64,000 bases of DNA, taken from contig NC_014666.1 in assembly GCF_000166135.1 (NCBI RefSeq), forward strand, positions 6,262,001-6,326,000, read 5' to 3'. This document shows positions 1 to 64,000 of this stretch, piece after piece. Each line of letters opens with the position of its first letter. Within the stretch, counting starts at the first letter, position 1. The DNA comes from Pseudofrankia inefficax. GTDB lineage: Bacteria; Actinomycetota; Actinomycetes; Frankiales; Frankiaceae. Position numbers and translations under genes: made by a program. A model generated the notes under the pieces. The model was not told the origin of the DNA, ran no database searches, and worked only from the letters and a program-made list of their open reading frames with translations.

Positions 1-517
1 GGGCCTCGACGATCCAGTCGACCAGCTCGGCCGCCTCGGCCGGGGACTGCTGCCGCAGCAGCGACGCGCACAGGTTCACGACGCACAGGCCGTCCTGCTC
101 CGCCTCGTCGAGACCGGCGGCGAACGCGGCGAACAGCGCGCCAAGCCGGCCGTGCCAGGCACCCCAGTGGGTCGGGTTGATGATCACGTCGGCATACCGG
201 ACGCCGGAGGCGCTCTCCCGGGCCGCGAACCGGTAGGCCGCGCGAGCGGCCTGCTCCGGCGTCCGGACCAGCCCACCCTCCCAGTCCAGGAACCGCAGGA
301 ACGCGGAGAGGGCGCCCGGGGCGCCACCTGGCACGTCGTGGGTGTCGACGTCGAAGAGCGTGGCGGCCGGGCCAGGCAGCGGTTCATCGGCGGCCCTGGC
401 CAGCTCCAGCAGGTCGGCGAGGTCGAAGCACCCCTCCAGATGGACGTGGACCTCGGCCTTCGGCAGCGCCCTGACCAGCGTCTCGTCGATGGCCGGACCA
501 GCGGTCTCCAGAGTCAC
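1..517 (-). CDS. add: Adenosine deaminase, N-terminal part (cut by window edge)
   Basis: About 172 residues are visible, beginning at a GTG whose complement is CAC at 515-517; the C-terminus lies beyond base 1. Near residue 18 is the family motif LPKAEVHVHLEG, whose HxH pair binds the catalytic zinc in adenosine and adenine deaminases. Further on, the reading GVRYADVIINPTHW matches the barrel strand that follows the helical insert in this family. The enzyme hydrolyses adenosine (or deoxyadenosine) to inosine in the cytoplasm for purine salvage. The distal zinc histidine, the catalytic Glu and the HAGE motif are outside the window, so adenosine versus adenine specificity cannot be decided. No clear ribosome binding site precedes the GTG. 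The gene diverges from the flavoprotein at 693. Confidence 0.85.
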   Translation of the reverse strand, partial: MTLETAGPAIDETLVRALPKAEVHVHLEGCFDLADLLELARAADEPLPGPAATLFDVDTHDVPGGAPGALSAFLRFLDWEGGLVRTPEQAARAAYRFAARESASGVRYADVIINPTHWGAWHGRLGALFAAFAAGLDEAEQDGLCVVNLCASLLRQQSPAEAAELVDWIVEA

Positions 518-692
518 GTCCGTGAGCCTTGGGATGGCGCCGTGGCCCTGTCAACGCGCGGGCGAAGACGTTACGCAACGGTCATACCCGCAGCTCGCCC
601 GCCGGTTGCGGCAACGGTGCGGCAACGCCATGAGGGCCTGTCCTGAAACGCTCAGGGTCCGGTCGTGAGCCGCCGACGCCGGTCGGCCCAGA

Positions 693-2021
693 ATGCCCGT
701 CATGACGGACACACCCGCCGACGGGCTCCTGACCAGCACCGCCACCACGGCGAGCGCCGAAGCCGAGGCACAGGCCGGGGCCGGGACCTCGGCGCCTGCC
801 GGGCTGCTCGGCGCGTTGCTGCCCGCCCAGCGGTGGACTCCCACGGAGGCGTCGCTGCTCGCCAGGCTCGACCTGGTGGCCGAGACCGAGCTGGCGCCGC
901 TCGCCGCCGCGAACGACGCGGCCGGGCGCTACCCCACGGAGAGCATGGCCGCCCTGCGTGCCGCCGGCCTCACCGCGGTCAGTGTCCCGGTGGACCTCGG
1001 CGGGCCGGGCGTCTCGCATCGGTTCTTCCTGGAGGCACTGGTCCGGCTGGCCGCCGTCGACAGCGCCGTGGCGCAGGTCTGGAAGGTTCACGACGAGCTG
1101 ACCAGGGAGATCCTCGTCTACTGCCCGGAGGCGGTGCGCCCGTGGCTCGCCGGTGAGCTCCTGGCGGGAAAGCTGCTCGGCCTCGCGGTCGCCGAGTCGG
1201 GCAGGACCGCCGCTGACCCGTGGAAGACCGTCGTCACGACCGCCGACGACGGCCGCCGGGTGATCAACGGCACGAAGATCTACACCACCGGCGCCGCCGA
1301 GGCCGACTACGTCGCGACCTGGGCGTTCGACCCCGTCGCCGGCGCCGGCGACCCGTTCCTCGGCTTCGCGCTGACCCTCGTCCCCGCCGGCACCCCTGGC
1401 CTGACCGTCCACCGCGACTGGGACGCGCTGGGCCAGCGGGCCACCGACAGCGGCACGATCACCTTCGCCGACGTCACCGTCGACCCGGACCTGGTGGGCA
1501 GCGTTCCCGGCCGGGCGCCGCTGCCGCAGAACTCGCTGCGCTACCAGGCCGGTTTCGCCGCCGCGCTGCTCGGCATCGGCCTCGGCGGGGTGAAGGCCGC
1601 GAGTGGGTTCGTCGCCGAGAGCGCCCGGCCCTGGGTGACCGCCGGCGTGGCGCGGGCCGCCGACGACCCGATGGTGCGCCGCCTCACCGGCGAGCTGGCC
1701 ACCGACCTCGCCGCCGCCTACGCGCTGACGCTGGCCACCGGCGACCTCCTCGACGCCTTCGAACGCGGCGAACTGGACCGCACGACGCTGGCCATCCCGA
1801 TCTACGCGGCCAAGGCGGCCGCCTCCCGAGCCGCCGTCCGTGCCACCAGCGAGATCTACGCCCTGATGGGCACCCGCTCGACGTCCAGCGGCCACGGCCT
1901 CGACCGTTACTGGCGCAACGCCCGCACCCTCTCCCTGCACGACCCCGTCGACTGGAAGCACGCCGAACTAGGCCAGTACCTCCTCACCGGCCAGCCCCCC
2001 GAGCCCGGCGTCTACACCTGA
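693..2021 (+). CDS. Acyl-CoA dehydrogenase-fold flavoprotein, DszC/SfnB-like monooxygenase
   Basis: A 442-residue protein with the acyl-CoA dehydrogenase fold. The N-terminal helical domain follows an Ala/Thr-rich, probably disordered 40-residue extension; the beta domain contains GLAVAESG and INGTKIYTTGA. The C-terminus has HDPVDWKHAELGQYLL, resembling the HDPxxWK signature of the SfnB/DszC/DszA-partner flavin monooxygenases. Those proteins use reduced flavin and oxygen on sulfones or similar substrates instead of dehydrogenating acyl-CoAs. The usual catalytic Glu of true acyl-CoA dehydrogenases is not evident, which supports the monooxygenase reading. Two ATGs (693 and 702) are possible starts and neither has a strong ribosome binding site. 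The gene stands alone, ending tail to tail with vapC 41 bases away. Substrate unknown. Confidence 0.75.
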   Translation: MPVMTDTPADGLLTSTATTASAEAEAQAGAGTSAPAGLLGALLPAQRWTPTEASLLARLDLVAETELAPLAAANDAAGRYPTESMAALRAAGLTAVSVPVDLGGPGVSHRFFLEALVRLAAVDSAVAQVWKVHDELTREILVYCPEAVRPWLAGELLAGKLLGLAVAESGRTAADPWKTVVTTADDGRRVINGTKIYTTGAAEADYVATWAFDPVAGAGDPFLGFALTLVPAGTPGLTVHRDWDALGQRATDSGTITFADVTVDPDLVGSVPGRAPLPQNSLRYQAGFAAALLGIGLGGVKAASGFVAESARPWVTAGVARAADDPMVRRLTGELATDLAAAYALTLATGDLLDAFERGELDRTTLAIPIYAAKAAASRAAVRATSEIYALMGTRSTSSGHGLDRYWRNARTLSLHDPVDWKHAELGQYLLTGQPPEPGVYT

Positions 2022-2062
2022 CCGACGTGACCACGCCCTGATCCCGGTGGTCGGAGATCGCG

Positions 2063-2503
2063 TCACCTTGATCCGACCTTGAGGCCCGTGTTCGCTGTCG
2101 CCAGGCCCAGCGTTCGGCAGGCGGCGAGGAGCTTCCTGTCGCCACTGGCCACCACGAGATCATCGGAGGCCAGGAGCTGCGCGGCCGCGCAGTGCATGGC
2201 GTCGAAAGCGCGCAACGCCAGTTGTCTAGCGAGCGTCGCCGCCCTCGACACGAGCCCGTCGGTGATGGGCAGCAGGTCGAACTCGGCGTAGATGTCGTTC
2301 AGGCGCAACAGCGCCGCCTGGTGGGCGGACCCGCTCAGCTTCCCGAGCCGATTCGCCTGCGCGAGCGCGGCGGCGGCCTCGACGTGGAGCAACCTCGACG
2401 ACACCACCCGGTCAGCCGCGTCCCAGATCCGAATCGCCGTGGCCGAGCCTGGCTCGTCGACCAGCAACGGAACAAACGCGGACGTGTCGAAATAGCAGAT
2501 CAT
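2063..2503 (-). CDS. vapC: VapC-type PIN-domain ribonuclease toxin
   Basis: A 146-residue PIN domain, the usual size for VapC. The acidic residues expected to bind Mg2+ are visible: Asp6 in FDTSAFVPLL, the Glu of LHVEAAAAL near residue 42, Asp100 in AFDAMHCAAA, and a further Asp in VASGDRKLLAA. VapC toxins cleave specific RNAs (often tRNA or rRNA) when freed from their antitoxin. The ATG overlaps the antitoxin stop codon in an ATGA quartet, so the two are translationally coupled and antitoxin is made first. It is a chromosomal module inserted among metabolic genes. The RNA target cannot be predicted from sequence. Confidence 0.88.
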   Translation of the reverse strand: MICYFDTSAFVPLLVDEPGSATAIRIWDAADRVVSSRLLHVEAAAALAQANRLGKLSGSAHQAALLRLNDIYAEFDLLPITDGLVSRAATLARQLALRAFDAMHCAAAQLLASDDLVVASGDRKLLAACRTLGLATANTGLKVGSR

Positions 2504-2799
2504 CCACGCTGCTCGCTGACGAGATCGCTGACGATGCCATCCGCCTCGACCGGTCTGGGGCTCGTCCGGGTGCGCGACCGGGCGGGTTCAACCACTCCCT
2601 CGGCGATCAGCTGTTCGAGCCGGGTGGGCTTTGCGACAGGCACCAGACGGGCGATGGCCCGGCCGTGATCGGTGATGGTCAGCGTGCGGCCCGCGCGCAC
2701 CTCGGCGAGGTGACGGCTGAGGTTGTCGCGCAGGTCGCGGATACCGACATCCACCGGAGCCTCCAATGTGGCTACATCAACATAGATCATTGTGGCCAC
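2500..2799 (-). CDS. vapB: VapB antitoxin, Phd/YefM-type DNA-binding domain
   Basis: A 99-residue antitoxin. The N-terminal half has the Phd/YefM pattern: VGIRDLRDNLSRHLAEV, then GRTLTITDHGRAIARLVP. This fold dimerises and binds the operon's own promoter. The C-terminal half is basic and proline-containing and would wrap the VapC active site. The GTG at 2799 was chosen because AGGAGG lies five bases upstream; a longer TTG start at 2868 and an internal ATG at 2790 are possible but worse placed. Two palindromic 10-mers overlap the start region (see 2767-2800), which suggests autorepression. The stop overlaps the vapC start by four bases. Confidence 0.85.
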   Translation of the reverse strand: MATMIYVDVATLEAPVDVGIRDLRDNLSRHLAEVRAGRTLTITDHGRAIARLVPVAKPTRLEQLIAEGVVEPARSRTRTSPRPVEADGIVSDLVSEQRG

Positions 2800-2800
2800 A
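2767..2800. promoter_or_regulatory. Paired palindromes, candidate VapB operator
   Basis: TGTGGCCACA at 2791-2800 is a perfect 10-bp palindrome. TGTGGCTACA at 2767-2776 is the same sequence with one change. Their centres are 24 bp apart and they cover the GTG start and the first codons of vapB. Phd/YefM-family antitoxins bind repeated short palindromes of this type, so this is a plausible autoregulatory operator. Binding is inferred. Confidence 0.5.
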
Positions 2801-2922
2801 TGAGCCTCCTCTTGTCCAGCCGTTTCTACCCGAGCCATCACTGCTGACTCAGACCCTGTCGGAGGCAACTCTGCGCCCTGATCGGATCGGGGTCAAACGG
2901 ACATGCGGGGCCTGTGCGACGG

Positions 2923-4239
2923 TCAGCGGACGGGGTGCAGGGAGAGGGCGAGGGCGGTCATGGCGTGGCGGTCGACGCCGCGGACCCAGATGCGGGTGTC
3001 GGCTCGGTCGAAGACGAGGTGCCCTTGGAGCAGCAGTCCGTCCGGCGGCCACCAGCTGGCGGGGGTGCCGTCCGGCAGCCTGATCCGTTCCCAGCCCGCG
3101 GTGTCGGCGATCCCGGCGCCGGCGGACTGGCTCACCGTGAGCAGTTCGCCGTTGTTGGCCGCCGGGAAGGCGACCACGACGGCTCCCTCCGGCCGCCGTT
3201 CGATCCGGCCGACGAAGGCCCGCCCGACCGGCACGCACAGCCGGAAGTCCACCTCGCCGGCCAGCTCGGCGAGCGGGCGCGGGCGGGCCGGGACCGCGGG
3301 CTCGCCGACGGCAGACTCCCCCACGCCCACCGGCTCCGCGCCGGCTCGGGAGGGGACGAGCACCGCCTGGCTGGGCGGCCCGGGGGACCTCGGTTCCGCC
3401 GGTCCGGCCTCACTGGACGATCCGCCGGCGGGAGGCCGCGGGGCCTCGGGCCGGCCGGCCGCGCCCAGGTCGAGGGCGGCCAGGTCGAACAGGCGGGGAT
3501 CGGCCGTGTCGCCGACGGTGAGCCGGCGCAGCGCGACGCGCTCGATGAGCCGGCCGCGGAAGAACGCGGCGAGCTCGACGACGACGCCGGTCTCATCGTC
3601 GACGACCAGGTCGAAGCGCTGCGCCCCGTCGGCCAGGCCCGAGAGGACGGGCGGACGAGCGCCGGGCCGCGGCACGGCGGACAGCCGGGTCGACGCACGG
3701 CCTCCGACCTGGACCGACGCCGTGAGCCGGGGCCGCAGCCAGGCCAGCAGCAGCCAGGGCCGCACGAGCAGCTGCTCCCGCACGACGACACCGGGCCGGC
3801 GCGGTGAGCCCGGCCTGGCCGAGGCCGCGCCGACGGTGCCGGTTCCGCTGATCTCCTCGCCGCGCCGCCGTCGCCACAGCTCTCCGTGCACGACGGTGAC
3901 CTCGTCCTCGTCCGGCCATTCGACCCGCAGCATCCCGTCACCGGCGAGCAGCCGGCCTCGGCGCACCACCGGATCGGTCGCGTCCTCACCCGGAGCGGGC
4001 GCCGCCGGCACCGGCACGAAGCCGAACGCGGGGATCGGCGGGGCGACGACCGGGCCAGGACCGGGCGGCAACCCAGCGCCGTCGCCGGCGCCCTGGCCGT
4101 CCAGGTCACGTACCTGTTGCGAGCGGCGGGCGTCCGCCGCCGCGCCGGGGTCGTACCGGTGCACGAGCTCGGCGTGGACGGAGGGCCACCGCTCGCCGCA
4201 GGTGACCATCGCGGCCAACACGTCGCCGAGCGTCCTCAT
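2923..4239 (-). CDS. Conserved-looking hypothetical protein, no recognised domain
   Basis: A 438-residue protein starting with ATG (MRTLGDVLAAM). I do not recognise the family. There is no signal peptide or clear membrane helix. The middle contains a beta-rich region (GMLRVEWPDEDEVTVVHGELW, RFDLVVDDETGVVVELAAF) interrupted by a Pro/Ala/Gly-rich, low-complexity linker of roughly 70 residues. A second beta-rich part at the C-terminus ends in RIWVRGVDRHAMTALALSLHPVR. The alternating hydrophobic strands in both halves would fit two beta-sandwich or LolA-like barrels joined by a linker, but that is a guess. It is transcribed toward vapB and separated from it by about 120 bp. Codon use matches the neighbours. 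Confidence 0.6.
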   Translation of the reverse strand: MRTLGDVLAAMVTCGERWPSVHAELVHRYDPGAAADARRSQQVRDLDGQGAGDGAGLPPGPGPVVAPPIPAFGFVPVPAAPAPGEDATDPVVRRGRLLAGDGMLRVEWPDEDEVTVVHGELWRRRRGEEISGTGTVGAASARPGSPRRPGVVVREQLLVRPWLLLAWLRPRLTASVQVGGRASTRLSAVPRPGARPPVLSGLADGAQRFDLVVDDETGVVVELAAFFRGRLIERVALRRLTVGDTADPRLFDLAALDLGAAGRPEAPRPPAGGSSSEAGPAEPRSPGPPSQAVLVPSRAGAEPVGVGESAVGEPAVPARPRPLAELAGEVDFRLCVPVGRAFVGRIERRPEGAVVVAFPAANNGELLTVSQSAGAGIADTAGWERIRLPDGTPASWWPPDGLLLQGHLVFDRADTRIWVRGVDRHAMTALALSLHPVR

Positions 4240-4377
4240 GTCGCGATGTTGACACAGAAAGCGACCGGCGTTTCGTTCATTGTCGACCCCGTGCGGTCAC
4301 CGACCGCCCCGTCGGCGACAGTCCCGGACGGACCGGTCTCACCCGGTTACCGGCCGGACCTGCGGCGACACCTGCGA

Positions 4378-4407
4378 TCAGGCCGGGACGAGTCAGGCCG
4401 GGACGAG
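4378..4407. repeat. Two tandem 15-bp repeats across the P450 stop codon
   Basis: TCAGGCCGGGACGAG occurs at 4378-4392 and again at 4393-4407. The second copy contains the P450 stop codon (complement of TCA at 4393-4395) and its last four codons (LVPA). On the minus strand the protein end therefore reads LVPA-stop-LVPA-stop. Because the unit is five codons long, the duplication keeps frame. It resembles replication-slippage products at two other gene ends in this window (39523-39567 and 50867-50908). Confidence 0.9.
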
Positions 4408-5619
4408 CCGGACCTGCATCTCCTTGATGCCGTTGATGAAGTTCGAGCGCAGCCGGCGCGGCGCGGCGGTCGCCTCGACCCGGGCGACGCGACGGGCCAG
4501 GGTCCGGTACATGATCTCGATCTCCAGCAGCGCGAGGTGGCGGCCGAGGCAGAAGTGCGGGCCGCCACCGCCGAAGCCCACGTGCGGGTTCGGGTCCCGG
4601 CCGACGTCGAACGTGTGCGGGTTCTCGAACACCGTCTCGTCGAAGTTGGCCGCCGTGTAGTACATGAGGATCTTGTCGTTCTCCCGGATCAGCTGGCCGC
4701 CGAGCTCGACGTCGCGGGTGGCGGTGCGCCGGAAGGCCATCACCGGGCTGACCCAGCGGACCATCTCGTCGGCCGCCTTGCGGGCGAGCCCGGCCGGGTC
4801 GGCGCGCAGCCGCTCCCACTGGTCCGGGTTCTCGATCATCGCCTGCATGCCGCCGGAGATGGCGTTGCGAGTCGTCTCGTTGCCGGCGACGATCAGCAGG
4901 ATGAAGAACAGGTCGAACTCCAGCTCGGAGAGCTCCCGGCCGTTCTCATCCGGCACCACGAGTCTGCTGACGATGTCGTCGACCGGGCAGGCCCGCTTGG
5001 CGGCACCGAGCTCGTTGGCGTAGGCGTAGGCCTCCACCGCGGCCTGCATCCCCTCGTCGGGGGCCGGGGCCAGCTCCGGGTCGTCGGCCGAGAGCATCCG
5101 GTTCGACCATTCGAAGATCTTGTAACGGTCCGCGTTCGGGACCCCCATCAGCTCCGCGATGACGACGAGCGGCAGCTCGGCCGCGCACATCGTGACGAAG
5201 TCGCCGGAGCCCGTGGCTAACGCCTTGTCCACGATGATCTCGCAGGCCTGCTCGATCTTCTCGGCCATCCGGGCGGCCGACCGCGGTGTGAAGCCGCGGT
5301 TGAGCAGGCTGCGCAGCCGGGTGTGGTCCGGCGGGTCCAGGTTGACCATCATCATCTGCTGCTCGGCCAGCGACGTCGGCGTCTGCTCGTTGAGGAAGCA
5401 GGTCTGCCGGTAGGACGAGAAGATCTCCGGGTTGCGCGAGACGAAGGTGACGTCCGCGTGCCGGGTGACCGACCAGAACCCGTTCGGCTGCTCGAAGTCC
5501 GGGTGACGGAAGACGGGGGCCTCGGTCCGCAGCACCGCGAACTGGTCGTGCGGGAGGCCCTTGACGTACAGCTCCGGGTCGTAGATGTCGATGCTGTCGA
5601 GGCTGATCTGACCTGCCAT
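4393..5619 (-). CDS. Cytochrome P450, CYP124/125/142-like
   Basis: A 408-residue soluble P450, the normal bacterial length. Visible landmarks are the I-helix AGNETTRN (residues 245-252) with the oxygen-activating Thr, the ExxR of the K helix (EMVR, 285-288), and the haem loop FGGGGPHFCLG with Cys357. The VAGNETTRN and GGGPHFCLG wording is typical of the actinobacterial CYP124/CYP125/CYP142 group, which hydroxylates terminal methyls of steroid side chains or branched alkyl lipids. The ATG at 5619 is preceded by GGAGGT at good spacing; a longer reading to 5757 lacks support. A KstR-like palindrome lies about 120 bp upstream. With the nearby alcohol and aldehyde dehydrogenases it could start an alkyl-to-acid oxidation route. 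Substrate unproven. Confidence 0.88.
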   Translation of the reverse strand: MAGQISLDSIDIYDPELYVKGLPHDQFAVLRTEAPVFRHPDFEQPNGFWSVTRHADVTFVSRNPEIFSSYRQTCFLNEQTPTSLAEQQMMMVNLDPPDHTRLRSLLNRGFTPRSAARMAEKIEQACEIIVDKALATGSGDFVTMCAAELPLVVIAELMGVPNADRYKIFEWSNRMLSADDPELAPAPDEGMQAAVEAYAYANELGAAKRACPVDDIVSRLVVPDENGRELSELEFDLFFILLIVAGNETTRNAISGGMQAMIENPDQWERLRADPAGLARKAADEMVRWVSPVMAFRRTATRDVELGGQLIRENDKILMYYTAANFDETVFENPHTFDVGRDPNPHVGFGGGGPHFCLGRHLALLEIEIMYRTLARRVARVEATAAPRRLRSNFINGIKEMQVRLVPA

Positions 5620-5741
5620 GGGGACCTCCGGGTGCGGCGGCGACCGGTACGCCGAACGACGGGTAAGCGGGAACGCGCCCCGTGCGGGCGGCGCCCGTGA
5701 CGGCCGACTCTGGCGCTGCCGCCCGCCCCCATGGCCATCAC

Positions 5742-5755
5742 TAGAACACGTTCTC
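5742..5755. promoter_or_regulatory. KstR-like operator upstream of the P450
   Basis: TAGAACACGTTCTC fits the KstR consensus TnnAACnnGTTnnA at every defined base except the last. It lies about 120 bp upstream of the P450 start. KstR and its TetR relatives repress steroid and lipid catabolism genes in actinobacteria. A second near-match is at 9077-9090. The sequence match is direct; binding by KstR or by the local TetR protein is inferred. Confidence 0.55.
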
Positions 5756-5815
5756 ACTTGTCATGACACCTGAGCCGTCGTCAGATTGCAAGCCCTACGG
5801 GCCTTCCAGTGGAGG

Positions 5816-5876
5816 GCAAGTTTGTAAAGTTCTCCGACCTGCTACAGCCCTGTCAGTGCAGAGCAACTTTGTAAAG
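5816..5876. repeat. Two direct copies of GCAA(G/C)TTTGTAAAG
   Basis: GCAAGTTTGTAAAG at 5816-5829 and GCAACTTTGTAAAG at 5863-5876 differ at one base and start 47 bp apart. They lie in the A/T-richer spacer between the P450 promoter and the end of the next gene. The second copy contains the dyad CTTT-GT-AAAG. Two similar dyads one side of a promoter could be regulator sites, but no regulator is known for them. Confidence 0.6.
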
Positions 5877-5890
5877 CCGCCAACGGACGC

Positions 5891-6835
5891 TCAGCGCAGC
5901 TCGTCGACGTGGGTGTCGGTGCCCGGCAGGGTCGGGATGAACGGCGCGACGAGCTCCAGCCGCCCGGCGCCGCCCCGCTCGGCCTCCTCACCCGCCCGGG
6001 CGAAGGCGCCCTCCCACACCTGCCGGGGGTCCGTCTCCAGGAACCACAGCGCGGTGACCCGCCGGCCGAGGCCTTCCACCTGCTTGACGTAGGACATCCG
6101 GTTGTCCGGCAGCGGCAGCGGTGTGAAGTACAGGCCCATCGCGGCCCCCGACGCCCCGAGCACCCGGGGCGCTCGCTCGGTCCGCAGCCAGTCCAGGACC
6201 CGGGCCACCCCGGTGCCGTCGCCCCCCTCGCTGACGGCCGCGGAGTCGGCCGGCGCGTCGATGACCTCGACCACCAGGCCCTGGTACGGGTACTCCAGCG
6301 CGTGGATGTCCCGTGGCTGGGCTGGCTGCCCCGGCGCCGGCACGTCCCGGTAGCTGACCCCCAGGTAGCGCTGGAACGCCGTGAACACGTGGTCGCGGTC
6401 CAGGTAGACCCGGCCGTCCGGGAGCAGCCGCTGGTTGGTGGCCACCGTCCAGCGCATGTGGTCCTCCTGGCGGCCCTTCGTGATCCAGTAGGTCGCGAGG
6501 TAACAGCCCAGCGTGACCGGCTGGGCGATCACCGAGTCGTGCGGCCGGCGCAGCAGCTGCAGCTCCCGGGTGGCGACCCAGCGGCGGCCGGTGAACATCC
6601 ACGGCATCGCCATGGCGCCCGCGAAGAAGTGGTCGTCCTCGTACCAGCGGTTGTAGGCATGCTCGTGGCCCGGCCGCGGCTCGACCATCGTGATCAGCGC
6701 CGAGCCGATCTCCACCGAGTACGGGCCGACGGCGGCCAGATCCGTGTAGGCCTGGTCGGGCTCGGCCCAGGCCACCGGACCCGGCTGGTCCTCGGGCTGG
6801 CCCGTCGTCCGGCCCGGCTCGCTGGTCGTCGTCAT
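5891..6835 (-). CDS. Hypothetical protein with EthD-like alpha/beta-barrel N-terminal half
   Basis: A 314-residue protein with an ATG start and AAGGAG six bases upstream. After a 35-residue disordered tail it reads SALITMVEPRPGHEHAYNRWYEDDHFF. That matches the style of dimeric alpha/beta-barrel proteins (EthD, YdhR-like), where an aromatic/His pair follows the first strand. A second similar half (LVVEVIDAP to ALWFLETDP) suggests two ferredoxin-like repeats. EthD proteins are often required for P450-dependent degradation of ethers, and here the gene sits directly upstream of and co-oriented with the P450, 272 bp away. The family assignment is tentative; an enzyme activity cannot be named. Confidence 0.6.
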   Translation of the reverse strand: MTTTSEPGRTTGQPEDQPGPVAWAEPDQAYTDLAAVGPYSVEIGSALITMVEPRPGHEHAYNRWYEDDHFFAGAMAMPWMFTGRRWVATRELQLLRRPHDSVIAQPVTLGCYLATYWITKGRQEDHMRWTVATNQRLLPDGRVYLDRDHVFTAFQRYLGVSYRDVPAPGQPAQPRDIHALEYPYQGLVVEVIDAPADSAAVSEGGDGTGVARVLDWLRTERAPRVLGASGAAMGLYFTPLPLPDNRMSYVKQVEGLGRRVTALWFLETDPRQVWEGAFARAGEEAERGGAGRLELVAPFIPTLPGTDTHVDELR

Positions 6836-6959
6836 GGCGGCTCCTTCGTGAAGATCACCCAGGGGTCCGGCGGACGGCCGCCGGCCAGGCCAGGTCGTGG
6901 GCCCGGGAAGCGTAGGTCACCACGACCGGGCGAATCTGTCGACCCGTCAGAAAATCTTC

Positions 6960-6965
6960 TACACT
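6960..6965 (+). promoter_or_regulatory. -10-like TACACT just upstream of a GTG start (leaderless)
   Basis: TACACT ends eight bases before the GTG at 6974, with TGTCGAC about 17 bp further upstream. No ribosome binding site separates them. This spacing fits transcription starting at or next to the start codon, as in the leaderless mRNAs common in actinobacteria. The same arrangement (TACACT then GTG) occurs before the regulator ending at 59360. Confidence 0.35.
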
Positions 6966-6973
6966 CCGGCCCC

Positions 6974-7945
6974 GTGAACGCGACCGCGCCGCAGCCGGCG
7001 CCCCTGCCCGCCCCCGGTTCCCTCGCCTTCGGCCTGCAACTGCCGGTTCAGGCGCAGAGCACGCTGTTCGCCGAGCCATGGGAGCGGGCCGCCGGGCCGG
7101 CCGAGCTCGCCGCCGTCGCCGTCGCCGCGGACGAGGCCGGTTTCGACTACGTCGGCGTCTGCGACCACGTCGCGATCCCCCAGCGGCTCGCCCCGGCGAT
7201 GGGAACCGTCTGGTACGACACCGTCGCCACGCTCGGCTGGCTGGCCGCGCGGACCACCAGCACCCGGCTGCTCTCGCACGTCTTCAACATCACCTACCGG
7301 CATCCGCTGCTCACCGCGAAGGCGTTCGCGACCCTGGACGCCCTGTCCGGCGGACGGGTGATCCTCGGCGCGGGCGCCGGGCACGTGCCCGAGGAGTTCG
7401 CCGCCCTCGGCGTGGACTTCGCGCGGCGCGGCCGGCTGCTCGACGCGGGGCTCGCGGGCGTCGCCGCCGCACTGCGCGACGAGTTCCCGACCGTGGCCGG
7501 CAGCGAGATCCTCGGGCTCGACGGCAGCCTCGGGCAGGCGCCCCGGCCGGTCCAGTCGCCCCGGCCGCCGATCTGGGTCGGCGGGTCCTCGCCGGCGGCG
7601 GTGCGTCGGGCGGCCCGCTACGAGGGCTGGCTGCCGCAGGGCACGCCGCGCGGCGAGATGCGGCCGCTGGTCGAGCTGTTCGCCAAGGAGCGGGCCGCCG
7701 CCGGCCTCGAGGCGCCGGCCGCGATCGGCACCGTCACCGAGTGGCTCTACGTCGGCGACCCCGGCTGGGACGTCGACCGGCCCTGCGTGAGCGGCGCGCC
7801 CGCGCGGCTGGCCGAGAACCTGCGCGAGTACGCCGCGCTCGGCGTCACGCACCTGCAGGTCCGGTTCCCCAGCCGCACCCCGGCCGAGCTGGTCGACCAG
7901 GTCGCCGCCTTCGGAGCCGAGGTCGGGCCGCTGCTCGCCCCCTGA
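6974..7945 (+). CDS. LLM-class oxidoreductase (F420- or FMN-dependent), TIGR03619-like
   Basis: A 323-residue luciferase-like TIM-barrel protein. Family features include FGLQLPVQ at strand 1, EAGFDYVGVCDHV, the LSGGRVILGAGAGHVPEEF segment that contacts the cofactor phosphate, and RPPIWVGGSSPAAVRRAARYEGWLP late in the barrel. Actinobacterial members mostly use F420, some FMN, for hydride transfer to organic substrates. The GTG at 6974 gives the expected N-terminus directly before the first strand; the reading frame is open further upstream but lacks family similarity there. No Shine-Dalgarno is present, and TACACT just upstream suggests a leaderless message. It faces away from the EthD-like gene and converges on the second LLM gene at 7959. 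Confidence 0.8.
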   Translation: MNATAPQPAPLPAPGSLAFGLQLPVQAQSTLFAEPWERAAGPAELAAVAVAADEAGFDYVGVCDHVAIPQRLAPAMGTVWYDTVATLGWLAARTTSTRLLSHVFNITYRHPLLTAKAFATLDALSGGRVILGAGAGHVPEEFAALGVDFARRGRLLDAGLAGVAAALRDEFPTVAGSEILGLDGSLGQAPRPVQSPRPPIWVGGSSPAAVRRAARYEGWLPQGTPRGEMRPLVELFAKERAAAGLEAPAAIGTVTEWLYVGDPGWDVDRPCVSGAPARLAENLREYAALGVTHLQVRFPSRTPAELVDQVAAFGAEVGPLLAP

Positions 7946-7958
7946 GAACCCCTGGCGC

Positions 7959-8975
7959 TCAGAACAGCTCGGCCAGCGCCCGCAGCTGGGCCGGGTCGCG
8001 CACGCCACCGACCAGGAGCGTCGTGACCGGCGAGTCGCGCCACAGGGCCAGCCGCTCGCGGATGCGGGCGAGCGGGCCGACCAGCGCGATGCCGTCGGCG
8101 AGGTCGTCCGGGACCGCCGCGGCGGCCGCGGCCCGGTCGCCGGCGAGGAAGAGCCGCTGCACCTCGGCGGCCTCGTCGGCGTAGCCCAGCCGGCCCATCA
8201 GGTCGTAGTGGAAATTGACCGTCCGGGCGCCCATCCCGCCGATGTAGAACGCGACGGTCCACTTGACCAGCTGGAGGCCGGCGGAGACGTCGTCGGTGAT
8301 GGACACCGTCACCGGGCAGGCGATCTCGAAGCCGGGCCGGGCCCCGGCCAGCGCGTCGGCGTAGGCCTTCGGGCCACGCTCGGCGTGGTAGAAGATCGGC
8401 ACCCAGCCGTCGGCGATCTCGGCCGCCAGCGCGACGTTGCGCGGCCCCTCAGCCCCCAGGTAGATCGGCACCTGGGGCCGCAGCGGATGCAGGATCATCT
8501 TCAGCGGCTTGCCCAGGCCGGTACCGCCCGGGTACGGCAGCGGGTAGTGCGGGCCGTCGGCGGTCACCGGTTCGTCCCGGACCAGCGCCTTGCGGACGAT
8601 GTCGACGTACTCGCGGGTGCGCGCCAGCGGCTTCGGGAACGGGACGCCGTACCAGCCCTCGACCACCTGCGGCCCGGAGACGCCGAGACCGAGGATGACC
8701 CGGCCGCCGGAGAGGTGGTCGAGCGTGGCCACCGTCATCGCGGTGCACGCGGGGGTGCGGGCCGAAAGCTGGATCAGGCCGGTGGCGAGCTTGATCCGCT
8801 TCGTGTGGGCGCCATACCAGGCCAGCGGGCTGACGGCGTCGGAGCCCCACGCCTCCGCGGTCCACAGCGAGGCGTACCCGCAGTCGTCGGCCGTCGTCAC
8901 CAGTTCCAGCTGGCCGGGCGGCGGGCTCGCCGGCCAGTAGCCGAGGTTGAGGCCCAACTTCAGGTCCGCGGTCAT
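7959..8975 (-). CDS. LLM-class F420-dependent oxidoreductase
   Basis: A 338-residue luciferase-like protein. It shows GLNLGYWPA at strand 1, AAEAWG-type segment TAEAWGSDAV, the LSGGRVILGLGVSGPQVVEGW signature of F420-dependent members, and VPIYLGAEGPRNVALAAEIADGW. This last pair is characteristic of the LLM F420 (MSMEG_2256-type) group found in lipid and sterol catabolic loci. The ATG at 8975 has AGGAG six bases upstream. It is divergent from the aldehyde dehydrogenase; the shared 190-bp promoter holds three 14-bp repeats and a KstR-like site. It is only distantly related to the LLM protein at 6974. Cofactor use is family knowledge; substrate is unknown. Confidence 0.85.
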   Translation of the reverse strand: MTADLKLGLNLGYWPASPPPGQLELVTTADDCGYASLWTAEAWGSDAVSPLAWYGAHTKRIKLATGLIQLSARTPACTAMTVATLDHLSGGRVILGLGVSGPQVVEGWYGVPFPKPLARTREYVDIVRKALVRDEPVTADGPHYPLPYPGGTGLGKPLKMILHPLRPQVPIYLGAEGPRNVALAAEIADGWVPIFYHAERGPKAYADALAGARPGFEIACPVTVSITDDVSAGLQLVKWTVAFYIGGMGARTVNFHYDLMGRLGYADEAAEVQRLFLAGDRAAAAAAVPDDLADGIALVGPLARIRERLALWRDSPVTTLLVGGVRDPAQLRALAELF

Positions 8976-8987
8976 CGCGTCTCCTCG

Positions 8988-9029
8988 CTTCGATCACACG
9001 ACTTCGATCACACAGCTTCGATCACCCCA
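8988..9029. repeat. Three tandem 14-bp repeats in a divergent promoter
   Basis: Units CTTCGATCACACGA (8988-9001), CTTCGATCACACAG (9002-9015) and CTTCGATCACCCCA (9016-9029) follow each other without gaps. They sit 13 bp upstream of the LLM gene start on the minus strand. The 14-bp period is longer than one helical turn, so simple side-by-side protein binding would be staggered. Copy number is likely to vary by slippage. Confidence 0.9.
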
Positions 9030-9076
9030 GCGCCGGCGGCCGGCCAGGCGGGCACCGGGACAGCGTTGCGGATTTC

Positions 9077-9090
9077 TAGAACTCGTACTA
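9077..9090. promoter_or_regulatory. KstR-like operator in the LLM/aldehyde dehydrogenase divergent promoter
   Basis: TAGAACTCGTACTA matches TnnAACnnGTTnnA at all defined bases but one, and is itself a dyad (TAGnACnnGTnCTA). It lies about 75 bp before the aldehyde dehydrogenase start and about 100 bp before the LLM gene start, so one bound dimer could control both. With the site at 5742 it suggests a local regulon. Confidence 0.55.
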
Positions 9091-9164
9091 GTTTTTCGGC
9101 ATCTGAACCAGTGACGCAGGCCACTCCCCCACCTCGCCGGCCCGGCCGGTAGACGGAGGCGACG

Positions 9165-10664
9165 ATGCAGGTCCAGGACCGGCTGTTCATCGGCGGCGGC
9201 TGGGTGGCCCCTGCCGGGGCGAACACGATCGAGGTGGTCTCGCCGCACACCGAGGAGGTGGTCGGCCGGGTTCCGGAGGGCACGGTCGCCGACCTCGACG
9301 CCGCCGTCGCCGCCGCGCGGGAGGCCTTCGACAAGGGCCCCTGGCCGCGGTTGTCCCCGGCCGCGCGGGCCGACGCGATCGGGCGTCTGACGGCCGTGCT
9401 GAACCGGCGCGCCGAGGAGGCCGCCCGGGTGATCAGCACCGAGATGGGCAGCCCCGTGAGCTGGGCGCTGTTCGGCCAGGTCTACTCCGCGACGTTCGCG
9501 CTGGACTACTTCGCGGGCCTGGCCCGGACGTTCTCGTTCACCGAGGTGCGCGCCGGCATGCTCGGCCCGGCCCTGGTACGGCGGCTGCCGGTCGGCGTCG
9601 TCGGCGCGATCGTGCCGTGGAACGTGCCGCTCTACGTCACCGCGCTCAAGCTCGGGCCGGCGCTGGCGTCCGGCTCCACCATCGTGATCAAACCGGCGCC
9701 GGAGACGCCGCTGTCCGCGATCCTGCTCGCGGAGGCGGTCGAGGAGGCCGGGCTCCCGCCGGGCGTCGTCAACATCGTGCCGGCCCACCGCGAGGTCGCC
9801 GAGCACCTGGTCCGCCATCCCGGCGTCGACAAGATCAGCTTCACCGGCTCCACGGCGGCCGGCCGGCGGATCGCCGCGATCTGCGGGGAGCGGCTGGCCC
9901 GCTGCACCCTGGAGCTCGGCGGCAAGTCGGCCGCGCTGCTGCTCCCCGACGTCGACATCGAGGCCGCGCTGCCGGCGCTGCTGCCGGCGGCGCTGATGAA
10001 CAACGGCCAGGCCTGCGTCGCGCAGACCCGGCTGCTCGCGCCGCGGGAACGCTACGACGAGATCGTCGAGGCTGTGGTCGCCAAGGTGGCCGCCATGAAG
10101 GTCGGCGACCCGCTGGACGCCGCCACCGAGATCGGCCCGCTGGTGGCCGCCCGGCAGCGCGAGCGGGTCGAGGGCTACATCGCCGCCGGGCGGGACGCGG
10201 GCGCGAAGGTCGCGTTGGGCGGCGGCCGGCCGGCCGAGCTGGACCGGGGCTTCTACGTCGAGCCGACGGTCTTCTCGGAGGTCGACAACGGCATGAAGAT
10301 CGCCCAGGAGGAGATCTTCGGGCCGGTGCTGGCGGTGATCCCCTACTCGGGCGTCGACGAGGCCGTCTCGATCGCCAACGACTCCCGCTACGGCCTGTCG
10401 GGCTCGGTGTGGACGGCCGACACCGACCGCGGGCTCGAGGTCTCCGCCCGGATCCGCACCGGCACGTTCAACGTCAACACGTTCATGCTGGAGAACGCGG
10501 CGCCGTTCGGCGGGTTCAAGGAGTCCGGCGTCGGCCGCGAGCTGGGGCCGGAGGGTCTCTCGGCGTACCTGGAGTACCAGTCGGTGAACCTCCCGGCCGG
10601 CTGGACTCCCGCCGAGCCACCAGCGCCTCGCGACGGAACGGACGCCGCCGGAGCGCGGGTGTGA
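9165..10664 (+). CDS. Aldehyde dehydrogenase, NAD(P)+-dependent
   Basis: A 499-residue enzyme of normal ALDH length. Visible landmarks are PWN at 151-153, FTGSTAAGRR (the nucleotide-binding FTGS turn), the general-base Glu250 in LELGGKS, and the nucleophile Cys284 in NNGQACVAQTR. EEIFGPVLAVIPY and FGGFKESGVGRE near the C-terminus complete the fold. It oxidises an aldehyde to the acid in the cytoplasm. The ATG has GGAGG at good spacing. It heads an operon with the EthD-domain gene (4-base GTGA overlap), then the nicotinoprotein alcohol dehydrogenase and an SDR. A plausible role is the step after alcohol oxidation of a P450 product, but its aldehyde is not known. Confidence 0.92.
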   Translation: MQVQDRLFIGGGWVAPAGANTIEVVSPHTEEVVGRVPEGTVADLDAAVAAAREAFDKGPWPRLSPAARADAIGRLTAVLNRRAEEAARVISTEMGSPVSWALFGQVYSATFALDYFAGLARTFSFTEVRAGMLGPALVRRLPVGVVGAIVPWNVPLYVTALKLGPALASGSTIVIKPAPETPLSAILLAEAVEEAGLPPGVVNIVPAHREVAEHLVRHPGVDKISFTGSTAAGRRIAAICGERLARCTLELGGKSAALLLPDVDIEAALPALLPAALMNNGQACVAQTRLLAPRERYDEIVEAVVAKVAAMKVGDPLDAATEIGPLVAARQRERVEGYIAAGRDAGAKVALGGGRPAELDRGFYVEPTVFSEVDNGMKIAQEEIFGPVLAVIPYSGVDEAVSIANDSRYGLSGSVWTADTDRGLEVSARIRTGTFNVNTFMLENAAPFGGFKESGVGRELGPEGLSAYLEYQSVNLPAGWTPAEPPAPRDGTDAAGARV

Positions 10665-11341
10665 CCGCCGACGCGGCCCCCGCCGCCTTAGCCGCCACCA
10701 GCACCGCCGCCGGCGACGGCGCGACGGACGCCGCCGGGGAGATCCTGCTGTTCCTGTTCACCCGCAAGGACGGCCTGTCCGACGAGCAGTTCCGCGACCA
10801 TTACCTCGGGGTGCACGCACCGATGAGCGTGGCGCACTCGACGGCGACCGGTCGTTACGTCGTCCGCCTGGTCGAGGGCGGCCACGGCGCCCTGCCGCTG
10901 CCGGTGGACGCGATCACCGAGATCCACACGGCGTCCGTCGACGCCTTCGTCGACCCGGACCAGGGCTGGGACTCGGCGGAGAACTGGAAGGCCGTGATCG
11001 ACGACGCGGCGAGCTTCCTCGTCGGCTTCCACATGTACCGGGTGAGCCGCGAGGTGCTCGTCCCGACCGCCGGGCCGGCCGGGCCCACCACTGTGCGGGA
11101 ACGGACGCCCGGCGTGGTGATCGCCCGGATCTTCCTCGACGGCGCCGAGGCGGAGGAGGCGGCCGACGAGGCGGGCGGCCCGGACGCGATCCCGGGGACG
11201 GTCCGCTACCGGGTGCTCGGGACGCTCAGCCCCGGCGCCCCACCGGTGCACGCCGTCGACCTGGTGACGCTGCCGGACGCCACGGCGGCGCGGTACCGCT
11301 CCCACGCGTACGTGCTCGGCGAGTACGTGCAGCAGCCGTAG
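10661..11341 (+). CDS. EthD domain-containing protein
   Basis: 226 residues, starting at the GTG that forms a GTGA overlap with the aldehyde dehydrogenase stop; GGAG lies eight bases upstream, so translation is coupled. After a 30-residue Ala-rich tail it reads ILLFLFTRKDGLSDEQFRDHY, then GVHAPM, the EthD pattern of a strand followed by F-x-x-H-W/Y-x-x-x-H. A second barrel-like half begins near residue 145 (GVVIARIFLDG). EthD-like dimeric alpha/beta-barrels accompany oxygenase systems, where their exact job (chaperone-like, or handling a reactive product) is unsettled. Two such proteins in one locus is notable. Confidence 0.75.
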   Translation: MTADAAPAALAATSTAAGDGATDAAGEILLFLFTRKDGLSDEQFRDHYLGVHAPMSVAHSTATGRYVVRLVEGGHGALPLPVDAITEIHTASVDAFVDPDQGWDSAENWKAVIDDAASFLVGFHMYRVSREVLVPTAGPAGPTTVRERTPGVVIARIFLDGAEAEEAADEAGGPDAIPGTVRYRVLGTLSPGAPPVHAVDLVTLPDATAARYRSHAYVLGEYVQQP

Positions 11342-11401
11342 GAGACGCAACGATGATCTTTCCGGCGCCGGCTTGTCAGCAGAGAGCGAGGCCCTGAGGC
11401 C

Positions 11402-12520
11402 ATGAAGACCAAGGCTGCCGTGATGTGGGAGCTGAACCAGCCGTGGGTCGTCGAAGAGATCGAGCTCGACCCGCCGAAGGCCGGTGAGGTGCTGGTCCGG
11501 TGGCACGTCGCCGGGATGTGTCACTCCGACGACCATCTGCGCACCGGCGACATGGGCGCCGGCACGCCGATCGTGGGTGGCCACGAGGGTGCCGGCGTGA
11601 TCGAGGCCGTCGGCCCAGGCGTCACCGGCCTCGCCGAGGGCGACCACGTGATCTGCACGTTCATGCCCAGCTGCGGCCAGTGCCGGTGGTGCGCCAGCGG
11701 CCGGTCGAACCTGTGCGACCTCGGCGCGAACCTGATGATGGGCTACGGGATCGACGGCACCCCCCGGTTCCACTCCCGCGGCCAGGACTGCTCGGCGATC
11801 TGCTTCCTCGGGACGTTCAGCGAGTACGCGGTGCTGCACGAGCGCAGCGTCGTGAAGATCGACGACGACATCCCGATGGACGTCGCCGCGCTCGTCTCCT
11901 GCGGCGTTCCGACCGGCTACGGCTCGGCGGTCAACACGGCGAAGGTCGTGCCGGGCGAGACCGTCGTGGTCATCGGCGCCGGCGGGGTCGGCATGAACGC
12001 CATCCAGGGCGCCCGGATCGCCGGCGCGGAGCGGATCGTCGCCGTCGACCCGGTGGCCGGCAAGCGCGACTCCGCGAAGCTGTTCGGCGCGACCCACACC
12101 GCCGCCGACTTCGACGAGGCGACCGCGCTGGTCCGCGACCTGACCCTGGGGGCGATGGCGGACGCCGCGATCATCACCATCGGCGTCGTCCGGGGCGAGG
12201 AGCACATCGCGCCGACGATGGGGCTGGTCTCCAAGGGTGGACGGGTCGTCGTCACCGGTGTGACCCCGGTCTTCGACGCGGACGTGAAGCTCTCTCTGTT
12301 CGATCTGACGATCTTCCAGAAGGAGCTGCGCGGCAGCCTTTTCGGTGCCTGCAACGCGCGTTCCGACCTGCCGATGCTGTTCCGCCTGTACCGGTCAGGC
12401 CAGCTCAAGCTGGACGAGCTGATCACCCACCGCTACCCGCTCGAAGAGATCAACACCGGCTACGAGGACATGCTCGCGGGGCGCAACATCCGCGGCGTCA
12501 TCGTCCACGACGTGAGCTGA
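11402..12520 (+). CDS. NDMA-dependent (nicotinoprotein) alcohol dehydrogenase, Rxyl_3153/TIGR03989 type
   Basis: A 372-residue zinc MDR alcohol dehydrogenase. The N-terminus MKTKAAVMWELNQPW is characteristic of the TIGR03989 nicotinoprotein family. Catalytic zinc ligands Cys40 and His61 with Glu62, and structural zinc cysteines 91, 94, 97 and 105, are all present. The Rossmann turn is IGAGGVGMNAIQGA. In this family the NAD cofactor is bound tightly and re-oxidised in place; genome co-occurrence ties it to the peptide redox cofactor mycofactocin. It probably oxidises an alcohol arising from the P450 step and passes the aldehyde to the upstream aldehyde dehydrogenase. Third in the operon, 60 bp after the EthD gene. 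No mycofactocin biosynthesis gene is in this window. Confidence 0.88.
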   Translation: MKTKAAVMWELNQPWVVEEIELDPPKAGEVLVRWHVAGMCHSDDHLRTGDMGAGTPIVGGHEGAGVIEAVGPGVTGLAEGDHVICTFMPSCGQCRWCASGRSNLCDLGANLMMGYGIDGTPRFHSRGQDCSAICFLGTFSEYAVLHERSVVKIDDDIPMDVAALVSCGVPTGYGSAVNTAKVVPGETVVVIGAGGVGMNAIQGARIAGAERIVAVDPVAGKRDSAKLFGATHTAADFDEATALVRDLTLGAMADAAIITIGVVRGEEHIAPTMGLVSKGGRVVVTGVTPVFDADVKLSLFDLTIFQKELRGSLFGACNARSDLPMLFRLYRSGQLKLDELITHRYPLEEINTGYEDMLAGRNIRGVIVHDVS

Positions 12521-12531
12521 CGGAGGCGCGC

Positions 12532-13554
12532 GTGGCTGACACCCCGAAACCTGTCGGCGCGGCACCCGTCGACGCAGCACGCGTCGACCCGGTCGACCTC
12601 GTCGACCGGACGATCCTGGTCACCGGGGTGACCGGGCAGGTCGCCCGGCCGCTGGCGATCGCGCTCGCACGCAGCAACACGGTCTACGGCGCGGCCCGGT
12701 TCAAGGACACGGCGCTGCGCGACGAGCTGACGGCAGCCGGGGTGCGCTGCGCCCCAGTCGACCTGGTCAGCGCCGACCTCGCCCAGCTGCCCGAACGGGT
12801 CGAGTTCGTGCTGAACTTCGGCGTCGTCAAGTCGAACCGGTGGTCCGTCGACCTGGACGGCAACACCGGGGGGACGCTCGCGCTGGCCGAGCGGTACGCC
12901 GGGATCGCGACCGCCTTCCTGCACTGCAGCTCGGGCGCGGTCTACGCGCCGGACCACGACGGCCTGCTCGGCGAGGACCACGACCTGGGCGACAGCCACG
13001 CGGTCTGGCCGTTCCTGCACACCTACAGCATCTGCAAGATCGCGGCCGAGACCGCGGCCCGGTACGCGGCCCGCCGTCACAACCTGCCGACGACGATCGC
13101 CCGGCTCAACGTCCCGTACGGGCCGACGGCCGGCGGCCTGCCCGACTACCACCTGCAGATGATGGCCGCCGGGATGCCCGTGCCGGTCTTCGGCGCGAGC
13201 GAGGCCGCTGCGACCCCGACCCGCTACCAGCTCCTGCACGACGACGACACCGTCGCCATGATCCCTGGGCTGCTGGCGGTCGCGGGCGTGCCGGCGACCG
13301 TGCTCAACTGGGCCGGTCCGGAGACGGTCAGCGTCCAGGAGTGGTGCGCCGAGCTCACCGCGCTGACCGGCCTGCCCGCGACGTTCGACTACACCGAGGC
13401 GACCCTGGGCAGCGTCGTCATGGACCTCACCACCCTGCACGAACGAGTCGGCGTCGCCCGCGTGCCGTGGAAGGAGGGACTGCGGGCGATGGTCGCCGCG
13501 CGCCACCCGCACCTGGCGCGCGCCGGGGCCGACGCCCCGTCACCGATCGGATGA
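12532..13554 (+). CDS. Extended SDR, NAD(P)-dependent epimerase/dehydratase-like
   Basis: 340 residues, starting at GTG 12532 with GGAGG five bases upstream and only 11 bp after the alcohol dehydrogenase stop. The nucleotide-binding TGVTGQV is at residues 31-37. The active-site YSICK (Tyr-x-x-x-Lys) and an upstream CSSGAVY provide the SDR Ser/Tyr/Lys triad. Length and the substrate-binding NVPYGPTAGG segment place it in the extended SDR group (epimerases, dehydratases, 3-beta-hydroxysteroid dehydrogenases). In this catabolic context it may reduce or oxidise an intermediate instead of modifying a sugar nucleotide, but that is inference. Confidence 0.82.
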   Translation: MADTPKPVGAAPVDAARVDPVDLVDRTILVTGVTGQVARPLAIALARSNTVYGAARFKDTALRDELTAAGVRCAPVDLVSADLAQLPERVEFVLNFGVVKSNRWSVDLDGNTGGTLALAERYAGIATAFLHCSSGAVYAPDHDGLLGEDHDLGDSHAVWPFLHTYSICKIAAETAARYAARRHNLPTTIARLNVPYGPTAGGLPDYHLQMMAAGMPVPVFGASEAAATPTRYQLLHDDDTVAMIPGLLAVAGVPATVLNWAGPETVSVQEWCAELTALTGLPATFDYTEATLGSVVMDLTTLHERVGVARVPWKEGLRAMVAARHPHLARAGADAPSPIG

Positions 13555-13607
13555 CCTGACCGGGCGTCAGCGTGACGGCGCCCGGACCGCCCTGGGCCAA
13601 GCGCTTG

Positions 13608-13631
13608 GTGACCGACAACCCTGCCGGTCAC
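13608..13631. promoter_or_regulatory. Inverted repeat upstream of the TetR gene
   Basis: GTGACCG at 13608-13614 and CGGTCAC at 13625-13631 are perfect 7-base arms with a 10-base spacer. A weaker GTGAC/GTCAC pair follows at 13656-13676. They lie about 100 bp before the TetR start. Either a TetR autoregulatory operator or a terminator for the preceding operon is possible; there is no T-run to favour the latter. Confidence 0.35.
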
Positions 13632-13723
13632 AGGCTTTGGTCCGGGGACTACGCGGTGACTGGTGAACACGGTCACATGCCGGGTTCTGACGCGCCGTCG
13701 GGTCGTCGCCTTACGCTTACCGC

Positions 13724-14569
13724 GTGTCCCCCACCGACGCACCCGCCCTGGACAAGCCGGCCCCCACCCGTGCCCGCGCGCGATCCCGCACCGGGACCGC
13801 GTCCGCGCGCCTGAAGGTCGGCACGGAGTCCGACCTCCAGCCCGACCCGGCCGGCTCGGCGGCGACGCCGGAGACCGGCCCCGGCAGCGGCGAGCAGGAC
13901 CCGAGGACGACCGCGAACGGCCCCGCACCACGCGCGGCCGACGGCCGGGTCCCCGGCCGGCGCGGGCTCGCGACCAGGGCCCGGCTGCTGGAGTGCGCCG
14001 CGACGATGCTGGAGAGCACGCCCTACCGCGAGTTGACCGTCACCGACATCAGCCGCGAGGCCGGCACGTCACCCGCGACGTTCTACCAGTACTTCGTCGA
14101 CATGGAGACGGCGATGCTGGTGCTCGCCGAGCAGGTCGCCGACCAGGGGGCGCAGCTGTCCGACCTGGTCGGCACCAAGCCCTGGCGGGGAGCGACGGGA
14201 CTGCGCGGCGCCGAGGCGCTGGTCGACGGGTTTCTGTCGTTCTGGACGACGCACCAGCCGGTGCTGCGGGTCGTCGACCTGCTCACCGAGGAGGGCGACC
14301 TGCGGTTCCGCCGGGCCCGGGTCCGGATGCTCAACGCGATCACCCGGGCGCTCGCCGCGGTGATCGAGGAGGCGCAGACCCGGGCGGGCCGCAGCGCCGA
14401 GCTGGAGCCGATGGCGATGGCCGGAGCGCTCGTCTCGATGCTCGCGCACGTCGCCGCGCACCAGCCCGGCTTCGAGTCCTGGGACATCCACGTCAGCGAC
14501 CTGCGCGAGGCGATGGTCCGGCTGGTCTTCTGGGGCGTCACCGGCCCGAAGGTCCCCCGCGTCCTCTAA
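13724..14569 (+). CDS. TetR-family transcriptional regulator
   Basis: 281 residues with a GTG start close behind a TTACGCTTAC-type -10, probably leaderless. The first 80 residues are Pro/Ala-rich and look disordered, which is unusual for TetR. The helix-turn-helix domain runs from about residue 85 (GRRGLATRARLLECAATML) through TVTDISREAGTSPATFYQYF. The remainder is the helical ligand and dimer domain. A start nearer residue 80 cannot be excluded. It follows the catabolic operon in the same direction and is a candidate for the factor binding the KstR-like sites at 5742 and 9077. Ligand unknown. Confidence 0.85.
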   Translation: MSPTDAPALDKPAPTRARARSRTGTASARLKVGTESDLQPDPAGSAATPETGPGSGEQDPRTTANGPAPRAADGRVPGRRGLATRARLLECAATMLESTPYRELTVTDISREAGTSPATFYQYFVDMETAMLVLAEQVADQGAQLSDLVGTKPWRGATGLRGAEALVDGFLSFWTTHQPVLRVVDLLTEEGDLRFRRARVRMLNAITRALAAVIEEAQTRAGRSAELEPMAMAGALVSMLAHVAAHQPGFESWDIHVSDLREAMVRLVFWGVTGPKVPRVL

Positions 14570-14598
14570 GAGGGGACCCCGCGCGACCGCCCCCGCCG

Positions 14599-17412
14599 TC
14601 AGCCGGCGGGTCCGCCCCACTGGCCGGGCGCCTGCGGGGAGCCCGGCTGCTGCGGCCACTGCATGGCGCCACTCGGCGGGCCGGTGACCGGCGGATACGC
14701 GCCAGGCCCGGCCGGCGGCGCGTAGCCGGGAGCGGCGTAGCCCGGCGCACCCGAGGACGGCCCGGCGTACGCGGCGACGGCACCGGCGGCGACCCCGACG
14801 GCAGCGGGCCGGCCGACCTTCGGCTCGATCCGGCGCAGCATGACGGTCGTCAGGTAGAGCATCACCGCGCCGATCACCATCGCCAGGACGATGTCCAGCA
14901 GCCACACACCGGCGGTGTGGTTCCACAGCACGTCCCGCGGGTCACTGTCCGGCGTGCGGCCGAGGAACTCCACCGCGTTCAGGTCGTCGGTGGACGCCAT
15001 CGCCGCGAAGCCCCAGCGGGCCGGGGCGAGCCAGCTCAGCTGGGCCAGCCCGACCGAGTTGCTGACGGTGATCAGACCACCGGACAGCACCAGCTGCGCC
15101 ATGGTCACCAGGACCAGGAACGGCATCGTCTTGTCTGCGTTGTCGACGAGCGTCGAGACGAACAGGCCGATCATCATCGAGGCGAGCGCCGCGACGATGA
15201 TCGCGACCAGGCACTCCAGCAGCGGCGAACCGAGCACCGCCGCCTCGGGCGGAGTCCGTCCGAGCAGGCCGATCAGCGTGAACACGAAGCACTGCACGGT
15301 GGTGATGCCGGTCAGGACGACGACCTTCGAGCCGAGATAGGCCGTCCTGGACAGGCCGATCGTGCGTTCTCGCCGGTAGATGTCCCGTTCCTTGACGATC
15401 TCGCGGACCGAGTTCGCCATGCCCATGAAGCAGGCGCACAGCATGAGCACGACCAGCACCTTGGCCGCGTCGCCGTTGGGCCGGTTCGCGATCACCCCCA
15501 GCCCGTGCGGCGCCGGGATCACCCGGGGGATCACGCCCAGCAGGATCGGGAACAGCGCGATGAGCCGCAGGTACGAGCGGTCCGCGATGATGACCTTCAG
15601 ATAGCGGCGGGTCAGCGTCGAGAGCTGGAAGGACACCGGCTGCTGGCGCACGCTCGCCAGTGCCGGCGGGGCCGTGCGCACCAGCGGCGCGACCATCGCC
15701 GACGGCACGTAGTACTCCGAGCCCCGGAACTGGGCCGCCATCTGCTCGCCCGGGGTCTCCTCCAGCTCGCGGAACGTGTCGACGAAGTCCTTGAAGTCGG
15801 CCCGGTGGAAGTAGCTCAGCGCGCCGTCCGGCGGCCCGAAGTAGGCGATGTAGCCGCCCGGCGAGAGCACCAGCACGTAGTCACAGCGGTCGAGGAACAG
15901 CACGCTGTGGGTGACGACGATGACGGTCCGGCCCTGCTCGTCGGCGGACCCGGCGCCACCGCCCTTCGCCAGGTTGCGCAGCGTGTCCATGACAGCCTTG
16001 TCGTTCGCCGGGTCGAGGCCGGACGTCGGCTCGTCCAGGAACAGCAGCGACGGCCTGGTCAGCAGTTCGAGCGCCACGCTGGTGCGCTTCTTCTGGCCAC
16101 CCGACAGCCGGGAGACCGGGGTGTCGGCGTGCTGCGTGAGCCCCAGCTCCCCGATCACCTCGTCGACCCGGACGCGGCGCTCGTCCGCCGTCGTGTCGGC
16201 CGGGAACCGCAGCTCCGCCCCGTACTCCAGCGCCTCCTTGACGGTCAGCTGGGCGTGCAGCGGGTCGGCCTGCGGCACGTAGCCGATGCGCCGGCGCAGT
16301 TCGTCGTACTCGTCGTAGAGGTCCCGGCCGGCGTACCGGACGGTACCGGCGTCGGCCGGCCGGAAGCCCGTGAGCGCGTTCAGCAACGTCGACTTGCCCG
16401 CGCCGGACGGCCCGACGACGCCCAGCAGCGAGCGCGCCGGCAGCCGGAACGTCATGTCGTGCATGAGCTGCTTGGTGCCGGCCCAGACGTTGAGGCTCTG
16501 CGCCTCGAACGCGACATCACCGGAGTCGCGGTACTCGACCAGCGACGCGCCGTCGAGCTGGAAGAGGTGGTGCCCGACGGCGATCACGTCGCGCTGGCTG
16601 ATCGGGGCCCGGGCCACCCGCTGGCCGTTGACGAACGTGCCGTTGGCCGTGCCGAGGTCGACGACCTCGGCCGCGCCGTTCGGGTGCAGGTAGATCTCGG
16701 CGTGGTGGCGGGAGGCGAGCAGGTCGGGCACGGTCACGTCGTTGTCCCGGGACCGGCCGAGCCGGATCCGCCCGGCGGAGATCGCGTGGACCTTGCGGGC
16801 CGTGGGGACGGCCGGGTTCGCACTGGTCGACAGGTCGATCGCCCCGCTCGCCGGGCCGCCCGGGCCGTGCTGGCCCGCCTGGCCGTGCCGGGACGTGCCG
16901 CGTGCCGAGAGCTCCGCCGCGTCCGACGGCGCGGGCGCGCTACCCGAGGCGGGCTGGAGCGGCGCGGCTGGCCTGCCGGGGCCGCCCGGGCCCGGGCCCG
17001 GGCCGGCGGGGCTGGGCAGACCTGCGGGGCTGGACGGGCGGGCGGGGCTGGACAGACTGGCGGGGCCGGCAGGGCTGGCGAGGCCGGCCGGCGGCGCGGG
17101 TGACGCGGCTGCGGGGACCGCGGCGAGTACGACCTCCGGGCCATCCACGCCGCCGAGCCGGATCCGGGCCTCCTCGCCCGAGGCGAGCTCCAGCTCGGAG
17201 ATCCGCCGGCCGTCACGCCAGATCCCGTTGGCGCTCTTGTCGACGGCCCGCCAGCCGGTGGCGGACGGCGAGAGCAGCACGTGCTGGCGCGACACCTTGC
17301 TGTCGTTGACCTGCACGGCCGAGTCCCGAGATCGGCCGATGGACACGGGTTCAGGACCTTGCAGCCGCACCTCGCCAGAAGATGTCGTCACTCGAAGCGT
17401 GGTGCTGCCCAC
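14599..17412 (-). CDS. Double FHA-domain ABC exporter (Rv1747-like)
   Basis: A 937-residue half-transporter. FHA domain 1 spans about 20-90 (SIGRSRDSAVQVNDSKVSRQH). A Pro/Ser/Gly-rich linker covers about 100-205, and FHA domain 2 about 206-290 (LGRSRDNDVTVPDLLASRHH, NGTFVNG). The ABC ATPase has GPSGAGKST, LSGGQKKRTSVALELL and LLFLDEPTSGLDP. An ABC-2 permease with about six helices occupies roughly 620-880, and the tail is Pro/Gly-rich. In M. tuberculosis Rv1747 the FHA domains bind phosphothreonine made by the kinase PknF and the protein exports lipo-oligosaccharide or phosphatidylinositol mannoside. A similar kinase-controlled envelope exporter is likely here. The GTG start has GGGGGA upstream. 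It converges on the TetR gene. Confidence 0.92.
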   Translation of the reverse strand: MGSTTLRVTTSSGEVRLQGPEPVSIGRSRDSAVQVNDSKVSRQHVLLSPSATGWRAVDKSANGIWRDGRRISELELASGEEARIRLGGVDGPEVVLAAVPAAASPAPPAGLASPAGPASLSSPARPSSPAGLPSPAGPGPGPGGPGRPAAPLQPASGSAPAPSDAAELSARGTSRHGQAGQHGPGGPASGAIDLSTSANPAVPTARKVHAISAGRIRLGRSRDNDVTVPDLLASRHHAEIYLHPNGAAEVVDLGTANGTFVNGQRVARAPISQRDVIAVGHHLFQLDGASLVEYRDSGDVAFEAQSLNVWAGTKQLMHDMTFRLPARSLLGVVGPSGAGKSTLLNALTGFRPADAGTVRYAGRDLYDEYDELRRRIGYVPQADPLHAQLTVKEALEYGAELRFPADTTADERRVRVDEVIGELGLTQHADTPVSRLSGGQKKRTSVALELLTRPSLLFLDEPTSGLDPANDKAVMDTLRNLAKGGGAGSADEQGRTVIVVTHSVLFLDRCDYVLVLSPGGYIAYFGPPDGALSYFHRADFKDFVDTFRELEETPGEQMAAQFRGSEYYVPSAMVAPLVRTAPPALASVRQQPVSFQLSTLTRRYLKVIIADRSYLRLIALFPILLGVIPRVIPAPHGLGVIANRPNGDAAKVLVVLMLCACFMGMANSVREIVKERDIYRRERTIGLSRTAYLGSKVVVLTGITTVQCFVFTLIGLLGRTPPEAAVLGSPLLECLVAIIVAALASMMIGLFVSTLVDNADKTMPFLVLVTMAQLVLSGGLITVSNSVGLAQLSWLAPARWGFAAMASTDDLNAVEFLGRTPDSDPRDVLWNHTAGVWLLDIVLAMVIGAVMLYLTTVMLRRIEPKVGRPAAVGVAAGAVAAYAGPSSGAPGYAAPGYAPPAGPGAYPPVTGPPSGAMQWPQQPGSPQAPGQWGGPAG

Positions 17413-17926
17413 CCGGATTCCCCCAAAGAAGTCGACCTTTGGCCTGACAGGCTAGTGCGCCTAGGTAGCCGACGGAACGGACAGATGCCCCCCAGCCTGT
17501 CTCGTTTGCGACCCGAAAGGCATCTGGCGCCCAGTTACCTCCCGCTATCGGCAAAAGCCCGCCCCGGCCCGGTCGTGCCCCACGCCGCGACGGGCCGCCC
17601 GCGCGAGGCCCCGCCCGGACCCGCCCGGGCCCCGGCCCGCCCGCGCGAGGCCCGGCCGCGCGAGGCCCGGCCCTCCCGGCGCCCGACGCCCGGCCGCGCT
17701 CCCGACGCCGGGCGTCCGGCATCCGGCATCCGGCGCGCCACCCCGAACCCGCGCGGCAGGACGACGCCAGGCCTGCACCAGCGGCGTCCAGATTGCTGCC
17801 CGAGGGGGAATCAACCTGCCTGTTGGTCCGTTCGTAAGACTGAGCGTCCTGGACTCAAGTTTTGTAAGCTTCCAGGAGTGGTAGCGGACCCGGGGCACGT
17901 CCGGGCGATGAGAGGGGCGTTGTGGA
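17413..17926. other. Divergent intergenic region, C-rich on the plus strand
   Basis: 514 bp between the FHA-ABC gene and hsp20 with no convincing gene. Bases 17570-17750 are a low-complexity stretch in which CGCGAGGCCCGGCC-type words recur several times and CATCCGG is doubled; the minus strand is G-rich and might form G-quadruplexes. Bases 17830-17900 are A/T-richer and hold the hsp20 promoter region with the HAIR-like element at 17839. Confidence 0.6.
17839..17859. promoter_or_regulatory. HAIR-like element (HspR site) before hsp20
   Basis: ACTGAGC-N7-ACTCAAG has the architecture of the HspR inverted repeat CTTGAGT-N7-ACTCAAG. The right arm is perfect, the left arm matches four of seven, and the spacer is exactly seven. 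It lies about 70 bp before the hsp20 start. HspR represses heat-shock genes in actinobacteria. The weak left arm keeps confidence moderate. Confidence 0.45.
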
Positions 17927-18589
17927 ATGAGCACCTACGTGTGGGACCCGTTCGCGGTGCTGGACCGTCTGGACCGGGAGTTCGACGCCGTCGTGCGCGG
18001 CTCGTTCGGGTGGGACCGGCCGCGTGCCAGGCGTGCGAGCCTCGCCCCGGCAGCGCGGACCGCGCCGGCCGGCAAGGCCGTGGCGACCTTCGGCCCCGGG
18101 TTCCGGGGCATCGTCCCGTCAGCGGACGTCGTGACCGCCGGGGATGACGTCGTGATCAACCTTGAGTTGCCGGGCCTGGACGTCGAGAAGGACGTCGCGG
18201 TCGAGATCGCCCGCGGCCGGCTGGTCGTGCGCGGGGAGCGCGGCAGCTCCACCGAGTCGGCGGAGGGCGGCCGGATCCGGCGGGAGAGCTGGCATGGTTC
18301 GTTCCGTCGCGAGTTCTCGCTACCGGAGAGTGTCGCCGCCGACAAGGTCGTCGCGACCTATGACCGCGGCGTGCTGTCCGTTCGCCTGCCAGGCGCGGGA
18401 GCGGTGCCCGCGAGCACTCGGGTCCCGGTGACGACCGCGGTCCCGGCCACCGAGGTTCCCGCCGGCGAGCCGGCCCCGGTGACGACCACCGCGCCTGTCG
18501 CCGAGGTTCCCGTCGGCGAGCAGGTCTCCGCCGGTCCGGCGGCCGAGGTCGGTACCTCCGCGGAGTCCGGGGACCAGGCCGCGGCCTGA
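17927..18589 (+). CDS. hsp20: Hsp20/alpha-crystallin small heat-shock protein
   Basis: 220 residues. The N-terminus WDPFAVLDRLDREFD is the usual amphipathic arm. The alpha-crystallin domain runs from about 62 to 148: DVVTAGDDVVINLELPGL, GRLVVRGERG, SFRREFSLPE and YDRGVLSVRLP. The chaperone binds unfolding proteins without ATP and assembles as oligomers. The C-terminal 65 residues are a Val/Pro/Thr-rich tail with an imperfect repeat of VPVTTAVPATEVPAGE type, longer than in most relatives. AGAGGGG lies about ten bases before the ATG. A HAIR-like HspR site upstream suggests heat induction. Confidence 0.92.
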   Translation: MSTYVWDPFAVLDRLDREFDAVVRGSFGWDRPRARRASLAPAARTAPAGKAVATFGPGFRGIVPSADVVTAGDDVVINLELPGLDVEKDVAVEIARGRLVVRGERGSSTESAEGGRIRRESWHGSFRREFSLPESVAADKVVATYDRGVLSVRLPGAGAVPASTRVPVTTAVPATEVPAGEPAPVTTTAPVAEVPVGEQVSAGPAAEVGTSAESGDQAAA

Positions 18590-18683
18590 CGCAGCACCAG
18601 CTGGCGGTCAGCTCGACGGCGGCGGAACCAGCCGCCGGGGGCCCCGCGCGGTCAGGGACCGCGCCGCCAGCCTCACCCCGCCG

Positions 18684-18727
18684 GCAGCGGGCCGGGCCTC
18701 CGCCAAGGAGGCCCGGCCCCCCGCTGC
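18684..18727. terminator. Strong hairpin terminator between hsp20 and exonuclease III genes
   Basis: GGGCCGGGCCTCC (18689-18701) pairs perfectly with GGAGGCCCGGCCC (18707-18719) around a 5-base loop; GCAGCGG and CCGCTGC extend the stem after a small bulge. There is no T-tract, as is usual for GC-rich actinobacteria. Placed between convergent genes, it can serve hsp20 and possibly both directions. Confidence 0.75.
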
Positions 18728-18866
18728 GCGTCCGCTCCGGTCAGTCGCCCGGTGACAGCCACGCCCGCCGCCTCACGGCACAAGGCGTCAGCCACACAGT
18801 CCCCTGGCCCGAGCCCCGGTCGAAGAACCGCGTCTGGATACCCGGACCGGTGCACATGGGTTCTGG

Positions 18867-19784
18867 TCAGTCGCCGGTGGCGGGTGGGCTCGCCGCCTTG
18901 CGGCGCATGGTCGCGGCCGCGCGGTCGCGCTGGCCCGAGCCCCGGCCGGAGGAACTGCGGGCGGACGGGGGCGGGACCATCGGGCCGATGTCGCCGTCGG
19001 GCGCCGTGTCGAGGTCGACGATCACCGGGGCGTGGTCGGACGTGCCGGTGCCCTTGCGGGCCGCTCGGTCGACGTAGACCGCGGCGACCCGCTTGGCCAC
19101 GTCGGCGCCCGCCAACGTCAGATCGATGCGCATCCCCATGTTCTTGGGGAAGCACAACGCGCGGTAGTCCCAGTACGTGTAGACGGTCTCGTCTGGCCAG
19201 CGGGCCCGCAGCACGTCGATGAGGCCGACGCCGGTCAGCTCCCGCAGGGCGGCCCGTTCCGGCTCGGTGACGTGGGTGGCGCCGACGAAGTCCGCCGGGT
19301 CCCAGACGTCGGCGTCCGTCGGGGCGATGTTGAAGTCGCCGAGCGCCATCACCGGCTGGTGCGCGGCGACCTCGGCCACCGTGTCACGCAGGGCGGCCAG
19401 CCACCGCAGCTTGTAGGCGTAGTGCGGGTCATCGGGGGTGCGGCCGTTCGGCACGTACAGCGACCAGACCCGGATGCCACCGCAGGTCGCCGCGATCGCC
19501 CGCGGCTCCGGCTCGGGGAAGCCCGGATCGCCGGCGAAGCCACGCGCGACGTCGTCGAGGCCCGCGCGGGACAGCAGCGCGACCCCGTTCCAGCGGCCGT
19601 CGCCGTGATGCGCGTACCGATAGCCGCGCCGGAACAGGTCCTCGTCGAAGTTCTCCGCGAACGCCTCGTCGTCGAGCTTCGTCTCCTGCAGGCAGACCAC
19701 GTCGGGCTGGGCCCGGTCGAGCCATTCGATCAGCCGAGCCTGCCGCGCCTTGGCCGAGTTGATGTTCCACGTCGCGATCCGCAC
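18867..19784 (-). CDS. xthA: Exodeoxyribonuclease III (AP endonuclease family)
   Basis: 305 residues of the exonuclease/endonuclease/phosphatase fold. Catalytic motifs are present in order: WNINSAK near the start (Asn), LQETK (Glu, metal), YVPNGR, GDFNIAP (Asp/Asn), and GTSDHAPVIVDL (Asp-His). The enzyme cuts at abasic sites and has 3'-5' exonuclease activity in base-excision repair. The GTG at 19784 (MRIATWNINS) gives the canonical N-terminus; a TTG at 19814 adds ten unlikely residues. No ribosome binding site is seen, so it may be leaderless. The Ser/Arg/Ala-rich last 40 residues exceed the core fold. Confidence 0.9.
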   Translation of the reverse strand: MRIATWNINSAKARQARLIEWLDRAQPDVVCLQETKLDDEAFAENFDEDLFRRGYRYAHHGDGRWNGVALLSRAGLDDVARGFAGDPGFPEPEPRAIAATCGGIRVWSLYVPNGRTPDDPHYAYKLRWLAALRDTVAEVAAHQPVMALGDFNIAPTDADVWDPADFVGATHVTEPERAALRELTGVGLIDVLRARWPDETVYTYWDYRALCFPKNMGMRIDLTLAGADVAKRVAAVYVDRAARKGTGTSDHAPVIVDLDTAPDGDIGPMVPPPSARSSSGRGSGQRDRAAATMRRKAASPPATGD

Positions 19785-19877
19785 ATCGAGAACGTTAGTC
19801 CCCCGGTCCGACAACCCCGAGATCCCACCCGGAACGGTGACGGGAGGCCTGCGCCGGTCCCCGCAGCCGCGGTGCCT

Positions 19878-19958
19878 GCTTGATCGCTGTTTCGGCCCTC
19901 GGGTGGTCGCGAATCGAGGTCAGGAACGACCACGGGAGGGCCAAAAAGCCGATCAAGC
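19878..19958. repeat. 81-nt imperfect palindrome, possible dispersed repeat or MITE
   Basis: The left arm begins GCTTGATCG and the right arm ends CGATCAAGC. Inside, GGCCCTC...GTGGTCG pairs with CGACCAC...GAGGGCC, with a few bulges and a central segment of about 16 bases. Arms total roughly 30 bp each. It sits in a non-coding gap and has a T/A-richer outer part, unlike its surroundings. Only one copy was seen in this window. Its shape fits a REP- or MITE-like element; being mobile is inference. Confidence 0.6.
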
Positions 19959-19975
19959 TGGACAAGTGCGCGGCC

Positions 19976-20035
19976 GGCCGGCACCGGGCTCCGAGAGTGG
20001 CCTGTACGGCGACAGGCCGGCACCGGGCTCCGAGA
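19976..20035. repeat. 21-bp direct repeat beside the palindrome
   Basis: The 21-mer starting GGCCGGCACCGGGCTCCGAG occurs at 19976-19996 and 20015-20035, perfectly conserved, 39 bp apart. A truncated third copy (CCGGCGCCGGGCTC) follows near 20040. The array fills the space between the palindrome and the end of the ferritin-like gene. Confidence 0.8.
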
Positions 20036-20077
20036 CTGACCGGCGCCGGGCTCAGGGACGGGCCCGGGTCGCAGGGG

Positions 20078-21268
20078 TCAGAGGCTGGCCCGCGCTGGCA
20101 GGTCGGGCAGGGCCTCGAGGACCTCGAGCCGCGCGTCCGGGTCCGAACCGGCGCCGGCGTCCGCCTCGGCGATCGTCTCGGCGACCTCGGCCTGGCGGGC
20201 GGCGAGATCCGCCTCGGCCCTGACCTGCTCACGCTCGCGGTCCAGGTCGTCGGCGGCCCGCTCGTCCGCGGCCATCAGCGCGCCGAGGTCGACGTTCGCC
20301 ATCTCCAGTACGCCGAGCTTCTCGTAGGCGTCCCGGATCGTCGGCCCCCACAGCCCGATGTCCCGCATGCACGGCACGATCCGGCTGAACAGCAGCGTCT
20401 GGAACATGCGCATGTAGTCGGACCGCTTGACCAGCTCGGTGCTCTCGGCGATGTCGAGCCCCAGGGTCGCCCACACCTCGGAGCCGTTGATCCGCTCGTA
20501 CATCAGGTAGCAGCCCTCGGCCGCGAACTCCTCGCGCTCAGCCCGCTCGGCGTCGGACAGCTGCCGGTAGTAGTCCCGCAGCGCGAGCCGGCCGAACGCG
20601 ACATGACGCGCCTCGTCCTGCATGACGTAGGCGAGGACCTGCTTGGGCAGCGGCAGCGGCGTCAGGTCCCGCAGCACCCCGAACGCGGCCAGCGCCAGCC
20701 CCTCGATGAGCACCTGCATGCCCAGGTACGGGATGTCCCAACGGCTGTCCGAGAGCGTCTGGTCCAGCAGCGCCTTCAGGTGGTCGTTGATCGGGTAGAC
20801 GAGGCCGAGCTTCTCGTGCAGGAAGCGGGCGTACACCTCGACGTGGCGTGCCTCGTCGATGGTCTGGGTCGTCGCGTAGAACTTCGCGTCCAGGTCGGGG
20901 ACCGACTCGACGATCCGGGCGCTGCAGATCATCGCGCCCTGCTCGCCGTGCAGGAACTGGCTGAACTGCCAGCTGGCGAGGTGGCGGCGCACCTCGTCGC
21001 GCTCCCGGTCGTTCATCTTGTCCCAGACCGGGGTGCCGAAGAGGGCGACCGACTCGTCGGGCAGGCCCAGTGGCCGGCCGTAGGGGACGTCGAGCGACCA
21101 GTCGATGCGGGTGCCCGCGTCCCACTGCTTGTCCTTGCCCTTCTGGTACAGGGCCAGCAACCGCTCGCGCCCGTCGTCGTACTCCCAGCTGAACCGGGCG
21201 GCGCCGGCGGCGGGAACGTCCCAGGTCCGTGGCGCGACGGGAGCGATGTACTGCGGGAAGGTGGACAT
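20078..21268 (-). CDS. Ferritin-like diiron carboxylate protein
   Basis: 396 residues, starting at the ATG of MSTFPQYIAP with a GAGGGGG site upstream; a GTG 18 bases earlier is less likely. The four-helix diiron ligands are evident: Glu109 (HGEQGA), Glu139 and His142 (DEARH), Glu189 (LIEGLAL), Glu219 and His222 (QDEARH). The E/ExxH/E/ExxH layout is that of ribonucleotide-reductase R2-like, AurF-like and desaturase-like oxygenases. The region 230-330 extends the helical bundle and the last 60 residues are charged and probably coiled. It could be an oxygenase or desaturase; no tyrosyl-radical partner gene is nearby. Same strand as the crotonase upstream, 208 bp away. Confidence 0.75.
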   Translation of the reverse strand: MSTFPQYIAPVAPRTWDVPAAGAARFSWEYDDGRERLLALYQKGKDKQWDAGTRIDWSLDVPYGRPLGLPDESVALFGTPVWDKMNDRERDEVRRHLASWQFSQFLHGEQGAMICSARIVESVPDLDAKFYATTQTIDEARHVEVYARFLHEKLGLVYPINDHLKALLDQTLSDSRWDIPYLGMQVLIEGLALAAFGVLRDLTPLPLPKQVLAYVMQDEARHVAFGRLALRDYYRQLSDAERAEREEFAAEGCYLMYERINGSEVWATLGLDIAESTELVKRSDYMRMFQTLLFSRIVPCMRDIGLWGPTIRDAYEKLGVLEMANVDLGALMAADERAADDLDREREQVRAEADLAARQAEVAETIAEADAGAGSDPDARLEVLEALPDLPARASL

Positions 21269-21475
21269 GGCGCGCGGCCCCCTCACGGCCCGCCGGCCAG
21301 GCGCGGCGGACGGAGTTCGGTTCGGTTCCTGCTCGGTGCTCGCCGAGGTCAGGGAACGTCAACAGAACACCACCCCCGATCGTGCCAAATCCGCCGCCTC
21401 CGCACATCCCCTCGCCGCCGATCCGTCGAATCGGCCCGGGCCCGAGCACCGGCACGGGGTGATCGCCCGCGGGGG

Positions 21476-22360
21476 TCAGCGGCCCTCGTACTGGGCCGGC
21501 CTGCGCTCGACGAAGGCGGTGACGGCCTCGTTCAGGTCGTGGGACGGCAGAAAGGCCGCGTTCCAGGTGGAGACGTAACGCAGCCCGGCGCCGACCGCGC
21601 CGGCCCGGCCGACCTCCAGGATCTCCTTGACGCCCTGGACGACCAGCGGCGGGTTGGCGGCGACGGCGTCGGCGAACTCGTGCGCCGCGGCCAGGGCCGC
21701 GGCCTGGTCGGGCAGCACGTCGTTGACCAGGCCGATCTTCTCGGCCCTGGCGGCGTCGATGTCCTTGCCGGTCAGGGCCAGCTCACGCAGATGGCCGTCG
21801 CCGATGATGGCGGGCAGCCGCTGGAGACTGCCAAGGTCGGCGACGATCGCGACGCGTACCTCGCGGATGCTGAACCGGGCGTCCCGGCTGGTGAACCGGA
21901 CGTCGCAGGCGGCCAGGAGGTCGACACCACCGCCGATGCACCAGCCCGACACCGCGGCGGCGACCGGCTTGCGGCACTCGGCGACCGCGTCGATCGCGCG
22001 CTGCAGCGTCCGGATGTTCCCGAGCATCGCGGTGCGGGCACCGGCGAGCCCGCCGTCCCGTGAGCTCGTCCCGGTCAGGTCGCCGAGCATCGAGGCCAGG
22101 TCGAGCCCGTAGCAGAAGTTCGGCCCGGAGCCGGCCAGGACGACGGCCCGCACCGACGGGTCCGCGTCCAGCGCGGCGAACACCACGGGCAGCTCGGCGA
22201 AGAACTCGGGCCCCATCGCGTTGCCCTTGCCGGGGCCGAGCATCGTCACCTGGGCGACCGGGCCGCGGCGCTGGACTCGCAGGGCCTTGCCGGCCGCGAC
22301 GGGATAGTCGGTGAGCTCGCCGAGCGAGCCGTCGGTCGCGCGGTCGTCCGTCGTCGTCAT
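21476..22360 (-). CDS. Enoyl-CoA hydratase/isomerase, dienoyl-CoA isomerase-like
   Basis: 294 residues of the crotonase fold. The CoA-binding and oxyanion-hole segments are NFCYGLDLASM and AVSGWCIGGGVDLLAACDVRF. The REVRVAIVADLGSLQRLP segment has the Asp placement seen in delta3,5-delta2,4-dienoyl-CoA isomerases (ECH1) and lacks the Glu pair of a classical hydratase. It would act in beta-oxidation of unsaturated acyl-CoAs in the cytoplasm. The ATG has GGGAGG upstream. It may use acids produced by the 4-13 kb catabolic island, but no direct link is visible. Confidence 0.85.
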   Translation of the reverse strand: MTTTDDRATDGSLGELTDYPVAAGKALRVQRRGPVAQVTMLGPGKGNAMGPEFFAELPVVFAALDADPSVRAVVLAGSGPNFCYGLDLASMLGDLTGTSSRDGGLAGARTAMLGNIRTLQRAIDAVAECRKPVAAAVSGWCIGGGVDLLAACDVRFTSRDARFSIREVRVAIVADLGSLQRLPAIIGDGHLRELALTGKDIDAARAEKIGLVNDVLPDQAAALAAAHEFADAVAANPPLVVQGVKEILEVGRAGAVGAGLRYVSTWNAAFLPSHDLNEAVTAFVERRPAQYEGR

Positions 22361-22491
22361 CGCGGCGCCTCCCAGGTCCCAAGAGCCAGCAGCCGCACCG
22401 CGTCAGGAGCTGGCCGCCCGACGCCCGCCCGGCCTCCGCCTACCGTCGCACAATGAGGCGCCGCGAGGCCTCCCTGCTCCCGAACGCAGCA

Positions 22492-22521
22492 GCGGGCTGG
22501 GTCCACGACGACCCAGCCCGC
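22492..22521 (-). terminator. Hairpin terminator after the DUF4230 gene
   Basis: GCGGGCTGGGTC (22492-22503) and GACCCAGCCCGC (22510-22521) form a perfect 12-bp stem with a 6-base loop. It starts 11 bases past the stop codon of the gene ending at 22533 and separates it from the crotonase gene. Confidence 0.75.
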
Positions 22522-22532
22522 GGCGAGAAGCC

Positions 22533-23288
22533 TTACTTCTTGTCCTCCTCGAAGGTCACGGTCACGTTCGTGTAGCCGAGGGCGCCGAGCAGGCCACGCA
22601 GCATCCCGGCCGTGTTGTCCTTGCCCAGGTTGACCAGCTGGCCGTCGGCGGAGGCGGCCGAGGTCATCTGCTGGGTGGCCTTGACGTAGACGTTCTTGTC
22701 CGAGCTCTGCCCGCCGAAGAAGTTGCCGATCCGGGTGAGCGCACCCCGTTGGCGGGCGACCACGTAGCTCTTCTGCAGGTCGAGGTTCGGCTTGCTCAGC
22801 GTCGGTGGCGGCAGCGTGATCGTCACGGACTTCCCGTCAGGCGAGACCTTGACCCGGCTGGCGTCGAGGCCCTTGAAGCTGACGACCGAGTCGACGGTGC
22901 CGACGCCGACGAAGAGCACCTGCTCGCCCGACAGCCAGGACGGGATGTACTTGGTGGAGCTCTGGGTGTCGACGACGACCTCGAAGTGCCCGCTGGCCGC
23001 GTGGTAGTCGTTGATCGTCTCTAGGGAACGCAGCACGGCAGGCTCACTGCGGTCGATGGTCTGATGCTTGAAGGGGTTGTGGAGGAAGGAGGGCCGCCAG
23101 CCGGCGACGAAGCTGATCGCGCTGACGGCGACCGCCAGCACGACCAACAGCGCCACGAGCCTGATCAGGCCCCCGAAGCCGGGCAGCTGCGGGCCGCGCC
23201 GGCCACCGCGGCCGGAGGCGGCATCTGGGGTGGTGGGAGGCAGGGTGCCGGTGGACTTGGTGTCCCTCCGGCCGGACTCGTCGCTCAT
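22533..23288 (-). CDS. DUF4230 membrane-anchored protein
   Basis: 251 residues. A Pro/Gly/Arg-rich cytoplasmic tail of about 40 residues is followed by one membrane helix (LIRLVALLVVLAVAVSAISFV). The outer domain begins SEPAVLRSLETINDYHAASGHFEVVVD and runs through LSGEQVLFVGVGTVDSVVSFKGLD and VTITLPPPTLSKPNLD, which is the DUF4230 pattern. The function of DUF4230 is not established; its strands suggest an extracytoplasmic domain. The ATG at 23288 was preferred to a GTG eleven codons earlier; neither has a strong ribosome binding site. It is followed by a strong hairpin. Confidence 0.75.
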   Translation of the reverse strand: MSDESGRRDTKSTGTLPPTTPDAASGRGGRRGPQLPGFGGLIRLVALLVVLAVAVSAISFVAGWRPSFLHNPFKHQTIDRSEPAVLRSLETINDYHAASGHFEVVVDTQSSTKYIPSWLSGEQVLFVGVGTVDSVVSFKGLDASRVKVSPDGKSVTITLPPPTLSKPNLDLQKSYVVARQRGALTRIGNFFGGQSSDKNVYVKATQQMTSAASADGQLVNLGKDNTAGMLRGLLGALGYTNVTVTFEEDKK

Positions 23289-23455
23289 GGCGCGGAAAGT
23301 ACCCAGAAACCCTGCTATCACGCAGGTTCGTCACCTGCAAGACAATCGCCGGGCTACAGGTTTGCCAAGATCCGGCCCAGCCACCCCCACCATCGGGCGA
23401 GCCGGCCGCCGCGACCTGCTCAGACGTCCGGATCCGACCGCGGTGGCGACGCGGC

Positions 23456-25339
23456 TCAGGCCCGAAGCTGGCCGTCGCCCGACAGCGAGAGCGCGATCGC
23501 GGTCCGGTCGTCGCTGGGCCGGCCCGGGGAATGCCGGCGCACGGCGGCGAACACGTCGTCAAGCAGCTGGCCCGGGGTGCGCCCGCCGACCCTGACCAGC
23601 TCGTCGACGAGGCGATGGCGCCCGAACAGCCGGCCCTGGTCGTCGCGGGCCTCGACCAGACCGTCGGTGTAGACGAACAGCACGTCCCCCGGCGCCAGGC
23701 TCAGCCGGCCGGCCCGCCAGGCCTCGGGCGCGGCGACCAGGCTGGACATCAGCGGTCCCGTCGATGCCAGCGGCTCCACCTCGCCCAGCCGCGCCAGCTC
23801 GTCGAGATCGGCCAGGTTGACCTCGCCGGCCAGGATCTCGAGGTCGGCCTCGCCAAGTTCCGCGCCGGCAGCCGGCTCACGGGCGACGAGCGCGCCGGCG
23901 TCCAGGCCGGCGCCGAGACCGTCGGGGTCGGCCGGGTGGTCCTCGATCGCCGCGGCGGCCATCGCCGCGTGCGCGCCGACCCGCGGCCGGGGCCGCGGGA
24001 CCGCCGTCCAGTCGGCCCGGAGCACCAGTGCGTCCGGATGGCCGGCATTGGCGTAGACCACCTCGCCGCCACGGGGGTCGACCAGCGCGACCAGCGCGGT
24101 CGCGAACGTCTCGCCGGTGTCGCCGAGCGCCTCGACCACCCACTGCACGGCGGCAGCGGGCTCCATGCCCCGGGTCAGCGCCGCGGTGAGCAGCTGCTTG
24201 AGGCGCAGCGCGAAGACGCCGGACGCGGCCCCGTGCCCGGCGACGTCGCCGACGACCACCGCGACCTGGCCGCCCGGCAGCTCGATCGCGTCGAACCAGT
24301 CGCCGGCCAGCTCGCCCTCGGCCGGGTCCACCCGGCCGAGCAGCTCCAGACCGGCCGTGTCTCGCAGCGAGGTCGGGGTGAGCGCGTCGCGCAGGGCGAG
24401 CACCGCCGGGCCCTCCTGGGCGAGCGCCTCCCACGACCGCTCGTTCTGCCGGACCAGCGTGACCAGCTGGGCGCGCATCGCCTCGACGTTGTCGGCCAGG
24501 TCGATGATCTCGCGGGGGCCGACGGCCGGGATGGTCGTGTCGTACCGGCCGGCGGCGACCGCGTTCACCGCCCAGCGCAGTTCGTTGATCGGGACGAGCA
24601 GCCAGCGCCGCGACAGGATCAGCATGAGCGCGGACATCGCCAGCAGCACCGCGACGATCGTGCCGAACGAGCTGAGCATGATGTCGCCGGAGCTCTTCAC
24701 CCGGCCGGCCGCCTCGGTCTGCTCGGCGGTGATGGCGCCGTCGAGCTTCGTCACCGCGGCGCGCAGGGCGACGAACCGGTCCCGGCTGACCGTGCCGAGT
24801 TCGAGGGTCTGGGCCTGCGCCTGCTGCCCTGCTCTCATCAACGCGATCTCGGGGATGACCGAGTCGGTCTGCCAGCGCCGGTAGGTCTCGTCGACCCGGT
24901 CGATCTGGGCGAGCAGTGTCGGGAAGTCACCCAGCCGGGCCCGCAGGTCCCGGCCACGGGCCGCGATGTCGTCGAGCGCCTTCTCGTAGGGGTCCAGCCG
25001 GTCGGAGTCGGCGGCCTGGCCTCCAGGCGACTGCGCGGCGCCAGGCGACCCGGAACCATCGGACGTCGCGGAGCCTGTCGCCGTCCCGGTGAGAACCGGC
25101 GTCACGGGGTCGCCGGAGGACATCAGCAAGCCGCGCAGCGCGTTGCGCTCGTCGACGTACGCCGTCTGCAGCTGGGCGGTCAGCGTCTCGGCCGGGTCGA
25201 GCCGGTCCGCGCGCTCGGCGGCGGCGTGGTTGGCCCGTTCCGACGAGTAGAGCGTGAGCAGCAACGTGGCCACGATCGCGATGCCGGCGAGCCCGACGAC
25301 CACCCGGATGCCGTGGCGCAGTCCCGTGGATTCACGCAC
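23456..25339 (-). CDS. Membrane-bound SpoIIE/PP2C-type Ser/Thr phosphatase with HAMP
   Basis: 627 residues. TM1 (about 12-32) and TM2 (about 222-244) frame a 190-residue outer sensor of four-helix type, itself interrupted by a Gly/Ser-rich insert. A HAMP region follows (LLVPINELRWAVNAVAAGRY), then a linker helix and the PP2C_SIG phosphatase: AGDWFDAIELPGG, VGDVAGHG (metal Asp) and YTDGLVEARDD near the end. Such proteins dephosphorylate anti-anti-sigma factors. Unusually, about 100 Asp/Glu/Ala-rich residues are inserted between NAGHPDALVLR and TGPLMSSLV, splitting the catalytic domain. The GTG start has GGAGGGG upstream. No anti-sigma gene is adjacent. Confidence 0.85.
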   Translation of the reverse strand: MRESTGLRHGIRVVVGLAGIAIVATLLLTLYSSERANHAAAERADRLDPAETLTAQLQTAYVDERNALRGLLMSSGDPVTPVLTGTATGSATSDGSGSPGAAQSPGGQAADSDRLDPYEKALDDIAARGRDLRARLGDFPTLLAQIDRVDETYRRWQTDSVIPEIALMRAGQQAQAQTLELGTVSRDRFVALRAAVTKLDGAITAEQTEAAGRVKSSGDIMLSSFGTIVAVLLAMSALMLILSRRWLLVPINELRWAVNAVAAGRYDTTIPAVGPREIIDLADNVEAMRAQLVTLVRQNERSWEALAQEGPAVLALRDALTPTSLRDTAGLELLGRVDPAEGELAGDWFDAIELPGGQVAVVVGDVAGHGAASGVFALRLKQLLTAALTRGMEPAAAVQWVVEALGDTGETFATALVALVDPRGGEVVYANAGHPDALVLRADWTAVPRPRPRVGAHAAMAAAAIEDHPADPDGLGAGLDAGALVAREPAAGAELGEADLEILAGEVNLADLDELARLGEVEPLASTGPLMSSLVAAPEAWRAGRLSLAPGDVLFVYTDGLVEARDDQGRLFGRHRLVDELVRVGGRTPGQLLDDVFAAVRRHSPGRPSDDRTAIALSLSGDGQLRA

Positions 25340-25787
25340 GGTCTCACCCCTCCTGGCATCCGCGGCGGCGCTGCCCGATGCGCCGGCACCTGCTCGGCGC
25401 GGCCCCGCCGCCCAAGCGCGAGGCCGCTCTGGTCGGCCGTTGGGTCGTTCGCCCGCCTCTCACGACGTCCGTCACCCGAGTGGGCTGGCAGGTCCCGGCC
25501 AGGCGGACATTGAGGGCCATTGTCGCCCGGCCCTCGTAGCGGGGCGCCGCGGGGCCGATGCCATGACGCGCCGTCACGGGTGCGGGCGGCCCCACAGATC
25601 CGTTGCTCCGCGTCGGTGACCAGGCCACACCGGACCGTGCGGCCCGGTACGGCCAGCCCAACGGTGGGTAGGTCTCGACCACAGCCACCCACCGTTACCG
25701 ACCGAGAGCTTCGCGTACCGATCGACAGCCGCCACGCCTGGCAACTTCCGGCCGGGACAGCGAGACCTCGCGGGAGGAAGCACTCCG
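25340..25787. other. Divergent intergenic region with two dyads
   Basis: 448 bp between the phosphatase and the ABC transporter genes, with no supported gene. GAGGGCC/GGCCCTC (25512-25535) is a 7-bp hairpin. The perfect dyad at 25660-25696 lies near the ABC side. The rest shows ordinary GC-rich intergenic sequence. Confidence 0.5.
25660..25696. promoter_or_regulatory. Perfect 10-bp inverted repeat upstream of the ABC operon
   Basis: AACGGTGGGT (25660-25669) and ACCCACCGTT (25687-25696) are exact complements separated by 17 bases, about 90 bp before the ABC ATPase start. The arms would be about 27 bp (centre to centre) apart on the helix. It could be an operator or a transcript hairpin. Confidence 0.4.
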
Positions 25788-27194
25788 ATGACGCCGGGCG
25801 ACCGCAGAGACCTGGGCCGGCGCGGACGGGGCAACCGGGTCGCCGAGGTCCGGGAGCCGAGCCGCTCGATCTTCCCGAACCTGGAGAACCTGCGGCTACC
25901 GCACCCGATCCACGGCCACCTGCACCTGCCACACCTGCACCTGCCGCACCGGGACCCGCACCGGGACCCCGCGTCGGGCGCCGGGCGCCGGCCGGACGCG
26001 GCGATCTGGACCCGTGGGCTCACCAAGTGCCACGACCACCGCGTCTCGGTCGACCATCTGGACCTCGACGTGCCGGTGGGCTCGTTGTCCGGATTCGTCG
26101 GGCCCAACGGTGCCGGGAAGTCGACGACGCTGCGGATGCTGCTCGGGCTGGTCACGCCGACAGAGGGGGTCGGCTACGTGCTCGGCGAGCCGGTGAGCCA
26201 CCCGGAGCGGTACCTCTCCCATGTCGGCGCCATGATCGAGGGCCCGACCTTCCACCCCGGGCTGTCCGGCCGGCAGAACCTGCGCCAGCTCGCGTTGCTG
26301 CGCGGGGTGGACAGGCACCGGATCTACGAGGTGCTGCGGATGGTCCGGCTGACCGGCCGGGCCGGCGACCCGTTCGCGACCTACTCGCTGGGCATGAAGC
26401 AGCGGCTCGGCATCGCCGCCGCGCTGCTTCCCGACCCGGAGCTGCTGATCCTCGACGAGCCGACGAACGGGCTGGACCCCGCCGGCATCCGGGAGATCCG
26501 CGCGCTGTTGCGCGAGCTGGCGGACGGCGGGATGACCGTCTTCGTCTCCAGCCACCTGCTCTCCGAGATCGAGCAGATCTGCGACCACGTCGTCATGATT
26601 CGCGGCGGCAAGCTGCTCTACCAGGGCCGGACGGGCGACCTGCTCGCGGTCGGGGACCCGCACATCCTGCTGGCGCCCGAGTGCGGCGCCGACGCGCGCC
26701 GGCTGCTGCACGTGCTCGCCGGGTTCGGGGTGCGCGCGGAGATCAGGCTGGACGGTCCGCCGAAGGTGGCCGCCGGCTCCTGCGACCAGCGCACCCTGGT
26801 GGTCGCGCACGCCCCGGAGCGGATGGCGGCCGACCTGAACCGGGCCGCGATGAACGCCGGCATCGCGCTGCGCGGGCTGCGCACCCACCGGCCCAGCCTG
26901 GAGGAGACCTTCCTGCGCGCCACCGGCGCCGCCGACGGAGACACCGAAGCGGCCGAGCAGGCGACCGAGGCCGCACCGCGCCGCGGGCGCGCCGGCCGCT
27001 CGTCGACAGGGCCGCGGCCCAACCTGCTGGCGCCTCCCTACCCGTCCGAAGAAGGGGAACCGGCGAGCGCCGGGCGGCCGCGACGGCGCTGGGCCCGCCC
27101 TCACGCGTCCGAGCCGTACCCGCACGACGGCGACCCGGCCCGACCGGGCGCGAACCACCGGGCCGGGACCAGGCGGCCCAGGGGAGGTCACTGA
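25788..27194 (+). CDS. ABC transporter ATP-binding protein
   Basis: 468 residues, larger than the usual 300. The ATPase core spans about 72-300: Walker A GPNGAGKS (105-112), signature YSLGMKQRLGIAAALL, Walker B LLILDEPTNGLDP, and the switch His in VSSHLLSEIEQ. This matches exporters of the CcmA/NatA/bacitracin-resistance (BcrA) class. The N-terminal 60 residues hold a His/Pro/Leu-rich repeat (HLHLPHLHLPHRDPHRD) and the C-terminal 85 residues are Arg/Pro-rich; both look disordered. GGAGGA lies upstream of the ATG. Its stop overlaps the permease ATG, so the two make one transporter. Substrate unknown. Confidence 0.88.
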   Translation: MTPGDRRDLGRRGRGNRVAEVREPSRSIFPNLENLRLPHPIHGHLHLPHLHLPHRDPHRDPASGAGRRPDAAIWTRGLTKCHDHRVSVDHLDLDVPVGSLSGFVGPNGAGKSTTLRMLLGLVTPTEGVGYVLGEPVSHPERYLSHVGAMIEGPTFHPGLSGRQNLRQLALLRGVDRHRIYEVLRMVRLTGRAGDPFATYSLGMKQRLGIAAALLPDPELLILDEPTNGLDPAGIREIRALLRELADGGMTVFVSSHLLSEIEQICDHVVMIRGGKLLYQGRTGDLLAVGDPHILLAPECGADARRLLHVLAGFGVRAEIRLDGPPKVAAGSCDQRTLVVAHAPERMAADLNRAAMNAGIALRGLRTHRPSLEETFLRATGAADGDTEAAEQATEAAPRRGRAGRSSTGPRPNLLAPPYPSEEGEPASAGRPRRRWARPHASEPYPHDGDPARPGANHRAGTRRPRGGH

Positions 27195-27979
27195 TGTTCC
27201 GAGCGTTCCTGGCCGAATGGCCCCAGCTGCTGCGCCGGCGGTTCGTCGTCGGCACCTTCGGCGCGACGGCGGCCATCGCGGCGCTCGGTGCCGTGCTGAC
27301 CTTCGTCGCCAGCGACGGGCGCCAGATCTACGCCGAGATGCCCCGCAACGACGAGCTGGCCCGGCCCGAGGGCATGGTCCAGGGGCTGAACGCGATCAGC
27401 ATCCTGCTCGGCGTCGTCGGGCTGTGCGTGGTCGCCTCCTCGCTGGCCGGCGACTACAGCCGGGGGACCCTGCGCAACCAGCTCGTCGCCCAGCCCCGCC
27501 GGCTGCGCCTGCTGCTCGGTAAATGCCTGGCGCTGGGGGCGTTCATCGCGCTGGTCGTGCTCGCGGCCGCGGTCGTCAGCGTGGCGCTGTCGTTCGCCCT
27601 CGCGCCGATCAAGAACGTCTCGACGGGTGCCTGGACCTCCCTCGCGGGGCTGGGCGAGTTCGGCAAGGCGGTGCTCAACAACATGCTGAACGCCTGGGGG
27701 TTCGGCGTGCTCGGGGCGCTCGCCGCGATCGTGTTCCGATCACCGGCGGCCTCGATCTCGGTCGGGGTGGCCTACGTCCTGCCCATCGAGATCATCGTCA
27801 GCGGAATCTGGCGCCCCGCCGAGAGCTGGCTGCCCGGCCAGCTGCTGCAGGACATCGCGAACGGCGGCTACGGCTACGCCACCGCGTACGGGGATGCCGG
27901 CCTGCGGGTCCTGTGCTACGGCGCGGTCGCGGTGCTCATCACCGCGCTGCTGTTCCGCTACCGGGACATGACCTCCTGA
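27194..27979 (+). CDS. ABC-2 type transporter permease
   Basis: 261 residues with about six membrane helices: near residues 20-40, 65-88, 108-132, 150-170, 178-198 and 238-256. SLAGDYSRGTLRNQLVAQPRRLRLLLGK is the typical cytoplasmic loop of ABC-2 permeases (DYxxGTLR). The ATG shares a base with the stop of the ATPase gene and is preceded by GGGGAGG. It works with the upstream ATPase as a homodimeric or heterodimeric exporter. The 3' end overlaps the convergent flippase gene by 22 bases, which leaves no room for an intergenic terminator. Confidence 0.85.
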   Translation: MFRAFLAEWPQLLRRRFVVGTFGATAAIAALGAVLTFVASDGRQIYAEMPRNDELARPEGMVQGLNAISILLGVVGLCVVASSLAGDYSRGTLRNQLVAQPRRLRLLLGKCLALGAFIALVVLAAAVVSVALSFALAPIKNVSTGAWTSLAGLGEFGKAVLNNMLNAWGFGVLGALAAIVFRSPAASISVGVAYVLPIEIIVSGIWRPAESWLPGQLLQDIANGGYGYATAYGDAGLRVLCYGAVAVLITALLFRYRDMTS

Positions 27980-29352
27980 ACGACCGGGACCCCCGGCTGG
28001 GCCGGCACCGCCAGCTCGGCGCGCACCGCCGGTCGGGACGCCACCCGGCCGGCGTGCAGCAGGCGCACCACCAGCGCCCCGGTCAGCATCGCGGCGAGGG
28101 TCTGGCACACGAGGCCGGCGACCGCCGTCCTCATGATCGCCCCGTCCGCCAGCGTGAGGACCACGATCGTCAACGGCGTGCAGACCGCGAGGACCCAGAC
28201 GACCTTCCGGTAGCCGGCGCCCAGCAGGTAGGAGGCGAACATCAACGTGACGGACAGGGCCGTCATGGCGAGCGCGAGCACCGGCAGCGCGGGGGCGGCG
28301 GCCGTCAGCTTCGGCCCGAACAGCACCGCGAGGATCCCGTGGCCGGCGACCACGCCGGCACCCGCCAGCAGCAGCCCGGGCGCTACGACGATGCTCAGCG
28401 CCATCGCCAGCGCCCGGCCAGCCGACTCCCCCGCCTGCCGTCGCCGCGCCGCCTCGGCGAGCAGGTAGTTCGCCACCGCCAGCCCGATGAAGACCGGGAT
28501 CTTGCTGGCGGTCGAGATCGCCGCGTAGCCGCCGACGCCCTCCGGGTTGCGCCAGCCGACGATGACCACGTCGATGTTCTGCAGCACCGCGAGCGGGGCC
28601 AGCGTGGCGAGCGCCACCGAGGTGTCGGCGATCAGGACCTCGCGGGTCCGCCGCGTGACGGCCGGTGCCGCCAGCGCCGGCCTCGGCGCGGCGGGAACGG
28701 TCTGGTCCCCGCCGGTCGCCCAGCCCGGGGAGGGTGTCCGGGCCGCCGTCCACCGGGCGAACTCGCCGGCCAGCGCGAGGCCGAGCACGAGACCGAGCCC
28801 GGCGCCGTTCACGCCGAGCCCGACGGCGGCGAGCACGACGATGCCGACGAACCGGAACGCCGCCTCGAGGATCACGTTGCGCGCCAGCCCCAGGTAGTTG
28901 CGCCGGGCCTGGAGCAGCCCGCGCTCGACGCACACGCCGACCCACACCGAGGCCGCGATGGCCGCCTCGGCGATCGCGAACGGGTGCGGGTAGGACAGCA
29001 GCACGGCGACCGGCTTACACACCGCGATCGCCACCACCGCCGCGCCAACGGTCGAGAACCCGATCACGTTCCGGAGCTTGCGGATCCAGCCCCAGCGCAG
29101 GCTGCGGGTGTTGTCGAGCTGCCCCAGGTCACGGTGCACGACGGCGTTCAGCACGGCCAGGCCGACAACCGAGAGGACCATGTAGATATTCGTCTGCTCG
29201 ACCACGGCGCCGTAACCGCGCGTGCTCAGGACTCTGGCCAGCACGAGGTTCATCACAAGATTGAAGAAGTTCGCGACGGCCCCGGCCGCGGCAAGTGCCA
29301 CCGGCCCACGCAACAGCTCGGCGACCAACTCGCGTCGCGCCGCCACCGCCAT
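27958..29352 (-). CDS. MOP-superfamily polysaccharide/lipid flippase, copy 1
   Basis: 464 residues with twelve or so hydrophobic helices. The N-terminal LLRGPVALAAAGAVANFFNLVMNLVLARVLSTRGYG layout is that of Wzx/MviN-like oligosaccharide flippases. The ATG at 29352 (MAVAARREL) was chosen over one 13 codons earlier because GAAAGG precedes it and because the paralog at 36089-37723 aligns from the same point. Copy 1 and copy 2 share long stretches such as LLSYPHP, AIAEAAIAA, VCVERGLLQAR and VIVGWRNP. It is third in a run with the GT2-AftD fusion and the acyltransferase-like gene, so it probably flips their undecaprenyl- or decaprenyl-linked product. Confidence 0.82.
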   Translation of the reverse strand: MAVAARRELVAELLRGPVALAAAGAVANFFNLVMNLVLARVLSTRGYGAVVEQTNIYMVLSVVGLAVLNAVVHRDLGQLDNTRSLRWGWIRKLRNVIGFSTVGAAVVAIAVCKPVAVLLSYPHPFAIAEAAIAASVWVGVCVERGLLQARRNYLGLARNVILEAAFRFVGIVVLAAVGLGVNGAGLGLVLGLALAGEFARWTAARTPSPGWATGGDQTVPAAPRPALAAPAVTRRTREVLIADTSVALATLAPLAVLQNIDVVIVGWRNPEGVGGYAAISTASKIPVFIGLAVANYLLAEAARRRQAGESAGRALAMALSIVVAPGLLLAGAGVVAGHGILAVLFGPKLTAAAPALPVLALAMTALSVTLMFASYLLGAGYRKVVWVLAVCTPLTIVVLTLADGAIMRTAVAGLVCQTLAAMLTGALVVRLLHAGRVASRPAVRAELAVPAQPGVPVVQEVMSR

Positions 29353-29455
29353 CGTCGGACCTTTCCCCGTGACCTTGCCGGCCAATATCATCCGGACCCG
29401 GACAATCCTATTCGCCCGTTACCTCCGCGGCCACCGCGCCAATCTCGTCGCGATA

Positions 29456-30802
29456 TCAATGAGAACCACCGTGCGCGGATCGCGCGGCGGCGACGGCCTC
29501 GGCCGGCACGCCCGGCTCCGCGAGTTCGGACACCGCGGCCAGAAAAAGACCGACGAACTCGCGCGCCGATCTCCCGTCGAACAGTTCATGGGTGTGGCAG
29601 AAGGTCAGATGGAGGCGGCCACCCATCCGGGTGGCGTGCAGGACCAGGCCCTGCGGCATCCGGACCGTCGCCGTGAAATGCAGGTCCAGCAGCCGGGGGC
29701 CGTCCACGCCGACGGTCAGGTCGGCCGGCACGTGGCCGAGGCTGCCCACCGCCGCCGTGGGCATGAGCGCGGGCCGCACCGCCGCGACCGCGAGCCGCAG
29801 CAGCGCCAGGCGGGGGCGGGCCGGCGCCGCGTGTAGCAGCCGCTCCACCAGGAGGCGCGCCCGGCCCGGTGCGGCCGGCGCCGGGCGGGCCTTCAGCGCC
29901 GTCGTCCGGTCGACGACGAGCGCGAGCAGCCGTGACGGCGTCGCCCGCAGCACCGCGTCGCTGGAAATGATCGCGAACCCGGTGGACACCCCGTCGACCT
30001 GGCCGGTCTCCACCCCGCGGACCGGGACTCTGACCCGCAGGGTGGCGCTGGCCTGGCCACGCCGGGCGTTCCACCGCTCGGCGGCGAGGTGCCCGGCCGC
30101 GACGAGCACGTCGTTGACGGTGGGGACCCGGCCGTCGGCCAGCCGCGCGGGCCGCGGCGCGGAGATCACCTCGGGCACGAAGGCGAAGCCGGTGAGCCCT
30201 GGGCGCCCGACCGGGCGCAGAAACCGCCTGCGCGGCGTGACCCGGCGCAGCACTCGGGCGCGCAGCCAGACCCCGGCGCCCGCGCGGGGCGCCGGACTCC
30301 GGTCACGGGCGCCGGGCGAGGCGGCGGGGACGGCCGGCGGCTGGTAGGCCGCCATCGTCTCGGTCAGCAGGGTGAGCAGACCGCTGCCGTCCACCGCCAG
30401 GTGGTGCGCGGCGATGCCGATCCAGTCACCGTCCGCGTGGTGCGCCACGAGCAGGTGCGCCAGCGGTGCCCGGCGCAGGTCGATGCTGCGGATGACGTCG
30501 CCCAGCTCGCGCCAGGCGTCCTCCCGGGTCGCCGCGGCGACCTCCGTCACGGCGGCGGCCCGCGGGTCCGGCAGGTGCAGCCAGCCGCCGGAGCCGGCCC
30601 GGTCCGTCAGCTCGGACCTGGTGGCCCGGTGGAGGGCGAACACGGTCGACGCGGCCGACGCGAGCTCGCCCGCGTCGAGGTGCCCGTCGGTCCGGCCCAG
30701 CAGCGCGACGGCCACCGGGGCGTCGCGTCGATCCGACGCCAGCAGCACGTGCTCAGGCAACGTCAGTGGACGTCGCGTCCCGCCGATTGCCGCCGCGTTC
30801 AC
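29456..30802 (-). CDS. Acyltransferase-like protein with HHxxxDG motif (condensation/WS-DGAT fold)
   Basis: 448 residues. AAHHLAVDGSGLL near residue 145 is the HHxxxDG catalytic motif of condensation domains, PapA acyltransferases and wax ester/diacylglycerol acyltransferases. A second-half segment, PTVNDVLVAAGHLAAERWN, then SLRVRVPVRG-type strands, fits the two-lobe chloramphenicol acetyltransferase fold. No carrier-protein or adenylation domain is attached. The GTG at 30802 has GGGGGAGAT eight bases upstream; an ATG nine bases earlier would sit too close to that site. It follows the GT2-AftD gene by 40 bases and precedes a flippase, so it may acylate a sugar or glycolipid. The acceptor is unknown. 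Confidence 0.72.
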   Translation of the reverse strand: MNAAAIGGTRRPLTLPEHVLLASDRRDAPVAVALLGRTDGHLDAGELASAASTVFALHRATRSELTDRAGSGGWLHLPDPRAAAVTEVAAATREDAWRELGDVIRSIDLRRAPLAHLLVAHHADGDWIGIAAHHLAVDGSGLLTLLTETMAAYQPPAVPAASPGARDRSPAPRAGAGVWLRARVLRRVTPRRRFLRPVGRPGLTGFAFVPEVISAPRPARLADGRVPTVNDVLVAAGHLAAERWNARRGQASATLRVRVPVRGVETGQVDGVSTGFAIISSDAVLRATPSRLLALVVDRTTALKARPAPAAPGRARLLVERLLHAAPARPRLALLRLAVAAVRPALMPTAAVGSLGHVPADLTVGVDGPRLLDLHFTATVRMPQGLVLHATRMGGRLHLTFCHTHELFDGRSAREFVGLFLAAVSELAEPGVPAEAVAAARSAHGGSH

Positions 30803-30842
30803 GGTTCCCATCTCCCCCGGCACGTCAGTGAATCCAATCCGT

Positions 30843-33800
30843 TCATGGGCCGCCGGCACGACTGCCGGGCCGGCTGTCCCGGACGGGGCAGAGCGCGACC
30901 AGGACGGCCGCGAGCGCTGTCGCCCCGGCCGCCTGCGCGAATCCGCCGAACGCGCCCACACCCTCCCGAGGCGTGCCATCCGGGGTCGCGAGCATAGCGA
31001 CCCCGGCGGCGGTCATCGCCGCCGCGGCGGCCCAGGGCATCAGGCCAGGCCAGCGCCGGGCGACCACGGCGAGCGCCGGCACCACGACCGCCACGGGCCC
31101 GGCCACCAGCGCGACCGCGACCGTTCCCGCGAGCATCGCCACCCACCAGTCCGGCAGCCGGTCCCACCACCGCGTCCCGGCCGCCAGCCGAGCGCCACCG
31201 TCCAGCCGCGAGGACCGGTGCCTGCGCCTGCGCCGGCCCGGGACGAGCGCGACGGCCAGCAGCACCGCGACCAGCACGAAGCCGACGACGAGGCCGGTTC
31301 GGTAGGTCTGGCCGGGCCGGTTCTCCAGCACGACCGTGCCGCCGGCACCGGCGGGCACGATCCAGCCCTGCTGCCAGCCGTCGAGACGGATCGGCGTCAG
31401 CCGCACGCCGCCCAGGGTGGCCGTCCAGGACCTGTTCGCGTTCTCCCGGACCGCGAGGAACGCCTGCTGCCCCGGTCCGACCGTGACCGTGCGGCGCTCG
31501 GCCGTCCACCTCCCGACCGTCGTCGAGCGCTGCGTGCTCGCCGGCTGGCTCGGCGCCGGGCTGGCCAGCGACAGTGTGTCGACGAACACGGTCGGGGCGG
31601 CGGCGGGTGCGACCGTGAGCACATGCTGGCCCGCGGGTAACGCCACCGAGCCGTCGGGCGTGCAGAGGGTGACGCGCATCGGCCGGGCGGCGGCGATGTC
31701 GCCGGACCGGCCCTCGACCCGGAGCTGGTAGGTGGTGCCGTCGATCCGGACCTCGGGGCCCTGGCCGCAGTCGAAGAGCACCCGTCGGTCGCCCTGGGGC
31801 TGGGTCCCGGTCTGGAGGGGCGCCAGCGTCGCCGTCCCCGTCAGGGTGAGCCGCGTCGGGCGGGACGTCTCGAACCGGCGGGCTATCGCCGGCTCCTCCG
31901 AGGCGCTGAACGGCGCGAGGATGTCGGACCGCGCGCGGTCGAAGGCGAACGCCGTGGAGCCGCCCGTCGTGCCCGCCAGCAGCCCGGTCGCGTCGGAGGG
32001 GACCTGGGCGTAGTGCTGGAAGCTCTGCCCCGGGACGGTCAGCTCGCGGATGCCGGCGCCCAGGGCCGTGCCGCCGTTCGGCGCGACCCGCAGCAGGGTC
32101 ACCTGGTACCACGAGCTCTTCCCCGGCGGCACCGCCAGCCGCTGGGCCTGCTCGGTCCTGGTGACGCGGGTGTCCACCGAGCCGTTGGCCGTGGTCACCC
32201 GGACCACCTGCGGGACCGACCGCCTGGCCGACTCGGCGAGCAGCTGGACCTGCAGGTAGGGCACGGCCACCGGCGTGCCGACGTCGACCCGCAGCCAGGC
32301 GCCCTCGGTCCCGGTCTTCGGGTCGGCCCGCGCCATCCACCAGGAGTAGGGCAGGCCGTCGACGGCGCTCGCCGGCCCGAGCTCCGGAGCGGCCCGCAGC
32401 GCGTAGCCGTAGGACGACGCCGTGACGGACTTCCCGTCCAGGTAGCCGCCGACGGTCTGGTGGCCGGCGGGCGGACGGTCGGTCCAGTCGTGCGGCGGGG
32501 TGACCGAGCCGGCGACGTCCTCGTCCGGGCCCAGCAGGTAGGACGCGGAGGCGTGGACGCGGCCGAAGATGTAGTCACGCCGGTCGAGGGTGTCGGTGAC
32601 GGCGAGCCCGGTGGTCGGCGTCAGCACCTGGCTGGCCGGCACCGTGTCCGCGGACGGCGCGACCACGCCACCTGCGGTGCTGACCTCGCCGGGCCCGGTG
32701 AGGTCGTCGGCCAGCACCACCGCGCGGTCCGCCGGCAGCAGGCCGTGCGCGGCGAGCTGCAACGTCGCCTCCGGGCCGCCGGCGACCACCAGAGCGTCCG
32801 CGGCCGAGTAGGCCTGGACGAGGCTCGCGCCACCGGGCACCGTCCAGACCTCGAGTGCCGGGACCTTGCCCACGGCGGGGCGCCGGGCCACCGGCACGGA
32901 CAGCTCCGTGGTCCCGAGGTGCGCGGCGACGGCCGGGCCGAAGGTCGCGGCCTCCCGCAGGCCCGACGCGGCGAGGGCCCGGTGGATCTCGCTGGTCGAC
33001 GGCGGGGTGTCCCAGGCGTCGGCCGCCAGGTCGTTGCGCACGACGATCTGGCCCACCCCGGCCCGGGCCAGCGCGGCGGCGAGGCCGGCACCGTCGCCGC
33101 GCGACAGGGCGTCCTCGACCGCGTCGAGCCAACGGGTGATGCCGACGCTGCCGAGCGGGATGAGGTTGCGGACACCCCAGGGGGTCGAGGACAGCCACTG
33201 CATCGGTTCGTCGAGCGGGCGCCCCCAGCGGTAGTCGCCGAACGGAGCGCCCGGCAACAGCAGCGTCCGCCCCCCTTCGGGGTTGGCTCCGAGCCAGTCG
33301 GCCGCCTGAGTCCAGTAGCCGGGCACCTGGGCGAACGGCTTTGGCTGCAGCGCGTCGCCGTTGAGCATCGGGGTCGAGCCGGCCACCAGCGCGGCCACCG
33401 TCAGGACGACCGCGCCCGCGGCGGCCGCCCGCCGGGGGCCCGTGAGCCGGTCCGCCAGCGCGAACTCGCCGCGGCGCAGCCGGTCGCCGGCACAGGCGAG
33501 GGCATGGGTGAGCCCGAGCGCCATCGGCAGGTGCACGACCGGCTGGAACTTGAACACGTTGCGCAACGGGCTGAGCGGCCCGGTGAGCAGGTCCCGGACG
33601 TCGGCGCCGACGGGGCTGCCCAGGCTGCCCGGGTAGGCGGTCGCCGTCACGACGACGCCGACGCCGAACATGACCACCAGCAGCCGCCTGGCCGGAAGAT
33701 CGCGGCGGGCCAGGCCCCACAGCGAGAGCGCCGCGGCGGCGACCGAGCCCACGACCGCGACCCAGGACGTCGCGTAGTCGGCGGCGGCCGGCAGCCAGGC

Positions 33801-35813
33801 GGTGGGCAGGCGCAGGTACGCCATCCAGTCGGCCGTCCCGCGCAGCGTCTCGTTGACCGAGGCCGCGGAGGTCGCGGTGTTGACGGACTCGGTGAACGGC
33901 AGGAAGTTCAGCCCGTACCGGCCGAGGGCCAGCAGCCCGACCGCCCACCAGGCCGTCGCGAGCAGGGCCGCGAGCAGCCACCAGCAGCGCAGCGCCCAGG
34001 CCCGGCGGCCGCCGCCCGCGAGCGCCAGCAGCACGACAGGGCCCAGCATCGCGGCGGCGGTGACGCTCGCGTTGACGCCGCCGGTGCCCAGGACCGCGAG
34101 GCCTGACAGCGCGGCGGCGCGGCGCGGCGAGAGCCGGGGGTCGGCCGGCGCCGGGGACCCCAGGAGGTCCGCCGGGGCGGCCGGCCGCAGGGCCCGCAGG
34201 AGGGGCACCAGCATCCACGGGAGCATGGCCGCGCCCGCGAGCGCCGCCGAGGTGGAGCCGATCTTGCCCAGGAACATCGGCGAGAGCGCGTACCCGAGGC
34301 CGCCGAGCAGCCGGCTCGCCGGTCGCCCGATCCCCAGCGTGTCCGCGAGGCGCACGACGCCCCAGGTCGCGACGGTGAGGACCAGCGCCATCCACAGCCG
34401 CTGGGTGATCCACGGCGGGATCGCGAGCACGTGGCCGGCGAGGAAGAAGGGCCCCATCGGGAACAGGTAGCCCCAGGGCTGGTTCTGGATGGACCCGAAG
34501 CCCGATCCAGAGTTCCAGAGGTGGGTCGCGTCCGCGAGGAACCGCGTCGGCGCGGCCGCAAGTTCGATCTTGGTGTCGGCGGTGAGCTTTCCCGGTGCCT
34601 GAAGCAGGAACAGCGTCGCGTAACCCAGGGCGATCCACAGCAGGTGCAGAAGCGAGGTACGGGCCGGTAAGCCAGCCGGGGAGGCGTCACCCGGTGGCCC
34701 GGTCCTTCTGGCCGAGGGGCCGGAGCGTCCGCTGGCCGGGCGTCGGGAGTTGGTCGGGTTCGGCTCGTCCGGCGGCGGGCGGCCAGCCTGGTCCGGGCGG
34801 TCCCGGAGCCGGCGCGTCGACGGCTCGACCCGGCTGGCCACGTCGACGCCCAGGCCCGGGCGCCGCGTCGGCGAAGGCCGTTCGACCAGGCCGCCGGTGT
34901 GCGGCTTGCCCAGTGGGCCGGCCGTCGCCTGGGCCAGCGCGACCTCGTGCGCCTTGGCGAATCCGCTTAACTCGCCGCGTGGCCGGACGAGCCGTGGCGG
35001 CCCGGCCGTGGCGAGGCCGGCCTGCCGGACGGCCCGGTGGACGTTGCGGCGGGCCCGGACCACGTCGGCCAGCATCGCCGGGGTGTGCCGCAGGGCGTTG
35101 AACGTTCCGTGTGGCTGCTCGGTCCAGCGCACCGGCACCTCGGCGATCCGGTAGCCGAGCGACCGGGCGATGGCCAGGACCTCGATGTCGAACGCGAAGC
35201 CGGCGACCTGCGAGAGGCCGAAGATGACCTTCGCCTCGGTGTGCCGGAAAGCCTTGAATCCGCACTGGGTGTCGGCCAGATCGAGGGGGATGAACATCCT
35301 GGTCACCTGGTGGAACACCCAGCTGCCTAATCGGCGCTTGGCGGAACGTTCGGCGCCCCCGCCGAGCCGGCGCGACCCGAGCGCCACCTCGGCGTGGTCC
35401 AGGGCCGCGAGCAGCGCCGGGAGATCTGCTACATCGGAAGCGAGGTCGGCGTCCATAAAGACGATCGCCTCGCCCGCGGCGGCGGCCACGCCCGCGCGGA
35501 CCGCGGCGCCCTTTCCCCGGTTGCGCGGAAGCCTGATTACCCGGCTGTTTGGCACGTCGCGCAGCAGGTCAGCCGCTATCCGTGCCGTGTCGTCGAGACT
35601 GCCGTCATCGACGACGATCACCTCGGCGTCAGGAAGATGAAAGCGCTGTAAGGCAGCCGAAAGCACGGGAAGCGACGATGGTAACCGGCGACTCTCGTTG
35701 AACGCCGGGATGACAACGCTTACTGGTACTCGGTCCAAGTCCAGACCCACGCTGCAGACCCCCTCAGCGACGGCTGCCCGTCGCCGTGAACGGGTGACCA
35801 TCTTTGCCCTCAT
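30843..35813 (-). CDS. GT2 glycosyltransferase fused to AftD-like arabinofuranosyltransferase
   Basis: Up to 1656 residues. Part 1 (about 28-245) is a GT2 domain of the dolichol/polyprenyl-phosphate mannosyltransferase kind: VSVVIPAFNESRRLP, VVDDGSLDDT, MDADLASD and DTQCGFKAF. A disordered Pro/Arg-rich linker covers about 250-390. Part 2 has AftD features, with ten or more helices between 390 and 850. GKLTADTKIELAAAPTRFL and SIQNQPWGYLFPMGPFF match the DUF3367/AftD signature. A large outer beta-rich region and two or three C-terminal helices (about 1500-1650) follow. AftD adds alpha-1,3-arabinofuranose to cell-wall polysaccharides outside the membrane. Likely alternative starts are ATG 35801 or GTG 35750, the latter with GAGGGGG. 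The fusion would couple lipid-sugar donor synthesis to transfer. Confidence 0.88.
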   Translation of the reverse strand: MRAKMVTRSRRRAAVAEGVCSVGLDLDRVPVSVVIPAFNESRRLPSSLPVLSAALQRFHLPDAEVIVVDDGSLDDTARIAADLLRDVPNSRVIRLPRNRGKGAAVRAGVAAAAGEAIVFMDADLASDVADLPALLAALDHAEVALGSRRLGGGAERSAKRRLGSWVFHQVTRMFIPLDLADTQCGFKAFRHTEAKVIFGLSQVAGFAFDIEVLAIARSLGYRIAEVPVRWTEQPHGTFNALRHTPAMLADVVRARRNVHRAVRQAGLATAGPPRLVRPRGELSGFAKAHEVALAQATAGPLGKPHTGGLVERPSPTRRPGLGVDVASRVEPSTRRLRDRPDQAGRPPPDEPNPTNSRRPASGRSGPSARRTGPPGDASPAGLPARTSLLHLLWIALGYATLFLLQAPGKLTADTKIELAAAPTRFLADATHLWNSGSGFGSIQNQPWGYLFPMGPFFLAGHVLAIPPWITQRLWMALVLTVATWGVVRLADTLGIGRPASRLLGGLGYALSPMFLGKIGSTSAALAGAAMLPWMLVPLLRALRPAAPADLLGSPAPADPRLSPRRAAALSGLAVLGTGGVNASVTAAAMLGPVVLLALAGGGRRAWALRCWWLLAALLATAWWAVGLLALGRYGLNFLPFTESVNTATSAASVNETLRGTADWMAYLRLPTAWLPAAADYATSWVAVVGSVAAAALSLWGLARRDLPARRLLVVMFGVGVVVTATAYPGSLGSPVGADVRDLLTGPLSPLRNVFKFQPVVHLPMALGLTHALACAGDRLRRGEFALADRLTGPRRAAAAGAVVLTVAALVAGSTPMLNGDALQPKPFAQVPGYWTQAADWLGANPEGGRTLLLPGAPFGDYRWGRPLDEPMQWLSSTPWGVRNLIPLGSVGITRWLDAVEDALSRGDGAGLAAALARAGVGQIVVRNDLAADAWDTPPSTSEIHRALAASGLREAATFGPAVAAHLGTTELSVPVARRPAVGKVPALEVWTVPGGASLVQAYSAADALVVAGGPEATLQLAAHGLLPADRAVVLADDLTGPGEVSTAGGVVAPSADTVPASQVLTPTTGLAVTDTLDRRDYIFGRVHASASYLLGPDEDVAGSVTPPHDWTDRPPAGHQTVGGYLDGKSVTASSYGYALRAAPELGPASAVDGLPYSWWMARADPKTGTEGAWLRVDVGTPVAVPYLQVQLLAESARRSVPQVVRVTTANGSVDTRVTRTEQAQRLAVPPGKSSWYQVTLLRVAPNGGTALGAGIRELTVPGQSFQHYAQVPSDATGLLAGTTGGSTAFAFDRARSDILAPFSASEEPAIARRFETSRPTRLTLTGTATLAPLQTGTQPQGDRRVLFDCGQGPEVRIDGTTYQLRVEGRSGDIAAARPMRVTLCTPDGSVALPAGQHVLTVAPAAAPTVFVDTLSLASPAPSQPASTQRSTTVGRWTAERRTVTVGPGQQAFLAVRENANRSWTATLGGVRLTPIRLDGWQQGWIVPAGAGGTVVLENRPGQTYRTGLVVGFVLVAVLLAVALVPGRRRRRHRSSRLDGGARLAAGTRWWDRLPDWWVAMLAGTVAVALVAGPVAVVVPALAVVARRWPGLMPWAAAAAMTAAGVAMLATPDGTPREGVGAFGGFAQAAGATALAAVLVALCPVRDSRPGSRAGGP

Positions 35814-36088
35814 TCGAGAGGAGTCGACTATCGCACAGGACGCCCGACGTGTCGCATTTTGTCTGGGAAGCTAACGATCCGGCGAGATCGTAGACCCATC
35901 AATGAAACGTGTGCGGTTGGAAGACCCGCTGGTCCAAGCATTGCCACGGGGCGCGGTAGGACTGGCACGCACCATCCCAGCCCGGAAAGAGATCGGAACC
36001 GCGCGGCGCCCCGAGTCGACCGCGCACGGCGCAGGCAAATGCGTCCGGCGACCGCATTACCGGCCTGCTTCTCGGCGGCGGCGCGCTC

Positions 36089-37723
36089 CTACCCGGACGC
36101 GGGGCCGGGTGCGTCTGCCGCCGGGGCCGCCGGCCCGGGCCGGCGGCCGGAGGACGACCTCGGTGGCGCCAGCTCGGCGAACACGATCCGGGAGCCGGCC
36201 GCCGGCCGGCGCCGCGCGACGGTCTTCTCGTAGGCGCCGGAGCCCGGCCGCGCGGCGGGCGGCTCGCCCAGCGCGGCGGATCGCGCCGGGTCCGGTGGTG
36301 GCGCGGCGCCGGCGAGGTCCGCGTCCGCCAGCCGGACGGCCTCGTCGCGGGCACGGTCGCCCGCCGCGGCGAAGTGCCGATGGTGCAGCCGGTACACCAG
36401 GGCTCCCGCGACGGCCGCGGTGAACGCCTGGCAGGCAAGACCCGCCGCGGCCGTGCGCCCGATGTCGCCCCCGGCCAGCGTCAGCACGGCCGCGGTCAGC
36501 GGTGTGCAGCAGGCGAGGGCCCAGACGATCTTGCGGTAGCCGGCGCCGAGCAGGTAGGTCGCGAACATCAGGCTGGCCGCGAGGTACGTCATCGCGAGAG
36601 CCAGCACCCACAGGTCCGGCGCGGCCCCGGCCAGCTTCGGGCCGAAGACGAGCGAGAGGACCAGGTGGCCGGCGACCGCGCCGACCGCGGCCAGGAACAG
36701 GCCGGGCGTCACCACGCACACGAGCGCCATCGTGAGGGCCCGCCCGGCGGGCAGGCCCTCCTTGCGGCGGCGGGCCGCCTCCGGGAGCAGGAAGTTCGCC
36801 ACCGCCAGGCCGATGAACACCGGAACCTTGCAGGCGGTGGAGATCGCCGCGTAGCTGCCGACCCCGTCCGGGTTGCGCCAGCCGACGATCACGATGTCCA
36901 TGTTCTGCAGCAGCGCGAGCGGCACCAGGGTGGCCAGCGCGACCGACGCCTCGGCGATCAGGCTGTCCCTGGTCCGCCGCGGGGTCGCCGCCGCCGGCAT
37001 CATCGGGATCGGGCCGGTGGCGGTCGGGGTCGGGGTGACCACGTCGTCGCCCCCGCGCAGCCGCGAGCGCGCGGACGGGGACCGGCGGATCAGCGACGGG
37101 GTGCGGGCGACGGCCAGCCGGGCGTGCTCCCCGCCGGCCAGGCAGCCGAGCGCGAGCCCGATCCCCGCGCCGTTGACCCCGAGGCCCGCGGCGACCAGGA
37201 CCACGACGCAGGTGATCCGGAAGGCCGACTCGAAGACCAGGTTGCGGGCCAGCGCCGGGTAGTTGCCCCTGGCCTGCAGCAGGCCGCGCTCGACGCAGAG
37301 CCCCACCCAGATCGCGGCCGCGATGGCCGCCTCGGCGATCGCCAGCGGATGCGGGTAGGACAGCAGGAGGGAGACCGGTTCGCACAGGGCGAGCGCGAGC
37401 AGCGAGGCCAGCAGGACCCCCACCAGGGTCACGTTGCGCAGCTGGCGGATCCAGATCCGCCGCTCCCGGCGGGTGTCGCCGATCTCGGCCGACTCGCGGT
37501 GCACGGTGGCGGTCAGCACCGAGTTGCCGACCACCGACAGGATCATGAAGATGCTCGTCTGGACGCCCACGGCGCCGTAGCCGGCCGGGTCCAGCGCACG
37601 GGCCAGCACCAGGTTCATCACCAGGTTGAAGCCGTTGGTCACCGCGCCGGCCGCGGCCAGCGCCATCGGGCCCCGCAACAGTTCCGCGACGAGATCCCGC
37701 CGCATCACCACCGCGAGCCCCAT
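36089..37723 (-). CDS. MOP-superfamily polysaccharide/lipid flippase, copy 2
   Basis: 544 residues, paralogous to the protein at 27958-29352 over its whole membrane part. The start ATG at 37723 has GGAGGCGG upstream. Twelve or more helices begin at LLRGPMALAAAGAVTNGFNLVMN. A loop of about 40 residues between the middle helices (SPSARSRLRGGDDVV) is longer than in copy 1. The C-terminal 90 residues are a charged, Pro-rich cytoplasmic tail absent from copy 1. It lies upstream of the GT2-AftD gene, 275 bp away, and divergent from the GT4 gene. It probably exports a lipid-linked sugar; the two copies may serve different products. Confidence 0.8.
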   Translation of the reverse strand: MGLAVVMRRDLVAELLRGPMALAAAGAVTNGFNLVMNLVLARALDPAGYGAVGVQTSIFMILSVVGNSVLTATVHRESAEIGDTRRERRIWIRQLRNVTLVGVLLASLLALALCEPVSLLLSYPHPLAIAEAAIAAAIWVGLCVERGLLQARGNYPALARNLVFESAFRITCVVVLVAAGLGVNGAGIGLALGCLAGGEHARLAVARTPSLIRRSPSARSRLRGGDDVVTPTPTATGPIPMMPAAATPRRTRDSLIAEASVALATLVPLALLQNMDIVIVGWRNPDGVGSYAAISTACKVPVFIGLAVANFLLPEAARRRKEGLPAGRALTMALVCVVTPGLFLAAVGAVAGHLVLSLVFGPKLAGAAPDLWVLALAMTYLAASLMFATYLLGAGYRKIVWALACCTPLTAAVLTLAGGDIGRTAAAGLACQAFTAAVAGALVYRLHHRHFAAAGDRARDEAVRLADADLAGAAPPPDPARSAALGEPPAARPGSGAYEKTVARRRPAAGSRIVFAELAPPRSSSGRRPGPAAPAADAPGPASG

Positions 37724-37881
37724 GGACCGCCTCCGCGTCGTGTCGCCGCCGGCCGTACTGGCCCCGGACCCGGGCAATCGTACGACCCAGGGTGGATGGG
37801 ATATTCCTCGGCTAGGTTGGCCAGGCACTCCCCGCGCGCCCGACGCCCGCACCGCCGACCCCGAAGGCGAGGACCGCCCCC

Positions 37882-39504
37882 GTGCCCTCATCAGCGCCCG
37901 CCACCGCCGGCCAGACCGGCGGTACGGCCGCGCGGCGCGCCCTGGAGGCGCTCGCGGGCCGGCACGTCGTGTTCCTGAACTGGCGCGACCTCGACCATCC
38001 GCAGTCCGGCGGCGCCGAGCTGTTCTGCCAGTCGGTGGCGGCCCAGTTCGCGGCCGCGGGCGTCGAGGTGACGCTGCTGACCGCCCGCCCGCGCGGCCTG
38101 CCGGCGACGGCGACCGTCGACGGGGTCGCGGTCCGCCGCGGGGGTGGCACCTTCGGCGTCTACCCGGCGACGCTCGCCCGGCTCGCCAGGCTCGTCCGGT
38201 CCGGGCGCGGGGTGGACGCGGTGGTCGACTGCCAGAACGGCATCCCGTTCTTCAGCCCGCTCGTCCTGCCCGGCCGGACGCCGGTCGTGCAGGTCCTCCA
38301 CCACGTGCACCAGAAGCAGTTCCCGCTCTACTTCCCCGGCCCGCTGGCCCGGGTGGGGCAGCTGCTGGAGAAGCCGGGGAGCCGCTGGGTCTACCGGCGC
38401 CGCCCTGTCGCGGTGGTCTCGCCGTCGACCCGGGACGAGGCCCGCGGGGTGCTGGGCCTGCCCGGGCCGCGATTCCTGGTGCCCAACGGGGTGACCACCT
38501 CCCCCACGGCGGGCCGGGGTGCCACCGGCCCGGGTGCCGGTGACCGCGCCGCGGTCCCGACGATCGTGTGCGTCGGCCGGCTGGTCCCGCACAAGCGGAT
38601 GCATCTGCTGATCGAGGCGATTCCACGGCTGGCCGCGCGCCACCCCGGCCTGGTGGTCCACTTCATCGGCGACGGTCCGGACCGGGAGCGGCTGGCCACG
38701 CGGGCCGCCGAGCTGGGGGTCTCGCAGGGTGGCCCGGCGACCGGGGCCGCGCTGCGCTGGCACGGCCACGTCGACGCGGCCACCAGGGACGCGGTGCTGG
38801 CCTCGGCCTGGCTGACCGTCAACCCGTCCCACGGCGAGGGCTGGGGCCTGTCGGTGCTGGAGGCGGGCGCACTGGGGGTGCCGGCGGTGGCGTTCCGCGT
38901 TCCCGGGCTGCGCGACGCCGTCCGGGACGGCGAGACGGGCTGGCTCGTCGACGATCCGGACCAGTTCGGCGCCGTCGTCGACGCGGCCCTGACGGAGCTG
39001 AGCGACCCGGCCCGCGCGGCCGGGTGGCGGGCGGCGGCCAGCCACTGGGCGGGCGGGTTCACCTGGGAGACGAGCGCGGCCCTGCTCGCGACGGTCCTCG
39101 CCGGCGAGCTGGCCAGGGCGGGCCGCCGCGACCGGCGCCGGCTCGACGACGCCGTGACCCGGGTCTGGTTCCCGCTCGGCCCCGACGACCCGGCGCCCGC
39201 GCTGCGCGGCACCGACCTGCTGTACCGGACGAGGCCGGCAGCCGCCGGCACTGCCGTGGCCGACACTGTCGAATCCGCGGGGACGCCCGAACCGGACACC
39301 GACGAGCCCGGTGCCGTCGCGCTGCTCTACGGCGCGTCGCAGGCGGCGGCCCGGACCGCGCTGACCCGGCTCGGCATCGCCACGGGTACGGCACGGCTGC
39401 GCCCGGCCAGCGGAGCGGACCTGCTTGTCGGCACCGGACGCGCCTGGGCCGCGGACGGCCCGGGCCGGGCCGCGTCCGCCGCGGCTGGCCGCGACGCGCG
39501 CTGA
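37882..39504 (+). CDS. Glycosyltransferase family 4 (GT-B fold)
   Basis: 540 residues. The N-terminal Rossmann half shows HVVFLNWRDLDHPQSGGAELF and an LHHVHQKQFP acceptor-side segment. The C-terminal half has VCVGRLVPHKRMHLLIEAIPRL and the ExxxxxxxE-type SHGEGWGLSVLEAGALGVPAV that binds the nucleotide-sugar donor. The last 120 residues are an Ala/Gly-rich extension of unknown purpose. Members of this type sit near AftD-family genes in actinobacteria. The GTG start has GGCGAGGA about eight bases upstream. The start lies about 160 bp from that of the divergent flippase copy 2 and the 3' end faces the free-standing GT2. Donor and acceptor unknown. Confidence 0.87.
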   Translation: MPSSAPATAGQTGGTAARRALEALAGRHVVFLNWRDLDHPQSGGAELFCQSVAAQFAAAGVEVTLLTARPRGLPATATVDGVAVRRGGGTFGVYPATLARLARLVRSGRGVDAVVDCQNGIPFFSPLVLPGRTPVVQVLHHVHQKQFPLYFPGPLARVGQLLEKPGSRWVYRRRPVAVVSPSTRDEARGVLGLPGPRFLVPNGVTTSPTAGRGATGPGAGDRAAVPTIVCVGRLVPHKRMHLLIEAIPRLAARHPGLVVHFIGDGPDRERLATRAAELGVSQGGPATGAALRWHGHVDAATRDAVLASAWLTVNPSHGEGWGLSVLEAGALGVPAVAFRVPGLRDAVRDGETGWLVDDPDQFGAVVDAALTELSDPARAAGWRAAASHWAGGFTWETSAALLATVLAGELARAGRRDRRRLDDAVTRVWFPLGPDDPAPALRGTDLLYRTRPAAAGTAVADTVESAGTPEPDTDEPGAVALLYGASQAAARTALTRLGIATGTARLRPASGADLLVGTGRAWAADGPGRAASAAAGRDAR

Positions 39505-39522
39505 CCCAGGCTCGCGGGCTCG

Positions 39523-39567
39523 GCCGGAGCTGGCAGGGCCGGAGCTGGCTCAGCCGGAGCTGGACGG
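39523..39567. repeat. Three tandem 15-bp repeats across the GT2 stop codon
   Basis: GCCGGAGCTGG recurs at 39523, 39538 and 39553, an exact 15-bp period; the four other bases of each unit vary. The middle unit contains the GT2 stop codon (complement of TCA, 39550-39552). Each unit is five codons, so reading past the stop on the minus strand would continue as ASSGP-type repeats in frame. Confidence 0.88.
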
Positions 39568-40455
39568 GCGGGCGCGCGCGACGCCCTCGGCGGCCGAGGA
39601 CCGCAGCGAGTTGCCCGAGCTGATCGGCGCCGGCTGCGCGTGGCCGCGGTCGAGCGGGATGACGTCGGCGCCGGCCGCCGGATCGTCCGGCCGGCCGCCG
39701 GGTCCAGGCCCGGTGCCGCCCGGCTCGGCCGCCCGCAGCGGAATGGGCCGGCCGGCCTGGCGCAGGTAGCGCCGCGCCCTGGCCAGGTCGACGATCATGG
39801 ACGGGGTGTGCCGGATGACGCTGAACGTGCCGCCCGGCTCCTCCGACCAGCGCACCGGCACCTCGACGATCCGGTACTCCATCGCGGTGGCCATGGCCAG
39901 CACCTCGACGTCGAAGCCAAAGCCGGTGGCCCGCGCCATGCTGAACAGGACCTTGGCCTCGTCCCGCCGGAAGGCCTTGAAGCCGCACTGGGTGTCCGCG
40001 AGGTCGATGGCGGTGAAGGACCGGGTCAGCTGGTTGAACGCCCAGCTTCCGAGCTGGCGGACGTAGGGGCGGGTCGCGCCCTCGCCGACCCGTCGCGACC
40101 CGATCGCCACCTCGGCGTCCGACAGGGCCGCCAGCAGCAGCGGCAGGTCACTGACGTCCGAGGCCAGATCGGCGTCGGTGAAGACGATCGCCTCGCCCGT
40201 CGCGGCGGCCACGCCGGCCCGGATGGCGGTGCCCTTCCCGCTGTTCCAGGGAAGGCGGATCACCCGGCCGGTCGGCAGGTCGCGCAGCAGGCGGGTCGCG
40301 ATCCCCGCGGTGTCGTCGGAGCTGCCGTCGTCGACGACGATCACCTCGGCACCCGGGAAGTCACGCAGCGCGGCGACCAGGACCGGGAGCGAGAAGGGAA
40401 GCCGGCGCGACTCGTTGAAGGCGGGAACCACAACGCTGACGGGAACCCTCCGCAC
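39550..40455 (-). CDS. Free-standing GT2 polyprenyl-phosphate glycosyltransferase-like protein
   Basis: 301 residues of the DPM1-like GT2 family: VSVVVPAFNESRRLP, VVDDGSSDDT, TDADLASDVSDLPLL, SRRVGEGATR and DTQCGFKAFRRDEAKV. The same blocks occur in the same order in the N-terminal domain of the protein ending at 30843, so they are close paralogs. The enzyme would make a polyprenyl-phosphate sugar (mannose or similar) on the cytoplasmic side. The GTG start has GGGGGTGAG about five bases upstream. The last 60 residues are Pro/Gly-rich and disordered. The stop lies inside a 15-bp tandem repeat. Confidence 0.87.
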   Translation of the reverse strand: MRRVPVSVVVPAFNESRRLPFSLPVLVAALRDFPGAEVIVVDDGSSDDTAGIATRLLRDLPTGRVIRLPWNSGKGTAIRAGVAAATGEAIVFTDADLASDVSDLPLLLAALSDAEVAIGSRRVGEGATRPYVRQLGSWAFNQLTRSFTAIDLADTQCGFKAFRRDEAKVLFSMARATGFGFDVEVLAMATAMEYRIVEVPVRWSEEPGGTFSVIRHTPSMIVDLARARRYLRQAGRPIPLRAAEPGGTGPGPGGRPDDPAAGADVIPLDRGHAQPAPISSGNSLRSSAAEGVARARPSSSG

Positions 40456-40789
40456 GTCTCACCCCCAGCATCGCAAGAGATCAACAACGTCCGCTCACCC
40501 GTGGGTAAAGCGGGATCAACCGTCCGAACAACCCGCGAAACATCATGAGGTCGGCATTGCGGGCTGCAAGGCACGGTACCCGTCGGTGCCATGAGGCACG
40601 ACCTAAGGTCCACCAAACGCAGCGACGTTGCGAAGCTGTTGATCTATGCCCTTGCGTGACGGTCGGGGCCGGGGAAGCGCGGACCGGCGGGTACGAAAGG
40701 GAACTTCGTGCCTGGGCGCCCGGTCCGGCGGACAATGAGCTCGCTCACACGCCGACGACCGAGCGCCCGTTGGGAGGGAGGCGACGATC
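40456..40789. other. Divergent intergenic region, lower GC
   Basis: 334 bp between the GT2 gene and a small hypothetical gene. It contains a hairpin CCGCT-ACCC/GGGT-AGCGG near 40490 and GGCAC/GTGCC near 40570, and is visibly richer in A/T than the flanks. No tRNA or other RNA gene was recognised. Confidence 0.4.
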
Positions 40790-41233
40790 GTGACCGAACT
40801 CGGCCAGCCCGGCGCCGACGACGCGACCGAGCCCGGCCGGCCCTCCGAGACCCCCGCCGGACCGATGCCCCGGCCGGCGCAGGGCCAGCCCGACGAGGAT
40901 CCCGGCGGCGACGTCCGCGGGCGCGCCGGCCCACCCCGGCCAGCCGGCACCCGCTGGCGCCGGTCCGGCGAGGACGGCGAGGGCGCGCTGCGTGGCCTGC
41001 TCGACGGCGGGCGCAGCAAGATCACCCTCAGCTCCGCGATGCGGGCCCGCGACGTGGCCCGCCCGGACGCCGACGACCTGGCCGACGCCGAGCGGCTGAT
41101 AGCCGGCAGGATCGCCGCGGACCGGGCCAGGGCGGCCAGGCCGGCCATCCGGCGGCCCCCGCCGCCGGGCAGGCGCCCACCGCGGCCGGCGCCGCCCGGC
41201 CGGCCGGACGAGGCGGACCCGGGCCGGGCCTGA
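40790..41233 (+). CDS. Small conserved-looking hypothetical protein
   Basis: 147 residues, GTG start with GGAGG at good spacing. The first 55 residues are Pro/Glu/Gly-rich and disordered. A short ordered centre, ALRGLLDGGRSKITLSSAMRARDVARPDADDLADAERLI, includes a helix pair. The tail is Arg/Pro-rich. Not recognised. The neighbouring convergent rpiB gene is only 17 bp away and gives no functional clue. The clean ribosome binding site and codon use support a real gene. Confidence 0.6.
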   Translation: MTELGQPGADDATEPGRPSETPAGPMPRPAQGQPDEDPGGDVRGRAGPPRPAGTRWRRSGEDGEGALRGLLDGGRSKITLSSAMRARDVARPDADDLADAERLIAGRIAADRARAARPAIRRPPPPGRRPPRPAPPGRPDEADPGRA

Positions 41234-41249
41234 ACCTCAGCCCGGCCGC

Positions 41250-41744
41250 TCAGACAGCCGGCGGGGCGGGCGCTCCGGTCGGCACCGGCGGCAGCTCCCC
41301 GGTCCGCTCGTAGCCGGTCAGCATCCGCAGCCGGCGGGTGTGCCTGGACTCGTCGGAGAACGGCGTGTCCAGGAACACCTGCGCGAAGCCGATGGCCTCG
41401 GACACCTCGTGCATCCGGGCGCCCAGGCTGAGCACGTTCGCGTCGTTGTGCTGACGGCCGAGGCGGGCGGTCTCCTCGCTCCAGGCCAGCGCGGCCCGGA
41501 CGCCGTCAACCTTGTTGGCCGCGATGGCCTCGCCGTTGCCGGAGCCGCCGATGACGATGCCGAGGCTGCCCGGCTCGGCGGCGACGGCCGCGGCAGCCGC
41601 CATGACGAACGGCGGGTAGTCGTCGTCGGGGTCGTAGTCGCTGGGGCCGTGGTCGACCGGAGTGTGGCCGAGCTCGGCCAGCCGCTCGACGAGGGCGGCC
41701 TTCAGGTGATAGCCGGCGTGGTCAGAACCGAGATGGACGCGCAC
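41250..41744 (-). CDS. rpiB: Ribose-5-phosphate isomerase B
   Basis: 164 residues. MRVHLGSDHAGYHLKAAL is the RpiB N-terminus with the phosphate and ring-opening residues. GGSGNGEAIAANKV replaces the catalytic-Cys loop of E. coli RpiB with the Glu-containing version used by the M. tuberculosis enzyme. NDANVLSLGARMH and a C-terminal SRHTRRLRML complete the family pattern. The enzyme interconverts ribose 5-phosphate and ribulose 5-phosphate in the pentose phosphate pathway. The GTG start has no strong ribosome binding site. It follows the DsbA-like gene by 56 bp on the same strand, an arrangement that is common in actinobacteria. Confidence 0.93.
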   Translation of the reverse strand: MRVHLGSDHAGYHLKAALVERLAELGHTPVDHGPSDYDPDDDYPPFVMAAAAAVAAEPGSLGIVIGGSGNGEAIAANKVDGVRAALAWSEETARLGRQHNDANVLSLGARMHEVSEAIGFAQVFLDTPFSDESRHTRRLRMLTGYERTGELPPVPTGAPAPPAV

Positions 41745-41800
41745 GACGAGTCATCATGCCCGCCCCGCCGGATCGGCGCGCAGGGCGGGCGCCCGTCCGC

Positions 41801-42475
41801 TCAGATCGTCAGGTTGTCGAAGGACGGACCGACGTCCCGGCTGCGCTTGAGCTCGTAGAAGCCGGGGGTCTGGACGACGAGCAGGAAACCGTCCCAGAGC
41901 TTGCCCGCGGCCTCCCCGGTCGGCGCCGGCGTGATCACGGGGCCGAACAGCGCCGTGTCGCCGATGGCGATCACCGGAGTGCCCACGTCCATCCCGACCC
42001 GGCCGATGCCGTCGGCGTGGCTCGCGCGGACCGCCTCGTCGAAGTCGGTGGAGTCGGCCGCGGCGGCGAGCGCGGTGGGCAGGCCGACCTCGGCCAGCGC
42101 CGCCTCGAAGACGTCCTTGGACCACTCGGCCTTGTCGATGTGCCGGCGGCGGCTGAGCGCGGTGTAGAGCGGGCCGAGCACCTCGTCGCCATGCGCGGCG
42201 GCGGCCGCGACCGCGACCCGGACCGGGCCCCACATGCCCGGGATCATCGCCTTGTAGACCTCGGGGATGTCGTCCCGGCCGCTGTTGAGCACCGCGAGGC
42301 TCATGACGTGCCAGCGGATCTCGACGGCCCTGACCTTCTGGACCTCCAGCATCCAGCGGGAGGTCAGGAACGCCCACGGGCAGCTCGGGTCGAACCAGAA
42401 GTCGGCGACCACCGGTTCCCCGGCGCCGGTCTCCCCCGCTGGCTCCGACCCGGTCCCGACAGCTGACGCAGTCAC
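41801..42475 (-). CDS. DsbA-family thioredoxin-fold protein, Rv2466c-like
   Basis: 224 residues, GTG start with GGAGAAAC upstream. The N-terminal strand and active site read VADFWFDPSCPWAFLTSRW: the attacking Cys32 is followed by Pro-Trp-Ala. The helical insert spans about 60-160, and the cis-Pro loop is GTPVIAIG. The family includes the mycothiol-dependent nitroreductase/oxidoreductase Rv2466c, in which a CPWC pair is known; here the second Cys is Ala, implying a monothiol mechanism. Cytoplasmic, no signal peptide. It is paired with rpiB. The substrate is unknown. Confidence 0.85.
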   Translation of the reverse strand: MTASAVGTGSEPAGETGAGEPVVADFWFDPSCPWAFLTSRWMLEVQKVRAVEIRWHVMSLAVLNSGRDDIPEVYKAMIPGMWGPVRVAVAAAAAHGDEVLGPLYTALSRRRHIDKAEWSKDVFEAALAEVGLPTALAAAADSTDFDEAVRASHADGIGRVGMDVGTPVIAIGDTALFGPVITPAPTGEAAGKLWDGFLLVVQTPGFYELKRSRDVGPSFDNLTI

Positions 42476-42588
42476 ATGTTTCTCCGTTCGCCGGCCCGCA
42501 CTGGCAGCGCCGGGCAGGCCCCGACGCCGGTGGGGAGGCCCGAAACGGTCGACATCCCGCCGTCGGCGCCCCCGACCGACGCGGTGCG

Positions 42589-43887
42589 CTAATCCGCCCC
42601 GAGTTCCCCGCCGGGGTCAACCTTCGGCTCGGGCGGTGCCTTCCCGCTCGCGGCGAGATATCCCGCCACGCGGTTGATCACCGCCACGGTCGGCACCGCC
42701 GCGATCGCGCCCGGGATGCCGGCGAGCACGGCACCCGCCGACAAGGAGATCACGATCGCCAGTGGGTGCAGGTTCACCGCCCGCCGCATCACCAGCGGGT
42801 GCATGACGTGCCCCTCGAACTGTTGAACGACGACCACCACGCACAGCACGATGATCGCCGGCACCAGGCCCTTCGCGACCAGGGTGACCAGCACGGCCGC
42901 CGTCCCCGCCACCGTCGCGCCGACGATCGGGATGAAGCCGCCGAAGAAGGTCAGCAGCGCCAGCGGCGCCACCAGCGGCGTCCCGACCGACACCAGGCCG
43001 ATCGAGATGCCCAACGCGTCGGTGAACGCGATCAGCACGGTGCCCCGGATATAGCCGGTCAGCGTCGCCCAGGCCTCCCGGCCGGCGCCCCGGACCCGCT
43101 CCTCCGCGGACGGCGGGAACCGGCTGACGATCCAGTTCCAGATCCCCGCGCCGTCATAGACGAAGAAGAAGGTCGCGAACACCGTCACCAGCAGGCTGGC
43201 GAGCACCTCGACCAGCACCGAGGCCGTCGTGATGACCTGCGAGACGACCTTCCCCCGGTTCGCGGTGAGCGAGTGCTGCACGCTGTCGATCAGGTCGGTG
43301 ATCTGCTTCTGCGACAGGTGCAGCGGGCCGTTCGTCAGATAGTCCCTGACCTGGCCGATGCCGTTGTTGACCTGGTCGACGACGGTGGGCAGCTCGTTGG
43401 CCGCGTTGAAGCCGACTCCGACGGCGACCCCACCCAGGATGACGAAGAAGGTCAGCAACGCGAGGAACGCCGACGCCAGCCGCGGCACCCCCACCCGCTG
43501 CAGGCGCTGCGCGATCGGAACGATCAGCGCGCTGATCAGCAGTCCGGCGACGACCGGGATCACGATCGACCGGACGCGCCCGATCGCGATCACCACGACG
43601 TAGACGGCCGCACCGATGACGAGCAGCCGCCACGACCAGCCGGCGCTGACCCGTAACGCGACCGGCACCGCCCGCTCGGCGCGCTCGTGCGGCGACTCCG
43701 CGGTCGTCACGCCGTAGTGGCGGACCGTCCGGGGCGCCACCGGGCCGCCCGGGGGTGCCGTGGCGGTGGCCGCCTCGGCCTCCCGCGCGGCGGCGAGCCG
43801 GGCCGCGCCGCGCTCGGCGAGCCGGGCGATGCGCCGTCCGGCGCCGTTCGCGCCGCCGGTCCCATCGCGGGCGACCCGCCTCACCAC
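42589..43887 (-). CDS. AI-2E family transporter (PerM-like)
   Basis: 432 residues. A 75-residue basic, Ala-rich cytoplasmic tail precedes about eight helices: two at the start (VIGAAVYVVVIAIGRVRSIVIPVVAGLLI), one near AFLALLTFFVILGGVAVG, the soluble middle helices, then five near the end. IPIVGATVAGTAAVLVTLVAKG and VVVVQQFEGHVMHPLVMRRAVNLHP are signatures of the AI-2E/UPF0118 family. Members are exporters or Na+/H+ antiporters; the autoinducer role is not general. The GTG start has GGAGG five bases away. Divergent from pepN. Confidence 0.88.
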   Translation of the reverse strand: MVRRVARDGTGGANGAGRRIARLAERGAARLAAAREAEAATATAPPGGPVAPRTVRHYGVTTAESPHERAERAVPVALRVSAGWSWRLLVIGAAVYVVVIAIGRVRSIVIPVVAGLLISALIVPIAQRLQRVGVPRLASAFLALLTFFVILGGVAVGVGFNAANELPTVVDQVNNGIGQVRDYLTNGPLHLSQKQITDLIDSVQHSLTANRGKVVSQVITTASVLVEVLASLLVTVFATFFFVYDGAGIWNWIVSRFPPSAEERVRGAGREAWATLTGYIRGTVLIAFTDALGISIGLVSVGTPLVAPLALLTFFGGFIPIVGATVAGTAAVLVTLVAKGLVPAIIVLCVVVVVQQFEGHVMHPLVMRRAVNLHPLAIVISLSAGAVLAGIPGAIAAVPTVAVINRVAGYLAASGKAPPEPKVDPGGELGAD

Positions 43888-44311
43888 GTGGCCTCCCTCG
43901 GCCTGCGGGCCACTCGCCCAGCCATCGCGATCAAAGTCTCCTCGACTGCCATCCGGCCGGTCTGTACCCCTTTGGCGGAGTATCTACCGGGCCACGCGGC
44001 CGAGAGTCGCGGCGGGTACGCCGGCAACGCGACCGGCCTGCCGGACACGCGGCCTGAGACTACGCCGCAACGGTGACATCTCCGTCGCCGGGTGCGGCCG
44101 CGTTTTCGCGTTCGCAACGGGCCGGGAACGCGCGCGCGGCCCGATCGCCCACGCAGCGTGGAAGACTGGCGGAAGTGGTTCTTCCGTCGCGGCCGCGGCC
44201 GCGCGGCCGTCGCGTTACCGCCGCGCAGCCGTCGCGGTGCCTGCCGTCTGGCGGTCGCGCCGGCCATCGCGGCTGTCCTGCGAGGGTGGTCTGAGTCCCG
44301 AGAGGATCCGA
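43888..44311. other. Divergent intergenic region between AI-2E and pepN genes
   Basis: 424 bp without a supported gene. Near 43980 the minus strand carries TAGATAC, a possible -10 for the transporter. The stretch 44190-44260 repeats CGGCCGCG and GCCGTCGCG words. No terminator or RNA structure stands out. Confidence 0.4.
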
Positions 44312-46858
44312 GTGCCGAACAACCTCACCCGCGACGAGGCGCGCGAGCGCGCCCGCCTGCTGAACGTCTCCTCCTACGACGTCGAGCTCGACCTGACGAC
44401 CGGTCACGAGACCTTCACCTCGACGACCACCGTCACGTTCACCGCCACCGAGCCCGGCGCGACGACCTTCATCGAGCTGGCCGCGCCGACGGTGCGCGAG
44501 GTCGCGCTCAACGGCGTCGCGCTCGACCCGGCGGAGGTGTTCGACGGGGACAGGATCACCCTGCCGAGCGTGGCGGAGTCGAACCGGCTCACGGTGCTCG
44601 CCGACTGCGCGTACTCCCGGACTGGTGAGGGCCTGCACCGGTTCGTCGACCCGGTCGACGAGGGGGTGTACCTCTACACCCAGTTCGAGACGTACGACGC
44701 ACACCGGATGTACGCCTGTTTCGACCAGCCGGACCTCAAGGCGACCTTCACGCTGAGCGTCACGGCGCCGGCCGACTGGAAGGTCATCTCGAACAGCGCG
44801 GTCGCCGCCGTGGCCGAGGCCGCGATCGGCGTGCGGGTCACCCGTTTCCTGCCGACCCCGGTGATGTCGACGTACATCACCGCGCTGGTCGCCGGCCCGT
44901 ACCACGAGGTGCGCGACTCCCACGACGGGATCGACCTCGGGCTGTACTGCCGCGGCTCGCTCGCCGAGTTCCTCGACCCGGCCGAGCTGTTCGAGATCAC
45001 CAAGCAGGGCTTCGACTTCTATCACCGGGTGTTCGACTACCGGTACCCGTTCGGCAAGTACGACCAGCTGTTCGTGCCCGAGTTCAACGCCGGGGCGATG
45101 GAGAACGCCGGCTGCGTCACCTACCTGGAGGACTACGTCTTCCGGGCGAAGGTGACCGAGGCCCGCCGGGAGCGCCGGGCCGAGACGATCCTGCACGAGA
45201 TGGCGCACATGTGGTTCGGCGACCTGGTCACCATGCGCTGGTGGGACGACCTGTGGCTGAACGAGTCGTTCGCGACCTACGTCTCGGTGCTCGCCCAGGT
45301 CACCTCGACCCGGTTCACCAACGGCTGGACGACGTTCGCGAACGCCGAGAAGGGCTGGGCGTACCGCCAGGACCAGCTGTCCTCGACGCACCCGATCGTC
45401 GCGGACGCCGTCGACATGGACGCGGTGCGCACCAACTTCGACGGCATCACCTACGCCAAGGGCGCATCGGTGCTCAAGCAGCTGGTGAGCTGGGTCGGCC
45501 AGGAGGAGTTCCTCTCCGGCCTGCGCACCTACTTCCGCGCCTACGAGTACGGCAACACGACGCTGCGCGACCTGCTCGACGAGCTGGAGAAGGCCAGCGG
45601 CCGTGAGCTCACCGGCTGGTCGAAGGACTGGCTGGAGACGACGGGCGTCAACACGCTGCGGCCGAGGTTCGAGACCGACTCGTCCGGGCTGTTCACCTCG
45701 TTCGACGTGGTGCAGGAGCCGGCCGCGCATCCGCCGACAGCCTCGAAGACGCTGCGGCCGCACCGGATCGCGATCGGCCTGTACGACCGGGACGGCAACG
45801 GCGACCTGGTCCGCCGCGAGCGGGTCGAGCTGGACGTCACCGGCCCGCTGACCGAGGTCACCAAGCTGGTCGGGGCGCGCCGGCCCGAGTTGCTGCTGCT
45901 CAACGACGACGACCTGTCGTTCGCGAAGATCCGGCTGGACGACCGGTCGCTGGCCACGCTGATCTCCGGCATCGGCAACGTCCGGGCCTCGCTGCCCCGG
46001 ACGCTGTGCTGGGCCGCCGCGTGGGACATGACCCGGGACGCGGAGCTCGCCGCCCGCGACTACGTCACGCTGGTGCTGTCCGGCGTGGACGCCGAGGACG
46101 ACATCGGCGTGGTGCAGACGCTGCTCGCCCGGGCCGCCCTGACCCTGGACAGCTACGGCGACCCGGCGAACCGGTCGGCGGCGCTGCGCGCGCTGACCGG
46201 CCGGGCCGAGCAGCTGATGCGGGCCGCGGCGCCCGGCAGCGACCTGCAGCTGGTGTTCACCACGACCTTCGCCCAGGCCGAGGACCCCGAGCAGGTCGAG
46301 AGGATCAAGGCGATCTTCGAGGGCCGCGACGTCATCGAGGGCCTGGCGCTGGACACCGAGCTGCGCTGGACGTTGCTCACCCAGCTCGTCGCCCGTGGCG
46401 CCTACGGCGACGCCGAGATCGACGCGGAGCTGGCCCGGGACGCCACCGCGGCCGGCGAGAAGCGGGCGGCGACGGCGCGCAGCGCCCGGCCGACCGCCGA
46501 GGCCAAGGCCGCGGCCTGGGCTGCCGTCATGGAGTCCGACACGCTGTCCAACCACCTGGCGGTCGCGACGATGAGCGGCTTCTGGGTGGCCAGCCAGCGC
46601 GAGCTCACCAGGCCCTACGTCGACCGGTACTTCGCCGAGATCGCGGAGATCTGGAAGACCCGCAGCTTCGACACCGCGCAGACCGTCACGCAGATGCTGT
46701 TCCCGGACGGGGTGATCGAGACCTCGACGCTGGACAAGGTGGACGCCTACCTCGCGAACGAGGACCCGGCGCCGCCCCTGCGCCGCGCGCTGACCGAGGG
46801 CCGGGACGGCCTGGTCCGGGCGCTGGCCGCCCGCGCGAAGGACAGCGCCGCCGGCTAG
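44312..46858 (+). CDS. pepN: Aminopeptidase N (M1 zinc metallopeptidase)
   Basis: 848 residues, matching the size of the actinobacterial enzyme. The GTG at 44312 (VPNNLTRDEARERA) has AGAGGA upstream and begins at the conserved N-terminus. GAMEN (261-265) binds the substrate amino end; HEMAHMWFGD holds zinc ligands His295 and His299; Glu318 in LWLNESFA is the third ligand. The C-terminal helical superhelix covers about 440-848. It removes N-terminal residues from peptides in the cytoplasm. It stands alone, with a strong hairpin behind it. Confidence 0.95.
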   Translation: MPNNLTRDEARERARLLNVSSYDVELDLTTGHETFTSTTTVTFTATEPGATTFIELAAPTVREVALNGVALDPAEVFDGDRITLPSVAESNRLTVLADCAYSRTGEGLHRFVDPVDEGVYLYTQFETYDAHRMYACFDQPDLKATFTLSVTAPADWKVISNSAVAAVAEAAIGVRVTRFLPTPVMSTYITALVAGPYHEVRDSHDGIDLGLYCRGSLAEFLDPAELFEITKQGFDFYHRVFDYRYPFGKYDQLFVPEFNAGAMENAGCVTYLEDYVFRAKVTEARRERRAETILHEMAHMWFGDLVTMRWWDDLWLNESFATYVSVLAQVTSTRFTNGWTTFANAEKGWAYRQDQLSSTHPIVADAVDMDAVRTNFDGITYAKGASVLKQLVSWVGQEEFLSGLRTYFRAYEYGNTTLRDLLDELEKASGRELTGWSKDWLETTGVNTLRPRFETDSSGLFTSFDVVQEPAAHPPTASKTLRPHRIAIGLYDRDGNGDLVRRERVELDVTGPLTEVTKLVGARRPELLLLNDDDLSFAKIRLDDRSLATLISGIGNVRASLPRTLCWAAAWDMTRDAELAARDYVTLVLSGVDAEDDIGVVQTLLARAALTLDSYGDPANRSAALRALTGRAEQLMRAAAPGSDLQLVFTTTFAQAEDPEQVERIKAIFEGRDVIEGLALDTELRWTLLTQLVARGAYGDAEIDAELARDATAAGEKRAATARSARPTAEAKAAAWAAVMESDTLSNHLAVATMSGFWVASQRELTRPYVDRYFAEIAEIWKTRSFDTAQTVTQMLFPDGVIETSTLDKVDAYLANEDPAPPLRRALTEGRDGLVRALAARAKDSAAG

Positions 46859-46883
46859 CGGCGGTCAGCCGGCCGAGCGTGGA

Positions 46884-46929
46884 GAGGCCAGGCCGGCCAC
46901 GACATCGTCGTCGTGGCCGGCCCGGCCTC
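46884..46929. terminator. 19-bp hairpin terminator between convergent pepN and MFS genes
   Basis: GGCCGGCCACGAC (46891-46903) and GTCGTGGCCGGCC (46910-46922) pair perfectly around ATCGTC. After one mismatch the stem extends with GAGGCC/GGCCTC. It lies in the 98-bp gap between two convergent genes and is symmetrical, so it can stop transcription from both sides. Confidence 0.8.
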
Positions 46930-46956
46930 GGCTCTGTCCCACGGCCGCGGGCCTGG

Positions 46957-48612
46957 TCAGGCCGGTCCCCGCGCCGGCCGGCGGGCCATCAGGCCGAGCG
47001 CAGCCACGGCGGTGGCCGCGAGCGAGGCCGCGGCGCAGAACCACCAGCCCGCGTGGAAGGCGCCGACGACCGTCCGGGCCGACGGCGAGCCGATGACGGC
47101 GATCAGAATGGCGACGCCGAGCACGCCCCCGATCTGGCGGGCCATGTTCACCACCGCGCTGCCGGTCGCGAACCGGTCCGCCGGCAGCGCGGACGTCGCC
47201 GCGGCGGTCAGGGTCGGCAGCGCCAGGCCGACGCCGAAGCCGACGATCAGCAGACCGGGGAGCATGGCCGTCGCGTAGTCGTGGGCCAGCCCGGTCCGCC
47301 ATGCCCACCAGGCAGGGCCGACGGCGAAGGCAAGCGTGCCGACCGCCGCGACCGGACCGGCTCCGAACCGGCCGACCAGCCGTCCGGTGAGCGCCAGCGC
47401 CACCGGCGGCACCATCGCGGGCCCGGGGGCGAGCGCCAGCCCCACCAGCAGTGGCGACCAGCCCCAGGCGGCGTCCAGGTACGCCACGATCGACAGCAGC
47501 ATCGCGGCGAAGGCCACGCTGAACAGCAGCAGTGCCCACACCGCCGGCCCGAACCCCCGCGCGCGCAGCACGGAAAGCTCCACCACCGGCGCCGGATGGC
47601 GCGCCGACCGAACGACGAGCCCGGCCAGCAACAGCGCGGCCACCGTGAAGCTGCCGATCACCTTCGCCGACGTCCAGCCCCAGGACGACGCCTGGACCAG
47701 GCCGAGGGCCAGCAGGCCGACGCCGGAGGTCAACAGCAGCACCCCCAGCGCGTCGGGGAAGGAACCGGACACCTCCGGCCGCCGTCGCGGCAGAACCCGG
47801 ATGGCGGCCACCAGCGCGACGACCCCGAACGGCACGTTGATCAGGAACACCCACCGCCAGTCCGCCTCGACGAGCAGGCCACCCACGACCGGCCCCAGCG
47901 CCGCGGCGAGCCCACCGACGGCCGCCCAGCCACGCACGGCGGCGGGCCGGCGTTCGGGCGGGGTGACGGCGAGCAGCAGGGCCAGGCTCGTCGGTATCAG
48001 CGCCGCCGCGCCGACGGCCTGCGCGACCCGGGCCACGATCAGTGCACCCAGGCCGGGGCTCGCGGCGCAGGCGGCACTCGCCACCGTGAACAGCCCGAGG
48101 CCGAACAGAAAGCCGGCGCGATGCCCGTGGCGGTCCGCGAGGCGGCCGGCGGGCACCATCAGCGCGGCGAAGACGATCGCGTAGCCGTTGAGCACCCAGG
48201 ACAGCGTCGAGAGCTGGCCGCCCAGCGCCCGGTGGATGTCCGGGAACGCGACGTTCACGACGAACAGGTCCAGGTTGGACAGGAAGACGGCCGCGCAGAC
48301 GACGGCGAACACCGCCCGCGGGGCCGCCGCCGGGCGCGCGTGCCGGGCGCCGCGGGACAGTGCCTGCGTGACGGGCTCCGGCGGCGGCCCGACCGGCTGC
48401 CGCAGCACCACGGTCGGTTGGTCCCGGCTTCCCGCGGCCCACACCGGGGGCCGGCCGCCGGCCTCCCGCCCGGTCCACGCCGGCGGCGGAGCCGGTGGAT
48501 CGGGCAGCTCCACCGTGGTCAGCTCGTGCTCGGCCGACCGCCTCGACGGCCCGGCGGCTTCCGGTCGCCCCTGGTTATCGGACCACCATTCCGTGGCCAC
48601 GACCTCGTTCAT
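46957..48612 (-). CDS. MFS drug/metabolite exporter, DHA2 (EmrB/QacA) type, copy A
   Basis: 551 residues; after a 95-residue disordered tail, about fourteen helices. SNLDLFVVNVAFPDIHRALGG is helix 1 of the DHA2 family with its Asp. RLADRHGHR is the loop 2-3 motif, and GPVVGGLLVE is motif C of antiporters. The ATG at 48612 has GAGGAG five bases upstream; an earlier GTG is less likely. It uses the proton gradient to expel small molecules. It is a close paralog of copy B, encoded on the same strand 443 bp upstream. Substrate unknown. Confidence 0.88.
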   Translation of the reverse strand: MNEVVATEWWSDNQGRPEAAGPSRRSAEHELTTVELPDPPAPPPAWTGREAGGRPPVWAAGSRDQPTVVLRQPVGPPPEPVTQALSRGARHARPAAAPRAVFAVVCAAVFLSNLDLFVVNVAFPDIHRALGGQLSTLSWVLNGYAIVFAALMVPAGRLADRHGHRAGFLFGLGLFTVASAACAASPGLGALIVARVAQAVGAAALIPTSLALLLAVTPPERRPAAVRGWAAVGGLAAALGPVVGGLLVEADWRWVFLINVPFGVVALVAAIRVLPRRRPEVSGSFPDALGVLLLTSGVGLLALGLVQASSWGWTSAKVIGSFTVAALLLAGLVVRSARHPAPVVELSVLRARGFGPAVWALLLFSVAFAAMLLSIVAYLDAAWGWSPLLVGLALAPGPAMVPPVALALTGRLVGRFGAGPVAAVGTLAFAVGPAWWAWRTGLAHDYATAMLPGLLIVGFGVGLALPTLTAAATSALPADRFATGSAVVNMARQIGGVLGVAILIAVIGSPSARTVVGAFHAGWWFCAAASLAATAVAALGLMARRPARGPA

Positions 48613-49055
48613 CACATCTCCTCGCCGCCGGCGAATCACCCGGGCAGCCAGGACCAGACCTTCCGAGCTCACGACGAACTCGGCGGCGGGAATGGAGCCC
48701 GCCGGATTCCAGGAAGCCTCGCGCCAGGCCGGAAAAGCCGGTCACTTACTCAAGCCAGCCGGCAGGGCCCGTCAGAAGTTCCCTGCTACCAGCGAGTATG
48801 AACGAAAGATGTTCGTCCGCAGCGACCCGGACTGATATCGGACACGGGTCGACGAGAACCCGTTCGCCGACGTACCCTGCGAACTCATTGCTATTTACCA
48901 GGCGCGAGATAATAGCCAGCGGACCACAAGGAGAATTCCAAGAAGCGGTAAAATTCTGGAACACCCGAGAACAGTGACGAGCCCCTGATCCGGGCGGCTC
49001 CGGGTCGCCGGCGCGACCACGAATCCGCCCGGATCAGGAAGGGCGCCGGGCTCCC
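48613..49055. other. Spacer between the two MFS genes, A/T-richer core
   Basis: 443 bp. Bases 48780-48975 have much lower GC than the surroundings. They include GAACG-N6-TGTTCG near 48800, a weak dyad that could be an operator for copy A, and no reliable ORF: the short readings there (72 aa on the minus strand, for example) have no ribosome binding site or family match. A strong hairpin ends copy B at 48985-49037. Confidence 0.5.
48985..49037 (-). terminator. Hairpin terminator after MFS copy B
   Basis: CTGATCCGGGCGG (48985-48997) pairs perfectly with CCGCCCGGATCAG (49025-49037). The loop contains its own 6-bp stem, GGTCGC/GCGACC. It starts 19 bases past the copy B stop and separates it from copy A. 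Confidence 0.75.
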
Positions 49056-50630
49056 TCAGTGCCCAGCCGCCGCCGGGCGGGCCGGGCCGCGAGACAGGCC
49101 GGTGAAGGCGGCGAGACCGGCGGCCAGCGCGGTCGCGGCGACGAACCACCAGCCGTGGTGGAACGAGCGGACGACCTCGTCCCGGCCGGGCGAGCCGACG
49201 ACGGCGACGAGGATGGCGACGCCCAGCACGCTGGCGATCTGGCGCGACATGTTGACCACCGCGCTGCCGGTGGCGAAGCGGTCCGGCGGCAGCACGGTGC
49301 TGGCACCGGCCGTCAGCGTCGGCAGCACCAGGCCGACGCCGATGCCGGTGAGCAGCATGCCCGGCAGCAGGCTCGACGCGTACGGCGAGTGCAGGTCGAT
49401 CCGCAGCGCCCACCAGGCGACACCCGCGGCGAACAGGACCGAGCCGGTGCCCGCGACCCGGCCGAGGCCGAACCGGCCGACCGCCCGGCCGGCCAGCAGC
49501 AGCGCCACCGGTGGCACCATCGCCGGCCCTGGCGTGATCGCCAGGCCGATTCGCAGCGCCGACCAGCCCCAGGCCTCGTCCATGTACTGCACGACCGACA
49601 GCAGCATCGCCGCGAACGCCACGCTGAACAGCAGCAGCGCGACCACCGCCGGCCCGAACCCCGGCGCGCGCAGCACCGACAGCTCCACCACCGGGGCGGG
49701 ATGCCGCGCCGAGCGCGCGACGAAACCGGCCAGCAGCACGACCGCGGCCGTCAGCGCGCCGATCACGCGGGCCGAGCCCCAGCCCCAGCTGGACGACTCG
49801 ACGAGGCCGAGGGCCAGCAGGCCGATCCCGGCGGTCAGGGCCAGCACGCCGACGAAGTCCGGCAGCCGGCCCGCCGCCGCCTTCCGCAGCCGCGGCAGCA
49901 CCCGGACGCCGGCCACCAGCGTGAGGACACCGACCGGGACGTTGATCAGGAACACCCACCGCCAGCTCGCCTCGACGAGCAGGCCGCCCACGACCGGCCC
50001 CAGCGCCGCCGCGAGCCCGCCGACCGCGGCCCAGCCACGCACCGCGGCCGCACGCCGGGCCGGCGGCGTCGCGTCCAGCAGCAGCGCGAGGCTGGTCGGG
50101 ATGAGCACCGCCGCGCCGGCCGCCTGGAGCGCCCGGCCGGCGATGAGCGTCTCCAGGCCGGGGCTGGCCGCGCAGACCGCGCTGGCGAGCGTGAACAGGC
50201 CGGTGCCGAGCAGGAACCCGGCCCGGTGCCCGTACCGGTCGGCGAGCCGGCCGGCCGGCACGAGCAGGGCGGCGAAGACGATCGCGTACGCGTTGAGCAC
50301 CCAGGACAGCGCCGACAGGCCACCGCCCAGGTCCCGGTGGATGTCCGGGAAGGCGACGTTGACGACGAACAGGTCCAGGTTCGACATGAAGATCGCGGCG
50401 CACACGACGACGAACACCGCCCGGGCCCGTCCGGCCGCGACCACCGTGGCGCCGGCCGCCACCGCGCCGATCCCACCAGCGCCGATCCCACCAGCGCCGG
50501 GCTCGGCCGGCGCCCCGGGCGCCCGCCCGGCCGGCGCAGCCGCGGCGGGCTCCACCGCGGCGACAGCCGTGGTACCGCCCGGGTCGTCCTGGCCGCCGGC
50601 ACGTCCGCCGGTCACCACGAGGTCGTCCAT
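49056..50630 (-). CDS. MFS drug/metabolite exporter, DHA2 (EmrB/QacA) type, copy B
   Basis: 524 residues with fourteen predicted helices, clearly paralogous to copy A: SNLDLFVVNVAFPDIHRDLGG, RLADRYGHRAGFLLG, GWAAVGGLAAALGPVVGGLLVE and FSVAFAAMLLS occur in both. The ATG at 50630 has GGAG nine bases upstream; a GTG ten codons earlier has a badly spaced site. The N-terminal tail includes a doubled 15-bp unit coding GAGGI. A perfect 11-bp dyad lies 54 bp upstream. The tandem arrangement points to gene duplication followed by some divergence. Confidence 0.88.
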   Translation of the reverse strand: MDDLVVTGGRAGGQDDPGGTTAVAAVEPAAAAPAGRAPGAPAEPGAGGIGAGGIGAVAAGATVVAAGRARAVFVVVCAAIFMSNLDLFVVNVAFPDIHRDLGGGLSALSWVLNAYAIVFAALLVPAGRLADRYGHRAGFLLGTGLFTLASAVCAASPGLETLIAGRALQAAGAAVLIPTSLALLLDATPPARRAAAVRGWAAVGGLAAALGPVVGGLLVEASWRWVFLINVPVGVLTLVAGVRVLPRLRKAAAGRLPDFVGVLALTAGIGLLALGLVESSSWGWGSARVIGALTAAVVLLAGFVARSARHPAPVVELSVLRAPGFGPAVVALLLFSVAFAAMLLSVVQYMDEAWGWSALRIGLAITPGPAMVPPVALLLAGRAVGRFGLGRVAGTGSVLFAAGVAWWALRIDLHSPYASSLLPGMLLTGIGVGLVLPTLTAGASTVLPPDRFATGSAVVNMSRQIASVLGVAILVAVVGSPGRDEVVRSFHHGWWFVAATALAAGLAAFTGLSRGPARPAAAGH

Positions 50631-50683
50631 CGATCCGTCTCCCGGGTCCGCTGGGGTCACCTACCGGCAGGACCGTACCATCT

Positions 50684-50694
50684 AAGTTCAACTT
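50684..50694. promoter_or_regulatory. Perfect 11-bp dyad upstream of MFS copy B
   Basis: AAGTTCAACTT (central base C or G) is its own reverse complement apart from the middle base. It sits in an A/T-rich patch 54 bp before the start codon, where an operator for an efflux pump would be expected. MarR-type repressors often bind TTGAACTT-like words. No regulator gene adjoins it. Confidence 0.4.
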
Positions 50695-50866
50695 CCGAAC
50701 CCAGACGAGCGACGAGACTCACACCAGGGACGATCTGCCTGCGGGCGCGACGGAACACGGGCACGGCGTTCGACGGCGCGGGACCCGGACGGATGCGCGC
50801 GGACGTCGCGGCGTTGGCCTGGGCCATCGGCCCGCCGCCCCGCGGCTGCCGGCCGGGCGGCCGGCC

Positions 50867-50908
50867 CAGGTCAGACGGCTCAGGTCAGACGGCTCAGCTC
50901 AGACGGCG
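50867..50908. repeat. Three tandem 14-bp repeats across the DUF5130 stop codon
   Basis: CAGGTCAGACGGCT at 50867-50880 and 50881-50894 are identical; CAGCTCAGACGGCG at 50895-50908 differs at two bases. The third unit contains the stop codon (complement of TCA at 50899-50901). Fourteen is not a multiple of three, so gain or loss of a unit upstream of the stop would change the reading frame. Confidence 0.9.
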
Positions 50909-51423
50909 CTGATCGGTGCGCGCCGGCCCAGCCGCGCGGTCGCGGCGGCCGGGCTCGTGGAGCCCTGCGGCGCCGCCGGGCCGGAACCGGTCGGCGCGGA
51001 GGCGGGTGAAGCGGGGTCACCGGACGGAACGGGCTGGCCCGGTGGCCGGCCCGGCCGGCCCGCCGCGTCCGCGAGCTGGCGCAGGCCACTGACCAGGCCG
51101 CCGACGAGATCGCCCACGGCGAAGCTGGAGGTCATCGACAGCGTCGCCAGCGAGGCCGCCGCGTCGGAGATCCGGCGGCGCGCGGTCGGAGTGGTCACGA
51201 CCCGGACGAACCGCTGCCCCGGCGAGACGACGACGAGGACGTGGTCGCCCGCCAGACGACCACCGACGATCTCGGTGAGCAGTCGGTCGGCCGCGGCCTC
51301 CGGTTCGCCGGAGACCGCGCCGACCCGGACATGAAAGGCGATGCCCGTCTGCCGCTCGGCGAGCAGCCGGGCCCGGTTCAGCCGGTCAAGCTGGTCCTGG
51401 CGGAACGCCTCACCACTTGCCAC
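50899..51423 (-). CDS. DUF5130 protein (TPM-like)
   Basis: 174 residues from the GTG at 51423 (VASGEAFRQDQLDRLNRAR), with GGAG at good spacing; it overlaps the preceding gene by 14 bases, so translation is coupled. The core contains FHVRVGAV, DHVLVVVSPGQRFVRVVTT, then ARRRISDAAASLATLSMTSSFAVGDLVGGLVSGL, which is the DUF5130 signature found in actinobacteria. The fold resembles TPM domains, though no function has been shown. The last 50 residues are Pro/Gly-rich. It is the last of a six-gene run that starts with mscS. Confidence 0.82.
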   Translation of the reverse strand: MASGEAFRQDQLDRLNRARLLAERQTGIAFHVRVGAVSGEPEAAADRLLTEIVGGRLAGDHVLVVVSPGQRFVRVVTTPTARRRISDAAASLATLSMTSSFAVGDLVGGLVSGLRQLADAAGRPGRPPGQPVPSGDPASPASAPTGSGPAAPQGSTSPAAATARLGRRAPISAV

Positions 51424-51892
51424 TGGCTCCACCGGAACCCGGTGTCGCCGTGCCGGCGGTCTCCTTCGGCGCGTCCGCAGCGTCCTGGTCCGCGGCCTCG
51501 CCACCGAGCCAGATCGAGTCGTGCTCCCAGCGCTGCCCCGGGCGGTACCGCGCGGAGCTCTTACGGCCCGCGAGCGCGGTGAGGACCAGCGCGAGGAGGA
51601 AGCCACCGACGATGGTGCCGCCGTAGATCAGCCAGGTGTCCAGCGGCGACAGCGGATCCGGGTTGTACTTCGTCCCGATCTGCCCCGTGTCCGCGAGCGC
51701 CGCGGCGGAGAGGAGCGGCACGGTCAGGGTGGTCAGCACGGCCAGCGTCGCGGCACGACGCGCGCCACGACGCACGGGCCGGGTCTTGGCCCCGGATGAC
51801 ACGGGCCCGATCTTGGCCCCGGATGACACAGGCCCGATCTTGGCCTCAGACGACACAGGACGGCGAGTCACGGTTCCGAAGACTACCGGCAT
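51410..51892 (-). CDS. Small secreted/membrane protein with in-frame 9-residue repeats
   Basis: 160 residues from the ATG at 51892; a GTG four codons earlier is possible. The N-terminus has three copies of a VSSGAKIGP-type unit (DNA repeat at 51784-51864). A twin-basic RRGARRAATLAVLTTLTVPLLSAAALA then looks like a signal peptide with an AxA cleavage site. After a short outer part (GTKYNPDPLSPLD) comes one membrane helix (WLIYGGTIVGGFLLALVLTAL) and a Gly/Ala/Asp-rich cytoplasmic tail. The repeats would therefore lie before the signal sequence, which is odd. It sits between malQ and the DUF5130 gene. Function unknown. Confidence 0.65.
   Translation of the reverse strand: MPVVFGTVTRRPVSSEAKIGPVSSGAKIGPVSSGAKTRPVRRGARRAATLAVLTTLTVPLLSAAALADTGQIGTKYNPDPLSPLDTWLIYGGTIVGGFLLALVLTALAGRKSSARYRPGQRWEHDSIWLGGEAADQDAADAPKETAGTATPGSGGASGKW
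51784..51864. repeat. Three tandem 27-bp in-frame repeats
   Basis: Units start at 51784, 51811 and 51838. The first two differ at one base; the third has several changes. Each encodes nine residues near the N-terminus of the small membrane protein. Being a multiple of three, changes in copy number preserve the frame. Confidence 0.85.
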
Positions 51893-51916
51893 CGGCCTGA
51901 CCACGAGACACCACGG

Positions 51917-54292
51917 TTACCCATGTGGTGCACCGGACTCGCTGGCTGGCTGGCGGGCGGCCTCGGCGAGGACGGCGACGAGGCGGGCGACCCGCTCGTC
52001 GGCCATCAGCTCCTCCAGCGTCACCTGGCGGCCGTCGGAGTCCCGGACCGGAAGACGCCAGTTCGGGTAGCTGTCCACCGTGCTCGGCAGATTCGGCTGG
52101 TGACGGTCGCCGACGGCGTCGCCCGGCGCGGCGAGGATGATCCGGGCCGGGGTGGCGACCAGTAGCCGGTGCATCCCGACGGCGGCCTCCTGGACCACCT
52201 CAGGCGCCAGCTCGTCCCCGGTCTCCGGCTCCGAGGCCGGCGCGAGCAGGCCGTGGGCCCGCAGGTGTGCCAGGAGGGCATCCCGGCTGGCGCGCCACTC
52301 CGCCGTCTCCGCGGCGACCGGCCGGGCCAGCAGGCCACGCTCCGCGCGGGCGCGGATGTGCTCGCCCAGCAGGAAGCCAGCCGCGGTCGGCAGGTCGTGG
52401 GTGGTGACGCTGGCCATCGTCCGGGCCCGCCACTCGGCCGGCGGCAGTGGGACTCCGTCGGCGTCGTTCTCGAACCACAGCACGGAGGAGCCGAGGACGC
52501 CGAAGTCGGCCAGCGTCGTGGCGACCGTCGGCTCCACCGTGCCGAGGTCCTCGCCGACGACCAGGGCCCCGGCCTTCGCCGCCTCCAGCGCGAGCACGCC
52601 CAGCATCGCCTCGGCGTCGTAACGGACATACGTGCCGTTCCCGGCCCCGGCGCCGGCCGGGATCCACCACAGCCGGAACAGGCCGAGGATGTGGTCCACC
52701 CGCAGCCCGCCGCCGCGCCCCAGCACCGCGGCGATCATCCGGCGCAGCGGCGCGTAGCCCGTCGCGGCGAGCCGGTCGGGCCGCCACGGCGGCAGCCCCC
52801 AGTCCTGGCCCTGCTGGTTGAACGTGTCCGGCGGGGCGCCGATGCTCACCCCGACGGCGTACGCGTCCCGGTCGGCCCAGGTGTCCGCGCCGGCCGGGTC
52901 GACACCGACGGCCAGGTCGTGAACGATGCCGACCCGCATCCCGGCGGCCTCGGCGGCCGCCTGGGCCGCGGCGACCTGCTGCTCGGCCCGCGCCTGCAGC
53001 CAGTGGTGGAACGCGACCCGGTCGGCGAGCTCGCTCCGCGCGGCGGCCAGGGCGGCCGGCTCCCGGTCCCGCAGCGGCGCCGGCCAGACCCGCCAGTCGG
53101 CGCCGTGCCGCTCGGCGAGCGCGCACCAGAGGGCGAACTCGGCCACCTCGGCCCCGGCCCCGGCCGCGCCGGCACCGGGCGACCCGGCGAACAGCAGCTC
53201 GAGGGCCGCGCGCTTGGACTTCCAGACCGTGTCCCGGTCGATCAGCTCACCGAACCCGTCGGCGGCGAGGTGGGCCTCGCGCGCGGCGGCGGCATGACCG
53301 TCCACGGCGGCACGGGTCGCCGCGTCGGCGGCGGCGTACTCGGGCGTGTCCTCGGGGCGCAGGTAGAGGGGCGAGAGGAACCGCCGGCTCGCCGGGTAGT
53401 AGGGCGACGACTGGACCGGCAGCGTCGGCGCGGCCGCGTGCAGCGGGTTGACCAGCAGCACGTCCGCGCGGCCTCCGGCGGCCGAACCGGACCAGGTCGC
53501 GAGCGTCGCGAGGTCGGCGTAGTCGCCCATCCCCCAGGAGCCGGCCGAGCGCAGCGCGTACAGCTGGACCATCCAGCCCCACATCCGGGCGCCGGGACCG
53601 CCGTCCCCGCCGGGCCGCGAGGAAGGCTCCGCCTCGGCGGGCGAACCGGCACCGGCCGCCTGGCCCGGGCTCGCGGCGGGCCAGGTCGGCTCCGGCACCC
53701 GGTCGGGAACGGCGACGACCTGTGTCGTCGACTCCAGCTCCCCGGCGCGCACGCGCAGGACGTGGTCGCCGAGTGGCAGCCCGGCGGGCAGCGGTGCGGG
53801 CCGGGCGACCAGCTGGGCCCCGTCGACCTCGCGTCGCTCACCAGCCGGTCCGGCCGTGACCGGGAGGACCGCTCCGTCGGCCAGCACCAGCTCGCAGCGG
53901 ACGGCCTCGGGGGCAAGCCCGGCCGGCAGCCGCAGCGTGACGGCGGTCGGCGCGGAGGCCTTCACGACGACGCTCGGCGGGCCCAGCCGCCGCCACGGTG
54001 CCGCCTGCGCGGCCGCCAGCGCGGCGGCCGGATCGGCCGTGTCGACGCCCATCAGCTCCAGCACCCGGCGTACGGCGTCCGCCGCGACGGCGACCGGCTG
54101 GTCCCTGGCGTCGAGGTAGCCCGCCGCGACGCCGTACATCGCGGCGAGCCGGGCCAGGGCCGGTTCGACGTCGCCGAGCGGCCCGGACGGGTCCGGCGCG
54201 ACTGCCGCCGGTTGGGAACGGGGAGCGCCCGCCTGGGTGGCAGCCGGGTCGCGTCGGGTCGTGGCGCGCGCGGGATCGTCGGAGGTCACCAC
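51917..54292 (-). CDS. malQ: 4-alpha-glucanotransferase (amylomaltase, GH77)
   Basis: 791 residues, the long actinobacterial form. An N-terminal beta-rich domain covers about 30-210, then the GH77 barrel. WGMVQLYALRS-type start (MWGWMVQLYALRSAGSWG), GLRVDHILGLFRLWW (nucleophile Asp), VVGEDLGTVEP (acid Glu) and TTHDLPTAAGF (third Asp) are present. It transfers 1,4-glucan segments between maltodextrins in the cytoplasm during glycogen or maltose metabolism. Start: GTG 54292, immediately followed by another GTG, with AGGA upstream, 31 bp after the histidine kinase gene. Placement behind a two-component system suggests co-transcription. The GH13 gene at 62201 may act on related sugars. Confidence 0.93.
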   Translation of the reverse strand: MVTSDDPARATTRRDPAATQAGAPRSQPAAVAPDPSGPLGDVEPALARLAAMYGVAAGYLDARDQPVAVAADAVRRVLELMGVDTADPAAALAAAQAAPWRRLGPPSVVVKASAPTAVTLRLPAGLAPEAVRCELVLADGAVLPVTAGPAGERREVDGAQLVARPAPLPAGLPLGDHVLRVRAGELESTTQVVAVPDRVPEPTWPAASPGQAAGAGSPAEAEPSSRPGGDGGPGARMWGWMVQLYALRSAGSWGMGDYADLATLATWSGSAAGGRADVLLVNPLHAAAPTLPVQSSPYYPASRRFLSPLYLRPEDTPEYAAADAATRAAVDGHAAAAREAHLAADGFGELIDRDTVWKSKRAALELLFAGSPGAGAAGAGAEVAEFALWCALAERHGADWRVWPAPLRDREPAALAAARSELADRVAFHHWLQARAEQQVAAAQAAAEAAGMRVGIVHDLAVGVDPAGADTWADRDAYAVGVSIGAPPDTFNQQGQDWGLPPWRPDRLAATGYAPLRRMIAAVLGRGGGLRVDHILGLFRLWWIPAGAGAGNGTYVRYDAEAMLGVLALEAAKAGALVVGEDLGTVEPTVATTLADFGVLGSSVLWFENDADGVPLPPAEWRARTMASVTTHDLPTAAGFLLGEHIRARAERGLLARPVAAETAEWRASRDALLAHLRAHGLLAPASEPETGDELAPEVVQEAAVGMHRLLVATPARIILAAPGDAVGDRHQPNLPSTVDSYPNWRLPVRDSDGRQVTLEELMADERVARLVAVLAEAARQPASESGAPHG

Positions 54293-54323
54293 CCGGATCC
54301 TGCCGCCCGTCGGCCCGGCGGCC

Positions 54324-56123
54324 TCACCTGGGCCTGGTCGGCCCACCGGTGTCGCCGGGTGCCCACGGCTCGGCGGCCTCCGCCGCGCCGTGCGCCACCG
54401 CGAGGTCGGCCGACCCAGAGCCGGCGGGTGCCAGGCCTGCCGGGGCCGGTCCGGGCGGCCCGCCCGGCGGCGTCGAGCCGGCCGGCGGCAGCGCCGGGGG
54501 CAGCTCCACCGGCGGGCCAGGCGCCAGCGGCAGCCACATCCGCATCCGGGCGCCGCCACCGGGCGCCGTCCCCGCGGCGACGGCGCCGCCGTGGGTCCGC
54601 ACGGCGTCGGCGACGATGGCGAGCCCGAGGCCGGAGCCGGGCAGGCTGCGGGCGTCCATGGACCGGTAGAAGCGCTCGAAGACGTGCGGCTGGTCGGCGA
54701 CCGCGATCCCCGGGCCCTCGTCGCTGACGATGACCTCGCCGATCGCGGTGTGCACGCGGACGGTCGAGTCCGCCGGCGAGAACTTCACCGCGTTGTCCAG
54801 CAGGTTGGTGACCGCCCGCTCCAGCATGCTCGGCCGGCCGTCGATCCAGGACGGCGCCGACGTCACCTCGATCACGATGCCCTTGGTGGTGGCCCGCCGG
54901 CGCGCTCGGGCGACGGCCGCGGCGACGACCTCGGCCAGGTCGAGCCGCTCGACCTCCTCGACCGGTGCCTCGTCCCTGGCGAGCTCCACCAGCTCGCTGA
55001 CCAGCCCGGTCAGCTCCCGCATCTGCCCGTCGACGTCGCTGAGCAGTGCCGTCCGGTCGGCCGCGGGCAGCGCCCGGGTCGGGTTGGCCTCCGAGCGGAT
55101 CAGCAGCTCGATGTTGGTCCGCAGGCTGGTCAGCGGCGTGCGCAGTTCGTGGCTCGCGTCGTCGATGAGCTGGCGTTGCCGCTCCTTGGAGGCCTCCAGC
55201 GCCCGCAGCATGCTGTTCAGGCTCTCCGCGAGGCGGGCCACCTCGTCGGTGCCGTTCACCGGGATCAGCGCGGAGAGGTCCTGGGTGCGGGCCACGTGCT
55301 CGGCGGCGGCGGCCGCCTCGTCCACCGGTTTCAGTGCCGCGCGGGCCACGAACATGCCGGCGAGCATCGACCCGCCCACCCCCAGCAGGCCGACCACCAG
55401 CATCACCAGGCCCAGCTCGCGCAGGGTCTGCTGGACGTCCGACATCGGCCGGGCGAGTTGCACCGCGAGGTTCAACGGCGGCGGCGGGTTCTGGAGCGAC
55501 CCGATTCCCAGCTCGCGGATCTGCTCGTCGGTCGAGATCCGTTGGGACGCCGTGGCGACGCGGTACTCCGTGCCCCCCACGGTGACGGTGCGCAGCCGGG
55601 TCCCCTCCAGCTGGTCGCGGGCGAACGCGATGTCCTCGGAGTCGACCGGCAGCCGGACGTAGCCGGAAATGGGCCACTGCGGCGGGACGATCGAGCCGTC
55701 GTCCTGGATCACCTGCAGCGGCAGGCTGAAGCTGACGCCTACCAGGTGGATGGTGCCGCCCGGGATGTCGGGCCCGAGCCGGACGCTGTGCGCGGCGAGC
55801 TGCGCCTGGCTGCTGAGCTGGGTGTCGATCGCGTTGCGCAGGACGATGTTCGTGACGCCGAGGGCGACGCCGGCGACCACGGCCATGCCGCAGGTCACCG
55901 CGATCCCGACGAGGACCGCCATCCGGTTGCGCAGGGCCAGCCGGGAGAACCAGCGCTGGCGCCGGCGGCCGGCCGGCCGGGACCGCGCCGTCCGGCCCGC
56001 GCCGGGACCGGCGCCGCCAGGGCTGGTCCCGCCGGAGCCCGGTCCACCGGTCCCGGTGCCGCCGGACCCCGCGGGCGCGGGCGGCGCCCAGGCCTCGCCG
56101 AGAACGACGACCGGGTCGGTCAC
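54324..56123 (-). CDS. Sensor histidine kinase, MprB-like
   Basis: 599 residues, starting at the GTG of a GTGA overlap with the response regulator stop. A 60-residue Gly/Pro-rich cytoplasmic tail precedes TM1 (about 68-92). The outer sensor spans 93-235, TM2 about 236-262, then a HAMP region. HisKA follows with His325 in [11 protein letters not shown], then HATPase with NLLDNAVKF (N box), DEGPGIA (G1) and GSGLGLAIV (G2). The C-terminal 70 residues are Pro/Ala-rich. It phosphorylates the partner regulator. In mycobacteria MprB senses envelope stress; the same is plausible here given the regulator's close match to MprA. Confidence 0.92.
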
Positions 56124-56863
56124 GGCGACGGCTCGCGCGGTGGCGCCGCCGCCTGCTCCCGAAGGACGTAGCCGACGCCGCGGACGGTGTGCAGCAGGCG
56201 CGCCTCGCCGCCGGCCTCCAGCTTGCGGCGCAGGTAGCTCACGAACACCTCGAGCGAGTTCGACGACGGGCCGAAGTCGTAGCCCCACACCCGCTCCATG
56301 ATCATGGACCGGGACAGCACCTGCCTCGGGTGGGTCAGGAACAGTTCGAGCAGCTCGTACTCGGTCTTGGTCAACGTCAGCTCGCGCCCGTCGCGGGTCA
56401 CCTGGCGGCTGCTCTGGTCGAGGACGACGCCGCCGTAGGTCAGCGGCGCCGGGCCGCCGCTGACGGCCGCCCCGCCACGGCCGGCGCCAGCCCGGGCGGC
56501 CAGCGCCGACCGGCGCGAGAGCGCCCGCAGCCGGGCGAACAGCTCCTCCAGCGCGAACGGCTTCACCAGGTAGTCGTCGGCGCCGACGTCGAGGCCGGAG
56601 ACCCGGTCCGCCAGACCGTCGCGGGCGGTCAGCATGAGCACGGGCAGGTCGTCCCCCCGGGCCCGCAGCTGCCGGCAGGCCTCCAGGCCGTCCATCCGGG
56701 GCATCATCACGTCGAGCACGGCGATGTCAGGGCGCTCCCTGGAGATCAGCTCGAGCGCCGCCAGGCCGTCGGCGGCGGTGGCCACCTCGTACCCTTCGAA
56801 CCGCAGCGACCGCTCCAGCGACTGCCGTACCGCCGCGTCGTCATCTACCACCAGTACCCGCAC
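56120..56863 (-). CDS. OmpR-family response regulator, MprA-like
   Basis: 247 residues from the GTG of [16 protein letters not shown]; a TTG 16 codons earlier is unlikely. The receiver domain has the acidic pair at 8-9, phospho-acceptor Asp51 ([11 protein letters not shown]) and Lys101 (LVKPFALEE). After a Gly/Ala-rich linker, the winged-helix domain spans about 150-235 ([50 protein letters not shown]). The wording matches MprA strongly. The stop overlaps the kinase start by four bases. It is 84 bp downstream of mscS, on the same strand, and may share its transcript. Confidence 0.93.
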
Positions 56864-56947
56864 GTGCCCAGTCTGCCTGCGCCCCGGGCCCACCCGGGTG
56901 GTCCGGGCCAAGGCTCAGGGACATCTGCGGCCCCGTTCAGGATGTCT

Positions 56948-58282
56948 TCAGGCGCCGCCAGCGGACGCCGAGCCGGCCCCCGCCGCACCCGGCTCACCGC
57001 CGGAAGCGCCTGCGGCGTCTGAACCGCTGGAGCCGGCCCTGGCGGCGGCCCGGCCGCCGTGCCCGCCGCTGGGACCGGAGGACAGCGGGCCGGGCTGGGC
57101 CGGCGGGTCGATCCGCGCCGGTGTGTCGGCACCGAACTGGCCGGAGCCGTCGTCCTCGTCGTCGCCAGCATCGTCATCGTCGTCGTTGACGACGACGACG
57201 CTGTGCTGCACCGCGCCCAGGGTGATCCCGGCGTCGCCGAGCGCCAGCCTGACCCGTTCGCGCAGCTCACGGGCGACGTCCCACTGCTTGAGCGGCAGGG
57301 TCTTGATCGCGACCCTGAGGTCGTAGCCGTCGGCCGTCATCGCCTCGATGCCCCAGACCTCCGGCTCCGCGATGATCACCGCGGCCCAGTGGTCGTCGTG
57401 CCACATCGACTGCGCGGTCTCCAGGAGGACCTCCTTCGCCCGCACGACATCGGTGTCGTAGTCCAGCGGGACGTCCAGCACCGTGCGGGCCCACTGCTGG
57501 CTCTTGTTGCCAATCCGGGTGATCTCACCGTTGCGCACGTACCAGACGGTTCCCTCGACATCGCGCAGCCGGGTCATCCGGAAGGTGACCGCCTCGACGG
57601 TGCCGGAGACCGCCCCGACATCGACGACATCGCCGACGCCGTACTGGTCCTCCAGCAACATGAAGATTCCCGAAAGAAAGTCCTTGACCAGGTTCTGCGC
57701 GCCGAATCCGACGGCGATTCCGAGGACGCCGGCGCTGGCGACGATCGGCGCCAGATTGATGCCCAACTCGCCCAGTACCAGGATGAACGCGATCCCGAAC
57801 ACCACGATCGACACGACGCTGCGTAGCAGCGACCCGACCGTCTCGGCCCGCTGGCGGCGCCGTTCCAGCAGGACGGCGGTGTCCCCGAACGCGCCGAGGA
57901 AGTTGCCCCGCAGCAGCCCTCCGTGGTTGGCGAGCCGCCGCGTCGTCCGCCCGATCACGCGGTGCATCAACGCCCGGATCACAGCGGCGACCAGCAGGAT
58001 CAGCACGATCGTCAGCGGGGTTCCGAAGAAGACCTCGGCGCTGGACGCGAGGTAGTTGCTGTGGGTGGAGTCGTAGACCGTTCGGCACAGGAACCCGGGC
58101 GTCTGGCCGCAGGCGTCCATCAGCGCGCCCTTGACGCTCGCCAGCGTCACGTCGGGCAGGCTCCCCGAGCTCGGGGAGACGGTCGGAGTCGCACCGGACG
58201 GCAACGACGCCGCGGGGCTCGACGGGGTCGCGAGGCCGGACGGCGTCGCGCTGGCAGCGGCGACGATCAGCGGCAGGGACAC
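56948..58282 (-). CDS. MscS-family mechanosensitive ion channel
   Basis: 444 residues from the GTG at 58282 (VSLPLIVAAASA) with GGAGG ten bases upstream. A short N-terminal hydrophobic segment and a Ser/Pro-rich stretch precede an outer loop containing two Cys (ACGQTPGFLC). Helices follow at about 90-110 and 165-190. The pore helix is IVASAGVLGIAVGFGAQNLVKDFLSGIFMLLEDQ, the MscS TM3 signature, then the beta domain YGVGDVVDVGAVSGTVEAV. The C-terminal 100 residues include an Asp-run and a Gly/Ala-rich tail. It releases solutes upon hypo-osmotic shock. It has a long structured upstream region and lies before the mprAB-like pair. Confidence 0.9.
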   Translation of the reverse strand: MSLPLIVAAASATPSGLATPSSPAASLPSGATPTVSPSSGSLPDVTLASVKGALMDACGQTPGFLCRTVYDSTHSNYLASSAEVFFGTPLTIVLILLVAAVIRALMHRVIGRTTRRLANHGGLLRGNFLGAFGDTAVLLERRRQRAETVGSLLRSVVSIVVFGIAFILVLGELGINLAPIVASAGVLGIAVGFGAQNLVKDFLSGIFMLLEDQYGVGDVVDVGAVSGTVEAVTFRMTRLRDVEGTVWYVRNGEITRIGNKSQQWARTVLDVPLDYDTDVVRAKEVLLETAQSMWHDDHWAAVIIAEPEVWGIEAMTADGYDLRVAIKTLPLKQWDVARELRERVRLALGDAGITLGAVQHSVVVVNDDDDDAGDDEDDGSGQFGADTPARIDPPAQPGPLSSGPSGGHGGRAAARAGSSGSDAAGASGGEPGAAGAGSASAGGA

Positions 58283-58306
58283 GGCCTTGGGTCCTCCATC
58301 TGCGTG

Positions 58307-58349
58307 GCTGGCGGCCCGGACGGGCGCGGAGCGCCCGCGGGCCGCCAGC
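58307..58349 (-). ncRNA. Perfect composite hairpin in the presumed mscS leader
   Basis: GCTGGCGGCCCG (58307-58318) pairs with CGGGCCGCCAGC (58338-58349), and inside it GGGCGC pairs with GCGCCC around GGA. It ends 25 bases before the mscS start codon and would tie up the approach to the ribosome site or act as an attenuator. That it is transcribed is inferred. Confidence 0.5.
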
Positions 58350-58443
58350 CTGGCTCGGACGCTGAGCGCCCTCGCCAACGTGGTTCGGGGCTGGCGGAGA
58401 GGTGCTGCCAGGCGCTTGTGCAGGGTCGGGATCAGGTTTGGGA

Positions 58444-58484
58444 AGCACCCGGCTGCCAGTCACAGGAGCCGCCGCCGGGTTGCT
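58444..58484 (-). ncRNA. Second leader hairpin with GCAACC...GGUGC arrangement
   Basis: On the minus strand AGCAACCCGGC pairs with GCCGGGTGCT around a 20-base loop. The GCAACC...GGTGCTTCC wording resembles the P3 arm of S-box SAM riboswitches, but the other S-box parts were not recognised and mscS is not a usual target. A structured leader is supported; a named riboswitch is not. Confidence 0.35.
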
Positions 58485-58847
58485 CGGCGCGAGACGGCCG
58501 CCCCTTGCCCGGGCCCTCGGCGCCGTTCTCAGGCCTCTGGCCAGCCACCCTATAGGGGGCTCCGGACGGGTCCGGCCGGTCGGGATCCGGATCGTCACGG
58601 GTTGGTCAGCCTGGCGACGGGCCGTCGCGGTCAATCGACGCAACGCGACGCAGCCGTGATCCCAGCGACATACAGTGGTGACAAAGACGGCCAGATATGC
58701 CCATCGCCACTTTCGCGCGGCAGATGACCATGCAAACACGCTCGCGTTCGGCGCCGGAACACGCTTGACTATCCATTGTCACCGGAGACGCTGGTTAGAA
58801 CGGGCTCCCGAGGGCGCCCGCCTCGACTCGGCTGAGGAGGTCGGCGC

Positions 58848-59363
58848 GTGGCAGAGGCGCTGGTTCTCAATGCCACGTACGAGCCTCTGTGCGTGGTGTC
58901 CCAACGTCGGGCACTGATACTTGTCCTGACGGACAAGGCGGTGATGGTCGAGGCCGGTGGGCAGGTGCTGCACTCCGCGGCCTCGGCCGTCGAAGTCCCC
59001 GTCGTCGTGCGGTTAGCGCGATTCGTCCGGGTGCCGTACCGCTCGCAGGTGCCGCTGACCCGCAAGGGCGTGCTCGCCCGCGACCACCACCGATGCGTGT
59101 ACTGCGGCGCCCCGGCGACGTCGCTCGACCATGTGATCCCCAGGTCCCGAGGGGGCCCGCACGTATGGGAGAACGTCGTGGCGGCCTGCGGCCGCTGCAA
59201 CCATATAAAAGCGGACCGCGCCGTCGCTGATCTAGGCTGGCGGCTCCGCCAGGCGCCGCGCGCGCCGAGCGGAGCCGCCTGGCGCATTCTGGGGAGCCGT
59301 CGGATGGATCCGCGCTGGTCCCAGTACCTCAACACCGACCTCGGCGAGGCCGCCTCCGCTTAA
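58848..59363 (+). CDS. HNH endonuclease family protein
   Basis: 171 residues; GTG start with GAGGAGG eight bases upstream. The N-terminal half (ALVLNATYEPLCVVSQRRALILVL) is the conserved domain of the actinobacterial HNH group. The HNH core has a Cys4 zinc frame (Cys83, Cys86, Cys114, Cys117), the catalytic DH pair Asp94-His95 (SLDHVIPRSRGG), Asn109 and a final His119 (CNHIKADR). Such stand-alone proteins are widespread in actinobacteria and their DNA target and role are not established; there is no methylase beside it. The stop overlaps the convergent regulator gene by four bases. Confidence 0.88.
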   Translation: MAEALVLNATYEPLCVVSQRRALILVLTDKAVMVEAGGQVLHSAASAVEVPVVVRLARFVRVPYRSQVPLTRKGVLARDHHRCVYCGAPATSLDHVIPRSRGGPHVWENVVAACGRCNHIKADRAVADLGWRLRQAPRAPSGAAWRILGSRRMDPRWSQYLNTDLGEAASA

Positions 59364-62035
59364 GGCGACGAGGCCGCGTCGTCGGGTGGGGTCTGGCGGA
59401 GCAGGTCGAGGTCGAACCAGACGCGCTTGCCGTCCGAGGTGGTCTGCACGCCCCAGGCGTCGGCGAGGGCCTCGACCAGCAGCAGGCCCCAGCCGGACTC
59501 CGCCTCCGGGTCGCCCTTGGCGGCCCGGCCGGGTTTCGGCAGGGTGGCGCCCTCCCGGTCCTCGACGCTGATCCGCAGCCGGGACGACTCGGCCCACAGG
59601 CGCACGGTCAGCTCGCTGCGGGCGTGTTTGATCGCGTTGGTGCAGATCTCGCTGACCAGCAGGGCCGCGTCGTCCGCCCGGCCGAGGTCCTGCTGCTCGA
59701 CTGCCGCGCGGACGGCGGTGCGCGCCTGCCCGGCGGACGCGGCGACGGGGGGCAGCGCCAGCTCCAGCAGCGGCGGCCCGGCCGACTGGATCGTCAGCAC
59801 CAGCAGCGCCGTGTCGTCGTCGGTGTCCTCCGGCAGGTCGGCGGCCAGCAGGCTGAGCTCCAGCAGCGCGCGGGCCGCGTTCTCCGACCAGCGGGTGTCG
59901 TCGAGGTCGACGGTGTCCGGGCCCGACCAGCTGCGGACCGAGAACCCGCCTCGGCTACGCCGGCGCCGGTCGTTGCCCCGGCGGCGCTCGATGCCCCCGG
60001 GCGGGCGGCCGGGCCCGGGCGCCCGGCGGTCCCGGGAGGCGCGCCGCTCGGTACCGGCCCGCCGCTCGGTACCGGCCCATTCCCCCGGCCCGCCGGCCCG
60101 GCGGTCGATCGCGGGCTGGTCCCCGGGCACGGGCGCGGTCCCCTCGGCGCCGGCCGCTGAGGATGTGGCCTCCCCGGGTGTGGCGGCCGGGCCGCCGGCC
60201 GGCGCGTCGGTCGGCGGCGCCGGCGGGCGCAGGTCAGCGCCGGACGGGTGCCGCCGACGGGACGCGGCCTCCTGGCTGCGTCGCTCCGCGGCCCTGCGGC
60301 GGTCGAGATGCTCGCCGACCCGGGTGCGCAGCAGGTCCAGCCCGTCGGAGATCGGCTGGTGGCGGGACTCGACCAGCCCGTCGGTGAAGAAGACGAGGCT
60401 GGAGCCCGGCGGCAGGTCCACGGCCGTCTCGGCGAACCGGGTGCCGTCGCCGACGCCGAGGGGCAGGCCAGGGTCCAGCTCGACGTACCGCGGCGCGCCG
60501 TCCGGGCAGACCAGCAGCGGCGCCGGATGACCGGCGCCGGCGAGCAGGACCCGGGCCGGGCGGTCGGCGGGCTCGCCGGCGCCCAGGTGGTCGTCCTGGG
60601 AGCCGGCGGCCCCGCGCGGCGCGACGGCCGGCTCGTAGACGCCGTACAGGCAGGTCGCCAGGGCCAGACCGGGCAGCGAGGCGACCATCAGGTCGAGCCG
60701 GGCCAGCAGCTCCGCCGGCGGCCACTCCTCCAGCGCGTAGGCCCGCAGCGCCGCGCGCAGCTGGCCCATCACCGCCGCGGCCCGCAGCCCGCGGCCCATC
60801 ACGTCCCCGATCGCGAGCCCGACCCGGCCGCCGGGCAGCTCGATCACGTCGTAGAAGTCGCCGCCGACCTCGGTGCCCGCGGTTCCCGGCCGGTACTCCA
60901 TCGCCACGTCGGCGCCGTCGAGGGCGGGCGGGTGGGCCGGCAGCAGTGAGCGCTGCAGGGCCCGGCCGGCGTCCTGGGACTCGCGGAACATCTGGGCGTT
61001 CGCCAGCGCGAGCGCGGCCCGCCGGGCCAGGTCCTCGGCGATCGTCGCCTCGACGTGGTTGCAGGGCGGGGCGCCGGGACGCCGGCTGATGGTGAGCGCG
61101 CCGGTGACCCGCTCGCCGTAGTGCATCGGCACGGTGATCGAGTGCCCCCAGCCGAGCCGGCGGAACCGGGCGTACTCGACGGGATCCGGAAACAGCGGGC
61201 GGCGCAGCTCCGCGGTCAGGTCGTCGATCCACATCCGCTGCCCGGTGCGCACGACGACACCCGGGCTGTAGTCATCGGTGATCCGCGCCGGGCGGGTCGC
61301 CGTGAGGGCGCGCATGTAGGCGGCCGCTGCCGGGTCGACGTGGTCGACGGCGGCGAGGTCGATGATGTCGCCCTCGGGCGAGCGCAGCCAGAGCATGACG
61401 CCGTCGCCCAGCCGCCTGGCCAGCGCGACCGTCATCTCGATGATCTCGTAGGGCTCCAGTGAGCCGCCGAGCTGGAGGCTCGCCTCGGACAGGAAGGACA
61501 GGCCCTCCAGCGCTGCCCGCTCGTCGGCGTGCCGGCCGCGGGCCCGGCGAACCGAGCGCAGCGCGTCCCGGACGACGCCGACGCCGAGTTCCAGCGCGCC
61601 GGCCCAGGCCGCGCCGGCCCCCGCCGGCGGGCCAGCGATGGTCTCGCTCGGGCCGCCAGCCGCGTCCTGGCCGCCGGGCGCCGCGGACGGCTGGGCGTCG
61701 CCTGCTCGGGTGCCCGGGCGTCCAGGGCCGGTGGCCGCGCCCTGGCCGTTCGCCGCCGCCTCGCGGTCGGCGCGGCCCGCGGCCAGCTCCGTGCCGCTCG
61801 CGCGGTGGGACCGCCGGAACGCGCGGACGCCAGTCCGGCGGTCTCCGGGAACGGACCGCCACGGCGCCAGACAGCCGACCACGGACGGCCGATCGGCCGG
61901 GACGACCCCCCGCGTGGTGCTCGGCCGCTCGCCGCTCCGGGTGGCGCCCGTCGTCGCCCCCACCGCCGGGATCCCGCGATCCTCTCGAAGGGGGCTCCTC
62001 GGATGGGACTGATTACTAGCAGTCACATCATCCAC
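59360..62035 (-). CDS. GAF - SpoIIE phosphatase - HATPase fusion regulator
   Basis: About 891 residues. The Pro/Ala-rich N-terminus (to about 165) is followed by a GAF domain (about 185-340, EASLQLGGSLEPYEIIEMTV to ALALANAQ). A PP2C_SIG phosphatase follows (AGTEVGGDFYDVIELPGG, GDVMGRG, FFTDGLVES). A long Arg/Pro/Gly linker with ERRAGTERRA repeats leads to an RsbW-type HATPase domain (DDAALLVSEICTNAIKHAR, GWGLLLVEALADAWG). The protein unites a phosphatase for anti-anti-sigma factors and a kinase-like anti-sigma domain. GTG 62035 was chosen because TACACT lies seven bases upstream, a leaderless signature; GTG 62089 would add 18 residues. Target sigma factor unknown. Confidence 0.85.
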   Translation of the reverse strand: MDDVTASNQSHPRSPLREDRGIPAVGATTGATRSGERPSTTRGVVPADRPSVVGCLAPWRSVPGDRRTGVRAFRRSHRASGTELAAGRADREAAANGQGAATGPGRPGTRAGDAQPSAAPGGQDAAGGPSETIAGPPAGAGAAWAGALELGVGVVRDALRSVRRARGRHADERAALEGLSFLSEASLQLGGSLEPYEIIEMTVALARRLGDGVMLWLRSPEGDIIDLAAVDHVDPAAAAYMRALTATRPARITDDYSPGVVVRTGQRMWIDDLTAELRRPLFPDPVEYARFRRLGWGHSITVPMHYGERVTGALTISRRPGAPPCNHVEATIAEDLARRAALALANAQMFRESQDAGRALQRSLLPAHPPALDGADVAMEYRPGTAGTEVGGDFYDVIELPGGRVGLAIGDVMGRGLRAAAVMGQLRAALRAYALEEWPPAELLARLDLMVASLPGLALATCLYGVYEPAVAPRGAAGSQDDHLGAGEPADRPARVLLAGAGHPAPLLVCPDGAPRYVELDPGLPLGVGDGTRFAETAVDLPPGSSLVFFTDGLVESRHQPISDGLDLLRTRVGEHLDRRRAAERRSQEAASRRRHPSGADLRPPAPPTDAPAGGPAATPGEATSSAAGAEGTAPVPGDQPAIDRRAGGPGEWAGTERRAGTERRASRDRRAPGPGRPPGGIERRRGNDRRRRSRGGFSVRSWSGPDTVDLDDTRWSENAARALLELSLLAADLPEDTDDDTALLVLTIQSAGPPLLELALPPVAASAGQARTAVRAAVEQQDLGRADDAALLVSEICTNAIKHARSELTVRLWAESSRLRISVEDREGATLPKPGRAAKGDPEAESGWGLLLVEALADAWGVQTTSDGKRVWFDLDLLRQTPPDDAASSP

Positions 62036-62200
62036 CCGGGAAGTGTAGTTCAACCACCTCAACACCCGCCTGTCGAACGCATCGACCACAGCCCACTACA
62101 AGCCGACACCGTCACCCGGCAAGACCATGCCGATCGGCGCCGAACGCCTGCACAGGCGGAGGAGCCGGACTCGCGGACAGGCCGGCTCGCGGCCGATTGA

Positions 62201-64000
62201 ATGGCGGGTGTGGCCCTGACCAGTGGCTGGTGGCGCGACGCGGTCTTCTACGAGGTCTATGTCCGCAGCTTCGCGGACGCGGACGGCGACGGCGTGGGCG
62301 ACCTCGACGGCGTCCGGGCCCGGCTGCCCGAGCTCGCCGAACTCGGCGTCAACGGCCTGTGGCTCACGCCGTTCTACCGCTCGCCGATGGCCGACCACGG
62401 CTACGACGTCGCCGACCACCGCGACGTCGACCCGCTGTTCGGCGACCTGGCCGCGTTCGACGCCCTGCTGGCCGCGGCGCACCGGCTGGGGCTGGCCGTC
62501 CTGGTCGATCTGGTCCCGAACCACTCCAGCGACGCCCATCCGGCCTTCCAGACGGCCCTCGCCGCGGCGCCGGGAGACGCGGCCCGGCACCGCTACCTGA
62601 TCCGGCCCGGCCGAGGCGCTGGCGGCACCGAACCGCCCAACAACTGGATCTCGGTCTTCGGCGGCTCGGCCTGGACCCGGCTCGACGAGGCCCGCCGGTT
62701 CCCCGAGCCGGCCACGACGGACCTGTCCACCGGGCCGCTCACCGCCCCCGAGGTCGCCCCGGCCGGCCCGGCGGGTGCCGGTCCGGCCGAGTGGTATCTG
62801 CACCTGTTCGCGCCGGAGCAGCCGGACTGGAACTGGGCGGACCCGGCGGTGCGCGCCGACCACGAGGCCACGCTGCGGTTCTGGCTGGACCGGGGCGTCG
62901 ACGGCTTCCGGATCGATGTCTCCCACGGCCTGGTCAAGGACGACGAACTGCGCGACAACCCGGCGGGACCGCCGGCCACCCCGGAGACCGGCTTCCGGGA
63001 GAAGCTGGAGCCGCACAGCTGGGACCAGGACGGCGTCCACGACGTCTACCGCTCCTGGCGCCGGCTGGTCGACGGGTACCGCAGACGCGACCGGCAGGAC
63101 CGGATCCTCGTCGGCGAGACCTGGGTCGAGGACCCCGAGCGGCTGTCGCGCTACGTCCGCCCGGACGAGCTGCACCTGACGTTCTCGTTCTCGCTGCTGT
63201 CCGTCGAATGGTCGGCGGCCGCCTGGCGCCGGGCGATCGTCGACGGGTTCACCGCCACCGGCGCCGCCGGGACGCAGCCGACCTGGGTGCTGGCCAACCA
63301 TGACGTCGTCCGCCCGGCCAGCCGCTACGGCGGCGGCGAGGCCGGGCTGCGCCGGGCCAGAGCGGCCCTGCTCACCATGCTGGCGCTGCCGGGCGTGGTC
63401 TTCCTCTACCAGGGCGACGAGCTCGGCCTGCCGCAGGTCGACGTACCGCCCGCGGCCCGCCAGGACCCGGTCTGGGAGCGCTCCGGGCACACCTCACCCG
63501 GCCGCGACGGCTGCCGCGTGCCGATGCCCTGGTCCGGCACCGAGCCGCCGTTCGGCTTCGCGCCCGACGGGGTCGCGCCCTGGCTGCCGCAGCCGGACGA
63601 CTGGGCAGCGCTGACCGTGGCCGCGCAGCGCGATGACCCGCGGTCGACCTGGCGGCTCGTCCAGGCCGCGTTGGCCTTCCGGCACTCCCACCTGCGCGTC
63701 ACCGATCTCGGCTCGCGCATGACGAGGTGGCGCGCCGGCATGCCCGACGGGGTGCTCGCCTTCGACCGGATCGCCCTGGCCCCCGGCGGGCGACTGCCCC
63801 GGCTGCCGCGCCCGCCGGGCGACGGCGGACCGGCCGCCCCGACCGGCCCCCGGGGCCGCCAGCTCGGTGCCCCGCCACCCCGGCCGGCCGGGGCCGGGGT
63901 GCTGACCTGCGTGCTCGCCGCCGGTACGCCGGCGACGCTCGCCATGCCCGGCCGGGTGATGCTGGCCAGCGGCCCGCTCGAGCACGACGGCCAGACGCTC
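62201..64000 (+). CDS. GH13 alpha-glucosidase, cut by the window edge
   Basis: 600 residues are visible and the frame is still open at base 64000. WWRDAVFYEVYVRSFADADGDGVGDLDG is the GH13 start used by alpha-glucosidases and oligo-1,6-glucosidases. Catalytic residues can be placed: Asp239 (GFRIDVSHGL), Glu306 (LVGETWV) and Asp368 (LANHDVVR). LVDLVPNHSS is the calcium/region I motif. The enzyme hydrolyses alpha-glucosidic bonds in maltose-like sugars in the cytoplasm. The ATG has no clear ribosome binding site; a GTG three codons on is possible. MalQ at 51917 is in the same pathway class. Confidence 0.9.
   Translation, partial: MAGVALTSGWWRDAVFYEVYVRSFADADGDGVGDLDGVRARLPELAELGVNGLWLTPFYRSPMADHGYDVADHRDVDPLFGDLAAFDALLAAAHRLGLAVLVDLVPNHSSDAHPAFQTALAAAPGDAARHRYLIRPGRGAGGTEPPNNWISVFGGSAWTRLDEARRFPEPATTDLSTGPLTAPEVAPAGPAGAGPAEWYLHLFAPEQPDWNWADPAVRADHEATLRFWLDRGVDGFRIDVSHGLVKDDELRDNPAGPPATPETGFREKLEPHSWDQDGVHDVYRSWRRLVDGYRRRDRQDRILVGETWVEDPERLSRYVRPDELHLTFSFSLLSVEWSAAAWRRAIVDGFTATGAAGTQPTWVLANHDVVRPASRYGGGEAGLRRARAALLTMLALPGVVFLYQGDELGLPQVDVPPAARQDPVWERSGHTSPGRDGCRVPMPWSGTEPPFGFAPDGVAPWLPQPDDWAALTVAAQRDDPRSTWRLVQAALAFRHSHLRVTDLGSRMTRWRAGMPDGVLAFDRIALAPGGRLPRLPRPPGDGGPAAPTGPRGRQLGAPPPRPAGAGVLTCVLAAGTPATLAMPGRVMLASGPLEHDGQTL

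Follow-up and report, generated by a model that had tools for sequence, protein, structure and literature searches.

Which polymer would be built by a single protein chain that carries a GT2 glycosyltransferase at its N-terminus and, behind it, AftD, known from mycobacteria as an arabinofuranosyltransferase? One gene in a 64,000-nucleotide stretch of the Pseudofrankia inefficax genome (the window) raises this question. A first-pass annotation of the locus had suggested that the GT2 domain could channel a lipid-linked sugar donor to AftD, and had asked which arabinan is made in an organism that may lack mycolic acids.

The gene is open on the minus strand, with no stop across 1656 codons, and lies in a genome assembled as one closed contig of 8,815,781 bp (Table 1). 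Its annotated ATG is probably not the true start. The GTG at 35750 fits better, because GAGGGGG lies 7 nt upstream of it and the homology of the nearest relatives, in genomes G001 and G002, is firm from this region onward. A sigma-70-type promoter was sought near the gene without a match. Pfam searches place a GT2 domain (PF00535, residues 32–191, E 1.9e-28) and a complete GT-C_AftD domain (PF11847, residues 399–1099, E 3.2e-203) in this one open frame. In-frame fusions are carried by G002, where the protein is 93% identical over its length, and by Frankia sp. AgB32, where it is 64% identical and the linker has diverged with frame-keeping indels. Further carriers are G240, G400 and G206, the copy in the last being cut at a contig end. 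An assembly error or a frameshift, which the first-pass annotation had named as grounds for rejecting the fusion, can be ruled out since the same fusion recurs in these independently assembled genomes and its copies group as a single clade whether the tree is built from GT2 or from AftD. The fusion of GT2 and AftD into one gene is thus near certain, as had been proposed from the first reading. A literature search found no paper describing such a GT2-AftD fusion.

Table 1 Features of the fused gene and of its cluster, with positions in the window.
Feature	Position	Strand	Details
Fused GT2::AftD gene	30843..35813	(-)	1656 codons from ATG 35813; likely start GTG 35750 (1635 aa)
GT2 domain, predicted polyprenyl-phosphate-sugar synthase	35004..35726	(-)	Residues 30-270
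Disordered linker	34653..35003	(-)	Residues 271-387; Pro/Arg-rich
AftD part	30846..34652	(-)	Residues 388-1656; TM helix 388-405, GT-C domain, periplasmic carbohydrate-binding regions
Condensation-like (acyltransferase-like) protein	29456..30979	(-)	PF00668, E 1.5e-6, below Pfam cut-off; likely start near 30811
MATE-like flippase A, last gene of the row	27958..29391	(-)	Paralogue of flippase B
MATE-like flippase B (polysaccharide export type)	36089..37891	(-)	PF01943, E 9.5e-11
GT4 glycosyltransferase, same cluster	37882..39504	(+)	PF00534/PF13692, E about 1e-29
Unfused GT2 paralogue	39550..40455	(-)	In the tree, groups with Frankia GT2s upstream of AftD

As judged from sequence and a structure model of the GT2 part and linker, the product of the GT2 head would be a polyprenyl-phosphate sugar. 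The GT2 part, modelled at a pLDDT of about 96, has a GT-A fold of the DPMS/GtrB/ArnC type with a DxD motif. Its closest solved fold is the DPM synthase of P. furiosus (5mlz, Z 27.1, rmsd 2.1 over 224 residues), followed by ArnC (Z 24.4) and GtrB sll0501 (Z 22.6). Glucosyl-3-phosphoglycerate synthases share the fold at a lower Z of about 21. By sequence, too, the nearest solved structures are polyprenyl-phosphate-sugar synthases, with which the head has acidic residues in common, including those of D121-A-D123. The catalytic acids D69/D70 and D121/D123 are present, and D70, D121, D123, R148, D181 and D209 are invariant among 40 relatives of the GT2 part. Unlike these synthases, the head has no transmembrane (TM) segments of its own: the C-terminal helix pair of GtrB and ArnC is absent, and the model instead enters a disordered linker that runs into AftD. 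Since the head precedes the first TM helix, which starts at residue 388 in the model, and carries no signal, it should be cytoplasmic.

The linker had been put at 140 residues. It is present but shorter, with about 115 residues (272–386) rich in Pro, Arg, Gly and Ala and modelled at a pLDDT under 50. Compared with G002, the linker has a dN/dS of about 0.66, against about 0.14 for GT2 and 0.17 and 0.21 for the two parts of AftD. Unfused GT2s already end in tails, about 70 to 265 residues long and Pro/Ala-rich, so the most plausible view of the linker is that a tail of this kind became joined to the short cytoplasmic N-terminus of AftD.

The AftD half resembles mycobacterial AftD (Rv0236c family) in its GT-C domain and C-terminal periplasmic region, and both regions are covered by the matches to the AftD structures 6wbx (E 4e-135) and 6w98 (E 2e-134). 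D413 and E642, putative catalytic acids of the first periplasmic loop and the GT-C core, are shared with these enzymes and invariant across 24 AftD sequences. What the fusion adds to the mycobacterial architecture is a cytoplasmic N-terminus of about 385 residues made up of GT2 and linker. AftD has been reported to be essential in M. smegmatis (Skovierova et al. 2009, quoted in PMC6034362).

With G240, G400 and G206 added by a family-wide GT2-domain search, the carriers number 6 of 35 Frankiaceae genomes, P. inefficax included. Every fused copy falls into a single clade of the GT2 tree (support 100/98), apart from the AftD-adjoining GT2s of Frankia, and the five fused copies included in the AftD tree likewise form one clade (support 100). 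The single clade in both trees fits one fusion event in a duplicated GT2-AftD unit, which would then have been inherited or transferred as a unit. Most other Frankiaceae encode a separate GT2 on the same strand directly upstream of AftD, the gap between the unfused genes ranging from a few to about 140 bp. After this pair there is usually a Condensation-like gene, a GT4 on the opposite strand and a MATE-like flippase. The survey of actinobacteria that had been recommended for the fusion could be made in part: the fusion was found in Frankiaceae but in none of the loci read outside them. Twenty Actinomycetes loci, mainly with long AftD frames, contained no fusion and only out-of-frame overlaps with GT4, and among 39 named AftD loci it was seen in AgB32 only.

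Some relatives retain only pieces of the unit. G001 (6,884,336 bp) has lost the AftD half, the Condensation-like gene and flippase A by deletion, leaving a relic (L189 13422-14953) with remnants of 79–127 bp of AftD and the Condensation-like gene that are about 88–90% identical. Its GT2 half is still open at 93% identity, and the GT2 tail is frameshifted. G004-G006 also retain a GT2 of the fused clade without AftD at the locus. The GT2 can therefore persist alone, which speaks against the model of joint action set out below. In the draft assembly of G400, the fused copy shifts frame near AftD residue 950 (L196 3714-4135), by decay or sequencing error.

On the P. inefficax genome the fusion is the first gene of a row on one strand with short gaps, followed by the Condensation-like gene and flippase A; this order is common to Frankia sp. 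AgB32. The Condensation-like gene takes the same place after fused and unfused AftD alike in Frankiaceae, and its product may be an acyltransferase acting on a glycan or glycolipid. Flippase B lies 275 bp upstream of the fused gene, with the GT4 and the unfused GT2 paralogue beyond it, and the gene for flippase A shares 72.5% DNA identity with the flippase B gene of G001. A GT-A synthase, flippases and a GT-C enzyme are thus encoded together in one cluster. Most of the actinobacterial loci read have a GT4 beside AftD or close to it, those of Streptomyces, Micromonospora and Nocardioides among them (L039-L058, L082-L158).

The genome holds two further AftD-family genes. A second, standard AftD is located at about 1.04 Mb (L059 8033-12322 of G000), with no GT2, GT4 or flippase of the fusion's cluster within about 6-8 kb, so an adjoining GT2 partner is not universal even in this genome. 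Its likely former neighbors, the GT2 paralogue, the GT4 and flippase B, are in the window. The third gene is divergent, scoring about 280 bits to PF11847 (L060 5940-12119; G000:C1, about 6.028-6.034 Mb). It follows a MATE-like flippase and a GT4 in overlapping frames, an arrangement also seen in the Frankiaceae loci L063, L068, L070 and L073.

Whether the fused AftD builds an arabinan depends on its donor. DPPR synthase is a UbiA-type enzyme, and the known donor of mycobacterial AftD, decaprenyl-phosphoryl-arabinose (DPA), is not made by a GT2. DPA derives from PRPP via DPPR synthase and subsequent epimerization by DprE1/DprE2 (PMC10994848, PMC11127046), and arabinosyl transfer by AftD was assayed with DPA as donor (PMC6034362). 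Family searches for DPPR synthase, DprE1 and Emb found none of the three in the genome. A full PF01040 search returned three UbiA proteins, namely CtaB (heme O synthase), MqnP and a MenA-like protein. DPPR synthase models matched nothing in this genome, while the controls scored, in 38 of 38 AftD-bearing genomes of the mycobacterial family. The best DprE1 score in the genome was 86 bits against a cut-off of 500, and the protein concerned matches a different family much better; PF04602 gave no match to Emb (EmbABC), with C. glutamicum scoring as control. For this strain, EuI1c, the published wall sugars comprise glucose, galactose, mannose, ribose, rhamnose and fucose, and arabinose is not listed (PMC9680954). 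As DPPR synthase, DprE1 and Emb are missing and no wall arabinose is reported, in contrast to the setting of mycobacterial AftD, the question of which arabinan is made is probably the wrong one. An arabinan reading for the fused AftD is unlikely, DprE2 and non-mycobacterial pentofuranosyl-lipid routes lying outside these searches, and the AftD half probably handles a sugar other than that of its tuberculosis namesake.

What, then, would the chain do? GT2 enzymes of this type act on the inner membrane face and GT-C enzymes on the outer. We lean slightly towards a reading in which the whole chain serves one pathway: the cytoplasmic GT2 head would load polyprenyl phosphate with a sugar taken from a nucleotide sugar, the row's MATE-like flippase would turn the lipid-sugar over, and the GT-C (AftD) head would hand its sugar on to an outer-face polysaccharide or glycolipid, with the carbohydrate-binding regions of AftD holding the acceptor. 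The sugar is probably a hexose, for example glucose, galactose or mannose, the reported wall hexoses being the first candidates. That both halves serve one lipid-sugar, as the first-pass annotation implied, is reasonable given that their genes adjoin in most Frankiaceae. The direct channeling proposed there is doubtful, because the heads face opposite sides of the membrane and a flippase must act between them (the flippase genes next to the fusion had gone unmentioned in that annotation), and for the same topological reason the fusion alone is no proof of a shared substrate. Nor would a channel be required: the disordered linker may simply keep a GT2 head that would otherwise be soluble at the membrane beside its partner, and the fusion more likely serves to fix stoichiometry and to anchor the synthase there. 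The locus may thus represent a duplicated multi-component transmembrane glycosylation system whose first and last enzymes have merged.

Known systems offer parallels for both the fusion and the pathway. In M. tuberculosis, Ppm1 (Rv2051c) joins a PPM synthase to Lnt, a membrane acyltransferase (PMC3485146, PMC3460810), and in M. smegmatis the GT2 synthase is separate from its membrane partner yet interacts with it (PMC3485146). Here, too, a GT2 synthase and a polytopic partner are fused in one lineage and encoded by neighboring genes in others. In Ppm1, however, the GT2 occupies the C-terminus and is paired with an acyltransferase, whereas the GT-C partner of the present fusion could use the GT2's own product. 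CsbB-GtcA-YfhO and GacI-GacK-GacL combine a GT-A lipid-sugar synthase, a flippase (Wzx-type in GacIKL) and a GT-C enzyme (PMC8035078). They are listed as three separate proteins, whereas P. inefficax has the first and third on a single chain, with an AftD as the GT-C. The Citrobacter O-antigen pentofuranose system ORF15-ORF14-ORF12 (GT136) consists of a synthase, a MATE flippase and a GT-C with a carbohydrate-binding module (PMC11127046), the same set-up as in the fusion cluster. Its synthase is PRPP-dependent and DPPR-synthase-like, however, and no DPPR-synthase-type UbiA was found in the genome of the fusion.

The strong AftD identity (PF11847, E 3e-203), with D413 and E642 invariant across AftDs, would also suit a true arabino- or pentofuranosyltransferase joined by a neutral merger to a neighbor that supplies another enzyme with a different lipid-sugar. 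Ribose is among the reported EuI1c wall sugars, and the weak constraint on the linker is as expected of a casual merger. We regard this explanation as unlikely, given that DPPR synthase, DprE1, Emb and reported wall arabinose are all missing, that the fused copies make up one clade and that both halves are under purifying selection. It is also conceivable, if quite improbable, that the halves separate in vivo, by internal initiation in the linker or by linker cleavage, and that no functional bifunctional enzyme exists. A disordered, fast-evolving linker would permit this, re-initiation would be ancestral given the short distances between unfused genes, and an in-frame GTG does occur inside the linker (Val-Asp-Val). 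By eye, however, no strong Shine-Dalgarno sequence precedes this GTG, and the frame has stayed open in the 64%-identical protein, where the linker is largely diverged and its indels are multiples of three.

The losses described above raise the further prospect that the fused copy is a dispensable or decaying duplicate without a distinct role. It would be redundant with the two other AftD-family genes of the genome, its AftD half and the genes behind it have been reduced to short remnants in G001, and the frame change in G400 points in the same direction. Against this stand the low dN/dS of the folded parts (0.14-0.21 versus G002), conservation in two genera and an intact gene row, and we consider such decay highly improbable. 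The reading in which the whole chain makes, and after flipping uses, one lipid-sugar remains the one towards which we lean.

AftD without mycolic acids, which had been taken as noteworthy, proved to be ordinary: with two candidates per genome scored, 197 of 393 Actinomycetes genomes carried AftD, and the carriers known by name include Streptomyces, Micromonospora and Nocardioides. AftD being common beyond mycolate producers, the surprise is not specific to this organism; the fusion is. DPPR synthase, for which five candidates per genome were scored, was unmatched in 94 of the 197 AftD-bearing Actinomycetes genomes, and 47 genomes of the class, under the same limited scoring, had DPPR synthase without AftD. 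Within Frankiaceae it was unmatched in 27 of 28 AftD-bearing genomes, some candidates being left unscored. Given the two (AftD) or five (DPPR synthase) candidates scored per genome, absences across the class are less firm than those in the P. inefficax genome. A broader reading, held tentatively, is that Frankiaceae AftDs form a non-arabinosyl branch using a GT2-made polyprenyl-phosphate hexose, with fusion or adjacency revealing the donor synthase, and that the AftDs of many of these 94 genomes may be misnamed.

The fusion would be a one-chain variant of the synthase/flippase/GT-C systems by which Gram-positive cell walls are decorated. G001, having lost the AftD half, offers a natural comparison, in which nature has already split the gene into two testable halves. 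As the AftD family name is applied across actinobacteria, a fusion in a genome without the searched DPA steps provides a direct clue to a non-mycolate role of this family.
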